Assembly (NCBI GenBank): GCA_015689645.1
Contig: WVSM01000012.1
Coordinates: 1-64,000 of the forward strand
Direction of reading: 5' to 3'
DNA from: Rhodobacterales bacterium HKCCE4037
GTDB lineage: Bacteria > Pseudomonadota > Alphaproteobacteria > Rhodobacterales > Rhodobacteraceae
DNA length: 64,000 nt
Translations under genes and position numbers: made by a program
Notes under the pieces: model-generated
Told to the model about the DNA's origin: nothing
What the model saw: only the letters and a program-made list of their open reading frames with translations
The model's database searches: none
Shown here: piece by piece, positions 1-64,000 of the stretch
How the letters are laid out: every line of letters begins with the position of its first letter
Position numbering within the stretch: position 1 is the stretch's first letter

Positions 1-64
<64 letters not shown>

Positions 65-86
<22 letters not shown>

Positions 87-160
87 TTTTGCTGAACCGT
101 GGGCGCCCTGTGGCAGGGTTATTTGGCACCGCCAAATGATCCCGAGAACAGAGGTCAGCA
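65..160 (+). other. Structured 3' untranslated region of tuf with alternative pairing
   Basis: The segment TGCTGAACC at 90-98 can pair with either of two identical copies of GGTCAGCA, one inside the end of tuf (65-72) and one at 153-160. The first pairing extends into a 10-bp stem (CAGCAAAATC with GATTTTGCTG) spanning the stop codon. The second closes a multibranch fold holding hairpins CCCTG-tgg-CAGGG (106-118) and ATTTGGC-acc-GCCAAAT (121-137). It is followed by the tuf terminator. The two folds exclude each other. Function is unknown; a processed 3'-UTR RNA or a decay/termination element are options. Confidence 0.5.
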
Positions 161-176
161 CCCGGTAGCCACTTAG

Positions 177-208
177 AAAGGCCCCGCCCCACCGGCGGGG
201 CCTTTTGC
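177..208 (+). terminator. Rho-independent terminator after tuf
   Basis: A perfect 12-bp stem (AAAGGCCCCGCC, 177-188, with 194-205), a 5-base loop and a short T tract. It closes the tuf transcript. Confidence 0.85.
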
Positions 209-223
209 TTGGGAGTGCCCCGG

Positions 224-298
224 TTTGTGCAAGCTTGCACAAAGGGGTCAAGACCCTGTTCCGAAACGGAAATCCGAATCCCGTTAACCTTCCATTAA
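224..298. repeat. Dispersed palindrome plus CtrA-box element, copy 1
   Basis: A perfect 20-base palindrome centred on CAAGCTTG (224-243) is followed by a full CtrA-type box TTAACCTTCCATTAA (284-298, TTAA-N7-TTAA). The same arrangement recurs at 28301-28379 with the same distance (50.5 bases) from palindrome centre to box and good identity in between. It lies in the non-coding stretch 87-528, upstream of the membrane-protein gene at 529. Confidence 0.7.
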
Positions 299-318
299 CC
301 CACAATTGGCGGTGGAGT

Positions 319-424
319 GGTGCACAATGAATGTGCACCCTACGGCGGGGTGTGGGGCGGGCGAAGGCCGTTCGAACGGCCTTGCCGCGCGCGGCCCGCG
401 CGGGGCAACCGTTTTCGAAAACGG
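319..424. repeat. Palindromic mosaic repeat, copy 1
   Basis: Three dyads in a row: GGTGCAC-7-GTGCACC (319-339), the perfect 20-mer AAGGCCGTTCGAACGGCCTT (364-383) and CCGTTTTCGAAAACGG (409-424). The first two recur in the same order at 29769-29857, followed there by a related CGTTTTCGAAAACG core. No gene is supported here; the open frames crossing it are artefacts of the repeat. Confidence 0.7.
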
Positions 425-528
425 GGGGCTGTGGGCGCTCCGGTCTGTGGCATGCACATTTGGCATTCGACCGCAGGCGCTCCGATCCCTAAGATGTCGG
501 CAGGAGAAAGCGCGAAGCACGGGGCCTC

Positions 529-1170
529 ATGTTCAAGCGATCCCCTTGGTGGATCTTTATCGTTGGGGCCGTGATCTGCGCGGTGATGTCGGTTGTCACC
601 GCCATCGAATACGCGAACGAGCGTGCCGTTGTGAGGGCCAGCTTGTCCAACCCGCCCGAGCCGGTCTCGTTGAGCGCGCTCCCGGAGGCTTCACAGGCCT
701 CGATCTTCGGAGAAATCGCCGTTCGGGATATCGCGGGGTCCCGGACAGGGACCATCAGTACGGGTGGCGAAGGGCAGGTGTTTCTCTTGCTCAGCTCCGC
801 CTCCACGCCGCCGGTTTATCTTGCGCTTGTCGATGTCGCCGATGAACGCGAGGTCTTCGAACAGGAGAACGACCTTATTCGCGCCGAAGGGGCGGACCGG
901 GTCGTTCGCGCGATCCTGATCGAAGATCCGGATACAAGGGCCGATCTGATCGACCTGGTCGCAGAGGACATTCCGAGCGTGCGGGACCACCCGTTCCTGC
1001 TGGCGGAATATCTGTACGGGGATCGGGAAGCGGCCCTTTCCGAACGGGTTCAGGACGCCCTGTTCGACTTTCTCTTGATGGTCGCCTCGTTCCTGGCCCT
1101 GGCTGGTATGTCACTTTACAAATATTTGGAGTGGCGCCGATCGGACGGGTCCGCGGACAAAGCGGCCTGA
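529..1170 (+). CDS. Hypothetical protein with two membrane segments
   Basis: 213 residues. A hydrophobic segment at about residues 8-26 and a second at about 183-203 flank a soluble, acidic middle of about 150 residues that should lie in the periplasm if the N-terminus is cytoplasmic. No recognised catalytic motif. It stands alone between the tuf repeat region and the rpsJ promoter. The start is the ATG preceded by a G-rich stretch; the 359-base upstream gap holds the CtrA-box element at 224-298. I do not recognise the family. Confidence 0.7.
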   Translation: MFKRSPWWIFIVGAVICAVMSVVTAIEYANERAVVRASLSNPPEPVSLSALPEASQASIFGEIAVRDIAGSRTGTISTGGEGQVFLLLSSASTPPVYLALVDVADEREVFEQENDLIRAEGADRVVRAILIEDPDTRADLIDLVAEDIPSVRDHPFLLAEYLYGDREAALSERVQDALFDFLLMVASFLALAGMSLYKYLEWRRSDGSADKAA

Positions 1171-1196
1171 CACGCGAAAAAGCCGGTCGCCGGGTC

Positions 1197-1225
1197 TTGC
1201 CCCACCCCGCGATTCCCCCTATACG
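1197..1225 (+). promoter_or_regulatory. Promoter of the rpsJ block
   Basis: -35 TTGCCC (1197-1202), a 17-base spacer, -10 TATACG (1220-1225). The same -35/-10 pair at the same spacing occurs before rpmC and rplO. Its -10 is about 130 bases from the rpsJ start. Confidence 0.7.
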
Positions 1226-1352
1226 CCCCCCATCCAACGGGGTGCGCCGACGCGCGCCCCCATTTCGTTGGACCATCTAAGACGCGACGAGGGTGCAGGA
1301 TGAGCCTGTATCGTCCAATCCGTTGGAACCCCTGAGATTGAAGGGGACAAGC

Positions 1353-1667
1353 ATGGCGATTGCCAGCCAGAATATCCGTATCCGCCTGAAGGCGTTTGAT
1401 TACCGGGTTCTCGACGCTTCCACGCAGGAAATCGTGAATACCGCCAAGCGCACCGGCGCGACGGTTCGCGGGCCCATCCCGCTGCCGAACAAGATCGAGA
1501 AGTTCACCGTTCTCCGTGGTCCGCACGTCGACAAGAAGTCGCGCGACCAGTGGGAAATCCGGACGCACAAGCGTCTTCTCGACATCGTTGATCCGACCCC
1601 GCAGACCGTGGACGCGCTGATGAAGCTCGACCTCGCGGCCGGCGTCGACGTTCAGATCTCGGTCTAA
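1353..1667 (+). CDS. rpsJ: Ribosomal protein S10 (uS10)
   Basis: 104 residues. It begins [20 protein letters not shown], and the family signature lies in the [20 protein letters not shown] stretch. S10 sits in the 30S head and, as NusE, joins antitermination complexes. The ATG at 1353 has an AAGGGG Shine-Dalgarno sequence and gives the normal length; an in-frame start at 1293 would add 20 residues not seen in the family. First gene of rpsJ-rplC-rplD-rplW, 14 bases from rplC. Confidence 0.97.
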
Positions 1668-1681
1668 GGAGGGTTACGTTC

Positions 1682-2551
1682 ATGTTGCGCTCTGGTGTGA
1701 TCGCGAAAAAGGTCGGGATGACCCGCCTTTTCATGGAAGACGGCAAGCAGATCCCTGTGACCGTTCTTCAACTGGATAAACTGCAGGTGGTGGCCAAGAA
1801 GACCACCGACAGCGACGGCTACTCGGCCGTTCAGCTTGGCGCCGGTACGGCGAAAGCCAAGCGGACCTCCGCGCCGATGCGCGGCCACTTCGCCAAGGCG
1901 AACGTGGAGCCCAAGCGCAAGCTGGTCGAATTCCGCGTCGATGCGGAGAACCTGCTGGACGTTGGCGAGGAAATCATCGCCGACCATTACTTCGAAGGTC
2001 AGTACGTCGACGTGACGGGCACCTCGATCGGTAAGGGCTTTGCCGGTGCCATGAAGCGGCACAACTTCGGCGGTCTTCGCGCCTCGCACGGTGTGTCGAT
2101 CTCGCACCGCTCGCACGGTTCGACCGGTCAGTGTCAGGACCCCGGCCGCGTCTTCAAAGGCAAGAAGATGGCCGGTCACATGGGTGCTGCCCGTGTCACC
2201 ACGCAGAACCTGCAGGTCGTGCGCACCGACAGCGACCGTGGCCTGATCATGATCAAGGGCGCGGTTCCGGGCTCGAAAGGTGGCTGGGTCACCGTGAAGG
2301 ATGCGGTCAAGAAGCCGTTCCCCGACAACGCGATCCTGCCCGCAGCCCTGGCATCCGCCGCTGCCGAAGCCGCGAAAGCCGCGGAAGAAGCCGCTGCTGC
2401 CGCCGCTGCCGAAGCCGAAGCAGAAGCCAAGCGCCTGGCCGAAGAGCAAGCTGCCGCCGAGGCCGCTGCCGAGGCCGAAGCCGAAGCGTCCATCGAGGCC
2501 GACAAGGCCGAGGGTGGCGACGGCGAAGCAGAACAGAAGGACGGTGAATAA
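1682..2551 (+). CDS. rplC: Ribosomal protein L3 (uL3) with a long Ala/Glu tail
   Basis: 289 residues. The core up to about residue 215 is normal L3, including [20 protein letters not shown] around residue 125. L3 binds 23S rRNA near the peptidyl transferase centre and starts 50S assembly. After the core comes a tail of about 70 residues made almost only of Ala, Glu, Lys and Asp, probably an extended helix. Typical bacterial L3 is about 210-240 residues. The stop overlaps the rplD start by one base (TAATG), which suggests translational coupling. Confidence 0.96.
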
Positions 2552-3171
2552 TGAAAGTCGACGTCATCAAACTGGACGGCGGGAAAGCCGGTTCGGTCGA
2601 CCTGGACGAGGCCCTGTTCGGCCTCGAGCCGCGCGCCGACATCCTGCATCGCGTCGTCCGCTGGCAGCGCAACAACGCGCAAGCCGGCACGCACAAGGTG
2701 AAGACCCGCTCGGAAACGAGCTACTCCACCAAGAAGATCTATCGCCAGAAGGGCACCGGCGGCGCACGCCACGGTGACCGCAACGCGCCGATCTTCCGCA
2801 AGGGTGGTATCTACAAGGGTCCGACCCCGCGTTCGCACGGCCACGACCTGCCGAAGAAGTTCCGCAAGCTCGGCCTGCGTCACGCCCTGTCCGCGAAGGC
2901 CGCCGAAGGCAGCCTCGTGGTGATCGACAGCGTGGCGCTGGACGCGCCGAAGACCTCGGCCCTGGCCAAACAGATCAAGGAGCTTGGCTGGAAGCGTGCG
3001 CTGATCATCGACGGCGCGGAAGTGGACGCCAACTTCGCCCAGGCGGCGCGCAACATCGAAGGGATCGATGTGCTGCCGACCATCGGCGCAAACGTCTATG
3101 ACATCCTCAAGCGTGACACGCTGGTGATCACGAAAGCGGGTGTCGAAGCATTGGAGGCTCGCCTGAAATGA
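2551..3171 (+). CDS. rplD: Ribosomal protein L4 (uL4)
   Basis: 206 residues, normal length. It has the L4 core with the extended loop ([20 protein letters not shown]) that reaches into the polypeptide exit tunnel. In enterobacteria L4 autoregulates the S10 operon; whether that holds here is not visible. It is coupled to rplC by a 1-base overlap and to rplW by a 4-base ATGA overlap. Confidence 0.97.
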
Positions 3172-3464
3172 GTGCAGACGCCAAGCATTACGATGTGATC
3201 CGCAAGCCGCTGATCACCGAGAAAACCACGATGGCCTCGGAAAACGGTGCCGTTGTGTTCGAGGTGGCGATGGATGCCAACAAGCCGCAGATCAAGGAGG
3301 CCGTCGAGGCCGTCTTCGGTGTGAAGGTGAAGGCCGTGAACACGACCATCACCAAGGGCAAGGTCAAGCGGTTCCGGGGCCAGACCGGCACCCGGAGGGA
3401 CGTGAAGAAAGCCTACGTGACCCTCGAAGAGGGCAACACGATCGACGTGACCACCGGGTTGTGA
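3168..3464 (+). CDS. rplW: Ribosomal protein L23 (uL23)
   Basis: 98 residues. It carries the family's N-terminal [11 protein letters not shown] and the [19 protein letters not shown] stretch. L23 sits at the tunnel exit and is the docking point for trigger factor and SRP. It overlaps rplD by four bases. Unlike the usual order it is followed by a strong terminator, not by rplB, which lies 3.6 kb further on. Confidence 0.97.
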
Positions 3465-3484
3465 TCCGTCGCGGATGAAACAGG

Positions 3485-3520
3485 AAGGCCCCGGTCGTGT
3501 TGGCGACCGGGGCCTTTGCT
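3485..3520 (+). terminator. Terminator closing the rpsJ-rplW block
   Basis: A perfect 13-bp stem AAGGCCCCGGTCG (3485-3497) with 3504-3516, a 6-base loop and a following TGCTTTT. It separates the first ribosomal block from a convergent non-ribosomal operon. Confidence 0.9.
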
Positions 3521-3538
3521 TTTCTGGGGTGGGGCCTG

Positions 3539-3952
3539 TCAGAGGCTCTCGGCGTGGGCCTTGAAGTTGTTCAGGATCGCCTGCCAGCCAGCGCGCTGCA
3601 TCTCGACGGGGTTCTGGGTTTCGGCGTCGAAGACGGTGGTGACGTGGGTCTTGCCGTTTTGGTCCTCGAAAGTGGTGGTGACCTTGCGGCCGTCCTCCAT
3701 CGTGTAGGTGAAGCTTTCGCCGTCGGTGATCGTGTCGTAGATGGCGGCGAACTCGAACCCGAAGGAGCCGTCCTTGGCCTCCATCCGGGCCTCGTATTTG
3801 CCGCCCACACGCATGTCGTTCTTTGCCCAGGGGCAGCACCAGTCGTCGCTGGCGAAGTTCCATTGGGTGATGTGCTCAGGGCTCGTGTAGGCCTGCCAGC
3901 AGGTGGCGGGCGGGGCGCCGACAATGGCGTCGATGGTGATCTGTTCGGTCAT
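3539..3952 (-). CDS. SRPBCC (AHSA1-type) domain protein
   Basis: 137 residues, a single START/SRPBCC lipid-binding fold. It opens with the family's ITIDAIVGAPPATCWQAYTS and contains GGKYEARMEAKDG and a C-terminal helix with GWQAILNNFK. Such proteins bind hydrophobic ligands; the ligand is unknown. It is the third gene of an arsR-SRPBCC-SRPBCC operon, 12 bases after its paralogue, so it is probably controlled by the ArsR-type repressor. Confidence 0.85.
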   Translation of the reverse strand: MTEQITIDAIVGAPPATCWQAYTSPEHITQWNFASDDWCCPWAKNDMRVGGKYEARMEAKDGSFGFEFAAIYDTITDGESFTYTMEDGRKVTTTFEDQNGKTHVTTVFDAETQNPVEMQRAGWQAILNNFKAHAESL

Positions 3953-3964
3953 GGTGGTCTCCTT

Positions 3965-4471
3965 TCAGGAGGCAAGTGAGGCAAGCGTCTCGTCGAGTTT
4001 CTCGAAGGTCGAGGCCATGCCCTCCTCCATGCCCATGTCGATGACCGTCTGGAGGTCCTCGGGCGAGGCGTAGGTGATGCGGGAATGGACCAGGGTGGCG
4101 TCGGCGCCGTCTTCGGTGAAGCGCACGACCCATGAGGATGCTGGCAGGTCCTCGTTCGGGGTGCCGGAGGGATCGGAGAAGAAATCGGTCGTGGTGTAGC
4201 CGTCGATCGGGTCGATCGTGTCGTAACGGACGATGCCCCAGTACTCGGTGCCGTCCTCCGCGATCATGGCGTGATGCCAATGGCCGCCTTCGCGGAACTC
4301 CATGCTCGCCGTCCTGGTAGTCATCGGCTTGGGCGCGAACCAGCGGTCGAGCAGCTCGGACTTGGTGTGGCAATCCCAGACCAGTTGGCGCGGCGCGGCG
4401 AAGCGGCGGCGCACGTCGAGGATTGCGGTGGTCGTGTCCGCCATGAAGCGGAACTTAGGGTCATGTTTCAT
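3965..4471 (-). CDS. SRPBCC (AHSA1-type) domain protein
   Basis: 168 residues, paralogous to the next gene in the operon. Family features are the opening RRRFAAPRQLVWDCHTKSEL, DRWFAPKPM and the closing helix MGMEEGMASTFEKLDETLA. It begins inside the end of the ArsR-type gene (11-base overlap), so it is translationally coupled to it. ArsR/SRPBCC pairs are common; the repressor usually controls the partner. The substrate is unknown. Confidence 0.85.
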   Translation of the reverse strand: MKHDPKFRFMADTTTAILDVRRRFAAPRQLVWDCHTKSELLDRWFAPKPMTTRTASMEFREGGHWHHAMIAEDGTEYWGIVRYDTIDPIDGYTTTDFFSDPSGTPNEDLPASSWVVRFTEDGADATLVHSRITYASPEDLQTVIDMGMEEGMASTFEKLDETLASLAS

Positions 4472-4805
4472 CGTCTGTGTCCTTGAGGGTCTCGATAAGG
4501 TCGTCGAGTTGGTCGTAGCGGGTCGCCCAGAGATCCCGTTGCTCCTGAAACCAGTCTTCGGCAGCGGCGAGACGATCTTCGCGCAGGGTGCAGGTGCGCA
4601 CGCGGCCCACCTTCCGTGTGCCGATGAGGCCGGCGTCTTCCAGCACGGTGATGTGCTTGAGAAAGGCGGGCAGGCCCATCGAAAACGGCTCGGCCAATTC
4701 GCTGACCGTGGCGGGGCCCTGACCCAGCCGTCCGATCACCGCGCGGCGGGTGGGATCGGCGAGGGCCTGGAAGACCGGATCGAGGCGGGGGCTATTGTTC
4801 TCCAT
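4461..4805 (-). CDS. ArsR-family transcriptional regulator
   Basis: 114 residues. It is a winged helix starting with DPVFQALADPTRRAVIGRLG, with recognition helix LPAFLKHITVLEDAGLI and wing RKVGRVRTCTL, typical of the ArsR subgroup paired with SRPBCC proteins. No metal-binding cysteine pattern is seen, so it probably senses something other than a metal. First gene of the operon; an inverted repeat just upstream (4811-4836) is a likely autoregulatory operator. Confidence 0.88.
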   Translation of the reverse strand: MENNSPRLDPVFQALADPTRRAVIGRLGQGPATVSELAEPFSMGLPAFLKHITVLEDAGLIGTRKVGRVRTCTLREDRLAAAEDWFQEQRDLWATRYDQLDDLIETLKDTDDET

Positions 4806-4810
4806 GTGGT

Positions 4811-4836
4811 GAAGTATTGGGCCGAGTCGATACTTC
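4811..4836. promoter_or_regulatory. Candidate operator of the ArsR operon
   Basis: Inverted repeat GAAGTAT (4811-4817) and ATACTTC (4830-4836), starting 6 bases upstream of the arsR-type start codon. A further half-site, GGTGAAGT, occurs at about 4844-4851. The position fits autorepression. Confidence 0.5.
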
Positions 4837-4993
4837 TGTCAATGGTGAAGTGTTTGCGCGGATCTCGGACGATCTTGGGCAAGGCAAAGCGGCACGGCTG
4901 CCACGGTCCGCTTCATTCCTTGGCCGGGCGCTGTGCGTGATGGGCACATGCCTGTAAACAAACGGAAGCCAACACCTGAAGAAGATCAACACC

Positions 4994-6058
4994 ATGCGGT
5001 TCGCGGTCCTTGCCCTCAGCCTGATGATGGCTTTCGTGCCCTTGTCCGACATCCGCGCGCAGGAGGGGGAAGCGCTGAGCTTCCTCACCGTCGAACGCCG
5101 CCCGTTCGCATTCGACCAAGGCGGAGAGGCGTCGGGGTTCAGTATCGAATTGATGCGCCTGATCTCGGAGCAGATCGGACAGGACGTCCGCTTCGAATTC
5201 GTCGACGAATTCCCGCAGATGCTGGAGGGGGTGCTGAATGGCGAGGCCGACGGGGCGGTCGCCAATATCTCGATCACCTCGGAACGCGAGGCGGTGCTGG
5301 ATTTCAGCCTTCCGATCTACGACGGCGGTTTGCAGATCCTCGTTTCGGGCGCGGCCACGGGCGTGAGCATCTGGAGCGTGATCTTCCGATGGGAGGTTCT
5401 GACGCTGGTTCTGGTGGGCTTTGGTGCGCTGTTCATCCTCGGCCTGCTGATGTGGGTCTTCGAGCGGCGGCACGAGGGATATTTCAAGATGGACGGTCGG
5501 GAGGCGATGTTCCCGTCCTTCTGGTGGGCGCTGAACCTGGTGCTGAACGGCGGGTTCGAGGTGAACATGCCCCGTTCGATCCTCGGGCGACTCCTGGGCG
5601 TGTTCATGGTGGTGTCGAGCCTGTTCGTCGTGTCGATCTTCGTGGCGAACATCACCGCCGCGCTGACGGTGGAGGCGATTGCCGGATCGATCCAGTCGCT
5701 CGACGATCTTCCGGGACGGCGCGTGGGCACCACGCAAGGTTCCACCGCCAGCCTGTTCCTGGAGGAACGCGAGGTGGAGCACGAAACCTTCGCCTCGTTC
5801 AGCGCGCTCATGGACGCCTTCGAGGCGCATGAGCTGGATGCGGTGATCTTCGATGGCCCGATCCTTGCCTTCTACATGGCGGACTCGGCGCCCGGTGACG
5901 CGCAGTTGCTGGACAGGGTCTTCCGCTCCGAGGATTACGGCATCGCCCTGCCGCAGGGGAGCGATCTGCGGGAGCCGATCAACCGGGCGTTGCTGCGCCT
6001 GTCGGAAAACGGACAATACCGGGCGCTGCGCCGGGAGTGGTTCGGCGAAGTGGAATAG
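4994..6058 (+). CDS. Prokaryotic ionotropic glutamate receptor-like channel
   Basis: 354 residues with signal peptide (1-22). Domain order matches GluR0-type receptors: ligand-binding lobe S1 (about 27-120), TM1 (133-156), re-entrant pore loop (172-190, with FWWALNLVLNGGFEV), TM3 (198-222) containing SIFVANITAALTVEAI, close to the SYTANLAAFLTV signature of animal receptors, then lobe S2 (225-354). There is no TM4. It should form a ligand-gated, probably cation-conducting channel in the inner membrane with an amino-acid-like ligand. It stands alone between ribosomal blocks. Confidence 0.85.
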   Translation: MRFAVLALSLMMAFVPLSDIRAQEGEALSFLTVERRPFAFDQGGEASGFSIELMRLISEQIGQDVRFEFVDEFPQMLEGVLNGEADGAVANISITSEREAVLDFSLPIYDGGLQILVSGAATGVSIWSVIFRWEVLTLVLVGFGALFILGLLMWVFERRHEGYFKMDGREAMFPSFWWALNLVLNGGFEVNMPRSILGRLLGVFMVVSSLFVVSIFVANITAALTVEAIAGSIQSLDDLPGRRVGTTQGSTASLFLEEREVEHETFASFSALMDAFEAHELDAVIFDGPILAFYMADSAPGDAQLLDRVFRSEDYGIALPQGSDLREPINRALLRLSENGQYRALRREWFGEVE

Positions 6059-6085
6059 AACCGCGCCGCCGCAACCTGCGCCGGT

Positions 6086-6817
6086 TCAGGCACGCCTTCG
6101 CGTTTCGGCCTTGGACGGAGAGGGCGACCCATGATGGGCCAGCGCGGCGATTTCCTGCGTCGCATCCCCTGCCTTCGTGGCCATTTCGCGAATCTCCGAC
6201 GCGATGACGGCGAAGCCCTTGCCCGCGTCACCGGCGCGGGCCGCCTCGACCGCCGCGTTGACGGCCAGAAGGTTGGTCTGCCGTGCAACCCCGTTGATGA
6301 AGCTCGCCACATCGCGGATGCGGTCCGAGTTCCGTGTCAGCATTTCGTCCCGCACACGGGTATTGTCGGCCTCGGTAATGGCGAAATAGCTGCTCATCGT
6401 GACGGAGGTGTCGCATTGCAGGGCGAGGTGGAGGGCGCCGAACATATCCTCCTCGATCACGCAGTCCTGTGCCATGTGGCGGGTTAGGCAGATCGCACAT
6501 TCGCGGTGATAGATCACGTAGCACAGCAGGTAGGTGACGAAATCGACGCCACGGTCGATCAGAAGCTGCGCCGTGGTGGTCTGGGTCTGGACATATTCGT
6601 CGGAGAACTTGCCGATCAGGATATTCTCGAATTTCACGAGGCCGCGCCTGACCTGATCGCCGGTCACCTCGTGCCGGGGAATGTCGAGCAGGAACATGTA
6701 GACGTCCTGAATGATCCGCTCCAACTCGGGTTCGAGGATCCTGAAGGCTTTCGATCCTGCCGTGCGCAGTTCGGCGGTCCAAAGAGGCTGTAGGCGGGTG
6801 ACGTCCATGAATACCAC
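6086..6817 (-). CDS. Minimal soluble chemoreceptor-like protein
   Basis: 243 residues and no membrane segment. The C-terminal part has the methyl-accepting receptor tip ([20 protein letters not shown], then [15 protein letters not shown]) that contacts CheA/CheW. The signalling hairpin is only about 80 residues, so methylation helices and HAMP are absent. The N-terminal 150 residues are an all-helical sensor domain that could be protoglobin-like; that is inference, and I could not place a haem ligand. The start may be the ATG at 6817 or the one three codons later. Confidence 0.75.
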
Positions 6818-6926
6818 TCACTCAGGGGGTTTCCTGCGATGTAGCGGACCGGGGTTAAGAACTGGCAAATCGGGGTGCGGGCCTTGTCATGAAGGGGAAG
6901 TTTGCGGAAAAGCTGCCGAATCCGGC

Positions 6927-6955
6927 TTGACCCCTCCCGGGCTTTCCCGTAGCAG
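6927..6955 (+). promoter_or_regulatory. Promoter of the rplB block
   Basis: -35 TTGACC (6927-6932), 17-base spacer, -10 TAGCAG (6950-6955). Same spacing as the other ribosomal promoters here but a weaker -10. A hairpin with T tract lies just downstream of the expected start. Confidence 0.5.
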
Positions 6956-6970
6956 GCCGCATCTGCGTAT

Positions 6971-7000
6971 GGCCCGTTTCGGCGGGCCTTCGTTTTTTTG
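6971..7000 (+). promoter_or_regulatory. Leader hairpin with T tract before rplB (possible attenuator)
   Basis: Stem GGCCCG (6971-6976) with CGGGCC (6983-6988) followed by TTCGTTTTTTT. It lies between the inferred rplB promoter and the rplB start, with no + strand gene upstream to terminate. This is the geometry of an attenuator in a ribosomal-protein leader. Confidence 0.5.
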
Positions 7001-7082
7001 GCACCTACGGGGGCCTACAACATCAGGTGAGTGTGGGGCGAAAGCCGCGCGTGAACCGCACAGAAAACGGAAGACAGTTAAC

Positions 7083-7925
7083 ATGGCACTCAAGTCGTAT
7101 AAGCCGACGACGCCGGGCCAGCGTGGGCTGGTACTGATCGACCGTTCGGAGCTGTGGAAAGGACGTCCCGTCAAGGCCCTCACCGAGGGTTTGACCAAGA
7201 AGGGCGGCCGGAACAACACCGGACGGATCACGGCACGTCGTCGTGGTGGTGGGGCAAAGCGCCTCTACCGCATCGTGGATTTCAAGCGCACCAAGTTCGA
7301 CGTCGAAGCGACCGTCGTTCGGATCGAATACGACCCGAACCGGACCGCCTTCATCGCGCTGGTGCAATACACCGATGGTGAGCAGGCCTACATCCTTGCC
7401 CCGCAGCGTCTTGGCGTTGGCGACAAGGTGGTCTCCAGCCAGAAGGCCGACATCAAGCCGGGCAACGCGATGCCCTTCTCGGGTCTGCCGATCGGTACCA
7501 TCGTTCACAACATCGAGCTGAAGCCCGGCAAGGGTGGCCAGATCGCACGCGCCGCGGGCACCTACGCCCAGTTCGTCGGCCGTGACGGTGGCTATGCCCA
7601 GATCCGCCTGTCCTCGGGTGAGCTTCGCCTCGTCCGCCAGGAATGCATGGCAACGGTTGGCGCGGTGTCGAACCCCGACAACTCGAACCAGAACCTCGGT
7701 AAAGCAGGCCGCGTCCGTCACATGGGCAAGCGTCCGAGCGTCCGTGGTGTCGCGATGAACCCGATCGATCACCCGCATGGTGGTGGTGAGGGCCGGACCT
7801 CGGGTGGCCGCACGCCGGTTACGCCTTGGGGCAAGGACACCAAGGGCCGTCGCACCCGTGACAAGAACAAGGCGTCGCAGAAGCTGATCATCCGCTCGCG
7901 TCACGCCAAGAAGAAAGGGCGCTAA
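7083..7925 (+). CDS. rplB: Ribosomal protein L2 (uL2)
   Basis: 280 residues, normal length. It begins [20 protein letters not shown] and contains the conserved [18 protein letters not shown] near the C-terminus, whose histidine lies close to the peptidyl transferase centre. L2 joins the 50S core and is needed for subunit association. Start at the ATG at 7083. First gene of rplB-rpsS-rplV-rpsC-rplP, transcribed from its own leader. Confidence 0.97.
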
Positions 7926-7928
7926 GTC

Positions 7929-8207
7929 ATGAGCCGCTCCGTCTGGAAAGGGCCTTTTGTCGACTCCTACGTCCTCAAGAAGGCCGAAGCCGCGCGCGAA
8001 AGCGGGCGCAACGACGTGATCAAGATCTGGTCGCGCCGCTCCACCATCCTGCCCCAGTTCGTCGGTCTGACGTTCGGTGTCTACAACGGCCAGAAGCATG
8101 TGCCCGTGAACGTCACCGAGGACATGATCGGTCAGAAGTTCGGGGAATATTCGCCGACGCGCACCTATTACGGGCACGCCGCCGACAAAAAAGCCAAGAG
8201 GAAGTAA
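7929..8207 (+). CDS. rpsS: Ribosomal protein S19 (uS19)
   Basis: 92 residues, complete. It begins [20 protein letters not shown] and has [19 protein letters not shown] and the C-terminal [20 protein letters not shown]19 lies in the 30S head near the A-site finger. It starts three bases after rplB and ends three bases before rplV. Confidence 0.97.
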
Positions 8208-8210
8208 GCC

Positions 8211-8591
8211 ATGGGCAAGGATAAGAATCCCCGCCGCGTGGCGGATAACGAGGCACGCGCCAAGCTGCGGATGCTGAAGACCAGCCCGCAGAAGCTGAAC
8301 CTCGTTGCCGGCCTCATTCGTGGCAAGAAGGTTGAAAAGGCCCTCACGGACCTGACCTTCTCGAAGAAGCGTATCGCCGTCGACGTGAAGAAATGCCTTC
8401 AGTCGGCCATCGCCAACGCGGAAAACAACCACGGCCTGGACGTCGACGAACTGGTCGTCGCCGAGGCTTACGTGGGCAAGAACCTTGTGATGAAGCGCGG
8501 TCGTCCGCGTGCCCGTGGCCGGTTCGGCCGCATTCACAAGCCGTTCGCAGAGCTGACCATCACGGTCCGCCAGGTTGAGGAGACCGCCTAA
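8211..8591 (+). CDS. rplV: Ribosomal protein L22 (uL22)
   Basis: 126 residues. It has the globular core and the tunnel-wall hairpin ending in [20 protein letters not shown], where macrolide-resistance changes occur in other species. Its stop overlaps the rpsC start by one base (TAATG). Confidence 0.97.
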
Positions 8592-9331
8592 TGGGACATA
8601 AGGTAAACCCGATCGGCATGCGTCTTCAGGTCAACCGGACCTGGGACAGCCGCTGGTACGCAGACACCAAGGAATACGGTGACCTGCTGCTGGAAGACAT
8701 CAAGATCCGCGAGTTCATCAAGAAGGGCTGGTGGGACCTGATCGCGAAGCGTGACAAGCGCAACCCCGGCGACGCCGGTATCGCGCGCGTCATCATCGAG
8801 CGTCCGCACAAGAAGTGCCGCGTCACGATCCACTCGGCCCGTCCGGGTGTCATCATCGGCAAGAAAGGCTCGGACATCGAAGCCCTCCGCAAGGAGCTGG
8901 CCAAGATCACCGACTCGGAACTGCACCTCAACATCGTCGAGATCCGCAAGCCCGAGCTGGACGCGCAACTGGTTGCCGAGAGCATCGCTCAGCAGCTGGA
9001 ACGCCGCGTGTCCTTCCGCCGTGCGATGAAACGTGCCGTTCAGAACGCCATGCGCATGGGTGCCCTCGGCATCCGGGTCAACGTCGCGGGCCGCCTTGGC
9101 GGCGCCGAGATCGCCCGGACCGAATGGTATCGTGAGGGCCGCGTGCCGCTTCACACCCTGCGTGCGGATATCGACTATGCACATGCCGAGGCGTCGACGC
9201 CCTACGGCATCATCGGCATCAAGACCTGGATCTTCAAAGGCGAAATCATGGAGCACGACCCGTCGGCCCGTGATCGTCGTCAGTCGGAGCTTCAGGAAGG
9301 CGGGGCCCCGCGCCCGCGCCGTGACCGCTGA
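8591..9331 (+). CDS. rpsC: Ribosomal protein S3 (uS3)
   Basis: 246 residues. It begins [20 protein letters not shown], has a KH domain with [19 protein letters not shown] and the C-terminal domain with [21 protein letters not shown]3 guards the mRNA entry tunnel and contributes to helicase activity with S4 and S5. Translationally coupled to rplV. Confidence 0.97.
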
Positions 9332-9345
9332 GGAGGTCCTGAGAG

Positions 9346-9759
9346 ATGTTGCAACCGAAACGGACAAAGTTCCGCAAGATGCACAAAGGCCGGATCAGAG
9401 GCGAAGCGAAGGGCGGGTCTGACCTGAACTTCGGCACCTTTGGCCTGAAAGCCGTGCAGCCCGAGCGCGTCACCGCGCGCCAGATCGAAGCCGCCCGCCG
9501 GGCCATGACGCGTCACATGAAGCGTCAGGGTCGCGTCTGGATCCGGATTTTCCCGGATACGCCGGTTACCTCGAAGCCCGTCGAAGTGCGTATGGGTAAG
9601 GGTAAGGGCTCGGTCGATTACTGGGCCTGCAAGGTCAAGCCCGGCCGGATCATGTTCGAGATCGACGGTGTGTCGGAAGACGTCGCACGTGAGGCCCTGC
9701 GCCTTGCCGCGATGAAGCTGCCGGTCAAGACCCGCACCGTGGTCCGCGAAGACTGGTAA
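9346..9759 (+). CDS. rplP: Ribosomal protein L16 (uL16)
   Basis: 137 residues. It begins [20 protein letters not shown] and carries [20 protein letters not shown] and [17 protein letters not shown], the loop near the A-site tRNA elbow. It is normally followed directly by rpmC; here a strong terminator follows, and rpmC is 6.7 kb away. Confidence 0.97.
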
Positions 9760-9806
9760 GGACGGAGCCTGCCGCAAGCAGGACCGAACGCCGGTTTGAA
9801 AATTCA

Positions 9807-9846
9807 GATGGCCCCTGCCGAACGATCGGCGGGGGCCATCTTGTTT
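9807..9846 (+). terminator. Terminator closing the rplB-rplP block
   Basis: A 15-bp stem (9807-9821 with 9826-9840, one G-U pair), loop ACGA, then TTGTTT. Confidence 0.85.
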
Positions 9847-9848
9847 CC

Positions 9849-9863
9849 TTAATCGTCCGTTAG
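9849..9863. promoter_or_regulatory. Near-consensus CtrA box
   Basis: TTAATCGTCCGTTAG, that is TTAA-N7-TTAG, one mismatch from the CtrA consensus, ending 9 bases before the start codon at 9873. So close to the start it would act as a repressor site, if used. Confidence 0.3.
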
Positions 9864-9872
9864 CCCGGTCCC

Positions 9873-10400
9873 ATGATCGGGCACAGGCGTATTCTTTTCG
9901 GTATCGGACGCGTTGGCGCCATTGGTCTGATGGCGTTCGTGTCGATCTTCCTCGTGCGGGAAATTTTCCTGCGGAACATGCAGCCTGAACCCATCGACGG
10001 CCCGGCCCATCCGGCAAGCGATTTCGTGCTTTGCGTGAACAGGCAGGTTCGCGTTGCAAACCGGGTCGATCCCTCGGACTTCGGAACCCTGCACACGGCA
10101 CGTGTCATCGATTCTTCCAGCGCGTTCGGTGTCCTGATCGGTGGCCGTGACGTAAGAGGTCGGTGGATCATCGTCGCGGATTTCCGCCATGACCCGCCGC
10201 AGGTCTACGACATCCGTGCTGTTGCCGACCCCTCTTCAGTGGCTCTCCAGCATGGCATTGCGAATTTCAGCACCACAGCCGCGTTTCGAAGCTGTGGTGC
10301 CGAGTACATGGGACCTGTTCCGGTTCCGCCAGAAGAATGGACCACGTGGTTTGGCGATCCATTTTTCGATGCGTACCCGGGGTGGAGCCAATTGCGGTGA
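9873..10400 (+). CDS. Hypothetical membrane-anchored protein
   Basis: 175 residues. One hydrophobic segment at about residues 9-30, preceded by arginines (MIGHRRILFGIGR), suggests an N-in anchor with a periplasmic domain of about 145 residues holding two cysteines (C50, C142) that might pair. No known domain recognised. It lies alone after the rplP terminator. Confidence 0.65.
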   Translation: MIGHRRILFGIGRVGAIGLMAFVSIFLVREIFLRNMQPEPIDGPAHPASDFVLCVNRQVRVANRVDPSDFGTLHTARVIDSSSAFGVLIGGRDVRGRWIIVADFRHDPPQVYDIRAVADPSSVALQHGIANFSTTAAFRSCGAEYMGPVPVPPEEWTTWFGDPFFDAYPGWSQLR

Positions 10401-10433
10401 TCGGTTGGCTGGCGAGGGCCCGTTGCGCGCGGC

Positions 10434-11039
10434 TCAGGCGGCCTTGGCCTTGTGCCTTGCGTCGGCCTCCGCCACCTGTTTCAGCGCCGGGCGGTCCATA
10501 CAGCGGGCGAACCAGTCGCGGACGTTCGGATCATCGGGCAGCGCATCGGCGAACCATGCGAAGGGTGAGACCAGCAGCAGGTCAGCCGCGGTGTAGCGCT
10601 CGCCCATCAGGTAGGGCGCGTCGGCCAGAGCCTCGGCCAGGCGGGCGGAGATGTCCGGCATGCCGCGGAAGGTCAGGTCCAGCAGCGGGTGCGACAGCCC
10701 GGCCGCGCCGGTCACGATCACCGGCTCGACCACGTTGCCGTACCAGGCGAGCCAGCTGAGAAAGCGCCCCCGGTCGCGGTCGCCCACCTGCGGGCCGAGG
10801 CCGGCCTCGGGGAAAAGGTCGCAGAGGTAGAGGATGATCGCGTTCGATTCCCGGATCTCGACACCGTCATGGACGAGGAAGGGCACCTTGCCCTCGGGAT
10901 GCGGGCTGCGCGCGGAGGCCGGGGCGTTTTCGTCGACGGAAACGATCCTGATGTCGACGCGGTCCGCGACGCCGAGTTCGTGGACGAGTTGCACAAGACG
11001 CGAGGAGCGGCTGACAGGGGCATGGTAAAGAGTGAGCAT
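10434..11039 (-). CDS. Glutathione S-transferase family protein
   Basis: 201 residues. An N-terminal thioredoxin-like GSH-binding domain opens MLTLYHAPVSRSSRLVQLVH, with the GKVPFLV cis-Pro segment and the ESNAI motif. A C-terminal helical domain has the N-capping MGERYTAADLLL. GSTs conjugate glutathione to electrophiles. The start chosen, ATG at 11039, gives the standard length. It is divergent from the WYL/YafY regulator and shares a candidate operator with it. Confidence 0.88.
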   Translation of the reverse strand: MLTLYHAPVSRSSRLVQLVHELGVADRVDIRIVSVDENAPASARSPHPEGKVPFLVHDGVEIRESNAIILYLCDLFPEAGLGPQVGDRDRGRFLSWLAWYGNVVEPVIVTGAAGLSHPLLDLTFRGMPDISARLAEALADAPYLMGERYTAADLLLVSPFAWFADALPDDPNVRDWFARCMDRPALKQVAEADARHKAKAA

Positions 11040-11085
11040 GGGTATTTGCCTTTCGGGTTTGCTGTAGCGATGCCCGTCGATTAAC

Positions 11086-11102
11086 ACTGGCATCCTGTCA
11101 GT
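11086..11102. promoter_or_regulatory. Candidate operator between GST and YafY-type genes
   Basis: Inverted repeat ACTGGCA-TCC-TGTCAGT (11086-11102; one mismatch between arms) midway between the two divergent starts. It is the likely binding site of the YafY-type regulator. Confidence 0.5.
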
Positions 11103-11117
11103 TTCCGTCAGGACCCG

Positions 11118-11801
11118 ATGGCCCGTTCCGACCGACTTTTCCGATTGCTGCAAGCGTTGCGTACCTTGCCGCAGCCCGTCACGGCGGCGCGGCTGGCGCA
11201 AGAGACGGAGGTGTCGGAGCGCACGCTTTACCGAGATATCGAGACGTTGCGGTCGGGCGGCGCACTCATCGACGGGGCACCGGGCTATGGCTACACGCTG
11301 ACCGAAGATCCGTCGCTTCCGCCGCAGACCTTCGACCGGATGGAGATCGAGGCGCTGGTGACCGGGCTGGCGGATGCAGGGCAGCGGGGCGATGCGGAAC
11401 TGGCGGCGGCGGCGCGCTCGGCGCTCGCGAAGATCGCGGCGACCCTGCCCGAGCGGTTGCAGCGCGATATCCTGCACGCCACGCATCGGGTGTACCGCTT
11501 CAGCGCGCCTGCGGCCGAGGTCCGGGATATCGGCCTGTTCCGGCGGGCCTGCTGGGACGAGGTGGCGCTGGACATCGCTTACGTCGATCGCGCGGAGGCC
11601 GAGACGCGGCGGCGGGTGCTGCCCCTGTCCATCGTCTACGTGGATCATGACGTGGCGCTTCTGGCATGGTGCAAGCTGCGCAAGGATTTCAGGAAATTCC
11701 TGCTGTCGCGTGTCTCGGCGGTCGAAGTGACGGACGAGAGTTTCCGCCCCGAGCGCTCGCGGCTTCTACGGGAATACCTGGCGGTGCTGTACGGGGAATG
11801 A
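11118..11801 (+). CDS. YafY-type HTH/WYL transcriptional regulator
   Basis: 227 residues. The N-terminal HTH (VTAARLAQETEVSERTLYRD, then IETLRSGG) is followed by a WYL-type ligand domain (about 135-227) with RRACWDEVALDIAYVDR and RRVLPLSIVY. These regulators typically control a divergently transcribed enzyme or stress gene, here the GST 78 bases away. Effector unknown. Confidence 0.85.
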   Translation: MARSDRLFRLLQALRTLPQPVTAARLAQETEVSERTLYRDIETLRSGGALIDGAPGYGYTLTEDPSLPPQTFDRMEIEALVTGLADAGQRGDAELAAAARSALAKIAATLPERLQRDILHATHRVYRFSAPAAEVRDIGLFRRACWDEVALDIAYVDRAEAETRRRVLPLSIVYVDHDVALLAWCKLRKDFRKFLLSRVSAVEVTDESFRPERSRLLREYLAVLYGE

Positions 11802-11807
11802 CGACGG

Positions 11808-12956
11808 TCAGGCCGGCAGGCGGTCTTTCACAAGTTGCACGAGCCACGCTGCCCCATGGGCCAGCGCGTCGTCGTTGAAGTCGTATTCCGGGCTGTGAAG
11901 GGGCGCGCTGTCGCCGTTGCCGATCAGGACGAAGGCGCCGGGGGCGAGGGACAGGGCCTGTGCGAAATCCTCGGACGCACCGAGACGGTCTGCCTGGCCG
12001 TTCACGTTGGCTTGACCGAAGGTTTGCGTGGCGGCGTGGAGGGCGTGGTCGGTGGCTTCCGGGTCGTTGACGAGGGGCACGAAGACGCGGTCGTAGGTTA
12101 TCTCAGCAGTGCAGTCATGGGCGGCGGCGATGCCCTTGGCGATGCGGTGCATGGCCTCTTCGATGCGGGCGCTGACGGCATCGTCGAAATGGCGGCAGTC
12201 GCCTTCGATCCGGGCCGTGCTGGCGATGGCGTTGCGGATGTTGTCGCCCTCGATCCCGGTGACGGAGACGACGGCGAGTTGCACAGGGTCGATGTTGCGA
12301 GAGACGATGCTCTGCAGGGCAGAGACGATCTCGCAGGCGCAGAGGATCGCATCGCGGCAATCGTGGGGACGGGAGGCGTGGCCGCCGCTGCCGTGGACGG
12401 TGATGGCGAAATTGTCCTCCGCCCCCATGAAGGGGCCGGGGCGGGTGACGAAGTGACCGACGGGCAGGCCGGGCATGTTGTGCAGGCCGTAGATCTCGTC
12501 GAAAGGCAGGCGGGAACCGAGGCCGTCGCGGATCATCGCCTTCATGCCCTGGCCCCATTCCTCGGCGGGCTGGAAGACGAAGCGGATCGTGCCGGAGAAG
12601 TCTGGGTGGTGTGCCAGGTGGGCCGCCGCGCCGAGAAGAGTCGCGGTGTGCCCGTCATGGCCGCAGGCGTGCATCAGGCCGGGTGTGCGCGAGGCGTGGG
12701 GCAGGTTCGTCGTCTCGTGGATGCGCAGGCAATCCATATCGGCCCGGAGCGCTATCGTGCGATTGCCGTCGCCATTGCGGAGCGTGGCGACGACGCCGGT
12801 GCCGCCGATGCCGGTTTCGATTTCATCAATGCCGAAGGACCGAAGGTGCTTGACCACGAAGGCGGCGGTCTGCACCTCCTCGAACCCGAATTCGGGATGC
12901 TGGTGCAGGTGGCGGCGCCATGCGCGCATCTGCTGGATCAGGTCGTCGGAGATCAT
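11808..12956 (-). CDS. M20 family amidohydrolase (hippurate hydrolase-like)
   Basis: 382 residues from the ATG at 12956 (MISDDLIQQMRAWRRHLHQH); an upstream in-frame ATG at 13007 would add 17 residues. Metal-site motifs are visible: HPEFGFEE, DMDCL, HACGHDGHTATLLGAA, FQPAEEWGQGM, and GLHNMPGLPVG leading the lid domain. The family removes acyl or aryl groups from amino acids (hippurate, IAA conjugates, N-acetyl amino acids). Substrate not determinable. It converges with the YafY gene (6-base gap). Confidence 0.88.
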   Translation of the reverse strand: MISDDLIQQMRAWRRHLHQHPEFGFEEVQTAAFVVKHLRSFGIDEIETGIGGTGVVATLRNGDGNRTIALRADMDCLRIHETTNLPHASRTPGLMHACGHDGHTATLLGAAAHLAHHPDFSGTIRFVFQPAEEWGQGMKAMIRDGLGSRLPFDEIYGLHNMPGLPVGHFVTRPGPFMGAEDNFAITVHGSGGHASRPHDCRDAILCACEIVSALQSIVSRNIDPVQLAVVSVTGIEGDNIRNAIASTARIEGDCRHFDDAVSARIEEAMHRIAKGIAAAHDCTAEITYDRVFVPLVNDPEATDHALHAATQTFGQANVNGQADRLGASEDFAQALSLAPGAFVLIGNGDSAPLHSPEYDFNDDALAHGAAWLVQLVKDRLPA

Positions 12957-13031
12957 GTCGGCCTCGCTCGGGTTGCGCTCCGAATTTAGGGCACAGCCAA
13001 GCGGCATCCGAAAGTCCCGATTGTGCGTGGA

Positions 13032-13745
13032 TTATCCGCGTGGCCAGATCGCCTCGATCCCCGCGTCGAAGCGCGCCCATGTCATCGTCGCGCGGTTGCC
13101 CGCGTGGCCGTGGTAATAGGAGAGTCCGTTCGGCAGCGGCAGGCCGGCCCAGATGCGGGCGAGGTTCTGCATGAATTCGCGCCGTCCCAACGTGCCGCCC
13201 TCGAAGGCCATCAACCCGGCTTCTTCCAGCAGGATCAGGGCGAGGTCGTCCTGCACCTCCGCCGTGAAGGGTACCTCCGGCCCGTGGCCGCGCAGGCGGG
13301 CGACGCGGCGGAGCGTGTCGGGGATGAACTGGTAGCGTCCGATGGCATGGGGCTGGCCGGGGGTGGCCGCGATCCAGGCGTAGATCTCGCCAAGCGACAT
13401 CTGCGAAGGCGCGCGGGGCGGGGGAATGCGGGCGCCGTGGTTGTAGGCGTCGTAACCGGCGACCCCGGCCTCCGCCTCCGCGATCAGGGCGAAGAGGGCG
13501 GCGACCTGCCCCTGAGCGCCGCCGTTGGATGGGCGGATGCGGTCGGGGAAGGGGGCGAAGAGGCTGCCCTCCGCCCGACCGGCGAAGAGGGAGCCGGTGC
13601 CGGATGTGGAGGCCCCCGGAAGCCCTTCGAACAGGGGCGATGCGGCGCGCGTGACCAGCGGCGCCACGTCTGCCCGGACGAAGCCGGACAGGAGGAACAG
13701 GAGCGTGAGGGGCAGGAACAGAACCCCGTAGATGCGGTTCGCCAT
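13032..13745 (-). CDS. Secreted lysozyme-like protein (GH104-type)
   Basis: 237 residues. It starts MANRIYGVLFLPLTLLFLLS, a signal peptide. The lysozyme-like part (about residues 85-160) has the acidic stretch AEAEAGVAGYDAYNHG and AIGRYQFIPDTLRRVA, like the GRYQF motif of GH104 phage lysozymes and small muramidases. It probably cleaves peptidoglycan in the periplasm. A longer in-frame reading upstream overlaps the oxygenase gene and is rejected. Not part of any prophage visible here. Confidence 0.65.
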   Translation of the reverse strand: MANRIYGVLFLPLTLLFLLSGFVRADVAPLVTRAASPLFEGLPGASTSGTGSLFAGRAEGSLFAPFPDRIRPSNGGAQGQVAALFALIAEAEAGVAGYDAYNHGARIPPPRAPSQMSLGEIYAWIAATPGQPHAIGRYQFIPDTLRRVARLRGHGPEVPFTAEVQDDLALILLEEAGLMAFEGGTLGRREFMQNLARIWAGLPLPNGLSYYHGHAGNRATMTWARFDAGIEAIWPRG

Positions 13746-13844
13746 TCTGGTCGAGCCTCCGTCTAACGTGACGCAGCGATAGCGGATGGGTGTTTCGAAA
13801 GGGTTGACGTTGCGGCGGCGCGCGGCGCGCCATAGGGTCCGGCC

Positions 13845-14465
13845 ATGGCCCAGATCAAATCCCTCTTCGCGACCCGCCTCTACCACGCTAAGCTCGCCGA
13901 ATTCGGCCCGGAGGTGGATGGTGACGAACTCATGTCCTCCTGCTTTTCCATCGCCGATGACGACGAGGCGGGGCAGGAATGGTGCGAGGAGAACGGCTAT
14001 CCGGGGTATACCAGCTACGCCTCGCTGACCGACCTGCCGTGGCGCTTCCCGATCTTCGCGCAGGTGGTTGAGGCGCTGGACAAACACGTTGCCGCCTTCG
14101 CCGAGGACCTGGAGTTCGACCTGGACGGCCGCGCACTGAAGCTGGAGGATATCTGGATCAACATCCTGCCGGAGGGGGGAATCCACACCTCCCACATCCA
14201 CCCGCATTCGGTGATCTCCGGCACGACCTACGTGGCGGTGCCGCCGGGCGCGAAGTCGATCAAGCTGGAAGACCCGCGCCACGCGATGATGATGGCCGCC
14301 CCGACCCGGAAGAAGGACGCGCGCGAGGAGTTGCGGGCGTTCATCTACCCCAACCCGCAGGCGGGTGACGTGCTGCTGTGGGAGTCGTGGCTGCGGCACG
14401 AAGTGCCGATGAACATGGACGAGGACGACCGGATCAGCGTGAGTTTTAACTACGGCTGGGAGTGA
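13845..14465 (+). CDS. Putative 2-oxoglutarate/Fe(II) oxygenase (TIGR02466 type)
   Basis: 206 residues. The double-stranded beta-helix iron site is visible: HIHPHSVISGTTYVAVPPGA gives the His-x-His pair, and the third ligand is in LLWESWLRHEVPMN. The C-terminal arginine in DRISVSFNY should bind 2-oxoglutarate. Substrate unknown; members often sit near phage or polysaccharide genes. It overlaps the next open frame by 4 bases, though the preferred start of the next gene lies 69 bases on. Confidence 0.8.
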   Translation: MAQIKSLFATRLYHAKLAEFGPEVDGDELMSSCFSIADDDEAGQEWCEENGYPGYTSYASLTDLPWRFPIFAQVVEALDKHVAAFAEDLEFDLDGRALKLEDIWINILPEGGIHTSHIHPHSVISGTTYVAVPPGAKSIKLEDPRHAMMMAAPTRKKDAREELRAFIYPNPQAGDVLLWESWLRHEVPMNMDEDDRISVSFNYGWE

Positions 14466-14533
14466 ACGGATTCCTTGATAGGCACTCCGACCCGTGGTCT
14501 TGTTCGCAAAACAAGACATGGCGGAGCAGGCAC

Positions 14534-15193
14534 ATGGCGGGCGGAAACCCAATCAGTTATCTTACTGAAGCGTCGAAGCAGGAGAGTTTCGAGCACTTCA
14601 AGGCGCACATGGAACAATCCATGCTGTTCCGGAACCGCGACAAGAACCGGGAATATGCGATCGGCCGGGCGATCAAGGCGGGGATCGCGGACGGGCTTTA
14701 CGTGGAGTTCGGCGTTGCGGGCGGTGATGGCTCACGCCTGTTCGGCGAGGCGCTAGAGCCACACGGGCTTTCCCTGACAGGGTTCGACAGTTTCGAGGGG
14801 CTGGAAGAGGATTGGACCGGCATGCAGTCGGGCCGCGAGGCGGGCGCGTTCACCCAGGGCGGAACGCTGCCGAAAGTGCCCGGTAATGTCACGCTGGTCA
14901 AAGGCTGGGTTCAGGACACGCTGCCGGGCTACCTGAAAGAGACCGGAACGCGCCCTTTCGCCTTCGTGCACATGGATATGGATACCTACACGCCGACGCT
15001 TTTTGCGCTGAAGGCGATCAAGAAGCGGCTGGCGAAGGGCACGGTGATCCTGTTCGACGAGCTTTACGGCTATCCGGGCTGGCGACACCACGAATACAAG
15101 GCGCTGACCGAAGTGCTGAAAGACGACGATTACCGGTATATCAGCTTCTCGACCGAGAGCGTGGCGATCGAGATGGTGCGCAAGCCGAAGTGA
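14534..15193 (+). CDS. TylF/MycF-like SAM-dependent methyltransferase
   Basis: 219 residues from the ATG at 14534, which has a GGAG eight bases upstream. Methyltransferase motif I is YVEFGVAGGDGSRLF; the metal-binding acids lie in FVHMDMDTYTPTLFAL and LFDELYGYPGWRHHE, as in sugar O-methyltransferases of the macrocin type. The acceptor is unknown. It is co-directional with the 2OG oxygenase, perhaps a two-gene tailoring unit. Confidence 0.8.
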   Translation: MAGGNPISYLTEASKQESFEHFKAHMEQSMLFRNRDKNREYAIGRAIKAGIADGLYVEFGVAGGDGSRLFGEALEPHGLSLTGFDSFEGLEEDWTGMQSGREAGAFTQGGTLPKVPGNVTLVKGWVQDTLPGYLKETGTRPFAFVHMDMDTYTPTLFALKAIKKRLAKGTVILFDELYGYPGWRHHEYKALTEVLKDDDYRYISFSTESVAIEMVRKPK

Positions 15194-15211
15194 GCGGGCT
15201 TTAACGGCGAT

Positions 15212-15229
15212 TTAATGTAGTTACATTAA
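15212..15229. promoter_or_regulatory. Candidate BrnA operator
   Basis: TTAATGTA-GT-TACATTAA, perfect 8-base arms, ending 6 bases before the first BrnT codon. The BrnTA complex represses its own promoter in characterised systems; this dyad is well placed for that. Confidence 0.6.
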
Positions 15230-15235
15230 GCGCAG

Positions 15236-15502
15236 ATCGAGTATGATCCGGAGAAGCGGGCGAAGACGCTAGAACTGCGTGGGCTCGACATGGCTCGGGC
15301 GGGAGAGGTGTTCGAGGGGCCGCATCTGACGTTCCGTGATCGGAGGCAAGATTATGGAGAGGAACGCTGGGTCACGTTCGGTCATCTCGATGGTCGCTTG
15401 GTCACGTTTGCCTGGACTCCGCGGGGCGATGCGCTTCGGGTCATCAGTTTGAGGAAAGCCAATGGGCGGGAAGAAAAAAGATACGGAACCCGGCTTCGCT
15501 GA
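15236..15502 (+). CDS. brnT: BrnT-family ribonuclease toxin, start codon unclear
   Basis: Read in frame from codon ATC at 15236 (IEYDPEKRAKTLELRGLDMA) to the stop, this is a full-length BrnT of about 88 residues, with GRLVTFAWTPRGDALRVISL then RKANGREEKRY, the toxin core. Relatives start M-x-IEYDP, but here the codon in the Met position is GCG, preceded by an in-frame TAA. The only in-frame ATG (15290) would drop the first beta-strand. So the toxin either uses a non-standard start or has lost it. It overlaps brnA by 41 bases. Confidence 0.75.
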   Translation: MEYDPEKRAKTLELRGLDMARAGEVFEGPHLTFRDRRQDYGEERWVTFGHLDGRLVTFAWTPRGDALRVISLRKANGREEKRYGTRLR

Positions 15503-15743
15503 GGAGCAGGACCTGTTCGACCCGGCCAGCGCGCCGGATGACGACCTGCCGGACATGTCGACGCCCTACTGGCAGGAGATCATCGACAAGACACCCGTCC
15601 AGCGCGGGCGGCCTAAGGCGCTGAACCCGAAGGTTCAGGTGACGATCCGGCTGGATGCGGATGTGGTGGAGGCGTTCAAGAAGGACGGCCCGGGCTGGCA
15701 GAGCCGGATGAACGCGGCGTTGCGGAAAGCGGCGGGGGTTTGA
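15462..15743 (+). CDS. brnA: BrnA-family antitoxin
   Basis: 93 residues. The disordered acidic N-terminus should wrap the toxin; the C-terminal ribbon-helix-helix (RGRPKALNPKVQVTIRLDAD, then VVEAFKKDGPGWQSRMNAAL) binds the operator. The long overlap with brnT and the order toxin-then-antitoxin are typical of brnTA. Confidence 0.9.
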   Translation: MGGKKKDTEPGFAEEQDLFDPASAPDDDLPDMSTPYWQEIIDKTPVQRGRPKALNPKVQVTIRLDADVVEAFKKDGPGWQSRMNAALRKAAGV

Positions 15744-15757
15744 GGGGGAAGGCGGTG

Positions 15758-16225
15758 CTAGGTTTGAACCAGTTCTATGAAGCTAATCATGTCTGTCGAC
15801 GGAATCTTGCACTTACAATGGAAAATTTCCTTGTCGTGATCGAGGATGGATACACTGTCACAGTCCGAAAGTAGTGCGAGTGTGGTGGCTGTTTTGCTAC
15901 CTGGATTTGGCACTCCTAACCCTACACCAATGTATTTGCCGATGAAGCTTGCGGTATTGATTAACGAAAGACTGAATGGGCCATCTTCAAAACCATTGAA
16001 GAGTATATCAATCCGAGAAGGTGTACGTCGAAAAATGCTTCCCCATCTCCACCCGTCGCGAAAAAAGACCAACCAAAAAACTCTTCGATCAGGATCGAAA
16101 TGCACGAAGATCTGCTGTTCGCTTCCCTCGTCCCAGCGGTTCATCAATGTCGGGACAATATGGTCTTCCGACCCCATGAACGGACGTAGGGCAAACGACC
16201 ACCTGTTTTTGGGTTCATCGCTCAT
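15758..16225 (-). CDS. Hypothetical protein, A/T-rich
   Basis: 155 residues, cytoplasmic. No recognised domain. The region 15760-16310 is noticeably more A/T-rich than its neighbours and codon use differs, so it looks horizontally acquired. An opposite-strand frame of 128 residues (15846-16232) overlaps it; the minus-strand reading is the more protein-like (balanced hydrophobic core and acidic surface) but neither is proven. Confidence 0.5.
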   Translation of the reverse strand: MSDEPKNRWSFALRPFMGSEDHIVPTLMNRWDEGSEQQIFVHFDPDRRVFWLVFFRDGWRWGSIFRRTPSRIDILFNGFEDGPFSLSLINTASFIGKYIGVGLGVPNPGSKTATTLALLSDCDSVSILDHDKEIFHCKCKIPSTDMISFIELVQT

Positions 16226-16310
16226 CCATTAAAATCCCTCGGCACTTCTTTCCCCAAGACATCGCATTTACAGGGCCCCTTGAGTAGAGAGCTTACCGGA
16301 ACAAATCTTG

Positions 16311-16339
16311 TTGCCAACTGCCCCCAACCCCCCTATACG
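16311..16339 (+). promoter_or_regulatory. Promoter of the rpmC block
   Basis: -35 TTGCCA (16311-16316), 17-base spacer, -10 TATACG (16334-16339), nearly identical to the rpsJ promoter, and also followed by a C-rich initial transcribed region. A CACGGGA/TCCCGTG dyad lies in the leader. Confidence 0.7.
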
Positions 16340-16423
16340 GCCCCCTCATTCACCGAACTCCACGGGAATCAGTCGTGACCCTGGCGACAGGGGCGCTCCC
16401 GTGATGTTGAAAGGAAAAAGGCG

Positions 16424-16630
16424 ATGAACGCCCAGGAATTGCGTGACAAGACGCCGGACCAGCTTCGTGATGAGCTGACGGCGCTCAAGAAGGAGGCCTT
16501 CAACCTCCGCTTCCAGCAGGCCACCGGCCAGCTCGAAAACACCGCCCGCATGCGTCAGGTTCGCCGCGACGCCGCGCGCGTGAAGACCATTCTGAACGAA
16601 AAAGCGGCCGCTGCCGCAGCGGAGGCCTGA
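16424..16630 (+). CDS. rpmC: Ribosomal protein L29 (uL29)
   Basis: 68 residues, two-helix hairpin protein: [20 protein letters not shown], then [21 protein letters not shown]29 sits beside L23 at the tunnel exit. First gene of the third ribosomal block; the Ala-rich C-terminus is typical of alphaproteobacteria. rpsQ starts three bases on. Confidence 0.96.
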
Positions 16631-16633
16631 TCT

Positions 16634-16864
16634 ATGCCCAAGCGTATTTTGACCGGCACCGTGACCAGCGACGCCAACGAACAGACCGTGACCGTTTCCG
16701 TGGAGCGCCGCTTCAAGCACCCGGTCATGCAGAAGACCATCCGGAAGTCCAAGAAGTATCGGGCGCACGATCCGGAAAACACCTTCAAGGTGGGTGACAC
16801 CGTCCGTATCCAGGAATGTGCACCTGTCTCGAAAACCAAGCGCTGGGAGGTGATCGTCGCCTGA
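16634..16864 (+). CDS. rpsQ: Ribosomal protein S17 (uS17)
   Basis: 76 residues, OB-fold primary binding protein of 16S rRNA. It begins [20 protein letters not shown] and has [20 protein letters not shown]. Normal length. A 78-base gap to rplN follows. Confidence 0.96.
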
Positions 16865-16942
16865 CGACCACATTCCGGTTTGATCGAAACCCCCGGGCCA
16901 ATGTGCTGAACACGCCGGTCCGGGACGTCGGGAGAAACCAAT

Positions 16943-17311
16943 ATGATCCAGATGCAGACCAATCTGGATGTTGCTGACAACAGCGGCGCTCGCCGCGTTC
17001 AGTGCATCAAGGTCCTGGGTGGTTCCAAACGCAAGTACGCCTCCGTTGGCGACATCATCGTGGTGTCGGTCAAGGAGGCTATTCCGCGTGGCCGCGTGAA
17101 GAAGGGGGACGTCCGCAAGGCAGTCGTCGTTCGCACCGCCAAGGAAGTGCGTCGTGACGATGGCACCGCCATCCGCTTCGACCGCAACGCCGCCGTCATC
17201 CTCAACAACAACAACGAGCCGGTCGGCACCCGTATCTTCGGGCCGGTGGTTCGTGAGCTGCGCGCGAAGAACTTCATGAAGATCATCTCGCTCGCGCCGG
17301 AGGTGCTGTAA
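16943..17311 (+). CDS. rplN: Ribosomal protein L14 (uL14)
   Basis: 122 residues, exactly the canonical length. It begins [20 protein letters not shown] and ends with [21 protein letters not shown]14 forms an inter-subunit bridge and is the docking site of the silencing factor RsfS. rplX starts one base after the stop. Confidence 0.97.
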
Positions 17312-17312
17312 G

Positions 17313-17618
17313 ATGGCCGCTAAACTGAAAACGGGCGACAAGGTCGTCGTGCTCGCCGGCAAGGACAAGGGCAAGGAAGGTGAAATCACCTCCGTGAACC
17401 CGAAGGCCGGCAAGGCAATCGTCGATGGCATCAACATCGCCATCCGTCACACCAAGCAAAGCCAGTCCTCGCAGGGCGGTCGCATCCCCCAGGCGATGCC
17501 GATCGACATCTCGAACCTGGCCCTGCTGGACGCAAACGGCAAAGCGACCCGCGTCGGCTTCCGCGAGGAAGACGGCAAGAAGGTCCGCTATGCCAAGACC
17601 ACGGGGGACGTGATCTGA
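17313..17618 (+). CDS. rplX: Ribosomal protein L24 (uL24)
   Basis: 101 residues. The KOW motif is [20 protein letters not shown] near the N-terminus. L24 starts 50S assembly at domain I of 23S rRNA. The stop overlaps the rplE start by one base (TGATG). Confidence 0.97.
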
Positions 17619-18178
17619 TGCTGGACCAAGCAAACTACACCCCGCGTCTGAAGGCCGCTTTCCGCGACAGCATCAAGGCTGCGATGAAAGAGGAATTCGG
17701 CTACACCAACGACATGCAGATCCCGCGGCTTGAGAAGATCGTTCTCAACATCGGCTGCGGCGCGGAAGCGGTGAAGGATTCCAAGAAGGCCAAATCGGCC
17801 CAGGAAGACCTGACCGCCATCGCCGGTCAGCACGCCGTCGTCACCAAGGCGAAGAAGTCGATCGCAGGCTTCCGTGTCCGCGAGGACATGCCGCTGGGTG
17901 CGAAGGTCACGCTGCGCGGCGACCGCATGTATGACTTCCTCGATCGCATGATCACCATCGCGATGCCCCGTATCCGGGACTTCCGTGGTGTGAAGCCGTC
18001 CTTCGACGGTCGTGGCAACTTCGCCATGGGCATCAAGGAGCACATCGTGTTCCCCGAGATCAACTTCGACAAGGTCGACGAAGTCTGGGGCATCGACGTG
18101 ATCATCGTCACCACGGCGAAGACGGACGCAGAGGCGAAAGCCCTGCTGAAGCACTTCAACATGCCGTTCAACGCCTGA
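17618..18178 (+). CDS. rplE: Ribosomal protein L5 (uL5)
   Basis: 186 residues. L5 binds 5S rRNA in the central protuberance and contacts P-site tRNA. Seen: [20 protein letters not shown], and [20 protein letters not shown] then RMYDFLDR. Coupled to rplX by a 1-base overlap. Confidence 0.97.
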
Positions 18179-18196
18179 CGCGAGAGGAATAGACAC

Positions 18197-18502
18197 ATGG
18201 CAAAAGTTTCCATGGTTCAACGTGAACTCAAGCGTCAGCGCCTGGTGGAGAAATACGCCGCCAAGCGTGCCGCGCTGAAAGAGATCGCAAATGACGAAGA
18301 CAAGCCGATGGAAGAGCGCTTCAAGGCGCGTCTGAAACTGGCGAAACTGCCGCGCAACAGCTCGGCCACCCGTCTTCACAACCGTTGCCAGCTGACCGGT
18401 CGCCCGAAGGCGTATTACCGCAAGCTGAAAATGTCGCGGATCAAGCTGCGTGACCTGGCCTCGAACGGCCAGATCCCCGGCATGGTCAAGTCGAGCTGGT
18501 AA
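18197..18502 (+). CDS. rpsN: Ribosomal protein S14 (uS14), zinc-free type
   Basis: 101 residues, the long C-minus form without the CXXC pairs of zinc-binding S14. The signature is [20 protein letters not shown] and the end is [11 protein letters not shown]. It lies in the 30S head. Confidence 0.97.
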
Positions 18503-18515
18503 GGAGATCTGACAG

Positions 18516-18908
18516 ATGAACGATCCTATCGGCGATATGCTGACCCGCATCCGCAACAGCCAGATGCGCGGTAAATCCACGGTCGAGACCCCGGCCTCCA
18601 AGCAGCGCGCCCGCGTTCTGGATGTGCTGGCGGACGAAGGCTACATCCGCGGTTACGAAGCGGTTACCGGCAAGAACGGCCACCCGGCCTTCGAAATCAG
18701 CCTGAAATACTACGAAGGCACCCCGGTGATCCGCGAACTCAAGCGCGTGTCGAAACCCGGCCGCCGCGTCTACATGAGCGTGGGCGACATCCCGCAGGTC
18801 CGTCAGGGCCTGGGCGTGTCGATCGTCTCCACCTCGAAAGGCGTGATGTCCGATGCAAACGCTCGCAGCCAGAATGTTGGCGGCGAAGTGCTTTGCACGA
18901 TCTTCTAA
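18516..18908 (+). CDS. rpsH: Ribosomal protein S8 (uS8)
   Basis: 130 residues. It begins [20 protein letters not shown] and ends with the 16S-binding loop [20 protein letters not shown]. In E. coli S8 autoregulates the spc operon; no leader homologue was checked here. Confidence 0.97.
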
Positions 18909-18920
18909 GGAGGCCCTGCA

Positions 18921-19454
18921 ATGTCTCGTATTGGTAAACGACCTGTCGAGCTGCCCGGAGGTGTCCAAGCCTCCGTGTCGGGTCAGACCATCGAAGTGAA
19001 AGGCCCCAAGGGCGCCCGGACCTTCACCGCAACCGACGACGTCACCCTGTCCGTGGCCGACAATGCCGTTTCTGTTGAGCCGCGTGGCAAGTCCAAGCGC
19101 GCGCGTCAGCAGTGGGGCATGAGCCGCACCATGGTGCAGAACCTCGTCACCGGCGTCACCGACGGTTTCAAGAAAGAGCTTGAGATCACCGGCGTGGGTT
19201 ACCGCGCACAGATGCAGGGCAACACCCTGAAGCTGTCGCTCGGCTATTCGCACGACGTCGATTTCGAAGTTCCGCAAGGCGTCACCGTGACCACGCCGAA
19301 GAACACCGAAGTGGTGATCGAAGGCAACGACCAGCAACTGGTCGGCCAGGTGGCTGCGAACATTCGCGAGTGGCGTGCTCCCGAGCCCTATAAAGGCAAA
19401 GGCATCCGCTACAAGGGTGAGTACATCTTCCGTAAGGAAGGCAAGAAGAAGTAA
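18921..19454 (+). CDS. rplF: Ribosomal protein L6 (uL6)
   Basis: 177 residues, two tandem repeats of one fold. It begins [20 protein letters not shown] and has the C-terminal [20 protein letters not shown] signature. L6 lies near the factor-binding site. Confidence 0.97.
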
Positions 19455-19465
19455 GGGCTGGCACC

Positions 19466-19825
19466 ATGGCAATGACCAAACGCGATCTGTTCCAGAAGCG
19501 CCGCCTGCGCAACCGGAACAAAATGAAGGCGATGGCGGCGGGACGTGCGCGTCTGTCCGTTCATCGTTCGAACAAGAACATCAGCGTCCAGCTGATCGAC
19601 GATGCAGAAGGCAAGACGCTCGCGTCCGCCTCCTCTCTGGAATCGTCGCTCGGCGTGGTCGGCAAGAACAACGTGGAGGCCGCCGCGAAGGTGGGCGCCG
19701 CGATTGCCGAGCGGGCGAAGAAGGCCGGCGTCGAAGAATGCTACTTCGACCGTGGCGGCTTCCTCTTCCACGGACGTGTGAAGGCGCTTGCCGACGCAGC
19801 CCGTGAAGGTGGCCTGAAGTTCTAA
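19466..19825 (+). CDS. rplR: Ribosomal protein L18 (uL18)
   Basis: 119 residues. The N-terminus is basic ([20 protein letters not shown]) and it ends [19 protein letters not shown]. It binds 5S rRNA with L5. A 129-base gap with a small hairpin (ACCGGGC/GCCCGGT) separates it from rpsE. Confidence 0.96.
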
Positions 19826-19954
19826 GACCCTGAGTGGACCGGGCCCCGTGCCCGGTTCGCCGATGACTGGGCAGTGCCTGTCTTCGCACCGGCCTGACCG
19901 CAGTTGAAACAACTCCGGCGTGCTGAAGCGCGTCCCATTTGAAGGAATTGCCAT

Positions 19955-20539
19955 ATGGCAGAACGTGAAAACAGAGGGCGCGGCCGCGGTCGCAACCGTG
20001 AAGAGGAAACGCCGGAATTTGCGGACCGTCTGGTCGCGATCAACCGCGTCTCCAAGACCGTGAAGGGTGGTAAGCGTTTCGGCTTCGCCGCTCTCGTCGT
20101 GGTCGGTGACCAGCGCGGCCGCGTCGGCTTCGGCAAGGGTAAGGCCAAAGAGGTGCCCGAGGCGATCCGCAAGGCGACCGAGCAGGCGAAGCGCAACCTG
20201 ATCCGCGTGCCGCTGAAGGAAGGCCGCACGCTGCACCACGACATGCTTGGCCGTCACGGCGCAGGCAAGGTGGTGATGCGCACCGCGCCGGAAGGGACCG
20301 GGATCATCGCCGGTGGTCCGATGCGTGCCGTGTTCGAGATGCTGGGTGTGAAGGACGTCGTGTCGAAATCGACCGGCTCGCAGAACCCCTACAACATGAT
20401 CCGCGCCACGCTCGACGGCCTGCGCAAGGAATCGAGCCCCCGCCAGGTCGCATCGCGTCGTGGCAAGAAGGTCGCCGACATCCTGCCCAAGCGGGACGAA
20501 GCGCCCAACGAATCCAGCCAAGTCGCTGAGGAGGCCTGA
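19955..20539 (+). CDS. rpsE: Ribosomal protein S5 (uS5)
   Basis: 194 residues, with basic N-terminal and acidic C-terminal extensions usual in alphaproteobacteria. The double-stranded RNA-binding core has [20 protein letters not shown] then [11 protein letters not shown]. It forms part of the decoding-fidelity region with S4. rpmD follows after 5 bases. Confidence 0.97.
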
Positions 20540-20544
20540 GACCC

Positions 20545-20733
20545 ATGGCAAAAACCATCGTCGTCAAGCAGGTGGGCTCGCCCATCCGCCGCCCGCAGGA
20601 ACAGCGTGCCACGCTGATCGGCCTGGGCCTGAACAAGATGCACAAGACCCGCGAGCTTGAGGATACCCCCTCGATCCGCGGCATGATCAACAAGATCCCG
20701 CATCTGGTGGAAATCATCGAGGAGCGCGGCTGA
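20545..20733 (+). CDS. rpmD: Ribosomal protein L30 (uL30)
   Basis: 62 residues: [20 protein letters not shown], then [18 protein letters not shown]. Last gene of the block before a UUCG-loop terminator; rplO, normally next, is 760 bases on. Confidence 0.97.
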
Positions 20734-20765
20734 GCCTGCGCCGACCCCGAGTCGAATGGAATGAC

Positions 20766-20797
20766 AAAGCCCCGGTTTCGACCGGGGCTTTTCTTTT
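20766..20797 (+). terminator. Terminator after rpmD
   Basis: An 11-bp stem AAAGCCCCGGT (20766-20776) with 20781-20791, a stable TTCG loop and a T-rich tail. Confidence 0.9.
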
Positions 20798-20892
20798 ACA
20801 CGAATTGCGCGAGATCAACGAACCCCCGTCCCGATGGTTACATCTGCATTAGTTACAAAACTGTGCTATAGAGTCGTTGACGGGGTGAACCA

Positions 20893-21345
20893 TTGCCAAT
20901 CGAATATTGTACATCGCTGGAGCTTGACCTGCTCTACGCACGCTGGTTCGGGCGTGTGGACTTCGAGCAATTCGAGCTGAACTTCGCGCGGTATCTGAAC
21001 GACGCCCATTACCGCGCAGGTCGGCCCGAGTTGATCGACCATTCAGGCATCGTCCATTTCGATATCAATTTCAGCCTTGTGCAATCCATCCTGCGGCAGG
21101 TGAACGCGCAGGTTCCCGAAATCCTCGTGGAGACGCATACGGTGCTCTACTCACCGAACGAAACCATCTTCGGGATCGGGCGCATGTACCAGAGCCTCGC
21201 CGAGATCGCGGGCGGCATCCGGGTCGAGATCTTCCAGACCGAGCGGGAGGCGCTGGACGCGCTGCAACTTCCGCACGAGAGCATCGCGCATCTGCTGGAG
21301 GCCGAGACGTTCCATCCGCCGACACCGGCCGGACCGGACGCCTGA
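20893..21345 (+). CDS. Hypothetical 150-residue protein between rpmD and rplO
   Basis: Starts at TTG (20893) with a GGGGTG stretch upstream. Soluble, alternating strands and helices (RWFGRVDFEQFELNFARYLN, then IDHSGIVHFDINF). The pattern resembles STAS/SpoIIAA-like regulatory domains seen in alphaproteobacterial hypothetical proteins, but I cannot assign it firmly. A TATAGAG sequence at about 20868-20875 could be its -10. Confidence 0.65.
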   Translation: MPIEYCTSLELDLLYARWFGRVDFEQFELNFARYLNDAHYRAGRPELIDHSGIVHFDINFSLVQSILRQVNAQVPEILVETHTVLYSPNETIFGIGRMYQSLAEIAGGIRVEIFQTEREALDALQLPHESIAHLLEAETFHPPTPAGPDA

Positions 21346-21364
21346 CCGCGCGCGCATTGAGCCC

Positions 21365-21393
21365 TTGCCTGACGCGCGCCAAGCCCATATACG
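21365..21393 (+). promoter_or_regulatory. Promoter of the rplO-secY-adk block
   Basis: -35 TTGCCT (21365-21370), 17-base spacer, -10 TATACG (21388-21393). Third copy of the ribosomal promoter type. Confidence 0.7.
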
Positions 21394-21490
21394 CCCACGG
21401 TGGCCGGAATCGGCTGCTTAAACACATCAAGAAATGCCGTGGCTGTCCCATTTCGCTTCCGGGGGCATGTCCGGCTCAAGGAGAAGCGAC

Positions 21491-21964
21491 ATGAAACTGC
21501 ATGAATTGCGGGACAATCCCGGTGCAACCAAACGGCGCAAGCGCGTGGGCCGCGGCCCGGGCTCGGGCATGGGTAAAACTGCCGGCCGTGGTATCAAGGG
21601 TCAGAAGTCCCGTTCGGGTGTGGCCATCAACGCCTACGAAGGCGGCCAGATGCCCCTCTACCAGCGTCTTCCGAAGCGCGGCTTCAACAAGCCGAACCGG
21701 AAGAAGTTCGCCGTTGTGAACCTGGGCCTGATCCAGAAGTTCGTCGACGCCGGCAAGATCGACGCGAAATCCGAGATCAACGAAGACGCGCTGGTCGCCT
21801 CCGGCCTTGTGCGCCGCAAGCTCGACGGCGTGCGCGTTCTGGCGAAGGGCGAAGTGTCGTCCAAGCTGAACATCGCGGTCACCGGCGCGTCCAAGGCGGC
21901 CGTCGAAGCCGTTGAAAAGGCCGGCGGATCGCTGGCAACGGCAGCCCCGGCTGCGGCGGAGTAA
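21491..21964 (+). CDS. rplO: Ribosomal protein L15 (uL15)
   Basis: 157 residues from the ATG at 21491, with AAGGAG upstream. It begins [20 protein letters not shown] and has the Gly/Arg-rich loop [20 protein letters not shown]. It binds 23S rRNA late in assembly. An in-frame start at 21434 would add 19 non-conserved residues. Confidence 0.97.
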
Positions 21965-22097
21965 CCCGTTCGGGGCCTTAATGGTCCCGTAACGGTTGTG
22001 GGCGGAGGCCACTCCGCCTACATCCTTCCCCAAGGATTTCCTGCGCCGCAGGGGCCCATATCCGGGCCCGGCGGCTTTAGCGCATAAGAGAGACGGC

Positions 22098-23468
22098 ATG
22101 GCATCAGCAGCGGAGCAAATGGCCTCCAACATGAGCTGGAGCGCTTTCGGCAAAGCCACCGAGCTGCGCCAGCGGATCTGGTTCACCCTGGGCCTTCTGA
22201 TCATCTACCGGATCGGCACCTATATCCCGGTGCCCGGAATCGACGCGGTGGAGTTGCAGAATTTCTTCGATCAGGCGGCAGCGGGCCTTGGCGGCGTGCT
22301 GAACATGTTCACCGGCGGCGCGCTGAGCCGCATGGGTGTCTTCGCGCTGGGGATCATGCCCTACATCTCGGCCTCGATCATCGTGCAGCTCATGTCGGCC
22401 ATGGTGCCGGCGATGGAGCAGTTGAAGAAAGAGGGCGAGCAGGGGCGCAAGAAGCTCAACCAATGGACGCGCTACGGCACGGTGGTGCTGGCCACGGCTC
22501 AGGCTTACGGGCTTGCCGTGTCGATGGAATCCGGCGGTCTCGTGACCGATCCGGGCTGGTTCTTCCGCGCGGGCTGCGTCATCACCCTCGTGGGCGGCAC
22601 CATGTTCCTGATGTGGCTGGGTGAACAGATCACCAACCGCGGCATCGGCAACGGCATCTCGCTGATCATCTTCGTCGGCATCATCGCGGAAGTTCCCGCG
22701 GCGCTGGCACAATTCTTCGAATCCGGTCGTCAGGGTGCGCTGTCCACGCCCGCCATTCTCGGCGTGATCGTCATGCTGATCGGCACGCTGTTCTTCGTGG
22801 TGTTCATGGAGCGCAGTCTTCGAAAGATCCACATCCAATATCCGCGCCGGCAAGTCGGCATGAAGGTCTACGACGGCGGGTCGAGCCACCTGCCCGTGAA
22901 GGTGAACCCGGCGGGCGTGATCCCGGCGATCTTCGCCTCGTCCCTGCTGCTGCTGCCGACCACGCTGACCACCTTCGGCGGAGCCGAGGGCAACGGTCCG
23001 GTCATGGGCTGGATCCTTGCGAACTTCGGTCCGGGCCAGCCGCTCTACCTGCTGTTCTTCGCGTCGATGATCATCTTCTTCACGTATTTCTACACGCTGA
23101 ACGTATCCTTCAAGACCGAGGACGTGGCCGACAACCTGAAGAACCAGAACGGCTTCATTCCGGGCATTCGTCCCGGTGCACGGACGGCAGATTACCTCGA
23201 ATACGTGGTGCGCCGTATCCTCGTGCTCGGCTCGGCCTACCTTGCGCTAGTTTGTCTCATGCCTGAGATTGTGCGGACAAACCTTGCCATTACTGCCTAT
23301 TTTGGCGGCACTTCGATCCTGATCATCGTTTCGGTGGGCATGGATACCGTGCAGCAGATCCAGTCGCACCTGCTTGCACATCAATACGAAGGCCTGCTCG
23401 AAAAGTCCCAGCTCCGCGGGCGCAAGAGTGGCGCCAAGAAACCGCGGAAGGGACCGGCGCGTCGATGA
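22098..23468 (+). CDS. secY: Preprotein translocase subunit SecY
   Basis: 456 residues from the ATG at 22098. Ten membrane segments form the SecYEG channel for secreted and membrane proteins. Conserved landmarks: [13 protein letters not shown] after TM1, the plug region with [20 protein letters not shown], and the cytoplasmic loop [20 protein letters not shown]. adk overlaps its stop by four bases. Confidence 0.97.
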
Positions 23469-24040
23469 ACATCATTCTTTTGGGCCCGCCTGGAGCGGGT
23501 AAAGGCACCCAGGCTGCACGCCTGGTCGAGAGACGTGGCATGGTCCAGCTGTCCACCGGCGACATGCTGCGCGAGGCCAAGACCAGCGGCACCGAAATGG
23601 GCAAACGCGTGGCCGAGGTGATGGACCGGGGTGAACTTGTCACCGACGAGATCGTCATCGGCCTGATCCGCGAAAAGCTGGAAGCGGGCGGCACCGGCTT
23701 CATCTTCGACGGCTTCCCCCGTACGCTGGCGCAGGCCGACGCGCTGGAGGCCCTGATGGACGAGATGGGCCAGTCGATCCATTGCGCGATCGAGATGAAG
23801 GTCAACGACGACGTCCTGGTGGGCCGCATCCTGAACCGCGCCGCCGAAGCCGCCGCCGCCGGCCAGCCCGTGCGCGCCGACGACAACGAGGACAGCCTGA
23901 AGGTCCGCCTGATGGCCTATTACAAGCAGACCTCGCCGCTGATCGGCTATTACCACGCCAAGGGCCTGCTTCGCGCTGTCGACGGGCTTGGCACGATGGA
24001 CGCTGTGACGGCGGAAATCGCCACGCTTCTGGATAGCTGA
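23465..24040 (+). CDS. adk: Adenylate kinase, short-LID form
   Basis: 191 residues. It catalyses ATP + AMP = 2 ADP. P-loop [23 protein letters not shown]-binding [12 protein letters not shown], and a LID reduced to [20 protein letters not shown], so the zinc-finger LID of about 30 extra residues is absent, as in other alphaproteobacteria. Coupled to secY by a 4-base overlap. Confidence 0.96.
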
Positions 24041-24050
24041 CCCAGCCCTA

Positions 24051-24079
24051 TTGACCTTTTGGTCACCAGGTCATACCTA
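24051..24079 (+). promoter_or_regulatory. Possible promoter of rpsM-rpsK-rpoA-rplQ
   Basis: -35 TTGACC (24051-24056), 17-base spacer, -10 TACCTA (24074-24079). Same spacing as the other blocks, weaker -10. A GC stem (AAGCCCGGG with CCCGGGCTT, about 24119-24145) lies in the leader without a T tract. Confidence 0.45.
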
Positions 24080-24201
24080 CCGCCATCCCCGCGGGAATCA
24101 GTCCGTAGGGTGGCATTGCAAGCCCGGGACCAACCGCCCGGGCTTACGTTGTGAAAAAAGGGCCTGGGGCTACGGGCTCGCAACCAAAGGATATAGCCTA
24201 C

Positions 24202-24570
24202 ATGGCACGTATTGCAGGGGTAAACATCCCCACCGCAAAGCGCGTTCCGATCGCGCTGACCTACATCACCGGAATTGGTCACACCTCCGCCGCAGCCATC
24301 TGCGAGGCGGTTGGCATCGACCCGACCCGCCGCGTCAACGAGCTGACCGATGCAGAGGTTCTGCAGATCCGCGAGCACATCGACGCGAACTACAGCGTTG
24401 AAGGTGACCTGCGCCGCGAGACGCAGATGAACATCAAGCGTCTGATGGACCTTGGCTGCTACCGTGGCCTGCGCCACCGCCGCAACCTGCCGGTTCGCGG
24501 TCAGCGCACCCATACCAACGCACGCACCCGCAAAGGCCCCGCAAAGGCCATTGCCGGCAAGAAGAAATAA
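24202..24570 (+). CDS. rpsM: Ribosomal protein S13 (uS13)
   Basis: 122 residues from the ATG at 24202. It begins [20 protein letters not shown] and ends with the basic tail RQ...[20 protein letters not shown] that contacts P-site tRNA. It forms bridges with L5. An upstream in-frame ATG (24151) would add 17 residues and is not used in the family. Confidence 0.97.
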
Positions 24571-24585
24571 GGGAGGGTTCGAACA

Positions 24586-24975
24586 ATGGCTCGTGATCGC
24601 CGTCCCGCAAAGAAGAAGGTCTCCAAGAACATCGCCACCGGCGTTGCTCATGTGAACTCGTCCTTCAACAACACCAAGATCCTGATCTCCGACGTGCAGG
24701 GCAACGCCATTTCGTGGTCGTCTGCCGGTACGATGGGCTTCAAGGGCAGCCGCAAGTCCACGCCGTTTGCCGCCCAGATGGCTGCGGAAGACGCGGGCAA
24801 GAAAGCACAGGACCACGGCGTGAAAACGCTCGAGGTCGAAGTGCAGGGCCCCGGTTCCGGCCGGGAAAGCGCGCTGCGCGCCCTGGCTGCGCTCGGCTTC
24901 CAGATCACGTCGATCCGTGACGTGACCCCGATGGCCCACAACGGCTGCCGTCCGCCCAAGCGCCGCCGCGTCTGA
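24586..24975 (+). CDS. rpsK: Ribosomal protein S11 (uS11)
   Basis: 129 residues. It contains [20 protein letters not shown] and ends THNG-like ([15 protein letters not shown]). It sits on the 30S platform near the E site. Confidence 0.97.
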
Positions 24976-25084
24976 GGCAGGCTGATTTCCCGTCCGGGCT
25001 GCGGTTTTCCGCGGCCCGGGTTCGTCATTTTTACCTCGAGTGTGTCCGGGAAGGATCCCCCGGATGCGAGCATGGAGGCGACGC

Positions 25085-26101
25085 ATGATCCACAAGAATT
25101 GGCAAGAGCTGATCAAACCCACCCAGCTGGTCGTCCAGCCGGGCAATGACCCCGCGCGCAAGGCAACCGTCGTTGCCGAGCCGCTGGAACGTGGGTTCGG
25201 CCTGACCCTCGGCAACGCGCTGCGCCGCGTGCTGATGTCCTCGCTGCAGGGTGCAGCAATCACTTCCGTCCAGATCGACGGCGTGCTGCACGAGTTCTCG
25301 TCGGTCGCCGGTGTGCGTGAAGACGTGACCGACATCGTTCTGAACCTCAAGGGCGTGGCGATCCGCATGGAAGCCGAAGGGCCCAAGCGCGTGTCGATCT
25401 CGGCCAAGGGCCCGCGGGTCGTGACCGCCGGCGACATCTCGGAATCCGCAGGCATCGACATCCTGAACAAGGATCACGTGATCTGCCACCTCGACGATGG
25501 TGCCGATCTCTACATCGAGCTGACGGTCAACACCGGCAAGGGCTACGTCTCGGCCGACAAGAACCGCCCCGAGGATGCGCCCATCGGCCTGATGCCGATC
25601 GACGCGATCTACTCGCCGGTGAAGAAGGTCTCCTACGAAGTGCAGCCTACCCGTGAGGGCCAGGTGCTGGATTACGACAAGCTGACCCTGAAGCTGGAAA
25701 CCGACGGTTCCGTCACTCCGGACGATGCCGTGGCCTATGCCGCGCGGATCATCCAGGACCAGCTGTCGATCTTCGTGAACTTCGACGAGCCGGAAAGCGC
25801 GTCGCGTCAGGAAGACGAGGACGATCTGGAGTTCAACCCGCTTCTGCTGAAGAAGGTGGACGAGCTGGAACTGTCGGTGCGTTCGGCAAACTGCCTGAAG
25901 AACGACAACATCGTCTACATCGGCGACCTGATCCAGAAGACCGAAGCCGAGATGCTCCGCACCCCGAACTTCGGCCGCAAATCGCTGAACGAGATCAAGG
26001 AAGTGCTCTCGGGCATGGGCCTGCACCTCGGGATGGATATCGTGGACTGGCCGCCCGACAATATCGAGGAACTGGCGAAGAAGTACGAAGACAACTTCTG
26101 A
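25085..26101 (+). CDS. rpoA: RNA polymerase alpha subunit
   Basis: 338 residues from the ATG at 25085. The N-terminal dimerisation domain contains [20 protein letters not shown] and the flexible linker is acidic ([20 protein letters not shown]). The C-terminal domain carries the helix-hairpin-helix that contacts UP elements and activators ([34 protein letters not shown]). It seeds assembly of core polymerase. Confidence 0.98.
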
Positions 26102-26106
26102 GCCGG

Positions 26107-26159
26107 AAGGCGAGTTTTCTAGAAAACTCGCCTTCATGCGAAAATTCTAGAATTTTCGC
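26107..26159. repeat. Twin TCTAGA-centred palindromes between rpoA and rplQ
   Basis: Two perfect palindromes in tandem, 28 bases (26107-26134) and 22 bases (26138-26159), both centred on TCTAGA with T/A-rich inner arms and unlike outer arms. There is no T tract, so they are probably intercistronic hairpins that affect mRNA stability, or dispersed repeats. Confidence 0.75.
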
Positions 26160-26256
26160 GGCCGGGCGAAAGCCCCAAGGAGAGGGCCCCAGAGCGCAAC
26201 GGGGCCCCGGACAAAGCAAAACCGCCCGTAGAGGGCATCTGAATTGGAGATAGACA

Positions 26257-26676
26257 ATGCGTCACGCCCGCGGATACCGCCGCCTGAACCGGACCCACGA
26301 ACACCGCAAGGCGATGTTCTCGAACATGGCCGGCTCGCTCATCGAACACGAACAGATCAAGACGACCCTGCCCAAAGCAAAGGAACTGCGTCCGATCGTC
26401 GAGAAGCTGATCACCCTCGCCAAGCGCGGTGACCTGCACGCTCGTCGTCAGGCCGCATCGCAGCTGAAGCAGGACCAGTTCGTCACCAAGCTCTTCGACG
26501 TGCTCGGACCCCGCTACGCCGAGCGTCAGGGCGGATACGTCCGGATCATGAAAGCCGGCTTCCGCTATGGTGACATGGCGCCGATGGCGATCATCGAATT
26601 CGTCGACCGCGACGTCGATGCAAAGGGTGCGGCTGACCGCGCCCGCGTCGAGGCGGAAGAAGACGCCGACGCCTGA
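26257..26676 (+). CDS. rplQ: Ribosomal protein L17 (bL17)
   Basis: 139 residues. It begins [20 protein letters not shown] and has the conserved RHGD-like [20 protein letters not shown] and [20 protein letters not shown]. Last gene of the alpha block, closed by a terminator. Confidence 0.97.
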
Positions 26677-26700
26677 GTCGCTCGGATCATCGTCTCGAAC

Positions 26701-26731
26701 AAGGCCCTCCGACCGTGTCGGGGGGCTTTCT
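26701..26731 (+). terminator. Terminator after rplQ
   Basis: A stem of about 12 bp (AAGGCCCTCCGAC with GTCGGGGGGCTTT, including a G-U pair), 3-base loop, then TCTCGTT. It ends the ribosomal superoperon. Confidence 0.8.
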
Positions 26732-26749
26732 CGTTCATCGGCCTTGCGT

Positions 26750-26974
26750 TCAGGAGCTTCTGCTGTCCGGCGCGATCTGCGGCGTGCCGGCCTCGCCGCT
26801 GCACAACAGGACGCCCAGATCCACCGGAGCTTGTCCGAAGAATTCGAGTAAATCACGGCGCGTTTCTGACGACATCTTCATCAGGCGCGCGAAAAGGACT
26901 GGGTCGATCCCACTTTTCATTTTGTCTCGCCTTGTGAAGACCTTAAGCATCCTGCTTGACCGCCCTTCGAGCAA
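26750..26974 (-). CDS. Possible small protein divergent from luxR
   Basis: Up to 74 residues, or 56 from the internal MKSGIDPVLFARLMKMSS. The helix-rich middle (SSETRRDLLEFFGQAPVDLG) looks like a real small soluble protein, but there is no family match I can name and no strong ribosome-binding site. It fills the gap between rplQ and luxR. Confidence 0.35.
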   Translation of the reverse strand: MLEGRSSRMLKVFTRRDKMKSGIDPVLFARLMKMSSETRRDLLEFFGQAPVDLGVLLCSGEAGTPQIAPDSRSS

Positions 26975-26981
26975 CCTATCT

Positions 26982-26999
26982 AAATGGACATGTCCATTT
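26982..26999. promoter_or_regulatory. Perfect palindrome before luxR (candidate lux box)
   Basis: AAATGGACATGTCCATTT, a perfect 18-base palindrome ending 10 bases upstream of the luxR start codon. Size and symmetry fit a LuxR-type box; a site so close to the start suggests autorepression. Confidence 0.5.
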
Positions 27000-27009
27000 G
27001 GTGGGTGAG

Positions 27010-27621
27010 ATGACGAAAGCGCCGGTCCTTGATCTTTTGCTCCACGAGCTATCGCTGGCGGCCCCTGCCGGGTTCGCCGTGGGCCTGCATATTCGCTACG
27101 TTTCTCCGCTGATCATGGTGAATACCTATCCGGATTCCTGGCAGGAGGTGTACACGTCCAAGCTCTACGGGTTGCGCGACCCGACGCTCGCCTGGGGGCT
27201 GAGCCATACGGGGACGCGCCGCTGGAGCCAGATCGGCCTGCCGGATCCGTTCGGCATCCTGCAGGAATCCGCGCAATACGGCTTGAAATATGGTATGATC
27301 GCGTCGATCGGACCGATGTCCTCTCGCACCATCGCCGGGGCGAGCCGGGCGGATCGGGAGTTCACCGAAGACGAAATGGAACTTGTTTATCGGATCGTGC
27401 ACCGCATGCACGATCTGTCTGAACCGCCGGCCCGCCTGTCGAAGGCGCAGGCCGACGCACTGAAGTGCATCGCGGAGGGGGACCGCCATGCAGCTGCTGC
27501 CGCCAAGCTCGGCATATCCGAAAGCGCCTTCAAGGCGCGGTTGACCTCTGCAAGACAAAAACTGATGGCCCGAACCACGGCAGAAGCCGTTCAGAGGGCC
27601 AAGGAATATGGATTGATCTGA
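27010..27621 (+). CDS. LuxR-family quorum-sensing regulator
   Basis: 203 residues from the ATG at 27010 (MTKAPVLDLLLHELSLAAPA). The N-terminal autoinducer-binding domain has the family's YPDSWQEVYTSKLYGLRDPT and the C-terminal GerE-type HTH has ARLSKAQADALKCIAEGDRH and AAKLGISESAFKARLTSARQ. It binds an acyl-homoserine lactone made by the neighbouring synthase (79 bases downstream) and switches density-dependent genes. A longer in-frame start at 26956 would run through the palindrome and is less likely. Confidence 0.88.
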   Translation: MTKAPVLDLLLHELSLAAPAGFAVGLHIRYVSPLIMVNTYPDSWQEVYTSKLYGLRDPTLAWGLSHTGTRRWSQIGLPDPFGILQESAQYGLKYGMIASIGPMSSRTIAGASRADREFTEDEMELVYRIVHRMHDLSEPPARLSKAQADALKCIAEGDRHAAAAAKLGISESAFKARLTSARQKLMARTTAEAVQRAKEYGLI

Positions 27622-27700
27622 GCTACAGGGGGAGCAGCCCCGCATGAGAGCCAACTGCGTGGTGCATCGAAACACTCGATTCACCTGACTGGAGACTCAC

Positions 27701-28288
27701 ATGCAAATGACAACCTTATCGTTCGAGAACTTTCACCGGCACGGGCCGCTGTTCACGAACATGCTGAAAGCCAGACACCGGACCTTCATTGAGGAGATGG
27801 GCTGGGAAATCCCTTCGGAAGACGGGATGGAATTCGATCAGTACGACACCGCGCAAAGCCGGTGGGTCTGTGTCCATGACGGCCTGCGCGTGCTGGCCGG
27901 TGTGCGGCTGACGCCGACGACGGCCTCGTGCGGGGTCTACAGCTACATGGTTCGGGATGCGCAGCGGGGCTTGCTCGACTCGATCCCGGCGAACCTGCTG
28001 GACGAGCCGGCGCCGATCGCGCCGCATATCTGGGACGCGAACCGGCTGTTCGTCGCCGAGGGCGTGGAGACCGATATCCGCCGCGACGTGCAGATGTCGC
28101 TGATGGGGCACATGGTGCGCTCGGCCCGCGAACTGGGTGCGACCACGCTGCTGGGCCTGCTGCCCATCGGCATTCCGCGGCTGGGCCGCCGCCTGGGCAT
28201 CGACATGGAGCCGGGCGGGCCGGTGATGAAGATCGGGGGCGTCGCCCACCGCTGCTACTTCGTCTCGATGGCCTCGAAGATGCACTGA
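27701..28288 (+). CDS. Acyl-homoserine-lactone synthase (LuxI family)
   Basis: 195 residues. The LuxI active-site pattern is visible: R in LKARHRTFIEEMGWEIPSED, the Phe and Trp following it, FDQYDTAQSRW, and the R of LAGVRLTPTT. It joins SAM and an acyl-ACP to make the signal. Acyl length cannot be read from the sequence. It is co-directional with luxR; the 79-base gap has no obvious terminator. Confidence 0.88.
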   Translation: MQMTTLSFENFHRHGPLFTNMLKARHRTFIEEMGWEIPSEDGMEFDQYDTAQSRWVCVHDGLRVLAGVRLTPTTASCGVYSYMVRDAQRGLLDSIPANLLDEPAPIAPHIWDANRLFVAEGVETDIRRDVQMSLMGHMVRSARELGATTLLGLLPIGIPRLGRRLGIDMEPGGPVMKIGGVAHRCYFVSMASKMH

Positions 28289-28300
28289 GGATGGATCGGG

Positions 28301-28379
28301 GGCCTGTGTGCAAGCTTGCACACAGGCCTTAAGAACCTGATAAAAAACAAGAAACGTAATCTTGTTTACCCTTTCTTAA
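28301..28379. repeat. Dispersed palindrome plus CtrA-box element, copy 2
   Basis: A perfect 28-base palindrome (28301-28328) with the same 16-base core as copy 1, TGTGCAAGCTTGCACA, followed by TTTACCCTTTCTTAA (28365-28379), a TTTA-N7-TTAA CtrA-like box. The centre-to-box distance is 50.5 bases, as in copy 1. It lies between luxI and rarA, ending 40 bases before rarA, so it may both end luxI transcription and control rarA. Confidence 0.7.
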
Positions 28380-28419
28380 CCCTTGCCGCCGTGGGGACCG
28401 GGGCGTAGCCTCATCCATC

Positions 28420-29730
28420 ATGGCTGATCTCTTCGACACTTCTGCGGCAGCGCAAGACGCCCCGAAAGGGCCGCGTCCCTTGGCGGACCGGCTCAGGCCC
28501 GCGTCGCTCGACGAGGTGATCGGGCAGGGGCATCTGCTGGGGCCGGAGGGCAGCCTGCGGGTCATGCTCGACAGCGGGGCGCTGTCGTCCCTCATTTTCT
28601 GGGGGCCGCCGGGCGTCGGCAAGACCACCATCGCCCGTCTGCTGGCCGATGAGACCGACCTGCATTTCGTGCAGATCAGCGCGATTTTCACGGGCGTGCC
28701 GGAACTGCGGAAGGTTTTCGAGGCCGCCAAGCTGCGGCACCGGAACGGCAAGGGCACGCTGCTCTTCGTTGACGAAATCCACCGGTTCAACAAGGCGCAG
28801 CAGGATTCATTCCTGCCGCATATGGAGGATGGCACAATCCTTCTGGTGGGGGCGACCACCGAGAATCCGTCCTTCGAGTTGAACGCGGCTGTCATGTCGC
28901 GATCCCAGGTCATGGTGCTGGAGCGGCTCAGCGACGACGATCTGGAGGCGCTTCTGCAACGCGCCGAGGGGGAGCTGGACCGCAAGCTGCCGCTCCTGCC
29001 CGATGCGCGCACATCGCTGCGCGAGATGGCCGATGGCGACGGGCGCGCGCTGCTGAACCTTGTCGAGCAGGTTTCGGCCTGGAAGGTGGAGCCGCTGGAC
29101 ACAAGGGCGCTGGGCGCGCGCTTGCAGCGGCGGGCGGCGCAATACGACAAGTCGGGCGACGCGCATTACAACCTGATCTCGGCGCTGCACAAATCGGTGC
29201 GCGGGTCGGACCCGGATGCGAGCCTTTACTGGTTCGCGCGGATGCTGGAGGGCGGCGAGGACCCGCGTTACCTCGCGCGCCGTATCACGCGGATGGCGGT
29301 GGAGGATATCGGGCTGGCCGATCCGCAGGCGCAGCGCGTGTGCCTCGATGCGTGGGAGACCTACGAGAGGCTGGGGTCGCCGGAAGGCGAATTGGCGCTG
29401 TCACAGGCGTTGATCTACCTGGCGCTGGCTCCGAAATCGAACGCGAATTACGTGGCCTACAAGGCGGCGCGGGCCTCCGCCAAATCCACCGGGTCCGCGC
29501 CGCCGCCCAAGCATATCCTGAATGCGCCCACCGCGATGATGAAGGAGCAGGGATACGGGAAGGGCTATGAATATGACCATGACCACGAGGACGGATTCTC
29601 GGGGGCGAATTACTTTCCCGATACGATGAGCCGCGCGCATTTCTACGAGCCGAAGGAGCGCGGCTTCGAGCGCGAGCTGAAGAAGCGGGTGGAGTGGTTC
29701 GACGGGCTGCGGAAGAAGCGCGGGAAGTGA
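28420..29730 (+). CDS. rarA: Replication-associated recombination protein RarA (MgsA)
   Basis: 436 residues. AAA+ clamp-loader-like ATPase: Walker A in FWGPPGVGKTTIARLLADET, Walker B in LLFVDEIHRFNKAQQDSFLP, sensor 1 in LVGATTENPSFELNAAVMSR. The C-terminal part is the tetramerisation domain (DAHYNLISALHKSVRGSDPD). It acts at stalled replication forks with SSB. A CtrA-like box upstream would fit cell-cycle control. Confidence 0.93.
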   Translation: MADLFDTSAAAQDAPKGPRPLADRLRPASLDEVIGQGHLLGPEGSLRVMLDSGALSSLIFWGPPGVGKTTIARLLADETDLHFVQISAIFTGVPELRKVFEAAKLRHRNGKGTLLFVDEIHRFNKAQQDSFLPHMEDGTILLVGATTENPSFELNAAVMSRSQVMVLERLSDDDLEALLQRAEGELDRKLPLLPDARTSLREMADGDGRALLNLVEQVSAWKVEPLDTRALGARLQRRAAQYDKSGDAHYNLISALHKSVRGSDPDASLYWFARMLEGGEDPRYLARRITRMAVEDIGLADPQAQRVCLDAWETYERLGSPEGELALSQALIYLALAPKSNANYVAYKAARASAKSTGSAPPPKHILNAPTAMMKEQGYGKGYEYDHDHEDGFSGANYFPDTMSRAHFYEPKERGFERELKKRVEWFDGLRKKRGK

Positions 29731-29768
29731 GGGGCGGTGCGGGCCGCGCTTTTGCGGGGGCGGGGGAT

Positions 29769-29906
29769 GGTGCACGATGAATGTGCTCCCTACGTGGGGG
29801 CGCGGGCGGCGCGCCGTTGGTATCGCAGGAGGGCGGGAAGGCCGTTCGAACGGCCTTGGACACGCGTTTTCGAAAACGTGTGGGACCCGTTTTTGAAAAC
29901 GGGTCG
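29769..29906. repeat. Palindromic mosaic repeat, copy 2
   Basis: Same order as copy 1: GGTGCAC-7-GTGCTCC (29769-29789), AAGGCCGTTCGAACGGCCTT (29838-29857), then a CGTTTTCGAAAACG core at about 29864-29877 and a GACCCGTTTT/AAAACGGGTC hairpin (about 29884-29905). It sits between rarA and crcB; no gene is supported in 29731-29963. Confidence 0.7.
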
Positions 29907-29963
29907 CCCGGACGCGGTGTGTTGGCGTTGACATCGTTGGCGCCGCGCCGCATCCCCCCAAGC

Positions 29964-30341
29964 ATGACAGCGATCCTGCAAGTGGCCCTCGGCGGCGCGA
30001 TTGGCGCGGTGCTTCGATACCTGACGGGTGTCGGCATGGTGCGTGCGTTCGGACACATGGCGTTTCCCCTGCCGATCCTGACGGTGAACATCGTCGGGTC
30101 GTTCCTGATGGGGGTTTTCGTCGTGGTGGCCGCGCAGCGCGGGCTGACGCATCTGTCGCCGCTGGTAATGACCGGGTTCCTCGGCGGGTTCACGACCTTC
30201 TCGGCCTTCTCGCTGGAGGCGGTGACGCTTTACGAGCGGGGTGACGTCGGGCAGGCGGCGGCCTATGTCGCGGCCTCGGTGGTGTTGTCAATCGGGGGGC
30301 TGATGCTCGGCCTCTGGCTGGCGCGGAGCCTTTACGCATGA
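29964..30341 (+). CDS. crcB: Fluoride exporter CrcB/Fluc
   Basis: 125 residues, four membrane segments. The family signature is GGAIGAVLRYLTG at the N-terminus, LTVNIVGSFLMG (the conserved Asn) and GFLGGFTTFSAFSLE (the Phe-box). It forms a dual-topology dimer that lets fluoride out. Start ATG at 29964; no fluoride riboswitch seen upstream. It overlaps the next gene by four bases. Confidence 0.93.
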   Translation: MTAILQVALGGAIGAVLRYLTGVGMVRAFGHMAFPLPILTVNIVGSFLMGVFVVVAAQRGLTHLSPLVMTGFLGGFTTFSAFSLEAVTLYERGDVGQAAAYVAASVVLSIGGLMLGLWLARSLYA

Positions 30342-31387
30342 GTGGTGTTCAGACAGTGGAGATCGGCCCGGACGAGGGCGATCAGCGGCTTGACCGGTGG
30401 TTCCGCAAGCGGTTCCCGCATGTGCCGCAGGGCCGGATCGAGAAGATGTGCCGGAAGGGCGAGATCCGGGTCGATGGCGGGCGGGTCAAGACCTCCACCC
30501 GCGTCGAAGTGGGCCAGCAGGTGCGGGTGCCGCCGTTGCCCGATACCGCCGCGCCCGTGGTGCACAAGCAGCCGAAGATCAGCGATGCCGATGCGGAGAT
30601 GATGCGGAAGGCCGTGATCTACCGCGACGACCACATGATCGCGCTGAACAAGCCGCCGGGGCTGCCGACGCAGGGTGGTTCGGGCCAGAGCAGGCATGTC
30701 GACGGGTTGTCGGAGGTGCTGCGCTTCGGCCTCGACGAGAAGCCGCGGCTGGTGCACCGGCTGGACAAGGATACCTCGGGCGTTCTGCTGATGGCGCGGA
30801 CGCGGGCGAGCGCCAAGGCGCTGACCGATGCGTTCCGGGCGCGGGAGACGCGCAAGATCTACTGGGCCGCCGTGGCGGGGACGCCGGTGCCGAAGATGGG
30901 CACGATCAAGTTCGGCCTCGTGAAGGCGGGCGGTCACGGCAAGGGCGGCGAGGGCGAGAAGATGCGCGCCGTGATGCCCGACGAGGTGCGCGAGATCGAG
31001 GGCGCGAAGCGCGCCGAGACGGATTACGCGGTTCTGTCGAACCTGGGCGGGCGGCTTTGCTGGTGTGCCCTGGTGCCGATCACCGGGCGGACGCACCAGT
31101 TGCGCGCGCATATGGCCGAGATCGGGCATCCGATCATCGGGGACGGGAAATACGGCGGCTCGGGGCAGGAGAACCTCGGCGATGGCTGGGGCGCGCAGCT
31201 GGGCGGCGAGATGAGCCGCAAGCTGCATCTGCATGCGCGGTCGCTGGTGCTGGCGCATCCGTTCACCGGGGCGAACGTGTCGCTGGTGGCCCCGCTGCCC
31301 GAGCACATGGCGCGCACCTGGGAGACGCTGGGCTGGCAGGCGTCGGACGTTCCCGCCGACCCGTTCGAGGACGAGGAATGGAGCTGA
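30338..31387 (+). CDS. RluC-type 23S rRNA pseudouridine synthase
   Basis: 349 residues. The S4 RNA-binding domain (about 8-65) is followed by the RluA-family catalytic domain with LVHRLDKDTSGVLLMARTRA, where the Asp is the nucleophile. The end matches RluC-like proteins that modify 23S rRNA sites near the catalytic centre (955/2504/2580 in E. coli). Coupled to crcB by an ATGA overlap. Confidence 0.88.
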   Translation: MSGVQTVEIGPDEGDQRLDRWFRKRFPHVPQGRIEKMCRKGEIRVDGGRVKTSTRVEVGQQVRVPPLPDTAAPVVHKQPKISDADAEMMRKAVIYRDDHMIALNKPPGLPTQGGSGQSRHVDGLSEVLRFGLDEKPRLVHRLDKDTSGVLLMARTRASAKALTDAFRARETRKIYWAAVAGTPVPKMGTIKFGLVKAGGHGKGGEGEKMRAVMPDEVREIEGAKRAETDYAVLSNLGGRLCWCALVPITGRTHQLRAHMAEIGHPIIGDGKYGGSGQENLGDGWGAQLGGEMSRKLHLHARSLVLAHPFTGANVSLVAPLPEHMARTWETLGWQASDVPADPFEDEEWS

Positions 31388-31394
31388 CGCGGTC

Positions 31395-32108
31395 ATGAGC
31401 CAGTGGAAGGCGAAACGGTTCTGGGACGATGTGAACGTGGAAGAGACCGAGGGTGGCTTCCGGGTGCTGCTGGATGCGCGGGTGCTGAACACACCGGGCA
31501 AGCTGCCGCTGGTGATGCCGACCCGCGAGATGGCCGACGCGGTTGCGGGAGAATGGCGGGCGCAGGAGGGGTATATACAGCCGCTGACGATGCCGCACAC
31601 ACGCTCGGCCAATTCGGCGGTGGAGCGGGTCACGCCGCAGCACGCCGAGGTCTGCGCGATGCTTGCCGCCTACGGCGAGACGGATCTTCTGTGCTATCGC
31701 GCCGAGTCGCCGGACGCGTTGACGCAACGTCAGGCGGAGGCGTGGGATCCGCTGCTCGATTGGGCGGCAGAGCGCTACGGCGCGCGGCTGAAGGTGGTGG
31801 CGGGCGTGCTGCCGGTGGAGCAGGACGCCGGGGCGATGGCGGCGCTGGCGCGGGTGCTGCAAGACAGTGGTCCGTTCCAGCTGACCGCGCTGCACGATCT
31901 GATCACGCTGACCGGGTCATTGGTGCTTGGGCTGGCGATCTCGGAGGGGCGTCTTTCAGCCAACGAAGGCTGGGATTTGAGCCGAATCGATGAGGATTGG
32001 CAGATCGAGCAATGGGGCGAGGATGAAGAGGCGCAGCGGATGGCGGAGGCGAAGCGGGCCCAATTGCTGCATGCCCATGACTTCTGGACGCTCTGCTTTT
32101 CAAGGTGA
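31395..32108 (+). CDS. ATP12-family F1-ATPase assembly chaperone
   Basis: 237 residues from the ATG at 31395 (MSQWKAKRFWDDVNVEETEG). The family signature includes GFRVLLDARVLNTPGKLPLV and TALHDLITLTGSLVLGLAIS. ATP12 holds the alpha subunit of F1 during assembly; it is shared by mitochondria and alphaproteobacteria, a useful taxonomic marker. It follows the pseudouridine synthase after 7 bases. Confidence 0.9.
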   Translation: MSQWKAKRFWDDVNVEETEGGFRVLLDARVLNTPGKLPLVMPTREMADAVAGEWRAQEGYIQPLTMPHTRSANSAVERVTPQHAEVCAMLAAYGETDLLCYRAESPDALTQRQAEAWDPLLDWAAERYGARLKVVAGVLPVEQDAGAMAALARVLQDSGPFQLTALHDLITLTGSLVLGLAISEGRLSANEGWDLSRIDEDWQIEQWGEDEEAQRMAEAKRAQLLHAHDFWTLCFSR

Positions 32109-32345
32109 CGCCACAGGGGGCACGGGCCAGTGCCCATTGCATAATTTCGCGGCAGGTGCCTGAAAAGCGGCTGTGAACGATGTGTTTTCGGCTGGATTTC
32201 CCTGTGCCTTACCCTTGACCTTATGCACAGGATTTGTCCAACTTTGGCTCGGCGAGGGGCAGTAGGCCTCTCCCGGCATATGCCAAGGCCCGTCGGGCGA
32301 ACAAGAAACGATCTCGATGGGCGATCCCACAGGAAGAGGTAAACA

Positions 32346-33362
32346 ATGAAAAAATCCGTATTTCTCGGCACGATCGCGGCCACCGCGCTGGTCGCCGGTG
32401 CGGCTTCGGCACAGACGCTTGCCGAGGTGCAGGAACGTGGTGTGCTGAACTGCGGCGTGACCACCGGCCTGACCGGTTTCGCGGCGCCGAACGCTGAAGG
32501 TGAATGGGAAGGCTTCGACGTCGCGGTCTGCCGTGCCGTTGCAGCGGCCGTTCTAGGCGACGCAAGCGCCGTCGAATTCGTTCCGACCACTGGCCAGACC
32601 CGCTTCACCGCGCTGGCATCGGGCGAAATCGACCTGCTGGCCCGTAACACCACCTGGACCTTCTCGCGCGACGTCGACCTCGCGTTCGAATTCGTCGGCA
32701 TCAACTACTACGACGGCCAGGGCTTCATGGTTCCGCGCGAACTGGGTGTCTCCTCGGCGCTGGAACTGGACGGCGCGACCGTCTGCATCCAGACCGGCAC
32801 CACGACCGAGCTGAACCTTGCTGACTTCTTCGCCTCGAACAACATGAGCTACGAGCCCGTGCCGATCGAGACCAACGCGGAAGCACAGCAGCAGTACCTC
32901 GCCGGTGCCTGCGACGTCTACACCACCGACGCATCGGGCCTGGCCGCAACGCGCGCCACGTTCGAAGATCCGTCGGCGCACGTCGTTCTTCCCGAAATCG
33001 TCTCGAAAGAGCCGCTCGGCCCGCTCGTCCGCCACGGCGACAACGAATGGGGCGACATCGCGCGCTGGACGCTCAACGCGCTGATCGCAGCTGAAGAGCT
33101 GGGCGTGACCTCGGCCAACGTCGGCGAAATCGGCGCCAGCACCGAGAACCCGGAAATCCGCCGCCTGCTCGGCACCGAGGGTGACCTCGGCGCGATGCTC
33201 GGCCTCGACGCCGACTGGGCGGCCCGCGCGATCGCGGCCGTTGGCAACTACGGCGAGATCTTCGAAGGCAACATCGGCGAATCCACCCCGATCGGTCTGG
33301 CCCGTGGCCTGAACGCCCAGTGGACCGATGGCGGCCTGCTTTACGCACCGCCGTTCCGGTAA
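32346..33362 (+). CDS. bztA: Glutamate/aspartate ABC transporter, periplasmic binding protein
   Basis: 338 residues with signal peptide cut after GAASA (about residue 22). Family 3 solute-binding protein: AEVQERGVLNCGVTTGLTGF, then FDVAVCRAVAAAVLG and FVPTTGQTRFTALASGEIDL. It delivers glutamate, glutamine, aspartate or asparagine to BztBC. AGAGG ribosome-binding site before the ATG. A hairpin at 33378-33401 after the gene probably makes its mRNA more abundant than the downstream part. Confidence 0.92.
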   Translation: MKKSVFLGTIAATALVAGAASAQTLAEVQERGVLNCGVTTGLTGFAAPNAEGEWEGFDVAVCRAVAAAVLGDASAVEFVPTTGQTRFTALASGEIDLLARNTTWTFSRDVDLAFEFVGINYYDGQGFMVPRELGVSSALELDGATVCIQTGTTTELNLADFFASNNMSYEPVPIETNAEAQQQYLAGACDVYTTDASGLAATRATFEDPSAHVVLPEIVSKEPLGPLVRHGDNEWGDIARWTLNALIAAEELGVTSANVGEIGASTENPEIRRLLGTEGDLGAMLGLDADWAARAIAAVGNYGEIFEGNIGESTPIGLARGLNAQWTDGGLLYAPPFR

Positions 33363-33377
33363 GACCTGAAATTGAGG

Positions 33378-33405
33378 GGCGCGAGCGAAAGTTCGCGCCC
33401 TTCTC
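33378..33405 (+). terminator. Intercistronic hairpin after bztA
   Basis: GGGCGCGAGC-gaaa-GTTCGCGCCC (one G-U pair) followed by TTCTCAT. It is typical of partial terminators or stabilisers after a binding-protein gene. Confidence 0.6.
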
Positions 33406-33498
33406 ATATAAAGACGCGAAAAGATCGCAGGGACACCAAGGGCCGCACAAGACGGCCCGGTTTGCGAAACAGCGAAACCAGTGACAGGGGGCCACACG

Positions 33499-34776
33499 AT
33501 GGCAACGATGACCGACCCACCGGCCGAGGGGTTCCGGCTTAGCCAGCTTCTTTATGACACGCGTTACCGATCCGCGACGATCCAGGTGGTCGCGTTCTTC
33601 CTCGTCATGGCCGGGCTTGTCTGGTTGGTGAACAACGTCGTCATCAACCTGTCCGCCGCCGGCAAGGATTTCGATTTCGCGTTCCTCAACTCGCGCGCCG
33701 GCTACGATATCAACCAGCGCCTGATCGAGTATTCGAACGACTCGACGCACCGTCGCGCCGCCTACGTCGGTATCCTGAACACGCTTCTCGTGGCCTTCCT
33801 GGGCTGCATCACGGCGACGATCCTCGGCGTCATCGCGGGCGTTCTGCGCCTGAGCAAGAACTGGATCGTCGGCCGACTGATGACGGTCTATGTCGAAGGC
33901 TTCCGCAACATTCCCCTGCTGCTCTGGATCATCGTCATCTTCGCAATCATGACGGAATCCATGCCGCAACCGCGTGACTTCCGGGGCGAGGACGCCGAAG
34001 CGTCGATGATCCTGGGCGAAAGCGTCGCCGTCACCAATCGCGGCATCTACATTCCGAACCTTGTCTTCACGCGCTCGCTGGGCGGCAACGAGGTCGACGC
34101 CGAAACCGGGGCCGCCATCGCCTCGGCCAGTTTCGCGGACCTGGCGCTGCTTGTTGCGGTGATCGTGGCGGGCTTTTTCGCATCCGGTTACATCGGCCGC
34201 CGGGCCACCGCCACGCAGGAGCGAACCGGGGTCCGACCACCGGGGGTATTCTGGATGCGGGCGGGTGCCATCATCCTGCCCGCGGTGATCGTGCTGGTCG
34301 CATTGGGAGCGACACTGGACTACCCGCAATTGCAGGGCTTCAACTTCTCGGGCGGGATCCATCTGCGCAACTCGCTGATCGCCCTGTGGTTCGCCCTGTC
34401 GCTCTATACCGGGGCGTTCATCGCCGAGATCGTGCGCGCGGGCATCCTGTCCGTCAGCAAGGGGCAGACCGAGGCGTCATCGGCGCTGGGCATGCGGCCC
34501 TCGTGGACGATGAACCTTGTCATCCTGCCGCAGGCGATGCGTGTGATCATCCCGCCGCTGATCTCGCAATTCCTGAACCTGACCAAGAACTCGTCCCTCG
34601 CGCTGGCGGTGGGATACATGGACGTCAGGTCCACCCTTGGCGGGATCACCATCAACCAGACGGGACGCGAGCTGGAAGGGATGCTGCTTCTGGGCGGCTT
34701 CTACCTGCTGACCTCGCTGATCATCTCGCTGTTCATGAACATCTACAACAATTCCGTCGCATTGAAGGAGCGGTGA
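33499..34776 (+). CDS. bztB: Amino-acid ABC transporter permease BztB
   Basis: 425 residues from the ATG at 33499, six residues inside a GTG alternative at 33481; AGGGGG lies upstream of the ATG. HisMQ-type permease with the long insert typical of AapQ/BztB. The cytoplasmic EAA loop is QTEASSALGMRPSWTMNLVI then LPQAMRVIIPP. It pairs with BztC in the inner membrane. bztC starts 1 base after its stop. Confidence 0.92.
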   Translation: MATMTDPPAEGFRLSQLLYDTRYRSATIQVVAFFLVMAGLVWLVNNVVINLSAAGKDFDFAFLNSRAGYDINQRLIEYSNDSTHRRAAYVGILNTLLVAFLGCITATILGVIAGVLRLSKNWIVGRLMTVYVEGFRNIPLLLWIIVIFAIMTESMPQPRDFRGEDAEASMILGESVAVTNRGIYIPNLVFTRSLGGNEVDAETGAAIASASFADLALLVAVIVAGFFASGYIGRRATATQERTGVRPPGVFWMRAGAIILPAVIVLVALGATLDYPQLQGFNFSGGIHLRNSLIALWFALSLYTGAFIAEIVRAGILSVSKGQTEASSALGMRPSWTMNLVILPQAMRVIIPPLISQFLNLTKNSSLALAVGYMDVRSTLGGITINQTGRELEGMLLLGGFYLLTSLIISLFMNIYNNSVALKER

Positions 34777-34777
34777 C

Positions 34778-36235
34778 ATGAGCGAAGTGCACTCAGAAAC
34801 CGCCCTGAATTCGGCGTACGTCCGGACCGAGATGCTGCCGGAGCAGGCCCCGCCTGTCACGGCGGCGGGTCCGATCAAATGGATCCGGGAGAACCTGTTC
34901 TCCTCCATCGCCAATACCGCGATGACCCTTATCAGCCTCTACGTGATCTACGTCATCCTGGCGGCGGTCCTGCCCTGGATGGTGTACGGCATCTGGGACG
35001 CCGGGTCGCTGAACGAATGCCGCGAGATCCGTGACGAGCTGTATGGCCCGATGGATGGACACGGTGGCGGCGTCGCCTGCTGGGCGGTGTTGGTCGATCG
35101 GTGGGACCAGTTGATCTTCGGCTTCTACCCCAGCGATCTGTACTGGCGCCCGATCCTTGCGGTCGTCATCTTCCTGACCGGCATCGCCCCGGTGCTATAC
35201 GATTCGCTGCCGCGCAAGATGCTGATCCTGACGGCGGCGATGCCGTTCCTGTGCTTCTGGCTTCTGTGGGGCGGGTCGATCTGGGGCCCGATCATGGTGG
35301 CCCTGGGCTTTGCGGCCGCGTTCCTCGTGGTGCGCCAGATGAGCGCGGTGACCGGCGGGCTTTGGGCGATCCTGTTGGGGATCCTTGCGCTGTTGTTCCT
35401 GTTCTTCGATCCGATCCAGTTGATCGCGAACATCCTGGACTGGGTCATCGGGCTTGTCGGGGGGCCGGACGCCGCACTGAGCGGTGCCTGGAGGAGTGTC
35501 GAGGGGCTTGTGGGCGGAACGATCTTCCCGCTGGTGCCGGCGTTGTCGGGGCTTCTGTATTCGATCCTTCCGATTGAAATCCCGGCGGTGCAATCGCGTG
35601 AATTCGGCGGCTTCCTGCTGGCGGTCGTGATCGGGGCATCGGGGATCATCCTGTCGATGCCGCTAGGCGTGATCCTGGCGCTCGGGCGCCAGTCGGACCT
35701 CCTGATCATCAAGGGCTTCTCGATCATCTTCATCGAGGTGATCCGGGGCGTGCCGCTGATCGTCTGGCTGTTCACCGCGCAGCTTCTGCTGGGCTACTTC
35801 CTGCCGCCGGGGTCGAACTTCGACCTGATGGTGAGGGTGATCATCATGGTGACGCTGTTCTCGTCGGCCTACATCGCCGAGGTGATCCGCGGCGGCCTCG
35901 CCGCGCTGCCGCGGGGCCAGTACGAGGGGGCCGACAGCCTTGGCCTCAACTACTGGCAGAGCATGCAGCTGATCATCCTGCCGCAGGCGCTGAAGATCTC
36001 GATCCCCGGGATCGTGTCGACCTTCATCGGCCTGTTCAAGGATACCGTGCTGGTGGTGTTCATCGGCCTTTTCGACCCCATCGGGTTCTCGAACGCGATC
36101 CGGGCCGATACGGACTGGAACGGGATCTACTGGGAACTCTTCATCTTCATCGGGCTGTGCTTCTTCATCTGTTGCTTCGGCATGTCCCGCTACTCGCAAT
36201 GGCTCGAGCGCAAGCTCACGACCGATCATCGTTAA
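34778..36235 (+). CDS. bztC: Amino-acid ABC transporter permease BztC
   Basis: 485 residues. A long N-terminal part with several extra membrane segments (about 40-280) precedes the HisMQ permease core, as in AapM/BztC. The EAA loop is GQYEGADSLGLNYWQSMQLI then ILPQALKISIPG. It heterodimerises with BztB. Confidence 0.92.
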   Translation: MSEVHSETALNSAYVRTEMLPEQAPPVTAAGPIKWIRENLFSSIANTAMTLISLYVIYVILAAVLPWMVYGIWDAGSLNECREIRDELYGPMDGHGGGVACWAVLVDRWDQLIFGFYPSDLYWRPILAVVIFLTGIAPVLYDSLPRKMLILTAAMPFLCFWLLWGGSIWGPIMVALGFAAAFLVVRQMSAVTGGLWAILLGILALLFLFFDPIQLIANILDWVIGLVGGPDAALSGAWRSVEGLVGGTIFPLVPALSGLLYSILPIEIPAVQSREFGGFLLAVVIGASGIILSMPLGVILALGRQSDLLIIKGFSIIFIEVIRGVPLIVWLFTAQLLLGYFLPPGSNFDLMVRVIIMVTLFSSAYIAEVIRGGLAALPRGQYEGADSLGLNYWQSMQLIILPQALKISIPGIVSTFIGLFKDTVLVVFIGLFDPIGFSNAIRADTDWNGIYWELFIFIGLCFFICCFGMSRYSQWLERKLTTDHR

Positions 36236-36248
36236 GGAGGCCTGACCC

Positions 36249-37046
36249 ATGGCTGATACGAACATGGCACAAGAGCGCGCAATCGACCGCTCGCAAATGA
36301 AGGTCTCCGACGAGGTGGCCATCGAGATCAAGGGGATGAACAAGTGGTACGGGACCTTCCACGTGCTGCGCGACATCAACCTGACCGTGCAGCGGGGCGA
36401 GCGCATCGTGATCTGCGGCCCCTCGGGGTCTGGCAAGTCGACGCTGATCCGCTGCATCAACGCGCTGGAGGAGCATCAGCAGGGCTCCATCACCGTGGAC
36501 GGGACGCTCCTGTCGAATGACCTGAAGAACATCGACAAGATCCGGTCCGAGGTCGGCATGTGCTTCCAGCACTTCAACCTGTTCCCGCACCTCACGATCC
36601 TCGAGAACTGCACGCTGGCGCCGATCTGGGTGCGCAAGACGCCGAAGCGGGAAGCCGAGGAAACGGCGATGTATTTCCTCGAGAAGGTGAAGATCCCGGA
36701 CCAGGCCAACAAGTATCCCGGCCAGTTGTCGGGCGGTCAGCAGCAGCGGGTCGCCATCGCGCGTTCGCTCTGCATGCGGCCGCGGATCATGCTGTTCGAC
36801 GAGCCGACCTCGGCCCTCGATCCGGAGATGATCAAGGAGGTGCTCGACACCATGATCCAGCTCGCCGAAGAAGGCATGACGATGCTCTGCGTGACCCACG
36901 AGATGGGCTTCGCGCGGCAGGTCGCCAACCGTGTGATCTTCATGGATGCGGGGCAGATCGTGGAGCAGAACGAGCCGGAAGAGTTCTTCACCAACCCGCA
37001 GAGCGACCGGACCAAGCTGTTCCTGAGCCAGATCCTCGGGCATTGA
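36249..37046 (+). CDS. bztD: Amino-acid ABC transporter ATPase BztD
   Basis: 265 residues. Walker [21 protein letters not shown], signature [15 protein letters not shown], Walker [21 protein letters not shown] and the switch His in [15 protein letters not shown]. It powers uptake by BztBC. An AAGGAGG ribosome-binding site precedes it. Confidence 0.95.
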
Positions 37047-37082
37047 TGCCGTCCGGGCCTGGGCCCGGTCTGCGTGACAACG

Positions 37083-37118
37083 AACGCCTGTCCCGGTTGG
37101 GGCGGGCGTTTTTCTTTT
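37083..37118 (+). terminator. Terminator after bztD
   Basis: A 12-bp stem AACGCCTGTCCC with GGGGCGGGCGTT (two G-U pairs), GGTT loop, then TTTCTTTT. Confidence 0.85.
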
Positions 37119-37198
37119 GCATTTTCATGGAACAAAGATGGGGCGGGCTCGCGCGCAATCGTCGTCGTCGCGTCCGGTGGTGGAGTGCTATGCGCGTG

Positions 37199-37699
37199 TC
37201 AGTCCGGGTCCGGGAGATCGCGCGGCGTGGTGAAGTGGAGCAGGGTGCCGGTGGAGAGGTCCTTCCACGGCGTGTCGATGCGCAGCACCGTGGTGGCGCC
37301 GGTCGGGTAGAGGCCGAAGCGGTCATCGTCCGGGCGCGGGTCCGCGAGCGCGTTGGCGAGCGCGCCGATGCCGGGGTTGTGGCCGATCAGGGCGACGGTC
37401 TGGCCGGTGGCGGCGCGCAGGGCCTGGAGCAGCGTGCCGGGCTCGGCGTGGTAGAGGCTGCGGCTGAGGGTGGGTACGGCGGCGCCGGGCAGTTCGGAGG
37501 CGATGCCCGCCCATGTCTCCTGCGTGCGCTGCGCGTCGGAGCAGAGCACCTCGTCAGGCACGAAGCCTTCGCGCGCGAGGAACGCGCCAAGCTGCGGCGC
37601 GGCGCGGGCACCGCGTGCGTTCAGGGGGCGGGCGTGGTCGGGCTGGTTGGCGGACCAGTCGGACTTGCAATGGCGGATCAGGACGAGGGTGCGGGGCAT
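37199..37699 (-). CDS. SixA-like histidine phosphatase
   Basis: 166 residues from the ATG at 37699 (MPRTLVLIRHCKSDWSANQP). The RH motif with the phospho-accepting His, LKARGARAAPQLG-like segment and VALIGHNPGIGALANALADP with the second active-site His mark the branch-1 histidine phosphatase superfamily, SixA subgroup. It may dephosphorylate a phosphohistidine protein. A GTG start at 37753 would run into the repeat element and is rejected. Confidence 0.82.
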   Translation of the reverse strand: MPRTLVLIRHCKSDWSANQPDHARPLNARGARAAPQLGAFLAREGFVPDEVLCSDAQRTQETWAGIASELPGAAVPTLSRSLYHAEPGTLLQALRAATGQTVALIGHNPGIGALANALADPRPDDDRFGLYPTGATTVLRIDTPWKDLSTGTLLHFTTPRDLPDPD

Positions 37700-37711
37700 C
37701 TGTGCGGGCCT

Positions 37712-37813
37712 ATAGCGTTTCGGGATAAACTTGAATCGAAAATACCCTGCCACGCTGCGCGCTCTCGGGACATTTTCGATATTCGATACATCAGGTTAAT
37801 CCCGAAACGCTTT
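37712..37813. repeat. Structured dispersed element, copy A
   Basis: Outer arms AGCGTTTCGGGAT (37714-37726) and ATCCCGAAACGCT (37799-37811) perfectly complementary. Inner arms ATCGAAAAT (37735-37743) and ATTTTCGAT (37772-37780). Apical part has CCCTGCCACGC and CTCGGGACA. The stop codon of the Fe-S protein (37812-37814) abuts the right arm. Copy B lies at 46348-46450. Confidence 0.75.
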
Positions 37814-38459
37814 ATTTGTGGAAATGGCGCATGTGATAGGCGGATTGGGCCGGGTCGCGGGCGTAGCCCTGGCTGACGGGGCAGGCACGGCGGACCTTGC
37901 AGCCGTTTTCCATGCAATCCGCGCCGGCGGGCGTATCGAGGAAGGCGTGGCAGGCGTCCGTATCGTAGCCGTCCTCGGTGAGCGCATCGACGGGGCAGGC
38001 GGTCTCGCAGGGGGCGGCGCAGAGCAGGCAAGGGGTCAGGCGCGGCGGGGTCAGGTCGATCCGCTCGGCAAGGGCCAGCGCGCCCCGGAAGGAGATCATC
38101 AGCCCCTGGTCGTTGTGGACCAGGAGCGAGACCGGGCTGGAATGGATCGAGCCGGATTTCCGGGCCCACGCGATGAACGGGTGCCACGGCGGGCCGCCGA
38201 ACGGGTAGAGGGAGGCGGCGTCGAGTTGATCGGCGATCTCGTCGATCACGCGGGTCGACCAGCGGTCCATGCTGTCGGGCTGGCCATCGCGCGCCTCGGG
38301 CTGGGATTGGAAATGGGCCCAGAAACCGGGCTCCGCCGGGGCGAGGAGCAGGATCGTGCCGGTGCCTTCGGGCGCCTTGTCTTCCGGGTCGGGATGGAAA
38401 GCCCCGACGATGGTCAGATGGTGGGCCGTTGCGGCGCTGGCGACGGTCTCATAATCCAT
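37812..38459 (-). CDS. 4Fe-4S ferredoxin-domain protein
   Basis: 215 residues. The C-terminal third has CLLCAAPCETACPVDAL, a cluster-binding CxxCxxxCxxxCP run, plus further cysteines (CHAF, DCMENGC, RRACPV) that may bind a second cluster. The first 120 residues have no motif I recognise. The cysteine arrangement recalls QueG-like and reductive-dehalogenase-like ferredoxin ends, but the cobalamin domain is missing. One base from argB's stop, on the same strand. Confidence 0.75.
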   Translation of the reverse strand: MDYETVASAATAHHLTIVGAFHPDPEDKAPEGTGTILLLAPAEPGFWAHFQSQPEARDGQPDSMDRWSTRVIDEIADQLDAASLYPFGGPPWHPFIAWARKSGSIHSSPVSLLVHNDQGLMISFRGALALAERIDLTPPRLTPCLLCAAPCETACPVDALTEDGYDTDACHAFLDTPAGADCMENGCKVRRACPVSQGYARDPAQSAYHMRHFHK

Positions 38460-38460
38460 G

Positions 38461-39318
38461 TCACGGCCGGATCATCGAGCCGGAGCCATGTTCGGTGAAG
38501 AGTTCCAGCAGCACGGCATTCGGAACGCGCCCGTCGACGATGGTGCAGGCGCGCACGCCGGAGCGGACCGCCTTGAGCGCGGTTTCGGTCTTGGGGATCA
38601 TGCCGCCCGCGATGGTACCGTCCGCGGTCATCGCCTCGACCTCCGCCGCACTGAGTTCGGTGACGACATCGCCTTCGGCGTTCTTGACGCCTGAGACATT
38701 GGTCAGGAGCAGCAGGCGGTCGGCCTTGAGGGCGGCGGCGATGGCGCCCGCCGCCGTGTCGCCGTTGATGTTGAAGGTCTCGCCATTCCGGCCCATGCCG
38801 AGGGGGGCGACGACCGGGATCATGTCATCCTCGAACAGGTTGTTCAGAACGGCCGGGTCCACATGGCTTGGCTCGCCCACGAAACCCAGGTCGGCGTTGG
38901 CGGGCTCGCAGAGGATCAGGTTCGCGTCCTTGCCGGAGAGGCCGACGGCCTTGCCGCCTTCGGCATTGATGGCCTGAACGATGCGTTTGTTGACGAGGCC
39001 CGAGAGGACCATTTCGACCACCTCGACCGTGGCCGCATCGGTGACGCGCTTGCCGTCCTTGAAGGTGCTTTCGATGCCGAGCTTGGCCAGCATGTCGTTG
39101 ATCATCGGGCCGCCGCCATGGACCACGACCGGGTTCACGCCGACCTGGCGCAGCAGGACGATGTCGCGGGCGAAACTGGCCATTTCGGCATCGTCGCCCA
39201 TGGCGTTACCGCCGAATTTCACCACGATCACGGCATCGTTGAACCGCTGGAGGTAGGGCAGCGCCTCGCTGAGGGTGCGGGCGGTTGCTAGGTTGTCGCG
39301 GGTCATTTGTTTTCTCAT
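38461..39318 (-). CDS. argB: Acetylglutamate kinase
   Basis: 285 residues from the ATG at 39318 ([10 protein letters not shown]); an ATG four codons later (39306) is also possible. It phosphorylates N-acetylglutamate, the second step of arginine synthesis. Motifs: [35 protein letters not shown], and the C-terminal [18 protein letters not shown]. It probably shares a transcript with the Fe-S protein gene. Confidence 0.95.
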
Positions 39319-39371
39319 GGACGGGGGCCGGATTCGATTGTGTTCGGAGCGGAGGGTATTGTGGAGAGGCC

Positions 39372-39420
39372 TTGGGGGCCAGCCCCCAAACCCCCGGAGG
39401 TTTTTCGGCAAGATGAAAGG
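39372..39420. repeat. Rhodobacteraceae-type CCCCCGGAGG intergenic repeat
   Basis: Hairpin TTGGGGG-ccag-CCCCCAA (39372-39389) followed by CCCCCGGAGGTTTTTCGG and CAAGATGAAAGG. Sequences of this form recur between genes in Rhodobacteraceae genomes (from memory, not searched). It lies between argB and engB, both on the minus strand. Confidence 0.55.
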
Positions 39421-39448
39421 GCGCGCGCGCGTTAACCTTAACAGGGAG

Positions 39449-40099
39449 TTACAGCGTCGCGATTGTGGCGCGGAGGGTGGCGATGCCGTCGCCCTTTTCC
39501 GAGGAGGTGAGGATCAACTCGGGGAAGGCGGCGGGGTGTTTGGCCAGAGCCGCGCGGGTGCGGTCGAGCGAGGTGTCGCGGTCGCGGCCCTTCACCTTGT
39601 CGGCTTTTGTCAGCACCGCCTGGAAGGGCACGGCGGCGGTGTCGAGGAGCGACATGATCTCTTCGTCAACGGGTTTGGCGCCGTGGCGCGCGTCGATCAG
39701 GACGAAGGCGCGACGCAGCGTGGCGCGACCTTGCAGGTAGGCCTTCAGGAGTGCCTGCCACTGCTTAACGACCGGGAGCGGCGCCTCGGCGTAGCCGTAG
39801 CCGGGCAGGTCGACGAGGTAATGGCTGTCGGCCAGCGTGAAATAGTTGATCTCCTGCGTGCGGCCGGGCGTGTTGGAGGCGCGGGCGAGGCCCTTGCGGC
39901 CGGTGAGCGCGTTGATCAGTGTCGATTTGCCGACGTTGGAGCGGCCGGCGAAGCAGACTTCGGTGCGGTCGGCGGGGGGCAGGCCGTCCATCGCAACGAC
40001 GCCCTTGAGGAACTCCGCGCCCGTCGCGAAGAGCTTGCGGCCGCGTTCGGATGTGGCGTCGTCGGGTTCCTCGGCGAGGGGAAAGGGAAGGGCGGTCAT
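39449..40099 (-). CDS. engB: Ribosome biogenesis GTPase YihA/YsxC (EngB)
   Basis: 216 residues. G1 in [21 protein letters not shown]3 in [15 protein letters not shown]4 in [11 protein letters not shown], and the family's [11 protein letters not shown]. It helps late 50S assembly. Four-base overlap with the MOSC gene upstream. Confidence 0.94.
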
Positions 40100-40833
40100 T
40101 GGACGGTCACCGTGTCGGTTGTGGTGATGGTGCCGGCAATGCGGACCATGGCGTAGACGCCGAATTGCTGGTGGCCCCAGCCGTCGTTGAGCGCGGCGAG
40201 CGTGTTGGCGTCGCGCTGGCCGGTGGCGGGGTTGGCCTCGGTCGCGCGGCAGCGGGTGATGGGTTCGATGATTTCGAGACGGGCGTCACCGATGGCGAGC
40301 GTTTTGCCCACGAGGTCGAATTCCTCCCACGGGGCGAGGCCGTCGACGAGGAGGTTGCCGCGGAAGCGGAGGGGGTCGAGGTCCTGCCCCAGTTTCTGGC
40401 CGAGGGCGCGGAGCGAGGCGGCGTTCAGGATGGAGACGGAGGCGAAGGGCACGTCGGACATGCCTTCGGGCGGGGATTTGGCGATGGCTGCGGGGGCGCG
40501 ACGCTCGGCCGGGTAGATCGGGGCGAGCCAGTCGAAGAGGGCCGCGGCGTCGCGCGCCGGGTCGATGGCGATGTCGGGGCGATCGGGGTGGGAGAGTTGG
40601 ATCTTCCCGGCCTCGGTCCGGGCGGTCACGGCCATCAGCGACGGGCCCTTGGCGCCGCGCAGGAAGTTGCGGCAGGAGCGCCAGCCCTCGGTGGCGTCGC
40701 CGCCTTCCTCCAGCACGGCCCAGGCGCGGTCACCGGGGAGCGGCAGCCCCGCAGTGAGCGTCACCCGGTCCAGCGCCTCGGCCCCGATGCCCTTGATCGG
40801 GTAGCGCCAGATCCGGGTGAGGTGCCAGGTCAT
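40096..40833 (-). CDS. MOSC-domain protein
   Basis: 245 residues from the ATG at 40833 (MTWHLTRIWRYPIKGIGAEA). The N-terminal beta-barrel (YPIKG motif) is followed by a MOSC domain with FRGNLLVDGLAPWEEFDLVG and the conserved Cys in EPITRCRATEANP. MOSC proteins carry sulphur or bind molybdenum cofactor. It overlaps yidC by four bases and engB by four bases, a tight yidC-MOSC-engB unit. Confidence 0.88.
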   Translation of the reverse strand: MTWHLTRIWRYPIKGIGAEALDRVTLTAGLPLPGDRAWAVLEEGGDATEGWRSCRNFLRGAKGPSLMAVTARTEAGKIQLSHPDRPDIAIDPARDAAALFDWLAPIYPAERRAPAAIAKSPPEGMSDVPFASVSILNAASLRALGQKLGQDLDPLRFRGNLLVDGLAPWEEFDLVGKTLAIGDARLEIIEPITRCRATEANPATGQRDANTLAALNDGWGHQQFGVYAMVRIAGTITTTDTVTVQ

Positions 40834-42728
40834 CCCTCGTCCTTCGGTTTCTTCGCGAAGCCCTTGCGGATGTTGCCGAAGACGTCGGGCTTGTACCCCT
40901 GGCTGCGCATGATGAGGTATTGCTGCGTGAAGGTCAGGGTGTTGTTCGAGATCCAGTAGACCAGCAGGCCGGAGGCGAAGCCGCCGAGCATGAACATGAA
41001 CACCCAAGGCAGCCACGCGAAGATCATCGCCTGCGTCGGGTCCGTCGGGGCCGGGTTGAGCTTCTGCTGCAGCCACATGGTGATGCCCAGAAGGATCGGC
41101 AGCACGCCGATGAAGATCAGCGCCATGATGCTTTCCGGATCGGGCGCCGGGTTGGGCAGCAAACCGAAGAGGTTGATGATCGACGAGCTGTCCGGGGCGG
41201 AGAGGTCGTTCAGCCAGCCGAAGAACGGCGCGTGGCGCAGTTCGATGGTGACGAAGATCACCTTGTAGAGCGAGAAGAAGATCGGGATCTGCAGCAGGAT
41301 CGGCAGACAGCCGCCCGCCGGGTTCACCTTGTTCTTCCGGTAGAGCTCCATCATGCCGCGCTGGAGCTTCTCGCGGTCGTCACCGGCGGCTTCCTTGAGC
41401 TTCTCCATCTCGGGCTGAAGCTCTTTCATCTTGGCCATCGACACGTAGGAGCGGTAGGCCAGCGGGAAGAGGATCGCCTTGATGATCAGCGTCAGGGCGA
41501 TGATCGAGATGCCCATGTTGCCGATGATGCCGTTGAGCCAGTGCAGCAGCCAGAAGATCGGCTTGGTCAGGAAGTAGAACCAACCCCAGTCGATCGAATC
41601 GATGAAGCGGGAGACCTGAGGGCGGTTGGGGTCGTATTCGGCCCCGAAGAGCGAGGCGAAGAAGCCCGGTTCGGCATTCTCGTACTCGCGGAGCGTTTCG
41701 GCTTCCTTGGCACCGGCAAAGAGTTGCGTGGTGACGCCGGCCGTTTCCCCGGCGGCGATGGTCATGAAGGGCAGCCGCGCCTCGGCCTGGTAGATGTCGG
41801 CGGAGGGGACATACTTGATGACCGTGGTGAACGGCTGGCCGTCTTCGGGGATGAGCGTGGTCATCCAGTACTTGTCGGTGAACCCGATCCAGCCGTTGCC
41901 CTCCACCTCGACCAATTCGGCGGGTGCGCCTTCGCGGGCGATGGTGTCGAGGTCGGGCATGTCGTCGTAGGAAATCTCGTCAAGCTGCCCGTCGACCTTC
42001 CGCACGATGCCTTCGTGCAGGATGAAGAAGTTCTGCAGGTCGGAGGGCAGGCCGTGGCGGGCCACGATGCCATAGGGGGCAAGCGTCACGTCTTCGCCGG
42101 TCGTGTTCTCGACCGACTGGGTGACCTGGAACATGTAGTTTTCGTCGATCTCGATGGTGCGGCGGAATATCAGGCCGGCGCCATTGTCCCAGGACAGCGT
42201 GATCGGGCTGTCGGGGGTGAGGGTTTCACCGCTTTCCAGGTCCCACGGCGTGTTGGAGGTCGGCACGTCTTCGTAGGTCAACCCCGAGCCGGAGGAGGGA
42301 CGCCAGCCGTAGAGCGCATAATAGGGGTCTTCGCTGCCGACGGGCGCGAGCAGGCGGACGATCTCGTCGCCATCGACCTCGGTGAAGTAGTTGCGCAGCG
42401 ACAGGTCGTCGATCCGGCCGCCCAGAAGCGAGATGGAGCCTTCGACGGACGGGGTTTCGATCGGAATGCGGACTTCTTCGGTCAGGCCCTCTTCGATCGG
42501 CGTGCCTTCGACGGCGGCAGCGGGATCGGCGGCACCGGCCTGTTCGACCGGCGGGGTCAGGGCGATGTCGGTATCGACAGCGGTTCCGCCGGTGCCGGTT
42601 TCGACGGCTTGCGGCTGGGCGTTGGGGTCTTCGATGGGTTCAGGCGGCGGGAACAGCAGGGTCCACACAAGAATGACCACAAGGCTCAGCCCCATGGCGA
42701 GGATCAGGTTTCTGTTCTGATCGTCCAT
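40830..42728 (-). CDS. yidC: Membrane protein insertase YidC
   Basis: 632 residues from the ATG at 42728 (MDDQNRNLILAMGLSLVVIL). Gram-negative type: TM1, a large periplasmic P1 domain (about 60-370), then the five-segment core with the conserved Arg in SYVSMAKMKELQPEMEKLKE and the family's NPAGGCLPILLQIPIFFSLY. It inserts and folds inner-membrane proteins with or without Sec. Confidence 0.96.
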   Translation of the reverse strand: MDDQNRNLILAMGLSLVVILVWTLLFPPPEPIEDPNAQPQAVETGTGGTAVDTDIALTPPVEQAGAADPAAAVEGTPIEEGLTEEVRIPIETPSVEGSISLLGGRIDDLSLRNYFTEVDGDEIVRLLAPVGSEDPYYALYGWRPSSGSGLTYEDVPTSNTPWDLESGETLTPDSPITLSWDNGAGLIFRRTIEIDENYMFQVTQSVENTTGEDVTLAPYGIVARHGLPSDLQNFFILHEGIVRKVDGQLDEISYDDMPDLDTIAREGAPAELVEVEGNGWIGFTDKYWMTTLIPEDGQPFTTVIKYVPSADIYQAEARLPFMTIAAGETAGVTTQLFAGAKEAETLREYENAEPGFFASLFGAEYDPNRPQVSRFIDSIDWGWFYFLTKPIFWLLHWLNGIIGNMGISIIALTLIIKAILFPLAYRSYVSMAKMKELQPEMEKLKEAAGDDREKLQRGMMELYRKNKVNPAGGCLPILLQIPIFFSLYKVIFVTIELRHAPFFGWLNDLSAPDSSSIINLFGLLPNPAPDPESIMALIFIGVLPILLGITMWLQQKLNPAPTDPTQAMIFAWLPWVFMFMLGGFASGLLVYWISNNTLTFTQQYLIMRSQGYKPDVFGNIRKGFAKKPKDEG

Positions 42729-42917
42729 TTCGGCGATTCCCCTTCGCACGTTTGCCCTTGGTTCAAAGGCATTTGAACCGCCCGGAACGGGGCGGTTTGG
42801 TTTCACGCGGTTCAACAGAAGGGGGGGCGGAAGGTCAAGGGGCGAAATCGGCGCGGACAGGGGCGTGGGCGCTTGTGACGCTGCGCTTTTCGTGCACCGA
42901 CCGCGCGCAGGGGAGCG

Positions 42918-44447
42918 TCAACCGGCGCGCTTCTCGCCCAGCAGGATGGGATAGCCGGACGCGCGGTGCCGCCGCACCCAATCGACAACCTGGTCTCGCC
43001 GCATGGGGCGGGCCACGCCGTAACCCTGCAAGCGGGCGCATCCGAGGCGGGCGAGGGCGGTCATCTCGTCCCGCGTTTCCACGCCGGTGGCGATCGTATC
43101 CATACCCATCGCCTTTGCCATGGCAACGATGGCGCTGACGGCCTGCACGCGCTGTGGGTCGGTGTCGATTCCGAGCACGAGGGCGCGGTCAATCCTGATC
43201 GCGTCGACGGAGAAGCGTTGCAACGCCGGAAACGGCACGGCGGTCGGCCCGGCGCGGTCGAGCACGAGACTATGGCCATCTTCCTGAAGCGCGGCGAGGT
43301 TGCGCACCATGGAGCCACTATCCTGCCGGGCGACGATATCGCCGGAGAATTCCAGCGCGATGCGATCGGCGGTCAGGTCGTAACGAAGCAGTTCGAAGCG
43401 GATACGCTCGGGCAGGTCGGGGTGCTGAAGCTCGACCTCCGACAGGTTGACCGAAATGGCGGGGACATGCGCATCGGTGGTATCGAATTCGGCCAGAGCC
43501 TCGGCCGCGCGGTGCATCATGGTTTCGCCGAAAAGCGCGCGTTGGCCGGAGGCGTCGATGGCGGGCAGGATCTCGGACTCGCCGAGAAGGCCATGGACCG
43601 GGTGCTGCCAGCGGGCGAGCGCCTCAAGCCCTGCAAGGGCACCGGTTTCGGCGCAGATCTGCGGCTGGAACCACGTGTCGATCTCGGCGGAATGGATCGC
43701 TTCCTCGACCTCGGCGGAGAGGGCTGAGACGACGCTGCGCGCGCGGCCCATCCCGTCGGCATAGGCGCGAATCTCTCCCTTGCCGTTGGCGGAGGCTTCG
43801 GCCAGCGCGGCCTCGGCGGATTTGAACGTGGCCTCGGCCTGGTTCGCGGCGCGGCGCCTGAGCGCGGAATGACCGATCGAAACGGAAAGCCGCAGGACCG
43901 AGCCGTTGAGCGGAAGCGGTTCCTGCGCGACGGTCGCCAGCCGCAGGGCCAGCGAATCTCGGATGCCGAGGCGTGCCGCGGACATCGGGCCGAGGACGAT
44001 CCCGAACCGCGCATCGCCAAGCCGTGCGAGGCGGTCGCCGCCGCGCAGCGCGGTGCGCAAACGGTCCTGCAATCGGGCGGAGACCTCCTGCGCGGCATCG
44101 TGGCCCCATGTATCGACGACCTGCCCCCAGTCCATGACCTGAATCAGCAGGCAGACCGTATCCTTGCCGTCCTCCTCGGCGACGTGGTCCATCAACTCGA
44201 GGAGGGCGGCCTTTCCAGACTCGGGTGAGGCACCCGACTCGGAGGTGCCAGTCCGGTGCGACAAGAGCACCGCGAGGGAAAGCAGGGTGGACAGGCCGAG
44301 TGCCGTGACGAGGGCCAAATTGTCGAACCCTGCCCAATCGGCAATGAGGACCAGCGCCGGGAACAAAGCCAGCACCTCGATCCGGCCAATGGCAGCCCGT
44401 GCCATCAGGCCAAGCCGTCTTTCACCGCCAGAGCGCTGGTTACCCAT
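42918..44447 (-). CDS. Degenerate GGDEF/EAL protein
   Basis: 509 residues. Two membrane segments (about 20-62) precede a GGDEF-like domain whose active loop reads RLGDARFGIVLG, so GGDEF is lost. The EAL domain keeps LAGLEALARWQHP and SVNLSEVEL. However, the paired aspartates are DR (LVLDRAGPTAVPFPALQRF) and the Lys of KIDR is Arg. Probably catalytically dead or weak, acting as a c-di-GMP sensor or protein-interaction module. A CtrA-like box lies 51-65 bases upstream. Confidence 0.82.
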   Translation of the reverse strand: MGNQRSGGERRLGLMARAAIGRIEVLALFPALVLIADWAGFDNLALVTALGLSTLLSLAVLLSHRTGTSESGASPESGKAALLELMDHVAEEDGKDTVCLLIQVMDWGQVVDTWGHDAAQEVSARLQDRLRTALRGGDRLARLGDARFGIVLGPMSAARLGIRDSLALRLATVAQEPLPLNGSVLRLSVSIGHSALRRRAANQAEATFKSAEAALAEASANGKGEIRAYADGMGRARSVVSALSAEVEEAIHSAEIDTWFQPQICAETGALAGLEALARWQHPVHGLLGESEILPAIDASGQRALFGETMMHRAAEALAEFDTTDAHVPAISVNLSEVELQHPDLPERIRFELLRYDLTADRIALEFSGDIVARQDSGSMVRNLAALQEDGHSLVLDRAGPTAVPFPALQRFSVDAIRIDRALVLGIDTDPQRVQAVSAIVAMAKAMGMDTIATGVETRDEMTALARLGCARLQGYGVARPMRRDQVVDWVRRHRASGYPILLGEKRAG

Positions 44448-44497
44448 CTCAAACCGTTCCCCTGAAACTATTGTGCTCGGGGATACGCTGTTGCGGG

Positions 44498-44512
44498 TTT
44501 ACGGTCGGTTAA
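44498..44512 (-). promoter_or_regulatory. CtrA-like box upstream of the GGDEF/EAL gene
   Basis: Read on the minus strand, TTAA-CCGACCG-TAAA (44512-44498), one mismatch from TTAA-N7-TTAA. It overlaps the end of ttcA. Plausible since CtrA controls c-di-GMP genes in Rhodobacterales. Confidence 0.35.
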
Positions 44513-45351
44513 GCGCCGTCGTTTTCCTGCGGGAACAGGTTGGCGAAATCGAAGAGCGACGGATCGAGAAGGTGCGAGGGCCGCGCGTTCATCAGGGCGG
44601 AGAACATCTTGCCGCGCCGGCCGGGGCTGCGCGCCTCCCACTGATCGAGCATGCCCTTGATCTGCTGGCGTTGCAGGCCGTCCTGGCTGCCGCAGAGGTC
44701 ACAGGGGATGATCGGGTAATTCATCGCCTGCGCGAATTTCTCGCAATCGGCCTCGGCCACGTGGGCGAGCGGGCGCAGGACCATCAAATCGCCCTCGTCG
44801 TTGACCAGCTTGGGCGGCATCGTCGCCAGCTTGCCGCCGTGGAAGAGGTTCAGGAAGAACGTCTCAAGGATGTCGTCGCGGTGGTGGCCGAGCACGACGG
44901 CGGAGCAGCCTTCCTCGCGCGCGATGCGGTAGAGGTTGCCGCGCCGGAGCCGCGAGCAGAGCGCGCAATAGGTGCGGCCCTGCGGAACCTTGTCCATGAC
45001 GATGGAATAAGTGTCCTGGTACTCGATCCGGTGCGGCACGCCCATGCGTTCAAGGAACTCCGGCAGGACGGTCGCGGGAAAGCCCGGCTGGCCCTGGTCG
45101 AGGTTGCAGGCGAGGATGTCGACGGGCAGGAGGCCGCGCCATTGAAGCTCGGTCAGCGCGGCGAGAAGCGTATAGCTGTCCTTGCCGCCGGAGAGGCAGA
45201 CGAGCCACTTGTCGCCCTTCCGCGCCATGCCGTAGCGGTCGATCGCCTCGCGCGTGTCCCGGATCAGCCGCTTGCGCAGCTTCTTGAACTCCGTCGTGGA
45301 GGGCGCGCCGTGAAACAGCGGGTGGATATCGTCATTCTCTTCATCGAGCAT
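44509..45351 (-). CDS. ttcA: tRNA 2-thiocytidine synthase TtcA
   Basis: 280 residues. PP-loop ATPase: [20 protein letters not shown], the first CxxC pair in [14 protein letters not shown], the second in [20 protein letters not shown], which bind an Fe-S cluster. It thiolates C32 of several tRNAs, including tRNA-Arg(ICG), the isoacceptor encoded at 51638 in this window. Confidence 0.94.
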
Positions 45352-45461
45352 GGGCGCAGCTACGCGCCGGAGGGGGATTGCGTCAAGGTGGGTTGGCGTG
45401 GCTGGCGTTTGGTGAGACGGGCCAGTTGCGGTAGACTGAGGGCATTTCCGGGGGGCCGGCC

Positions 45462-46349
45462 ATGCATTTCTTCTACACGCGCCGGCGTTACGATCCGGTC
45501 ACGGGGCAATTCACCGACGAGGTTGCGCCGGAGACGAGTTATGTCGTCCTGCAACACGAGGGGCATAATACCGGGATCAGGGTGGATCAGGCGACATGGT
45601 TGAGCCTGCTGGAGCCGCAGATCGGGCCACATGGGGTGGCGATCTTCATCCACGGGTTCAACACGAGCGTTTCGCGGATGCTGTGGTCGCTGCGCAAGCT
45701 GAAGGCGGGGTTGAAGGACAACGGATTTCAGGGCGACGTGATCGCCTTCTCATGGCCCTGCGGCGGGGGCGGGCCGTTGAAGAAGTACGTGGAGGATCAC
45801 GAAAAGGTCGATGCCACGGCGCGGTCGATTTACGATGACGGGGCCGGGCCGATCCGCGACCTTCCGGGCAACCAGCGGGTCCATGCGATCTGTCACTCGA
45901 TGGGCACCCATGCGCTGAAGACGTGCATCAACGGGCTCGGCGGGCGGCCCTTCGACCGGATCTGTGTTCTGGCCGGTGATGTGCGCAGCCACCGCTTCGT
46001 GCCGGGGCAGGGCTATTCGGAGCTGTTCGGCGCGTGGTCGAGCCACTTGACCAACTATTACAACGCCGAGGACATGCCGCTGGGGCTTGCGGCGCATATC
46101 AAGCGGATCGGATCGCGGATCGGCAAGGTGGGGTTGCCGCACCCGACGGTGGACGGGTTCACGGATGTGGATTGCACCAGCCGGTATTGGGATTTCGTGG
46201 CGAGCGGCGGCAACCTGGAGAACGCGACGCATCGCTTCTATTTCGCGGACCAGTCGTTTCTGCGGGACCTGTCGCTGACGTTGCAGGGCCAGCCTTCGGA
46301 CAAGCGGGGCGTGCCGCCGGGGTCGCCGGATTACGCGCTGGTCCCCTAG
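45462..46349 (+). CDS. Alpha/beta hydrolase (DUF900-like)
   Basis: 295 residues. Oxyanion-hole motif [16 protein letters not shown] and nucleophile elbow [14 protein letters not shown] (CHSMG in place of GHSMG). A downstream Asp (AGDVRSHRF) and late His complete a possible triad. Cytoplasmic, no signal peptide. Substrate unknown. Its stop codon is part of structured element copy B. It is the only + strand gene inside the rpmH-to-yidC stretch. Confidence 0.78.
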
Positions 46350-46450
46350 AGCGTTTCCGGATTGCGCTAAACCGCCAATACCCTGCCACGCCTTCGGCGT
46401 TCCCGGGACATTGGCGATACTTGTTTCAGTGAAAACCGGAAACGCTTTAG
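46348..46450. repeat. Structured dispersed element, copy B
   Basis: Outer arms AGCGTTTCCGG (46350-46360) and CCGGAAACGCT (46436-46446); inner arms CGCCAAT (46373-46379) and ATTGGCG (46410-46416); apical hairpin ACGCC-ttc-GGCGT. Shared with copy A: AATACCCTGCCACGC and CGGGACATT. It exactly fills the gap between two convergent genes and supplies flanking sequence to both stop codons, so it could work as a two-way terminator. Confidence 0.75.
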
Positions 46451-46668
46451 TCCGGCACGTTGTCGATGCCCGACCCGCCCCAGGGATGGCAGCGCGAGAC
46501 GCGGCGGATCGTCAGCCACGTGCCCCTGATTGCACCATGTTTGCGCAGCGCCTCCATCGCGTAGGTGGAGCAGGTCGGCGTGTAGCGGCAGTTCGAGCCG
46601 ATCATGGGTGAGATCACCAGACGATAGAACCGGATTGGCAGGGACACGATGAAAGCCAGCGGGTTCAT
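46447..46668 (-). CDS. yidD: Membrane protein insertion efficiency factor YidD
   Basis: 73 residues. Family signature [20 protein letters not shown] (three conserved Cys) and [15 protein letters not shown] small amphipathic inner-membrane protein that assists YidC. It overlaps rnpA by four bases. Confidence 0.95.
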
Positions 46669-47048
46669 TGGTGCACCTTGGCGAGCGCACGGGCGAAATC
46701 GTCCTGCAACTCGGTGAAGGGCCGCGTCGCGGTGGCCTCGCGCCGGCCGATCAGCACGTAGTCCCAGCCGGGAACGCCCTGCGATGGCAGCACGGCGCGC
46801 GCGATTTCGCGCAGGCGGCGCTTGGCGCGGTTGCGGGCAACGGCGTTGCCGACCTTCTTGGAACAGGTGTAGCCCACGCGAATCCCCTCGGCCTCTCCCT
46901 CGGCGCGCTTGCGGGCCTGCAGCAGGAAGGCGGGCATCGGCACGCGGCGGGCGGAAGCGGCGCGCAGGAAATCGGCGCGCTTGTTCAGGGTCTGAACAGA
47001 CAAAGCCCCCGGCGAGGCGGCGCTCGGCGGAGGCTTCACATCCGACAT
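46665..47048 (-). CDS. rnpA: Ribonuclease P protein component
   Basis: 127 residues. The RNR-type signature is [20 protein letters not shown]. It assists the RNase P RNA in tRNA 5' maturation. The N-terminal 20 residues are an extension without motif. 10 bases downstream of rpmH, as is usual. Confidence 0.95.
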
Positions 47049-47058
47049 GTCGGAGCGA

Positions 47059-47196
47059 TCAGGCGCTGAGCGACTTCCGGCCGCGGGCGCGGCGGGCGTT
47101 CAGGATCTTGCGGCCTGCTTTGGTGGCCATGCGCGCACGGAACCCGTGGCGACGCTTGCGCACGAGGTTGGACGGCTGGAACGTGCGTTTGGACAT
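47059..47196 (-). CDS. rpmH: Ribosomal protein L34 (bL34)
   Basis: 45 residues: [20 protein letters not shown], then [20 protein letters not shown] and KSLSA. Unmistakable L34. First gene of rpmH-rnpA-yidD on the minus strand. Confidence 0.97.
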
Positions 47197-47319
47197 GAGT
47201 CTCGCTCCGAATTTCTGGTTGGCCGGAGGGTGCCGGATGCATCCCTCGGACGGCGTGAAACTGTTGAAGCCCGGCCAATAGGCAAAGCGCGGGGCGGAGT
47301 CAACAAACCAGAGGGCCGA

Positions 47320-47820
47320 TTATGCGGAATTTTCCGCCTCTTCGATGGCGCGGGCCAGATCACCCACCTGATGTTGCGCGAAGATGCGGATACCGGCGGC
47401 CCTGAGGCGCGCGGCCACGACGCCTTCGCCTTCATGCGTCTGACCGTCGAAGGCCCCGGCATGGACGCGCGTCGACCCGCAGGAGGGGCTGCCGTCGGTC
47501 AGAAGCGCGAAGCGGCAGCCGTTTTCCCGCGCCGCCTGCAGCGCCAGATCGGCCCCGTTGACGAAATCGGCGGTCATGTCGAGGCCGTCGCGGTCGTAGA
47601 CGGCGCCACGGCCGCGCAAGACCTCGTCGGCCGTCTTGCCGGGCGCGATCTCGGCGGGCGCGCGTGGCGTGGGCAGGCCTGCGGCCATCTCGGGGCACAG
47701 GCTGACAAGCCGACCCTCGGCCCGCCAGGTCGCGAGAAGCTGGTTGTCCAGCGCCTTCGCGTTGCCGTCGTATCGCACCCGCGCGCCCATCAGGCAGGAA
47801 CTGACCAGAATCTTTTCCAC
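47320..47820 (-). CDS. DUF523 family protein
   Basis: 166 residues. Family features: EKILVSSCLMGARVRYDGNA at the start and RFALLTDGSPSCGSTRVHAG with conserved cysteines (C9, C42, C113), probably a metal or Fe-S site. Function unknown. It lies upstream of rpmH on the same strand with a 123-base gap. Confidence 0.88.
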   Translation of the reverse strand: MEKILVSSCLMGARVRYDGNAKALDNQLLATWRAEGRLVSLCPEMAAGLPTPRAPAEIAPGKTADEVLRGRGAVYDRDGLDMTADFVNGADLALQAARENGCRFALLTDGSPSCGSTRVHAGAFDGQTHEGEGVVAARLRAAGIRIFAQHQVGDLARAIEEAENSA

Positions 47821-47992
47821 GTACCTCTCCGGAACTGAAACATCCGTTTGCCGGTTTGTTACGAGTTTTCAGGGTCGAGGTCACGAAAAGCTGCCCGCGC
47901 GTCACGGGCCATCACTGCCACGTGAGGGGGGATATGCCCCTTGCCCCGGGTGGCGCATGTAGGGTCCACTTCGAGGGACAGGGAATTCGGAA

Positions 47993-48727
47993 ATGGCAGA
48001 CAGCGTGACGGAACCACAGAAATCCGGACTTGGGCGATATCTGCCCCTGATCGCCGTGCTGATCGGGGCAGGCGTCGGGTACTACTTCTTTCAGGATTAC
48101 CTGAGTTTCCAGGCGCTTGCCGACAACCGTGAGGCGCTGCTGGCGTTCCGGGATGAGAATTACGTGCTGACCGTGGCGGCGTTCATGCTGGCCTACACGC
48201 TGATCGTGGCGTTCTCGCTGCCCGGCGCGACCGTGGCGACGCTGACGGGCGGTTTCCTGTTCGCGACATTTCCGGGCGTGCTTTTTAACGTCACTGCCGC
48301 GACATTGGGCGCCACGGCGATTTTTCTGGCGGTTCAGACCAGCTTCGGCGACCGGATCGCGGCGCGGCTGGAAGGATCGGAGGGTCTGCAGAAGCGCTTC
48401 AAGGAGGCGATTGACGAGAATCAGTGGTCGGCGCTGTTCCTGCTGCGCCTTGTTCCGGCGGTGCCGTTTTTCGTGGCCAATGTGCTGCCTGCCTTGTTCA
48501 AGGTGCCGCTCAAGCGCTACGTGATCACCACCTTCTTCGGGATCATGCCCGGCGCATTGGTCTACACCTCGGTCGGAGCTGGTCTGGGCGAAGTGTTCGA
48601 GCGGGGTGACACCCCGGACCTCGGCATCATCTTCGAGCCGCAAATCCTGTTTCCGATCCTTGGGCTTTGCGCGTTGGCGCTCTTGCCCATTGTCTTGAAG
48701 GCCGTGCGTGGCCGAAAGGGAATCTGA
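47993..48727 (+). CDS. TVP38/TMEM64 (DedA-like) membrane protein
   Basis: 244 residues, about five membrane segments. The SNARE-associated/VTT domain is marked by SLPGATVATLTGGFLFATFP and RLVPAVPFFVANVLPALFKV. Members move lipids or tolerate ions. It precedes a MerA-like flavoprotein by one base; TVP38-MerA pairs and fusions are common, suggesting a joint role. Confidence 0.88.
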   Translation: MADSVTEPQKSGLGRYLPLIAVLIGAGVGYYFFQDYLSFQALADNREALLAFRDENYVLTVAAFMLAYTLIVAFSLPGATVATLTGGFLFATFPGVLFNVTAATLGATAIFLAVQTSFGDRIAARLEGSEGLQKRFKEAIDENQWSALFLLRLVPAVPFFVANVLPALFKVPLKRYVITTFFGIMPGALVYTSVGAGLGEVFERGDTPDLGIIFEPQILFPILGLCALALLPIVLKAVRGRKGI

Positions 48728-48728
48728 C

Positions 48729-50147
48729 ATGGCGACGATCGAGACAGACATCTGCGTGATCGGCGCAGGCTCCGGCGGTTTGTCGGTGGCGGCCGGAGCC
48801 GTGCAGATGGGCGCGAAAGTGGTGCTGCTGGAAGGCCACAAGATGGGCGGCGATTGCCTGAACTTCGGTTGCGTCCCGTCTAAGGCGCTGCTGGCCGCCG
48901 GCCGCAAGGCCCATGAAACGGCGGAGGCGGCGTTCGGTGTGGACGGCCATGCGCCAGAGCCTGACTTTTCGGCGGCGAAAGATCATGTGCGGTCGGTGAT
49001 CGAGACCATCGCGCCCGTCGACAGCCAGGAGCGGTTCGAGGGCCTCGGCGTTCACGTGATCCGCGAGTTCGGACGCTTCATCAGCGAGCACAGCGTTCAG
49101 GCGGGCGAGCATGTCATCACCGCGCGGCGGTTCGTCATCGCCACCGGCTCCCGCCCCTTCGTGCCGCCGATCCCTGGGCTGGAGGACGTGCCGCATCACA
49201 CCAACGAGACGATCTTCGACCTGCGCGAGCGGCCCGAGCATCTGATCATCATTGGCGGCGGGCCTATCGGCATGGAGATGGCGCAGGCGCATCGGCGTCT
49301 GGGCTGCGCCGTGACGGTGCTGGAAGGCGAGAAGGCCATGGGTAAGGACGACCCGGAAGCCGCCGCGCTGGTGCTTGAGACGCTGCGGGCCGAGGGCATC
49401 GAGATCGTCGAAGGCGCGAAGGCCGGCCAGGTCAGCGGCAAAGAGGGGGCGGTCACGGTGGAGACCGAGGATGGGCGGAGCTTCGCCGGTTCGCATCTTC
49501 TGGTGGCCGTGGGGCGGCAGGTGAATGTCGACAAGCTCGACCTCGAAAAAGCGGGTGTGGATTACACGCGGGGCGGTGTGACGGTCGACAAGGGCCTGCG
49601 GTCCACCAACAAGCGGGTCTACGCGGTGGGCGATGCGGCGGGCGGCATGCAGTTCACCCATGTGGCGGGATACCATGCGGGGGTCATCATCCGCCCGATG
49701 CTGTTCGGCCTGCCGGCCAAGGCGAAGACCGATCACATCCCTTGGGCCACCTACACCGATCCGGAGCTGGCGCAGGTCGGCCTGACCGAGGCGCAGGCGA
49801 GAGAGCAACACGGCGACAAGGTTTTCGTCGCGCGCGCCGAGTTCGACCACAACGACCGGGGCATCGCGACGGGCCAGACGCGCGGTTTTGCCAAGGTGAT
49901 GGTCGTGAAGGGCAAGCCGGTTGGCGCCACGATCGTCGGCCCGCAGGCGGGCGAATTGATCCACGTATGGGCGCTTGCCATCGCCAACGGGATGAAGATG
50001 AGCGCGGTGGCGAACATGGTCGCGCCCTACCCGACGCTGGGAGAGATTAACAAACGCGCCGCAAGCGCCTATTTCTCCCCCAAGCTTTTCGAAAGCGACA
50101 TGGTCAAATCGGTCGTGCGCTTCGTGCAAAGGTTCGGCCGTCCCTGA
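48729..50147 (+). CDS. MerA/lipoamide dehydrogenase-like flavoprotein disulfide reductase
   Basis: 472 residues from the ATG at 48729 (AAGGGAA upstream). FAD site CVIGAGSGGLSVAAGAVQMG, redox disulfide GGDCLNFGCVPSKALLAAGR, NAD(P) site LIIIGGGPIGMEMAQAHRRL, second FAD site RVYAVGDAAGGMQFTHVAGY. The C-terminal active-site base region reads APYPTLGEINKRAA, so the usual His of HPT is Tyr. There is no N-terminal HMA domain or C-terminal vicinal Cys pair, so mercury reduction is not supported. Confidence 0.88.
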   Translation: MATIETDICVIGAGSGGLSVAAGAVQMGAKVVLLEGHKMGGDCLNFGCVPSKALLAAGRKAHETAEAAFGVDGHAPEPDFSAAKDHVRSVIETIAPVDSQERFEGLGVHVIREFGRFISEHSVQAGEHVITARRFVIATGSRPFVPPIPGLEDVPHHTNETIFDLRERPEHLIIIGGGPIGMEMAQAHRRLGCAVTVLEGEKAMGKDDPEAAALVLETLRAEGIEIVEGAKAGQVSGKEGAVTVETEDGRSFAGSHLLVAVGRQVNVDKLDLEKAGVDYTRGGVTVDKGLRSTNKRVYAVGDAAGGMQFTHVAGYHAGVIIRPMLFGLPAKAKTDHIPWATYTDPELAQVGLTEAQAREQHGDKVFVARAEFDHNDRGIATGQTRGFAKVMVVKGKPVGATIVGPQAGELIHVWALAIANGMKMSAVANMVAPYPTLGEINKRAASAYFSPKLFESDMVKSVVRFVQRFGRP

Positions 50148-50205
50148 TCCGGGGGACGGTCAACGAAGACCGGGGCCGCAATGCCCCACTCCGGGGAGGC
50201 GGCAT

Positions 50206-51591
50206 TTGGCCAACTCACTGTCAGGGCGGTTTCTGATCCTCACCATCATCTTCGTGATGCTGGCCGAGATCTTCATCTTCGTGCCGTCCATTGCGCGGTT
50301 CCGCGAGGATTACCTCTTGGCGCGGCTGGAGCGGGCGCAGATCGCCTCACTCTCGCTGCTGGCGACGGACGGGATGATCGACGACGAACTGGAGGCGGAA
50401 CTGCTGGAGAACGCCGAGGTTCTGAACGTGGTCCTGCGGCGCGACGCGGTGCGGCAGCTTATCCTGTCGACCGACGGGATGGAGCCGATTTCGAACACCT
50501 ACGACCTGCGTGATCCCCCTGCATGGGCCCTGATCCGGGACGCGACGCGGAGGTTGTTCGAGCCCGAGAACCAGGTCATCCGGGTGATCGGGGAACCGGT
50601 GCGCGAGGCGGGTCTGCTGATCGAGATCACGATGGAGACCGAGCCGTTGCGTATGGCCATGATCGAATATGGCCAGCGCATCCTGCTTCTTTCGGCCGCG
50701 ATCTCGGCCTTCACGGCGCTTCTGCTGTTCTTCTCGGTCCGTGTCCTGATGGTGAACCCGATCAAGCGCGTCGTTGCCTCGATGATGAGCTACGCCGAAG
50801 CGCCGGAGGACGCCAACCGGATCATCCAGCCGCAGGGCTCGGTGCGCGAATTGCGCAATGCCGAAGAGGTGCTGAACGGGATGCAAACGCAGCTGACCTC
50901 GCTTCTGAAACAGCGCGAGCGGTTGGCGCAACTGGGCGAGGCGGTGGCCAAGATCAGCCATGATCTGCGCAACATGCTGTCGGTGGCGACGCTGGTGGCC
51001 GACCGGCTGGAAACCGTGCCCGACCCGACCGTTCAACGCATCGCGCCGAAGCTGATCAACTCGCTCAGCCGCGCGATCAACCTGACCGAGGCGACGCTGG
51101 CCTTCGGACGGGCGGAGGAACCCGCGCCGAAGCTTGACCGCGTGCCGCTGGAGCCGCTGATCGACGACGTGCTCGACAACGATAACCTCGCGCAGGGCGA
51201 TGGTGACGTCAGTTATTCCTCCGATGTTCCGCGTGACATGGTGGTGCGCGCCGATGCCGAGCAGTTGCACCGTGTGCTGTCCAACCTGGTGCGCAACGCG
51301 CGGCAGGCGATTGCCGCCACGCACATGCCGGGCGAAGTGCGCGTTGCGGCGCAGGCCGTCGACGGCGGCTGGTGCATCGAGATCTGCGATACTGGCCCGG
51401 GCCTGCCCCCGAAAGCGCGCGAGAACCTGTTCAAGCCGTTCTCCTCGGCGCAGAAAAAGGGCGGCACCGGCCTTGGGCTGGCGATCTGTTCCGAGATCGT
51501 CCGCGGCCACGGCGGCAAGCTGGAACTTAAGAAAAGCGATGCCGAGGGAACGGTGTTCACCTTGTTCCTGCCGGCGGGCATGACTGCCTGA
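50206..51591 (+). CDS. Membrane sensor histidine kinase
   Basis: 461 residues. TTG start with GGGGAGG upstream. TM1 (8-28), periplasmic sensor (29-155), TM2 (about 158-180), HAMP-like linker, H box AKISHDLRNMLSVATLVADR, N box SNLVRNARQAI, G boxes ICDTGPGLPP and KGGTGLGLAICSEI. No response regulator next to it, so an orphan kinase. It is the last core gene before tRNA-Arg and the island. Confidence 0.9.
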   Translation: MANSLSGRFLILTIIFVMLAEIFIFVPSIARFREDYLLARLERAQIASLSLLATDGMIDDELEAELLENAEVLNVVLRRDAVRQLILSTDGMEPISNTYDLRDPPAWALIRDATRRLFEPENQVIRVIGEPVREAGLLIEITMETEPLRMAMIEYGQRILLLSAAISAFTALLLFFSVRVLMVNPIKRVVASMMSYAEAPEDANRIIQPQGSVRELRNAEEVLNGMQTQLTSLLKQRERLAQLGEAVAKISHDLRNMLSVATLVADRLETVPDPTVQRIAPKLINSLSRAINLTEATLAFGRAEEPAPKLDRVPLEPLIDDVLDNDNLAQGDGDVSYSSDVPRDMVVRADAEQLHRVLSNLVRNARQAIAATHMPGEVRVAAQAVDGGWCIEICDTGPGLPPKARENLFKPFSSAQKKGGTGLGLAICSEIVRGHGGKLELKKSDAEGTVFTLFLPAGMTA

Positions 51592-51637
51592 TTGCCCCTT
51601 GCACTGGTCAGAGACCGGCGTTAAACGGACGCCTCGT

Positions 51638-51714
51638 GCGCTGGTAGCTCAGTTGGATAGAGTACTTGACTACGAATCAAGGGGTCGGGGGTTCGAATCC
51701 TCCCCAGCGCGCCA
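51638..51714 (+). tRNA. tRNA-Arg (anticodon ACG)
   Basis: 77 bases with encoded CCA. Acceptor GCGCTGG/CCAGCGC, anticodon stem CTTGA/TCAAG around loop CTACGAA, so anticodon ACG (A34 should be edited to inosine). T arm GGGGGTTCGAATCCTCC. It is the left boundary of a genomic island whose recombinase follows. Confidence 0.96.
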
Positions 51715-51916
51715 TTTCACATTTTCCCAGCTGAAACGCCTCTAAAGCCTTGAAAGGATAGGCCTTTTTAGGGGTTCGAAGTCCTTTTTCTCGCGAGTAT
51801 GCGACTCGCTCTGAAAACGCCAATCTGAGCACGATTCTCTTCATCGCGAAGTCCCCGGAAGTCCATATTTTCCAAGGGTTTGCGAGGAAGGTCATGGCGA
51901 GTTCGAACAAATCCTC

Positions 51917-53245
51917 TTAGGTATGTTTCGGTTTCCCCATTTTGGCGATCATTTCCTCCAGAACGAGCTTTTCGCGCTCCATCTTGGCGATGCGTGCTTC
52001 GTATGCCTTGGCCACTCGCTCATTTTCGCTGTCGACGATCCGGTCGACCAGGTCGTCGATCTTTTTGTCGATCTGCTTGATTTGGCTCTGAGCGCTACGG
52101 AGACGCGCTGAAGCCTGTTCGCGACGCTTTTCCCATACGTCCCTAAACATCGCCTTCACGAGCCCGTACAGACCCTCGGATGGCTGAATCTTGGCCAGTT
52201 CTGCCTCGAATTCTCCTTCGAGTTGATCCCGCTTGATGGATTTCCGATAGCTGGCGCAGCCCTTTGTCGGGCAGAGATAGTACGGGTGCTTCTTGCCGGT
52301 CTTGCTCGTCGACCAGCAGGCCGTCAGAGGCTTGTTGCAGTCATCACAGAGGACAAAGCCGCGCAGCGGGAAGTCTTCGTTGATGTCCTTGCGGGCGGAA
52401 GCCTTCGCGCCCTCCTTCAGCCGTTGTTGGATCTTCTCGAAAGACTGAAGCGAGATGAGGCCCTCATGGTGCCCCTTCCTCAAAGAGATTTCCCAGTTGG
52501 GAACTTCGATGTACCCAGTGTAGATGACGCGATTGAGCATCTCCAGAATCCGCGCATTGCGGATAGTGCCGTCTGGCAGGTCCTTCGGATAGTCGGGCTG
52601 GCTTTCGAGATAGCGTTTGACCTCGACTTGGCTTTGAAACCGCCCGGAGGCGAAGCCTTCGAGCGCTTCCTGAATGATCGACGCCTTAGGCTCATCCCTG
52701 ACCAGCATGTTACCATGGCCGGGGACGCGTTGATACTTGTAGCCGATAGGCGGCTGAAACACCCAGTACCCGTTGAGGGTGCGGGCGCGCATCCGGTTGA
52801 CGGTCTGCTCGGCATTCTTCTGGCGCTGATGCTGTGACACGCTCGCTAGAAGGTTCTCGACGAGTATCGAATCCGAATCTTCCCCGAATTCGATAGAAGG
52901 GCTTTCAAGCTTGCCGCCCGCGTTGCCCAACATGGTGCGCAGCTGAAGATGCTGCTCCAGCCCACGGGCCAGGCGGCTAATGTCGTCAATAATGACGATT
53001 GTGGGCTTCCGGCGCTGCTTCTTTAGGAAGGCCAGCATGTCTGACATGCCTTTCCGCGCTGACTTACTTCCGGTGATGTCGTCGGTGAAGACGCCGATAA
53101 CCTCATAACCCTTATGCCGCGCATATTCGCGGCAGCGCGTTTCCTGCGATCCGAGACCGTCGCCGCGCCTGACCTGTTTCTTGCCCGACACCCGGCAATA
53201 GATCACCGCGCATAGGTCTTCCAAGAATTCAGTTTCGTGTATCAC
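51917..53245 (-). CDS. Large serine recombinase
   Basis: 442 residues. Resolvase domain with catalytic Ser20 in AVIYCRVSGKKQVRRGDGLG and IVIIDDISRLARGLEQHLQL. Then the recombinase domain (about 165-270) and a zinc ribbon CDDCNKPLTACWSTSKTGKK...CPTKGC, then a coiled coil (SARLRSAQSQIKQIDKKIDD). It should integrate and excise the element. Its start overlaps the stop of the small gene upstream by four bases. Confidence 0.93.
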   Translation of the reverse strand: MIHETEFLEDLCAVIYCRVSGKKQVRRGDGLGSQETRCREYARHKGYEVIGVFTDDITGSKSARKGMSDMLAFLKKQRRKPTIVIIDDISRLARGLEQHLQLRTMLGNAGGKLESPSIEFGEDSDSILVENLLASVSQHQRQKNAEQTVNRMRARTLNGYWVFQPPIGYKYQRVPGHGNMLVRDEPKASIIQEALEGFASGRFQSQVEVKRYLESQPDYPKDLPDGTIRNARILEMLNRVIYTGYIEVPNWEISLRKGHHEGLISLQSFEKIQQRLKEGAKASARKDINEDFPLRGFVLCDDCNKPLTACWSTSKTGKKHPYYLCPTKGCASYRKSIKRDQLEGEFEAELAKIQPSEGLYGLVKAMFRDVWEKRREQASARLRSAQSQIKQIDKKIDDLVDRIVDSENERVAKAYEARIAKMEREKLVLEEMIAKMGKPKHT

Positions 53246-53571
53246 ATGTTCCTCCTTGGCGGCTTTGGCCCTCGGGGTTTTGCGCCGCTCTTGTTCGTTG
53301 CGTCGTCCCAGTGATCGACGATTGATGGTACCACATCGGCGGCGACTTCCGGGTTTTCATCGGCATCTTGTCCACAGCCTGCATCCGGCGACCGCACTTC
53401 GAATCCCATGTCGATGAAAGAAACGACTATGGACCACAGCGTTTCGATGACTTCGCGCTTTTCGGCATCGGTCAGGTCGCTTTCGTCAAAAAAATTGGCA
53501 TAGAGTTGCCAATCGACGGTCAGAGTAGGTCCGGCCTTCTTCGAGAATTCTATCTTAGCATCGTCTTTCAT
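53242..53571 (-). CDS. Small acidic protein coupled to the recombinase
   Basis: 109 residues from the ATG at 53571, which has GGAGGA upstream. Acidic, with one helical core (LTDAEKREVIETLWSIVVSF) and a Pro/Arg-rich end. Its 4-base overlap with the recombinase suggests coupled translation; a recombination directionality factor or partner is possible but unproven. Family not recognised. Confidence 0.65.
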   Translation of the reverse strand: MKDDAKIEFSKKAGPTLTVDWQLYANFFDESDLTDAEKREVIETLWSIVVSFIDMGFEVRSPDAGCGQDADENPEVAADVVPSIVDHWDDATNKSGAKPRGPKPPRRNM

Positions 53572-53797
53572 ATCGTCCTCCAGACGTTCGGGCTTCACCG
53601 ATGTGCCCCACATGGGCCGTCCGGGTCTGTGATGCTCCTGAAAAGCACCGCACCTCATTTACAGAATACCATTGAATTCAAAGGCTTCGCAAATTTAACT
53701 GTGCTGCGCTGCATCGCTGTCACGGCGGATTCGGAGCGACCAGAGACCCTGCTCTGGTACTACCAACGCGCATTGCCGTAGGTCTTTGGTAAAGGGC

Positions 53798-54592
53798 ATG
53801 GAGAGATTGTCAAACCGCATCACCCATCCGGTCGAGTGGCTCAAGGCGACAGAGGCCGAACGGGCGCGGCTCTATCATGTTGCCAAGGCCGTCATGGACA
53901 TCACCGGCAGCGCACCTGCGGACTTCTACCGCGCAAGCCTTGGCAAGGCGGTCGATCCCGTCACAACCAGCGGCAATTTCTCCCGTGGCAAGATCGCCCG
54001 GCGGCACGCCGCAATGATCTATGCCTGGATCGAGGAGCACCATCTGGACATCGGCTTAAGGATCGCGCCGGAACTGTTCTTCAAGCCCGCACGATCCTCT
54101 TGGCAAGAGCTCTTGAGCGACCGCGAGCAATACGGGGAACTGACGATCCGTCGTCTCTCAGCCCTCGGGCTTGTCCAGCCCGCCAGCCGGTTCCCGGTCG
54201 AGGAACGACCGCTAACCTTGGGCGAGCCGTTTGCGTTCTCGCTCCGGTGCGAACGCGACGGACAGGTCTTTGCGTTTCAGGAAACGCGCGGGTTCTGGCA
54301 TCTCTTTCCGCTTGGAGAAGACCCACAGTCATTCCTGCGCCCCTGTCGCGAGGGGGAGCAGGTCTTGCCGTCGCATGACGACGGATCACCGCTTCCCATT
54401 ATCGAGGCAGAAACTGACGGGCTACATTCATTTGTATTCATCCATTGTGAGATCGATACAGATGTCGCGCTTGACCAGTATGCTGGCCTTGCGTTGCGTC
54501 CAGAGCAGCTGGATGCCTTGGCCGTCTCACTTCTCTCCCAAGGCGGTACGGAGCTGGCCATCCATCGGGTCAATGTCCGGTTTGTGCGTTGA
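53798..54592 (+). CDS. Hypothetical island protein
   Basis: 264 residues from the ATG at 53798 (MERLSNRITHPVEWLKATEA; AAAGGG just upstream); a TTG four codons earlier is possible. The N-terminal 80 residues are helical with FSRGKIARRHAAMIYAWIEE, which could be a DNA-binding helix pair; the rest is a beta-rich domain (RPLTLGEPFAFSLRCERDGQ). It faces the putative metalloprotease gene tail to tail with 5 bases between stops. Confidence 0.65.
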   Translation: MERLSNRITHPVEWLKATEAERARLYHVAKAVMDITGSAPADFYRASLGKAVDPVTTSGNFSRGKIARRHAAMIYAWIEEHHLDIGLRIAPELFFKPARSSWQELLSDREQYGELTIRRLSALGLVQPASRFPVEERPLTLGEPFAFSLRCERDGQVFAFQETRGFWHLFPLGEDPQSFLRPCREGEQVLPSHDDGSPLPIIEAETDGLHSFVFIHCEIDTDVALDQYAGLALRPEQLDALAVSLLSQGGTELAIHRVNVRFVR

Positions 54593-54597
54593 TCTCA

Positions 54598-55620
54598 CTA
54601 ATCCGGCAATCCGATGGGCTTGATCACTGACAGCAACCGATCATTGAGCGGTTTCAGATCAGCCCATTGACGAGCGCCACGGGTCCCGAATGCGGTGGCG
54701 TCTCTGGCACCTTCACGCACAGCCCGGTCAATATCGGCCAGTAGAGATTGCAGGCTACCCATCTCGGTCCAGAGATCAGAAAGGCCCGCCGCATCCGCGA
54801 GGATTTGCCCTGATGCAAAGACGCGGGATACGACTTCGATATTGTAACCCTCCATCTCCTTGTCATCGGGGAGATATTCGGACGGAATACTCTCCAGCCC
54901 TTCCGATGCCGCGCGAAAATATGCGGGGATCATCGGAAGCTCGGCGAGATGACCTAGGAGCATGAACATCCGTGTTGCCGCCCATGGATGCGTCTCGCCC
55001 GAATTGCCAGCGTTTCGCTCTTCCCGTTCGATCAGAAGGATCACGGACAGAATGCAGGTCGCATAGTACCGAAACAGAACCCAGTTCTCGCTGGAATACG
55101 CCCCAAGCACGATCTCGGTTGCGTCATGGTCGGTTTGGAGCTCCAGGCACAGAGGCGCAAGTCGTCGCTCTTGCGGTGACAAGGCATGCAGCGGCGAGCC
55201 GCGAAGATCGAGGCGCGCCACAGCACCGAACACCGTCCGCGATCCGGCTTCGAGCAGGCCAGCGCCGTCGGTCAGGGAAAAGTGCCCAATGGCGTAGTGA
55301 TTGAGCTCGTGTTGCATGAGCCAACGGAGCGCCATGTCGACCGGATGCTGCGGACCGCCGAGCAGGTCGATGCCGGTGCCCTCGGGAAGATCGGCCGATA
55401 TGCCGAGCGCCGTATGCCAAGTCAGGGCGATTGCATCGACGACCCCTGTCGTCGCCTCAATCAGAATGCCGTCGCCCTCCGGAAAGACAGCAGCGTAGAA
55501 AGCAATATCCTCCAAGACCGCGAGGTTGACGGCTACGGGGAAAGCTGCACCGACGCGATCCTCATAGCGCTGCAGTGCAGCATCGAGCGCATTCTGAAGT
55601 CGTATTTCTTGCTGCGACAT
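54598..55620 (-). CDS. Putative HExxH metalloprotease
   Basis: 340 residues, cytoplasmic. Residues about 103-112 read HELNHYAIGH, an HExxHxxxGH zinc signature, and about 50 residues later LELQTDHDATEIVLGA supplies an E/D-x-x-x-D-x-x-A third-ligand motif, like M48/M78-type gluzincins. No signal peptide. No family that I can name. Two TGGTAGTACCA dyads lie directly upstream. Proteases of this kind in islands often cleave a repressor (ImmA style), but that role is inference. Confidence 0.6.
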   Translation of the reverse strand: MSQQEIRLQNALDAALQRYEDRVGAAFPVAVNLAVLEDIAFYAAVFPEGDGILIEATTGVVDAIALTWHTALGISADLPEGTGIDLLGGPQHPVDMALRWLMQHELNHYAIGHFSLTDGAGLLEAGSRTVFGAVARLDLRGSPLHALSPQERRLAPLCLELQTDHDATEIVLGAYSSENWVLFRYYATCILSVILLIEREERNAGNSGETHPWAATRMFMLLGHLAELPMIPAYFRAASEGLESIPSEYLPDDKEMEGYNIEVVSRVFASGQILADAAGLSDLWTEMGSLQSLLADIDRAVREGARDATAFGTRGARQWADLKPLNDRLLSVIKPIGLPD

Positions 55621-55636
55621 GCGGAGTTCCCGGAGA

Positions 55637-55697
55637 TGGTAGTACCACCCGACCGCCGCTTAGCGCCGATCGCAAGATGTGTGTGGTAGTACCACAC
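55637..55697. promoter_or_regulatory. Paired TGGTAGTACCA dyads (candidate operator)
   Basis: TGGTAGTACCA at 55637-55647 and 55684-55694, 47 bases apart. The second is embedded in longer arms GTGTGGTA-g-TACCACAC (55681-55697). They lie 17 and 64 bases upstream of the metalloprotease start, where a repressor pair would sit. Confidence 0.45.
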
Positions 55698-56105
55698 ATC
55701 TTGGCAAGGGGACCCGCTGCGCGCCCCCATTGCATCCCCCCGGCCATTGGCTCTCTCTGGGCCTTGAACCCAAACCGAGCCAGCAGACCGTATCGTCGGT
55801 CAATCACTCGCGGGAGACTTCGCTCTCCCTGCACCCATCGACTTGGAGGGCGTTCCTGCCCCCAAGGCCCCTGACCATGTCATGGAGACGACTTCATCGA
55901 GACCAAGGAAGAGAGCACGTCATAGCTGCCCTTCCCATGGACCCATCCCATCGACCAAGAGGGTGTGTCACACCCCTTGGAACCCCGACCAACCCTCCGC
56001 GGATTGGATGCCGCCAGCGTGTCGACGCTGAACCCAATCAGAGGGCTGTCGTGCCCCCTGAACCCCACTCGCAGGGCAGCCTGTGGATACATCTACATTT
56101 TGGGC
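55698..56105. other. Non-coding stretch with serial bulged stem-loops
   Basis: No supported gene. At least three units share one plan, arm - unpaired A - GGG arm - loop - CCC arm - closing arm - then (A)CCCC: 55842-55866 (CTTGG/CCAAG, GGGC/GCCC), 55955-55980 (CCAAG/CTTGG, GGGTGTG/CACACCC) and 56038-56061 (TCAG/CTGA, GGGC/GCCC). A simpler hairpin GGGAGA/TCTCCC lies at 55812-55829. Outer and inner arms differ in sequence but keep pairing. A structured RNA or a protein-binding array is possible. Confidence 0.5.
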
Positions 56106-56147
56106 CTGTCGATGATGCGCAACACCATCGACAGTGCTATGTATAAA
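56106..56147 (+). promoter_or_regulatory. Promoter/operator of the defence operon
   Basis: Perfect inverted repeat CTGTCGATG (56106-56114) and CATCGACAG (56126-56134), 11-base spacer, followed by a TATGTATAAAG -10-like stretch (56138-56148). A repressor bound here would block the operon. No regulator is encoded next to it; the candidates are the island genes upstream. Confidence 0.5.
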
Positions 56148-56169
56148 GAAAAAATGGAGTCGCCTAGCC

Positions 56170-58896
56170 TTGAACGCAGTCGAAATAGAAGAAGCCATCT
56201 CGAACCTTGCGGGTCAGCTTTTTGATCCGGAGGAGTTCCCGTATGCATTCCTTCAGGCGTTCGGGAACAAGGACACGACCATCAAGCGCTTGCGATCGGG
56301 CGCGTCGAACAAATCCGACCTTGGCGGCATCCTTCAGAGCAGCAATATCCACATCAAAGTGTGCCCTGAAGGCCAAGTGACCGCGACACTGGCGGCGCTG
56401 AAGGCGAGCCCCACGACATCGCGCGCCAAGGCTAAGTTCGTTCTGGCGACGGACGGCAAGGAGTTCCAGGCTGAAGACCTGACCAGCGGTGAAGTCGTCG
56501 TCTGCGACTACCCAGACTTCCCGGATCACTTCGGCTTCTTCCTGCCGCTCGCGGGCATCTCGACCGTCAAGCAGATCCGCGAGAGTTCCTTCGACATCAA
56601 GGCAACTGGTCGCCTCAACCGTCTTTACGTGCAGCTCCTCAAGGACAACCCCGAATGGGGCACAGCCGAGCGCCGCCATGACATGAACCACTTCATGGCG
56701 CGGCTGATTTTCTGCTTCTTCGCGGAAGATACGGATATTTTCGAGAAGGCCGACCTGTTCACCTCAACCATCGAGACGATGAGCGCGTCTGACAGCTCCA
56801 ACACCCACGAGGTGATCAGCGAGCTGTTCCGCGCCATGAACACGAAGACGCAGGATCGCGGCGCTGCGGGCATTGCCCGATGGGCGAGTGTCTTCCCATA
56901 CGTGAACGGCGGGCTGTTCTCGGGCACAACAGACGTGCCGCGCTTCTCCAAGATCGCGCGCTCCTACCTTCTACATATCGGCAATCTCGACTGGAAGAAG
57001 ATCAACCCCGACATCTTTGGCTCGATGATCCAGGCCGTCGCGGATGACGAAGAACGTGGAGCGCTCGGGATGCACTACACCAGCGTGCCAAACATCCTGA
57101 AAGTGCTAAACCCACTCTTCCTCGACGATCTGCGTGAGAAGCTTGATGAGGCCGAAGACAATCCGCGCAAGCTTCTCAATCTGCGCAACCGTATGGCACG
57201 GATCAGGGTCTTCGACCCTGCCTGCGGCTCAGGGAACTTTCTTGTCATCGCCTACAAGGAGATGCGGGCAATCGAGGCCGAGATCAACAAGCGACGCAGC
57301 GAGGCCGACCGCCGCACTGAGATCCCGCTCACCAACTTCCGTGGCATTGAACTACGCGACTTCCCTGCCGAGATTGCGCGGCTGGCGCTAATCATCGCCG
57401 AGTATCAGTGCGATGTCCTTTATCGTGGCCAGCGCGAAGCCCTGCGGGACTTCCTGCCGCTTGACGCCATGAACTGGATTACCTGCGGAAACGCCCTGCG
57501 GATCGACTGGCTCAGCATCTGCCCGCCGACAGGAACGGGTGTTAAGATGCAGGGGGAAGACCTCTTTAGTACCCCCCTCGATCAGGCCGAAATCGACTTC
57601 GAGAACCAGGGCGGCGAGACCTACATTTGTGGGAACCCTCCATACAGAGGAAGCAAATGGCAATCCCCCGGGCAAAAATCAGATATGGAGGCGGCATGGT
57701 CAAGGCACCCGAAACTCGCCAAGACCACAGATTTCGTTGCTGGTTGGATTGCGCGATACTTCGATTACTGCCAAATCGTACCAAACGCCGTTGCCGCATT
57801 TGTGACAACAAACAGTATTTGCCAAGGGCAACAAGCGTCGGAGATATGGCCGATTGCCTTTGACAGAGGTATTGAGATTCGCTTCGCCCACGTCCCTTTC
57901 AAGTGGAGCAATTTGGCCAGTCAGAATGCTGGCGTAACTGTAATCATTCTTGGTCTTGCTCAAGCGTCTACGTCTCCGAAAATGCTCTACGGCGATGATT
58001 TGGTCCGCGAGTGCGCATCGATCGGACCTTACTTGGTGCCAAATCAATTAACGTCTGTCGCAAAGACGAATGAACCAATCGGCCCGAAGTCGAAGATGCT
58101 CTTTGGTAACATGCCACGTGATGGCGGACACCTATTTCTTAGCTCTGATGAAGCTCTTGAGCTTCGGAAGGATAGTCGCGTTGCGCACTTGGTTCGCCAC
58201 TTCGTTGGCTCCGAGGAACTGATAAATGGAAAGCAAAGGTATTGCCTTTGGATTGAAGCTGATGATGTTGAAGCTGCGTGTGAGAATGACTTCATCGCAA
58301 ACCGCCTCAGAAAAGTAGCTGCCAACCGGTTGGAGTCTCCAGCCCAGTCCACGCGGGACTTTGCCTCGCGTCCGCATCGTTTCGTTCAGATTGCTGGTTG
58401 GTCGGAGAGTAGAGCGATAGTAGTACCGAGAGTTTCATCGGAAAATCGAGAGTTTCTGCCGGTCGATTTGTTGTCTGAAGATTTCATTATCGGCGATAGA
58501 AACTTCGCCCTCTATGACGCTCCGATCTGGAACCTATCAATTATTGCATCACGCTTGCATTGGGTGTGGATTGGAACCGTTTGTGTGCGGATGCGAACCG
58601 ACTTTAGCTATTCTAACACTCTTGGTTGGAACACTTTTCCTGTTCCTAGTTTGACTGACAAGAACAAGGGCGACCTAACGCGTTGCGCGGAAGACATCCT
58701 TCTAGCACGCGAAGCACATTTCCCAGCAACTATCGCCGACCTCTACGATCCTGCGAATATGCCAGATAATCTTCGCGTCGCACATGACCGCAACGATGAA
58801 GTACTTGAGCGCATCTATATCGGTCGTCGATTCCGTAACGATACAGAGCGTCTCGAAAAGTTGTTTTCTCTTTATGATAAGGCAAGGACACAATGA
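56170..58896 (+). CDS. MmeI-like class I adenine-N6 DNA methyltransferase
   Basis: 908 residues from TTG at 56170 (GGAG upstream, after the -10-like stretch); a GTG at 56134 would add 12. Order: N-terminal domain with AFLQAFGNKDTTIKRLRSGA and FFLPLAGISTV, helical spacer, methyltransferase with HYTSVPNILKVLNPLFLDDL, SAM motif RVFDPACGSGNFLVIAYKEM and catalytic CGNPPYRGSK, then recognition and C-terminal domains. The PD-ExK-type nuclease that MmeI carries at its N-terminus is not visible, so cutting is probably by a partner. GC falls sharply after the NPPY motif. Confidence 0.88.
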   Translation: MNAVEIEEAISNLAGQLFDPEEFPYAFLQAFGNKDTTIKRLRSGASNKSDLGGILQSSNIHIKVCPEGQVTATLAALKASPTTSRAKAKFVLATDGKEFQAEDLTSGEVVVCDYPDFPDHFGFFLPLAGISTVKQIRESSFDIKATGRLNRLYVQLLKDNPEWGTAERRHDMNHFMARLIFCFFAEDTDIFEKADLFTSTIETMSASDSSNTHEVISELFRAMNTKTQDRGAAGIARWASVFPYVNGGLFSGTTDVPRFSKIARSYLLHIGNLDWKKINPDIFGSMIQAVADDEERGALGMHYTSVPNILKVLNPLFLDDLREKLDEAEDNPRKLLNLRNRMARIRVFDPACGSGNFLVIAYKEMRAIEAEINKRRSEADRRTEIPLTNFRGIELRDFPAEIARLALIIAEYQCDVLYRGQREALRDFLPLDAMNWITCGNALRIDWLSICPPTGTGVKMQGEDLFSTPLDQAEIDFENQGGETYICGNPPYRGSKWQSPGQKSDMEAAWSRHPKLAKTTDFVAGWIARYFDYCQIVPNAVAAFVTTNSICQGQQASEIWPIAFDRGIEIRFAHVPFKWSNLASQNAGVTVIILGLAQASTSPKMLYGDDLVRECASIGPYLVPNQLTSVAKTNEPIGPKSKMLFGNMPRDGGHLFLSSDEALELRKDSRVAHLVRHFVGSEELINGKQRYCLWIEADDVEAACENDFIANRLRKVAANRLESPAQSTRDFASRPHRFVQIAGWSESRAIVVPRVSSENREFLPVDLLSEDFIIGDRNFALYDAPIWNLSIIASRLHWVWIGTVCVRMRTDFSYSNTLGWNTFPVPSLTDKNKGDLTRCAEDILLAREAHFPATIADLYDPANMPDNLRVAHDRNDEVLERIYIGRRFRNDTERLEKLFSLYDKARTQ

Positions 58897-59906
58897 GGGC
58901 ATTTCTTCAAGATAGTGCCGCGGGCAATTCAACGCTTTCCGAAATTCACAAGGTGAATGGCGCTGTTTCTTCTAATGCTTTTTTTGGGTGCTATGCGTAC
59001 GCTACTCAGTCAGGGTTCCGAATATTTGAACTAAGTATGGGAGAAGAATTCTGGAAGCGCACGGCTTCACGATGGCTCTTTAGTATCGACTATGGCAGAT
59101 CAGATCCACGGGCGCTGAGGGAAGTTGCAAGCCGACAAAATTCAGAAGTGCGTATTTATGATGGCAATTTTGTAGTGAAAAGCCCCAACTTAATGCCGCG
59201 TCAAGACTTTCACCCGAAGGTAGCAATAATGGAGAATACGTTGTCGGGGTCGCAAGGCATGGTGCTTGGCTCAGGCAACTTTTCCTATAATGGACTTCGG
59301 CGTAGCGTCGAGGCCGGGGTGACCTTTACTGCCCTAAAGAAGTCAGACGCTAAAAAGTACATTAGGCCGGTCAAGTCAGGCTTTGAGGCGCTTTGGAGGA
59401 AGTCTTGCCCCCTGGGTAATATCATTCTTGACTACGAGAATATCTTGGCAGGTCTTATCTCCGCGAGGGATGCCCAGCGAGCTCTTATATCGAAGGGGTC
59501 GGCAAATGGCTTTTGGATTGAGGCGGGATATGTTACAAAAAATCGTGGCGTTGATAAGCCCGGAAATCAAATATTTGCTCCAACTGGTTTTCGCAAGTAT
59601 TTCGGTTTGAGCGGCACGAAGGGGGGTACGACGCTCATAGGTGAAATTTCTTTCGAGACTAAAGTTGGGCCGATTGTTAGAAAGAATTATAGAGAGAATG
59701 ATAACGGTATGGAAAAATTGACACTACCGATGCCAGAAGATCATGGCTTCGGTGTTTATGATGGAAAGGTATTGGTATTTGAGCGGAAAGGTGGAAGATT
59801 TCATTTATCAGCCATTGAGCACGGCGAGTTTGAGCGAGTTTATGGTCACCGTCTTGTCAACATCGACAAGATGGGGGGCGGTAGGCGCTACGGTGAGTAT
59901 ATCTAG
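58893..59906 (+). CDS. PLD-superfamily nuclease (BfiI-like)
   Basis: 337 residues. RQDFHPKVAIMEN then GMVLGSGNFSYNGLRRSVEA give His107, Lys109, Asn129 and Glu140, the half-site pattern of PLD-type restriction endonucleases, which dimerise to form one active site. The C-terminal 170 residues have no recognised domain. It overlaps the methyltransferase stop by four bases. Strongly A/T-rich (one 60-base line at 59641 has 35% GC by hand count). Confidence 0.8.
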   Translation: MRAFLQDSAAGNSTLSEIHKVNGAVSSNAFFGCYAYATQSGFRIFELSMGEEFWKRTASRWLFSIDYGRSDPRALREVASRQNSEVRIYDGNFVVKSPNLMPRQDFHPKVAIMENTLSGSQGMVLGSGNFSYNGLRRSVEAGVTFTALKKSDAKKYIRPVKSGFEALWRKSCPLGNIILDYENILAGLISARDAQRALISKGSANGFWIEAGYVTKNRGVDKPGNQIFAPTGFRKYFGLSGTKGGTTLIGEISFETKVGPIVRKNYRENDNGMEKLTLPMPEDHGFGVYDGKVLVFERKGGRFHLSAIEHGEFERVYGHRLVNIDKMGGGRRYGEYI

Positions 59907-59909
59907 GCC

Positions 59910-61955
59910 ATGACAAATGTACCCAGCGTCTCTGTCGTCTACGCCCGCAACGGCGGTTCGACCAAGTCGAACGAGCTTGGCATGCGTCCGATGCAGGAGC
60001 GCGCGTATGAGAAGAGGGGCGAGCAATATCTTCTGATTAAGTCCCCGCCTGCCTCGGGCAAGAGCCGCGCCCTGATGTTCATCGCGCTCGACAAGCTCCA
60101 CAATCAGGGGCTTCGCAAGGCTATCATCACAGTGCCCGAGAAATCTATCGGGTCGAGCTTTGCCGACGAGCCGCTTAGGAAATTCGGGTTCTGGGCAGAT
60201 TGGCACGTCGAGCCCAAAAGGAACCTGTGCAATGCGCCTGGCGCCGAGGGCAGCAAGGCTGACTCGGTCGGTGCATTCCTTAAGGGCGACGACCGTGTGC
60301 TGGTATGCCCGCATGCGACCTTCCGCAATGCAGTCGAGAAGTTCGGGGTCGAAGCCTTCGATGCTTGCCTCATCGCAGTGGACGAGTTCCACCACGTCTC
60401 GGCCAATCCCGAGAACAAGCTAGGCGCGCAGCTCGCCGAGCTGATTGCGCGCGACAAGGTGCATATCGTCGCAATGACGGGATCGTACTTCAGAGGCGAT
60501 GCCGAGCCCGTCTTGATGCCCCATGACGAGGCCAAGTTCGACACCGTCACCTACACCTACTATGAGCAGCTCAACGGCTATAAATATCTGAAGTCGCTCG
60601 ACATCGGCTACTACTTCTACACGGGCGCTTACTCGGATGACATCTTGAAGGTGCTCGACCTGACCGAAAAGACCATCATCCACATCCCGTCCGTCAATTC
60701 GCGCGAGAGCACGAAGGACAAGATTAGGGAAGTCGAGCACATCATCGAAGAGCTGGGAGACTGGCAGGGCACCGATCCCGCGACCGGCTTCCAGCTTGTG
60801 AAGACCGCAGACGGTCGGATTCTGCGCATCGCTGACCTAGTCGATGACGACGCCGCCAAGCGTGACAAGGTCTCGGCTGCGCTCAAAGATCCGATACAAA
60901 AGAACAACCGCGACCACGTCGATATAATCATTGCTCTCGGCATGGCCAAAGAAGGCTTCGACTGGATTTGGTGCGAGCACGCCCTGACGGTCGGTTATCG
61001 GTCGAGTCTGACCGAGATCGTGCAAATCATCGGACGCGCAACACGTGATGCGGAAGGGAAGACTCGCGCGCGCTTCACCAACCTGATCGCTGAACCCGAT
61101 GCGGCTGAGGCCGCTGTTGTAGAGGCTGTCAACGACACCTTGAAGGCCATCGCCGCCAGCTTGCTAATGGAGCAGGTTCTTGCGCCGCGCTTTAACTTCA
61201 CTCCGAAGACAACGACCAGCGGTCCCGTTGAAGGCTTCGACTACGGCGAGGGCGGCTACAAACCCGATCAGTGCAATGTCGGCTTCAACGAGGAAAGCGG
61301 GCAGTTCCAGATCGAGATCAAAGGTCTTGTCGAACCGAAGAGCAAGGAAGCCGCGCGCATCTGTCAGCAGGACTTGAACGAGGTGATCGCGACTTTCGTG
61401 CAGGACAAGACCACCATCGAGCGCGGCCTGTTCGACGAGGAGCTTGTGCCCGAAGAGCTGACCCAGGTTCGAATGGGCAAGATCATCAAGGAGAAGTATC
61501 CTGAACTTGACGAAGAGGATCAGGAAGCTGTACGGCAGCACGCCATAGCGGCACTTAACCTCACGCAGAAGGCCAAAGAGATTGCGCTTGGAACGACCAC
61601 GGATGAGGTTGCTCCATCCAACACTGCGCTAATCGACGGTGTCCGCAAGTTCGCGATGGACGTCCGCGACCTCGACATCGATCTGATCGACCGGATCAAC
61701 CCGTTCTCTGAAGCCTATGCGATCCTTGCCAAAACCATGAGCGAGGAAAGTCTCAAACAAGTGGCGGCCGTGATCTCTGGCAAAAAGGTGCAGCTCACAC
61801 CCGAAGAGGCACGCGATCTCGCCAAGCGAGCGTTGAAGTTCAAGCAGGAGCGTGGTCGGTTGCCCTCAATTACCGCATCCGATGCCTGGGAGAAACGCAT
61901 GGCCGAAGGCGTTGCTTTCCTTGCGCGCATGAAGGCGGAGGCAGCCAATGGCTAA
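59910..61955 (+). CDS. SF2 DEAD/DEAH-type helicase
   Basis: 681 residues. Walker A LIKSPPASGKSRALMFIALD (about 46-52), motif II LIAVDEFHHVSA (DEFH), motif III VAMTGSYFRGDAE, motif VI EIVQIIGRATRDAEGKTRAR. It resembles the translocase subunits of multi-gene restriction systems. The last 270 residues are a helical C-terminal region with no nuclease motif seen. It starts 3 bases after the PLD gene and overlaps the GIY-YIG gene by eight. Confidence 0.88.
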   Translation: MTNVPSVSVVYARNGGSTKSNELGMRPMQERAYEKRGEQYLLIKSPPASGKSRALMFIALDKLHNQGLRKAIITVPEKSIGSSFADEPLRKFGFWADWHVEPKRNLCNAPGAEGSKADSVGAFLKGDDRVLVCPHATFRNAVEKFGVEAFDACLIAVDEFHHVSANPENKLGAQLAELIARDKVHIVAMTGSYFRGDAEPVLMPHDEAKFDTVTYTYYEQLNGYKYLKSLDIGYYFYTGAYSDDILKVLDLTEKTIIHIPSVNSRESTKDKIREVEHIIEELGDWQGTDPATGFQLVKTADGRILRIADLVDDDAAKRDKVSAALKDPIQKNNRDHVDIIIALGMAKEGFDWIWCEHALTVGYRSSLTEIVQIIGRATRDAEGKTRARFTNLIAEPDAAEAAVVEAVNDTLKAIAASLLMEQVLAPRFNFTPKTTTSGPVEGFDYGEGGYKPDQCNVGFNEESGQFQIEIKGLVEPKSKEAARICQQDLNEVIATFVQDKTTIERGLFDEELVPEELTQVRMGKIIKEKYPELDEEDQEAVRQHAIAALNLTQKAKEIALGTTTDEVAPSNTALIDGVRKFAMDVRDLDIDLIDRINPFSEAYAILAKTMSEESLKQVAAVISGKKVQLTPEEARDLAKRALKFKQERGRLPSITASDAWEKRMAEGVAFLARMKAEAANG

Positions 61956-63144
61956 GCACTTCACCGACGCAGATGATGAACTACTGGCCGAGCTTGGTGT
62001 AGAGGTTGAGACCAAGACGGCGTCCAGCCATACACCGCGTGAGGAGCGCATCATCGCGGGCTTCGAGGAGATCCAGCGCTTCGTCGAAGAGCATGGCCGC
62101 GTGCCCCAACACGGGGACGAACGCGACATCTTCGAGCGCCTTTATGCTGTTCGGCTTGATCGCATCCGCGAGCAAAGCGAATGCCGCAATCTCCTCGAAT
62201 CCCTGGATCATCAGGGCCTTCTCGTCGGAAGTGCTGCCTTGCCAACTGCGGTAGAGGATAATCTGGACGACGATGCTCTCCTCGCACAGCTTGGCGTGGG
62301 CACCGAGACTTCGCCGATAACAGACTTGAAGCACGTCAGGCCGAGTGCCGAAAAGCGGGCAGCCGAAGAAATCGCCAACCGTCAGAAGTGCGAAGACTTC
62401 AATAAATTCAAGCCGCTGTTCGATACTGTTCAGAAAGAGATTTCATCCGGACTGCGGACAACGCGTCGGTTCGAACGAAAGGCTGAGATAGCGCCTGGAA
62501 ACTTCTTCATCGTCAACGGCCAGAAGGCCTATGTTGCCGAGATGGGAGAGGACTTTCTGACCCCCCAGGGCATGACCGATGCGCGTCTGCGCGTGATCTT
62601 CGACAACGGCACCGAGAGCAACATGCTGATGCGGTCCCTTCAGCGCGCCCTCCACAAGGACGAGGCTGGACGGCGCATCACCGAGCCCAATGCGGGCCCA
62701 CTCTTCGCTGACCAGACCATCGACGGCGATGAGCCAAGCGGAACGATCTATGTCCTGCGAAGCAAGTCGGACTTGCCGATTGTCGCGGAGAACCGTGATG
62801 TTGTGCACAAGATCGGAGTTACCAGCGGCAAGGTTGCACGGCGCTTAGCAAACGCGAAGCTCGATGCAACCTTTCTGTTGGCAGACGTAGAGATCGTAGC
62901 AACTTACGAGCTCTTCAACATCAACCGCTCAAAGCTTGAGAACCTGATCCACCGCATCTTCGAACCTGCGCGTCTCGATATTGAGATCAAGGATCGGTTT
63001 GGTAACCCCGTTGTGCCGCGTGAGTGGTTCTTGGTACCTTTTGCTGTTGTGGATGAAGCGGTCGAACGGATCAAAGATGGTAGTATCAAGCAATACAATT
63101 ATGAACCAAGACAAGCCCGACTTGTGGAAAGGCAGTCCACATGA
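61948..63144 (+). CDS. GIY-YIG nuclease-family protein
   Basis: 398 residues. The C-terminal domain (about 262-375) has GTIYVLRSKSD as the first strand, VVHKIGVTSGKVARRLANAK with the conserved Arg, and the Glu in RSKLENLIHRIFEPARLDIE, as in T5orf172-type GIY-YIG domains. The N-terminal part is acidic with two related stretches (DDELLAELGVEVETKT at the start and DDALLAQLGVGTETSP about 108 residues on), probably interaction motifs. It overlaps both neighbours. Confidence 0.82.
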   Translation: MAKHFTDADDELLAELGVEVETKTASSHTPREERIIAGFEEIQRFVEEHGRVPQHGDERDIFERLYAVRLDRIREQSECRNLLESLDHQGLLVGSAALPTAVEDNLDDDALLAQLGVGTETSPITDLKHVRPSAEKRAAEEIANRQKCEDFNKFKPLFDTVQKEISSGLRTTRRFERKAEIAPGNFFIVNGQKAYVAEMGEDFLTPQGMTDARLRVIFDNGTESNMLMRSLQRALHKDEAGRRITEPNAGPLFADQTIDGDEPSGTIYVLRSKSDLPIVAENRDVVHKIGVTSGKVARRLANAKLDATFLLADVEIVATYELFNINRSKLENLIHRIFEPARLDIEIKDRFGNPVVPREWFLVPFAVVDEAVERIKDGSIKQYNYEPRQARLVERQST

Positions 63145-64000
63145 AGATAAAATCCTATATCAGCAACGGCGAATGGCTAGAGGAAGCACAGCCTCCAGCG
63201 CTTGAACGCGACGAACGCGGAGAGGAAAACGCTGAAGATCGGCCTGACCCTGCGCGCCAAGAGATTGACCGTGTTTTATCTGACGTAATTCGTTCGAAGA
63301 GCCTTATTGTCCTCACCGGTCTTGGCACATCGCTTTGTGTGAAAGACAATGCAGGCAACACGAAGGCACCTACTATGGGCGTTCTCTGGGAGGCCGTCCG
63401 AGACTATTTTTCAGCAGGGGGTGAAGATCGACCGACCTGGCAAGAAGTGATTCAAATTTCGCGTCAGCCAGAAGGCAACGAGAACATTGAAGAGCTGCTT
63501 TCTCGTGCAAAAATCGCAGAGTCGTTCGAAACAGGTAGTGCCCAAGACAAGATTGGTCGATTCATCGCCGGAGCGGAGAATATCATAAGAAGGAAGGTTG
63601 ATTTCCTTGAGCCCAATGAGGAGTTGCCGATCCACCAGTCTTTCCTTCGACGCCTCGCAAGACGATCCGTAAAGCGTGAACGTCTCAAGCTCTTTACAAC
63701 TAACTACGACCGTTGCTTTGAGCACGCGGCGCAACGAACTGGTTTCGTCGTCATGGATGGTTTCACGCTCTCGCAGCCTTCGATATTTGATCCAATGCAT
63801 TTTGCTTACGACATTGTGCGAAAAGGCAGTGAGGCGGACGCGCCAGACTATATAGAGAATCTATTCCAGTTATTCAAGATTCACGGCTCCGTTGACTGGG
63901 AGATTGATGAGGCGAGCAAAAAAATAAGAAAGTCTCCAGGAACAGACAAGCCACTTCTAATCTATCCGCGCAGCACAAAATATGAGCTTGCATTTGCTCA
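63141..64000 (+). CDS. SIR2-domain protein (partial, cut by window edge)
   Basis: 286 residues visible, no stop before the edge. SIR2-like NAD-binding motifs: SLIVLTGLGTSL (58-64), KLFTTNYDRCFEHA (TNYD 187-190) and FQLFKIHGSVDW (HGS 248-250), the Asn and His used for NAD cleavage by defence SIR2 domains such as ThsA. It probably depletes NAD+ when triggered. It starts inside the GIY-YIG stop (ATGA overlap), so it belongs to the same operon. A HerA-type ATPase partner may follow outside the window. Confidence 0.85.
   Translation, partial: MKIKSYISNGEWLEEAQPPALERDERGEENAEDRPDPARQEIDRVLSDVIRSKSLIVLTGLGTSLCVKDNAGNTKAPTMGVLWEAVRDYFSAGGEDRPTWQEVIQISRQPEGNENIEELLSRAKIAESFETGSAQDKIGRFIAGAENIIRRKVDFLEPNEELPIHQSFLRRLARRSVKRERLKLFTTNYDRCFEHAAQRTGFVVMDGFTLSQPSIFDPMHFAYDIVRKGSEADAPDYIENLFQLFKIHGSVDWEIDEASKKIRKSPGTDKPLLIYPRSTKYELAFA

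Follow-up and report, generated by a model that had tools for sequence, protein, structure and literature searches.

A candidate layered defence cassette with a DnmA–YeeB–YeeC-type core, a BfiI-like PLD protein and a SIR2–HerA pair on a tRNA-Arg island of Rhodobacterales bacterium HKCCE4037

MmeI homologues without a nuclease that lie beside yeeB and yeeC were noted by Morgan et al. (2009), as cited in PMC7261158 and PMC9973331, and the passages of these two papers that deal with the dnmA-yeeB-yeeC cluster state that a type I-like system was suggested. According to the same passages, published experiments detected no activity of the Bacillus subtilis cluster, with no restriction of the plasmid or phages used, and deletion of dnmA or yeeB in Vibrio crassostreae gave higher sensitivity to some phages. 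Defence genes embedded in type I restriction–modification (R-M) operons are described for TgvAB (PMC11411939) and DarTG2 (PMC12255303) in the relevant passages of those papers, which also cite an "embedded" preprint by Payne et al. (2024).

The stretch of DNA analysed here (the window) comprises the first 64,000 nucleotides of contig WVSM01000012.1 from Rhodobacterales bacterium HKCCE4037. A first-pass annotation had taken five genes at its 3' end for one defence system in a combination that does not match DISARM, BREX or type I R-M. The methyltransferase–SF2–GIY-YIG trio among them matches, by gene content and order, the dnmA-yeeB-yeeC type of cluster already known, and the five genes are probably not one machine; they appear to be an R-M core with a BfiI-like cutter in a slot, followed by SIR2–HerA.

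Gene content and genomic setting

The five open reading frames all lie on the + strand, with the coordinates and junctions given by the first-pass annotation, the last being cut by the window edge. The features of the region are as follows.

51638–51714, + strand: tRNA-Arg(acg), island integration boundary
51917–53245, − strand: large serine recombinase with Resolvase, Zn_ribbon_recom and Recombinase domains, likely the island integrase
56106–56134: inverted repeat with 9-bp arms and an 11-base loop just upstream of the methyltransferase gene, possible operator
56134–58896, + strand: MmeI-family (DnmA-type) adenine methyltransferase without a nuclease domain; GTG start as called; TRD at residues 640–840
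58893–59906, + strand: predicted PLD nuclease of BfiI/R.NgoAVII architecture, ending in a B3-like recognition domain, in the slot between methyltransferase and helicase
59910–61955, + strand: SF2 helicase of the YeeB type, DEAD/ResIII by Pfam
61948–63144, + strand: GIY-YIG protein of the YeeC type, T5orf172/MUG113 by Pfam
63141–64000, + strand: SIR2-family protein, truncated where the window ends (the whole gene reaches contig position 64349)
Contig 64353–66047, outside the window: HerA ATPase gene (564 aa), 3 bases after SIR2

The methyltransferase and PLD genes overlap by 4 bases, the PLD and helicase genes are separated by 3, and the helicase/GIY-YIG and GIY-YIG/SIR2 junctions are overlaps of 8 and 4 bases, respectively. 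Searches of genome contigs with the helicase gave at least 540 confirmed stretches, the best 80 of which were kept as core loci. The gene arrangement is not due to chance, since the 8-base helicase/GIY-YIG overlap is repeated in 52 of the 59 loci among these best 80 in which both genes were assigned (the script assigned no GIY-YIG gene in 21 of the 80). The contig extends 2363 bases past the window, ending at 66363, and the sequence there completes the SIR2 protein (402 aa) and adds HerA, so that the cassette comprises six genes: the trio, the PLD protein and the SIR2–HerA pair.

When window positions 50200–53900 were compared with 12 other genomes of the genus, the main match stopped between 51714 and 51725 in all 12, so this is an insertion at the tRNA. 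G+C content is 0.60–0.67 before position 52000 and 0.49–0.61 after it. Two further genes were noted within the island, one at 53786–54592 (+) for a 268-aa protein with no match in Pfam or NCBIfam, and one at 54598–55620 (−) for a 340-aa protein that has no Pfam family, matches the PADLOC model for Lit weakly (E 1.6e-4) and on inspection by eye contains HELNH, a motif like that of zinc proteases. Inverted repeats with arms of at least 9 bases were found in 7 of 66 upstream regions examined, against 0.2 expected from shuffles; their sequences differ, and that at 56106–56134 is not common to the other regions in this set. The last 311 bases of the contig (contig 66051–66363, L002:6051–6363) recur, 96% identical, as the terminal part of contig C22 (L172:5945–6255). 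Judged by eye, that contig has a different set of defence-like genes (a 297-aa DNA methyltransferase, a 670-aa SNF2-like helicase and a 277-aa protein). One repeat therefore borders two loci and may be what breaks the assembly.

The domain assignments of the first-pass annotation were borne out by domain searches for the methyltransferase, helicase, GIY-YIG and SIR2 proteins, and by predicted fold for the BfiI-like PLD protein. The methyltransferase matches all five MmeI Pfam domains and scores 449 bits against MmeI (5hr4). This alignment starts only at residue 96 and a motif search of the whole protein found neither D-X9-E-X-K nor any E-X-K, so the fused N-terminal nuclease is missing, as had been proposed. 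A TTG at 56170 is a possible true start because tblastn matches to homologues start at residue 8 or 13. In the helicase, the Walker A lysine singled out earlier is present as K51 and invariant in the small alignment made; the structure model (pLDDT 60) was too poor for use. Relatives of the helicase were found in 264 plasmid records, in 34 of the 394 genomes of the family, that of the window among them, and in 25 viral-contig loci. One plasmid homologue, 70% identical to the window protein, is annotated YeeB, and B. subtilis gave a PF20473 match in the control search. The order of SF2 and then T5orf172/GIY-YIG genes downstream of the methyltransferase is kept in relatives. A modification-guarded system, as first suggested, is plausible.

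Accessory positions in the core

The methyltransferase lies upstream of the helicase in 77 of the 80 core loci, the best of at least 540 helicase matches. The distance between them is 20 bases or less in 30 of these 77, where the slot is empty, and more than 200 bases in 47. A same-strand open reading frame adjoins the methyltransferase in 39 of the 47 wide-gap loci and starts in a 4-base overlap in 29 of those 39. The genes in the slot belong to many unrelated families, among them RhuM, Schlafen-AlbA with RecG-C, YhcG, GmrSD_N, an AbiE pair, PDDEXK_4, a CoiA-like protein and PLD, as well as a T5orf172-like protein below the cut-off and families of 137, 260 and 277 residues that have no Pfam match. 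The PLD protein, present in 6 of these best 80 core loci, is an accessory of the trio. Matches to PADLOC "PDC" models, which stand for phage-defence candidates, were obtained for RhuM, YhcG and one slot family of 208 residues.

Two of the families without a Pfam match were inspected by eye. The 137-aa family (L059:9579–9992 and relatives) has a GADF...QLK pattern resembling PD-(D/E)XK, and the alignment of the 277-aa family (L113:9159–9992 and relatives) contains an RNYIH motif that looks HEPN-like. With this motif in view, the reading of the 277-aa family, the second slot family linked to the TRD, as a nuclease was set aside.

Slot content is distributed at random on the helicase tree: the 70 labelled rows need 37 changes, shuffling the labels gives 37.98 on average, and 73 of 300 shuffles were at or below 37 (82 rows in all, 12 without a recognised slot gene or usable methyltransferase being left out). 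Helicases 97–98% identical bear different slots. Content is less random on the methyltransferase tree (59 labelled of 67 rows; the L164 protein was cut N-terminally by the script), which required 30 changes where shuffled labels averaged 34, with 0 of 300 shuffles as low; for occupied slots only, the figures are 24 against 26.65 and 9 of 300. The turnover on the helicase tree, together with the RhuM, YhcG, Schlafen-AlbA, AbiE and GmrSD_N genes in the same slot, speaks for a somewhat unlikely alternative in which PLD, embedded like TgvAB or DarTG2 in type I operons, is a defence gene in its own right that has a target unrelated to the methyltransferase site and only uses the operon's expression; that such embedding is already published (PMC11411939 and PMC12255303, in the passages on these systems) also favours it.

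A second port lies behind the GIY-YIG gene and was judged in 56 of the 80 loci. SIR2–HerA occupies it in the window and in L164, L066 and L067; elsewhere it holds DRT3 (Drt3a and Drt3b in L059; L058 and L062 have relatives of the first gene), in L060 a pAgo-associated effector and in L064 PLD. A broader scheme, which we put forward tentatively, would make the MmeI/YeeBC core a platform on which other genes dock through two ports, each at a stop–start overlap. The first port would take complete, target-matched restriction nucleases, one methyltransferase thereby licensing two mechanistically different machines at the same site, with nuclease and TRD moving together while the motor stays; the second would take whole abortive systems.

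The PLD protein and the methyltransferase TRD

By sequence, the PLD protein matches Pfam only below the cut-off. Its predicted fold is of the BfiI type, with a C-terminal B3-like recognition domain, and R.NgoAVII (4rct) is among the top fold matches. It has a single HxK motif, and H107, one of the residues highlighted by the first-pass annotation, is invariant in 11 aligned sequences, as are K109, S127, N129 and E140. Over 162 fold-aligned residues it is 28% identical to SauUSI.

Relatives of the PLD protein are found in 2 of 394 family genomes. Class-wide and phylum-wide searches gave 10 of 385 and 8 of 398 genomes, which apart from own genome showed partial matches to other PLD proteins; own genome is included in all three counts. 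At eight of the nine places taken from the class and phylum searches (L190–L195, L212 and L213), tblastn found no core proteins beside the PLD match, and at the ninth (L211) the PLD relative is flanked by 651-aa and 302-aa proteins. No PLD relative was confirmed in viral contigs or phages. Plasmid pOB3b2 of Methylosinus trichosporium OB3b has the core with PLD, and SIR2 is absent from the 17 kb shown. A Paracoccus plasmid gave a match to the C-terminal piece only of a PLD homologue (L177:8001–8255), with 49% identity to the window protein. BfiI-like PLD genes were seen next to a DISARM methyltransferase and next to MmeI-type enzymes on methylotroph plasmids (L174:3929–9032, L175:5080–8945, L176:5080–8945 and L189:4131–7996).

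Across the eight loci with both PLD and core, which fall into three similarity groups, identity of the B3-like domain tracks that of the methyltransferase TRD (rho 0.61, p 0.006). It does not track the helicase (0.15, p 0.16), the GIY-YIG protein (0.22, p 0.12, 7 loci) or the N-part of the methyltransferase (0.19, p 0.15). The PLD nuclease domain also tracks the TRD (0.54, p 0.013, 8 loci). Along the methyltransferase the correlation peaks at residues 721–840 (0.59–0.60). It is weaker (0.26, p 0.07) in the C-domain, the part closer to the PLD gene, and this pattern speaks against mere linkage. In L064 and L112 the PLD genes stand at different places, yet TRD and B3 match (0.72 and 0.69; helicase 0.80). 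PLD loci also share a TRD type (mean 0.552, reached by 0 of 2000 random sets); in this test, for which only near full-length methyltransferases were used (4 of 6 Schlafen, 3 of 4 260-aa and 3 of 4 YhcG loci), no such clustering was seen for 137-aa, RhuM, Schlafen, 260-aa, YhcG or empty-slot loci.

Several results count against a shared site. Methyltransferase stretches outside the TRD correlate as well (residues 121–200, 0.37, and 481–560, 0.45, both p 0.02), and PLD loci resemble one another somewhat in their helicases too (p 0.02). TRD clustering is likewise seen in the 277-aa family (0.564, p 0.001), for which the near-duplicates L113 and L127 were both counted. TRDs like that of the window occur with other slot contents, in L133 and, at 0.63–0.64, in L115 and L104. 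Rho for six-locus subsets is 0.36 without L173 and L069, 0.35 without the window and L173, and 0.92 without L080 and L088; L060 fits poorly, grouping with L080 by B3 (0.62) and hardly by TRD (0.54). The weaker covariation in subsets favours the reading of PLD as an independent embedded gene. Against that reading, B3 follows the TRD even in L064, where the PLD gene starts 3.6 kb behind the methyltransferase, and PLD relatives adjoin other methyltransferases with an MmeI TRD, namely full MmeI on Methylobacterium and Methylorubrum plasmids and DrmMI in a DISARM locus of Methylocystis.

Third-position G+C drops from about codon 480 of the methyltransferase through the TRD and recovers at the helicase, which looks as if TRD halves had been imported. 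The drop, which takes in slot genes as well as the TRD, is general in the family (22 of 23 empty-slot and 34 of 34 occupied loci; 65 loci) and not peculiar to PLD. As a sign that TRD and PLD arrived together it was dropped, since empty-slot loci fall equally.

The SIR2–HerA pair, the proposed scheme and known systems

PADLOC models identify SIR2 as PDLC04075 (1.4e-88) and HerA as PDLC04103 (1.4e-182), and PDB searches with either protein return entries 8wld and 8su9. Residues N188 and H248 of SIR2, named in the first-pass annotation, are present and invariant in seven aligned sequences. SIR2 and HerA are the known anti-phage pair of that name, which would act by NAD depletion. The annotation had allowed that SIR2 might belong to a downstream SIR2–HerA pair with the other four genes working alone; the pairing is what was found of this, HerA lying 3 bases on. 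Relatives of SIR2 are present in 19 of 394 family genomes, own included. All seven other family loci fetched (from 17 further genomes) have a HerA match beside SIR2, partial in two, and the core was not matched in their 3–11 kb flanks. In genome G295 (L164) the core and SIR2–HerA are found at 70–90% identity without PLD; as the core occurs with either one alone, there and on pOB3b2, PLD and SIR2–HerA are separable from each other.

A conserved five-gene operon was rejected: across 137 loci, many with short flanks, PLD and SIR2 were not seen together outside the copies of the window itself, and of the 394 family genomes only its own has both. It is also improbable that all six genes work as a single system, with SIR2–HerA depleting NAD in response to failed restriction. 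The 4-base overlap of SIR2 with the GIY-YIG gene, which is seen in the window, L004 (the same locus as L164), L066 and L067, favours such a system, and this tight junction is the only support found for the earlier proposal of NAD depletion when cutting fails. Against it stand the core-free SIR2 loci of the family, the PLD-free L164, the DRT3 and pAgo-associated contents of the second port, the low number of SIR2 relatives (2 of the best 80 core loci) and the best SIR2 models, which differ between loci (PDLC04075, PDLC04090 and PDLC04085). A joint ATP-dependent enzyme of PLD and SF2, built like CglI/NgoAVII from an R and an N/H subunit and with GIY-YIG as an auxiliary, is very doubtful, though the predicted fold similarity to R.NgoAVII would fit and CglI and NgoAVII unite a methyltransferase, a PLD-B3 R-protein and a DEAD ATPase and cut asymmetric sites, according to the passages concerned of PMC4267653.

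We favour, with moderate confidence, a layered defence cassette on the tRNA-Arg island, made up of the core, a PLD arm acting at the same site and a separate SIR2–HerA system. The DnmA-type methyltransferase would modify an asymmetric site on a single strand, which is how MmeI-family enzymes act according to the relevant part of PMC3874165, and the SF2 motor and GIY-YIG nuclease would restrict unmarked DNA in a type I-like manner. The published inactivity of the B. subtilis cluster against plasmid and phages counts against this. The PLD protein, in the slot where relatives carry other accessory genes, would be a BfiI/NgoAVII-type restriction endonuclease. If its B3-like domain reads the methyltransferase's site, one methyltransferase would shield the host from two nuclease machines. 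SIR2–HerA would be a separate, complete NAD-depleting system in the second slot that answers infection on its own.

What was a list of five genes becomes a testable scheme of a poorly understood restriction core, possibly a matched second nuclease under the same mark, and a separate suicide system. The debated activity of DnmA–YeeB–YeeC becomes testable in a version with its own accessory nuclease, and should PLD and methyltransferase act at a common site, domain pairs found in nature could reveal enzyme specificities. The slot also points to the accessory families of 137, 260 and 277 residues for defence screens. The core, SIR2–HerA and the embedding of defence genes in R-M operons are already known; the literature searched, with preprints and most subscription journals outside its scope, gave no report that pairs PLD with YeeB/YeeC or describes slots in the core.

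As first annotated, the locus is not DISARM, BREX or type I R-M by gene content. Neither the DrmA helicase nor DrmB (DUF1998) of DISARM nor the HsdS specificity subunit of type I systems was matched in the six genes, the only DISARM matches being weak ones to DrmMI (methyltransferase, 2e-21) and DrmC (PLD, 0.011). Compared by description rather than by sequence, DnmA–YeeB–YeeC of B. subtilis has the same three kinds of gene in the same order, for an MmeI-family methyltransferase that lacks the nuclease motif, an SF2 helicase and a T5orf172/GIY-YIG protein, whereas the window adds PLD between methyltransferase and helicase and SIR2–HerA behind. Type IIL MmeI shares the five Pfam domains noted above but has the N-terminal nuclease motif that the window methyltransferase lacks. 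The PLD protein resembles BfiI and the R-proteins of NgoAVII and CglI in pairing, by predicted fold, a single-HKD PLD domain with a B3-like recognition domain; SauUSI also has a PLD domain but is a single polypeptide with its helicase. The SIR2 residues, adjacent HerA ATPase and PADLOC models are those of SIR2–HerA systems, in contrast to which the window SIR2 gene overlaps the GIY-YIG gene of another system. As with TgvAB and DarTG2 in type I operons, in the passages describing them, foreign defence genes lie here between modification and restriction genes, but the genes that host them are those of the MmeI/YeeBC trio, and PLD appears to fit the methyltransferase in specificity.
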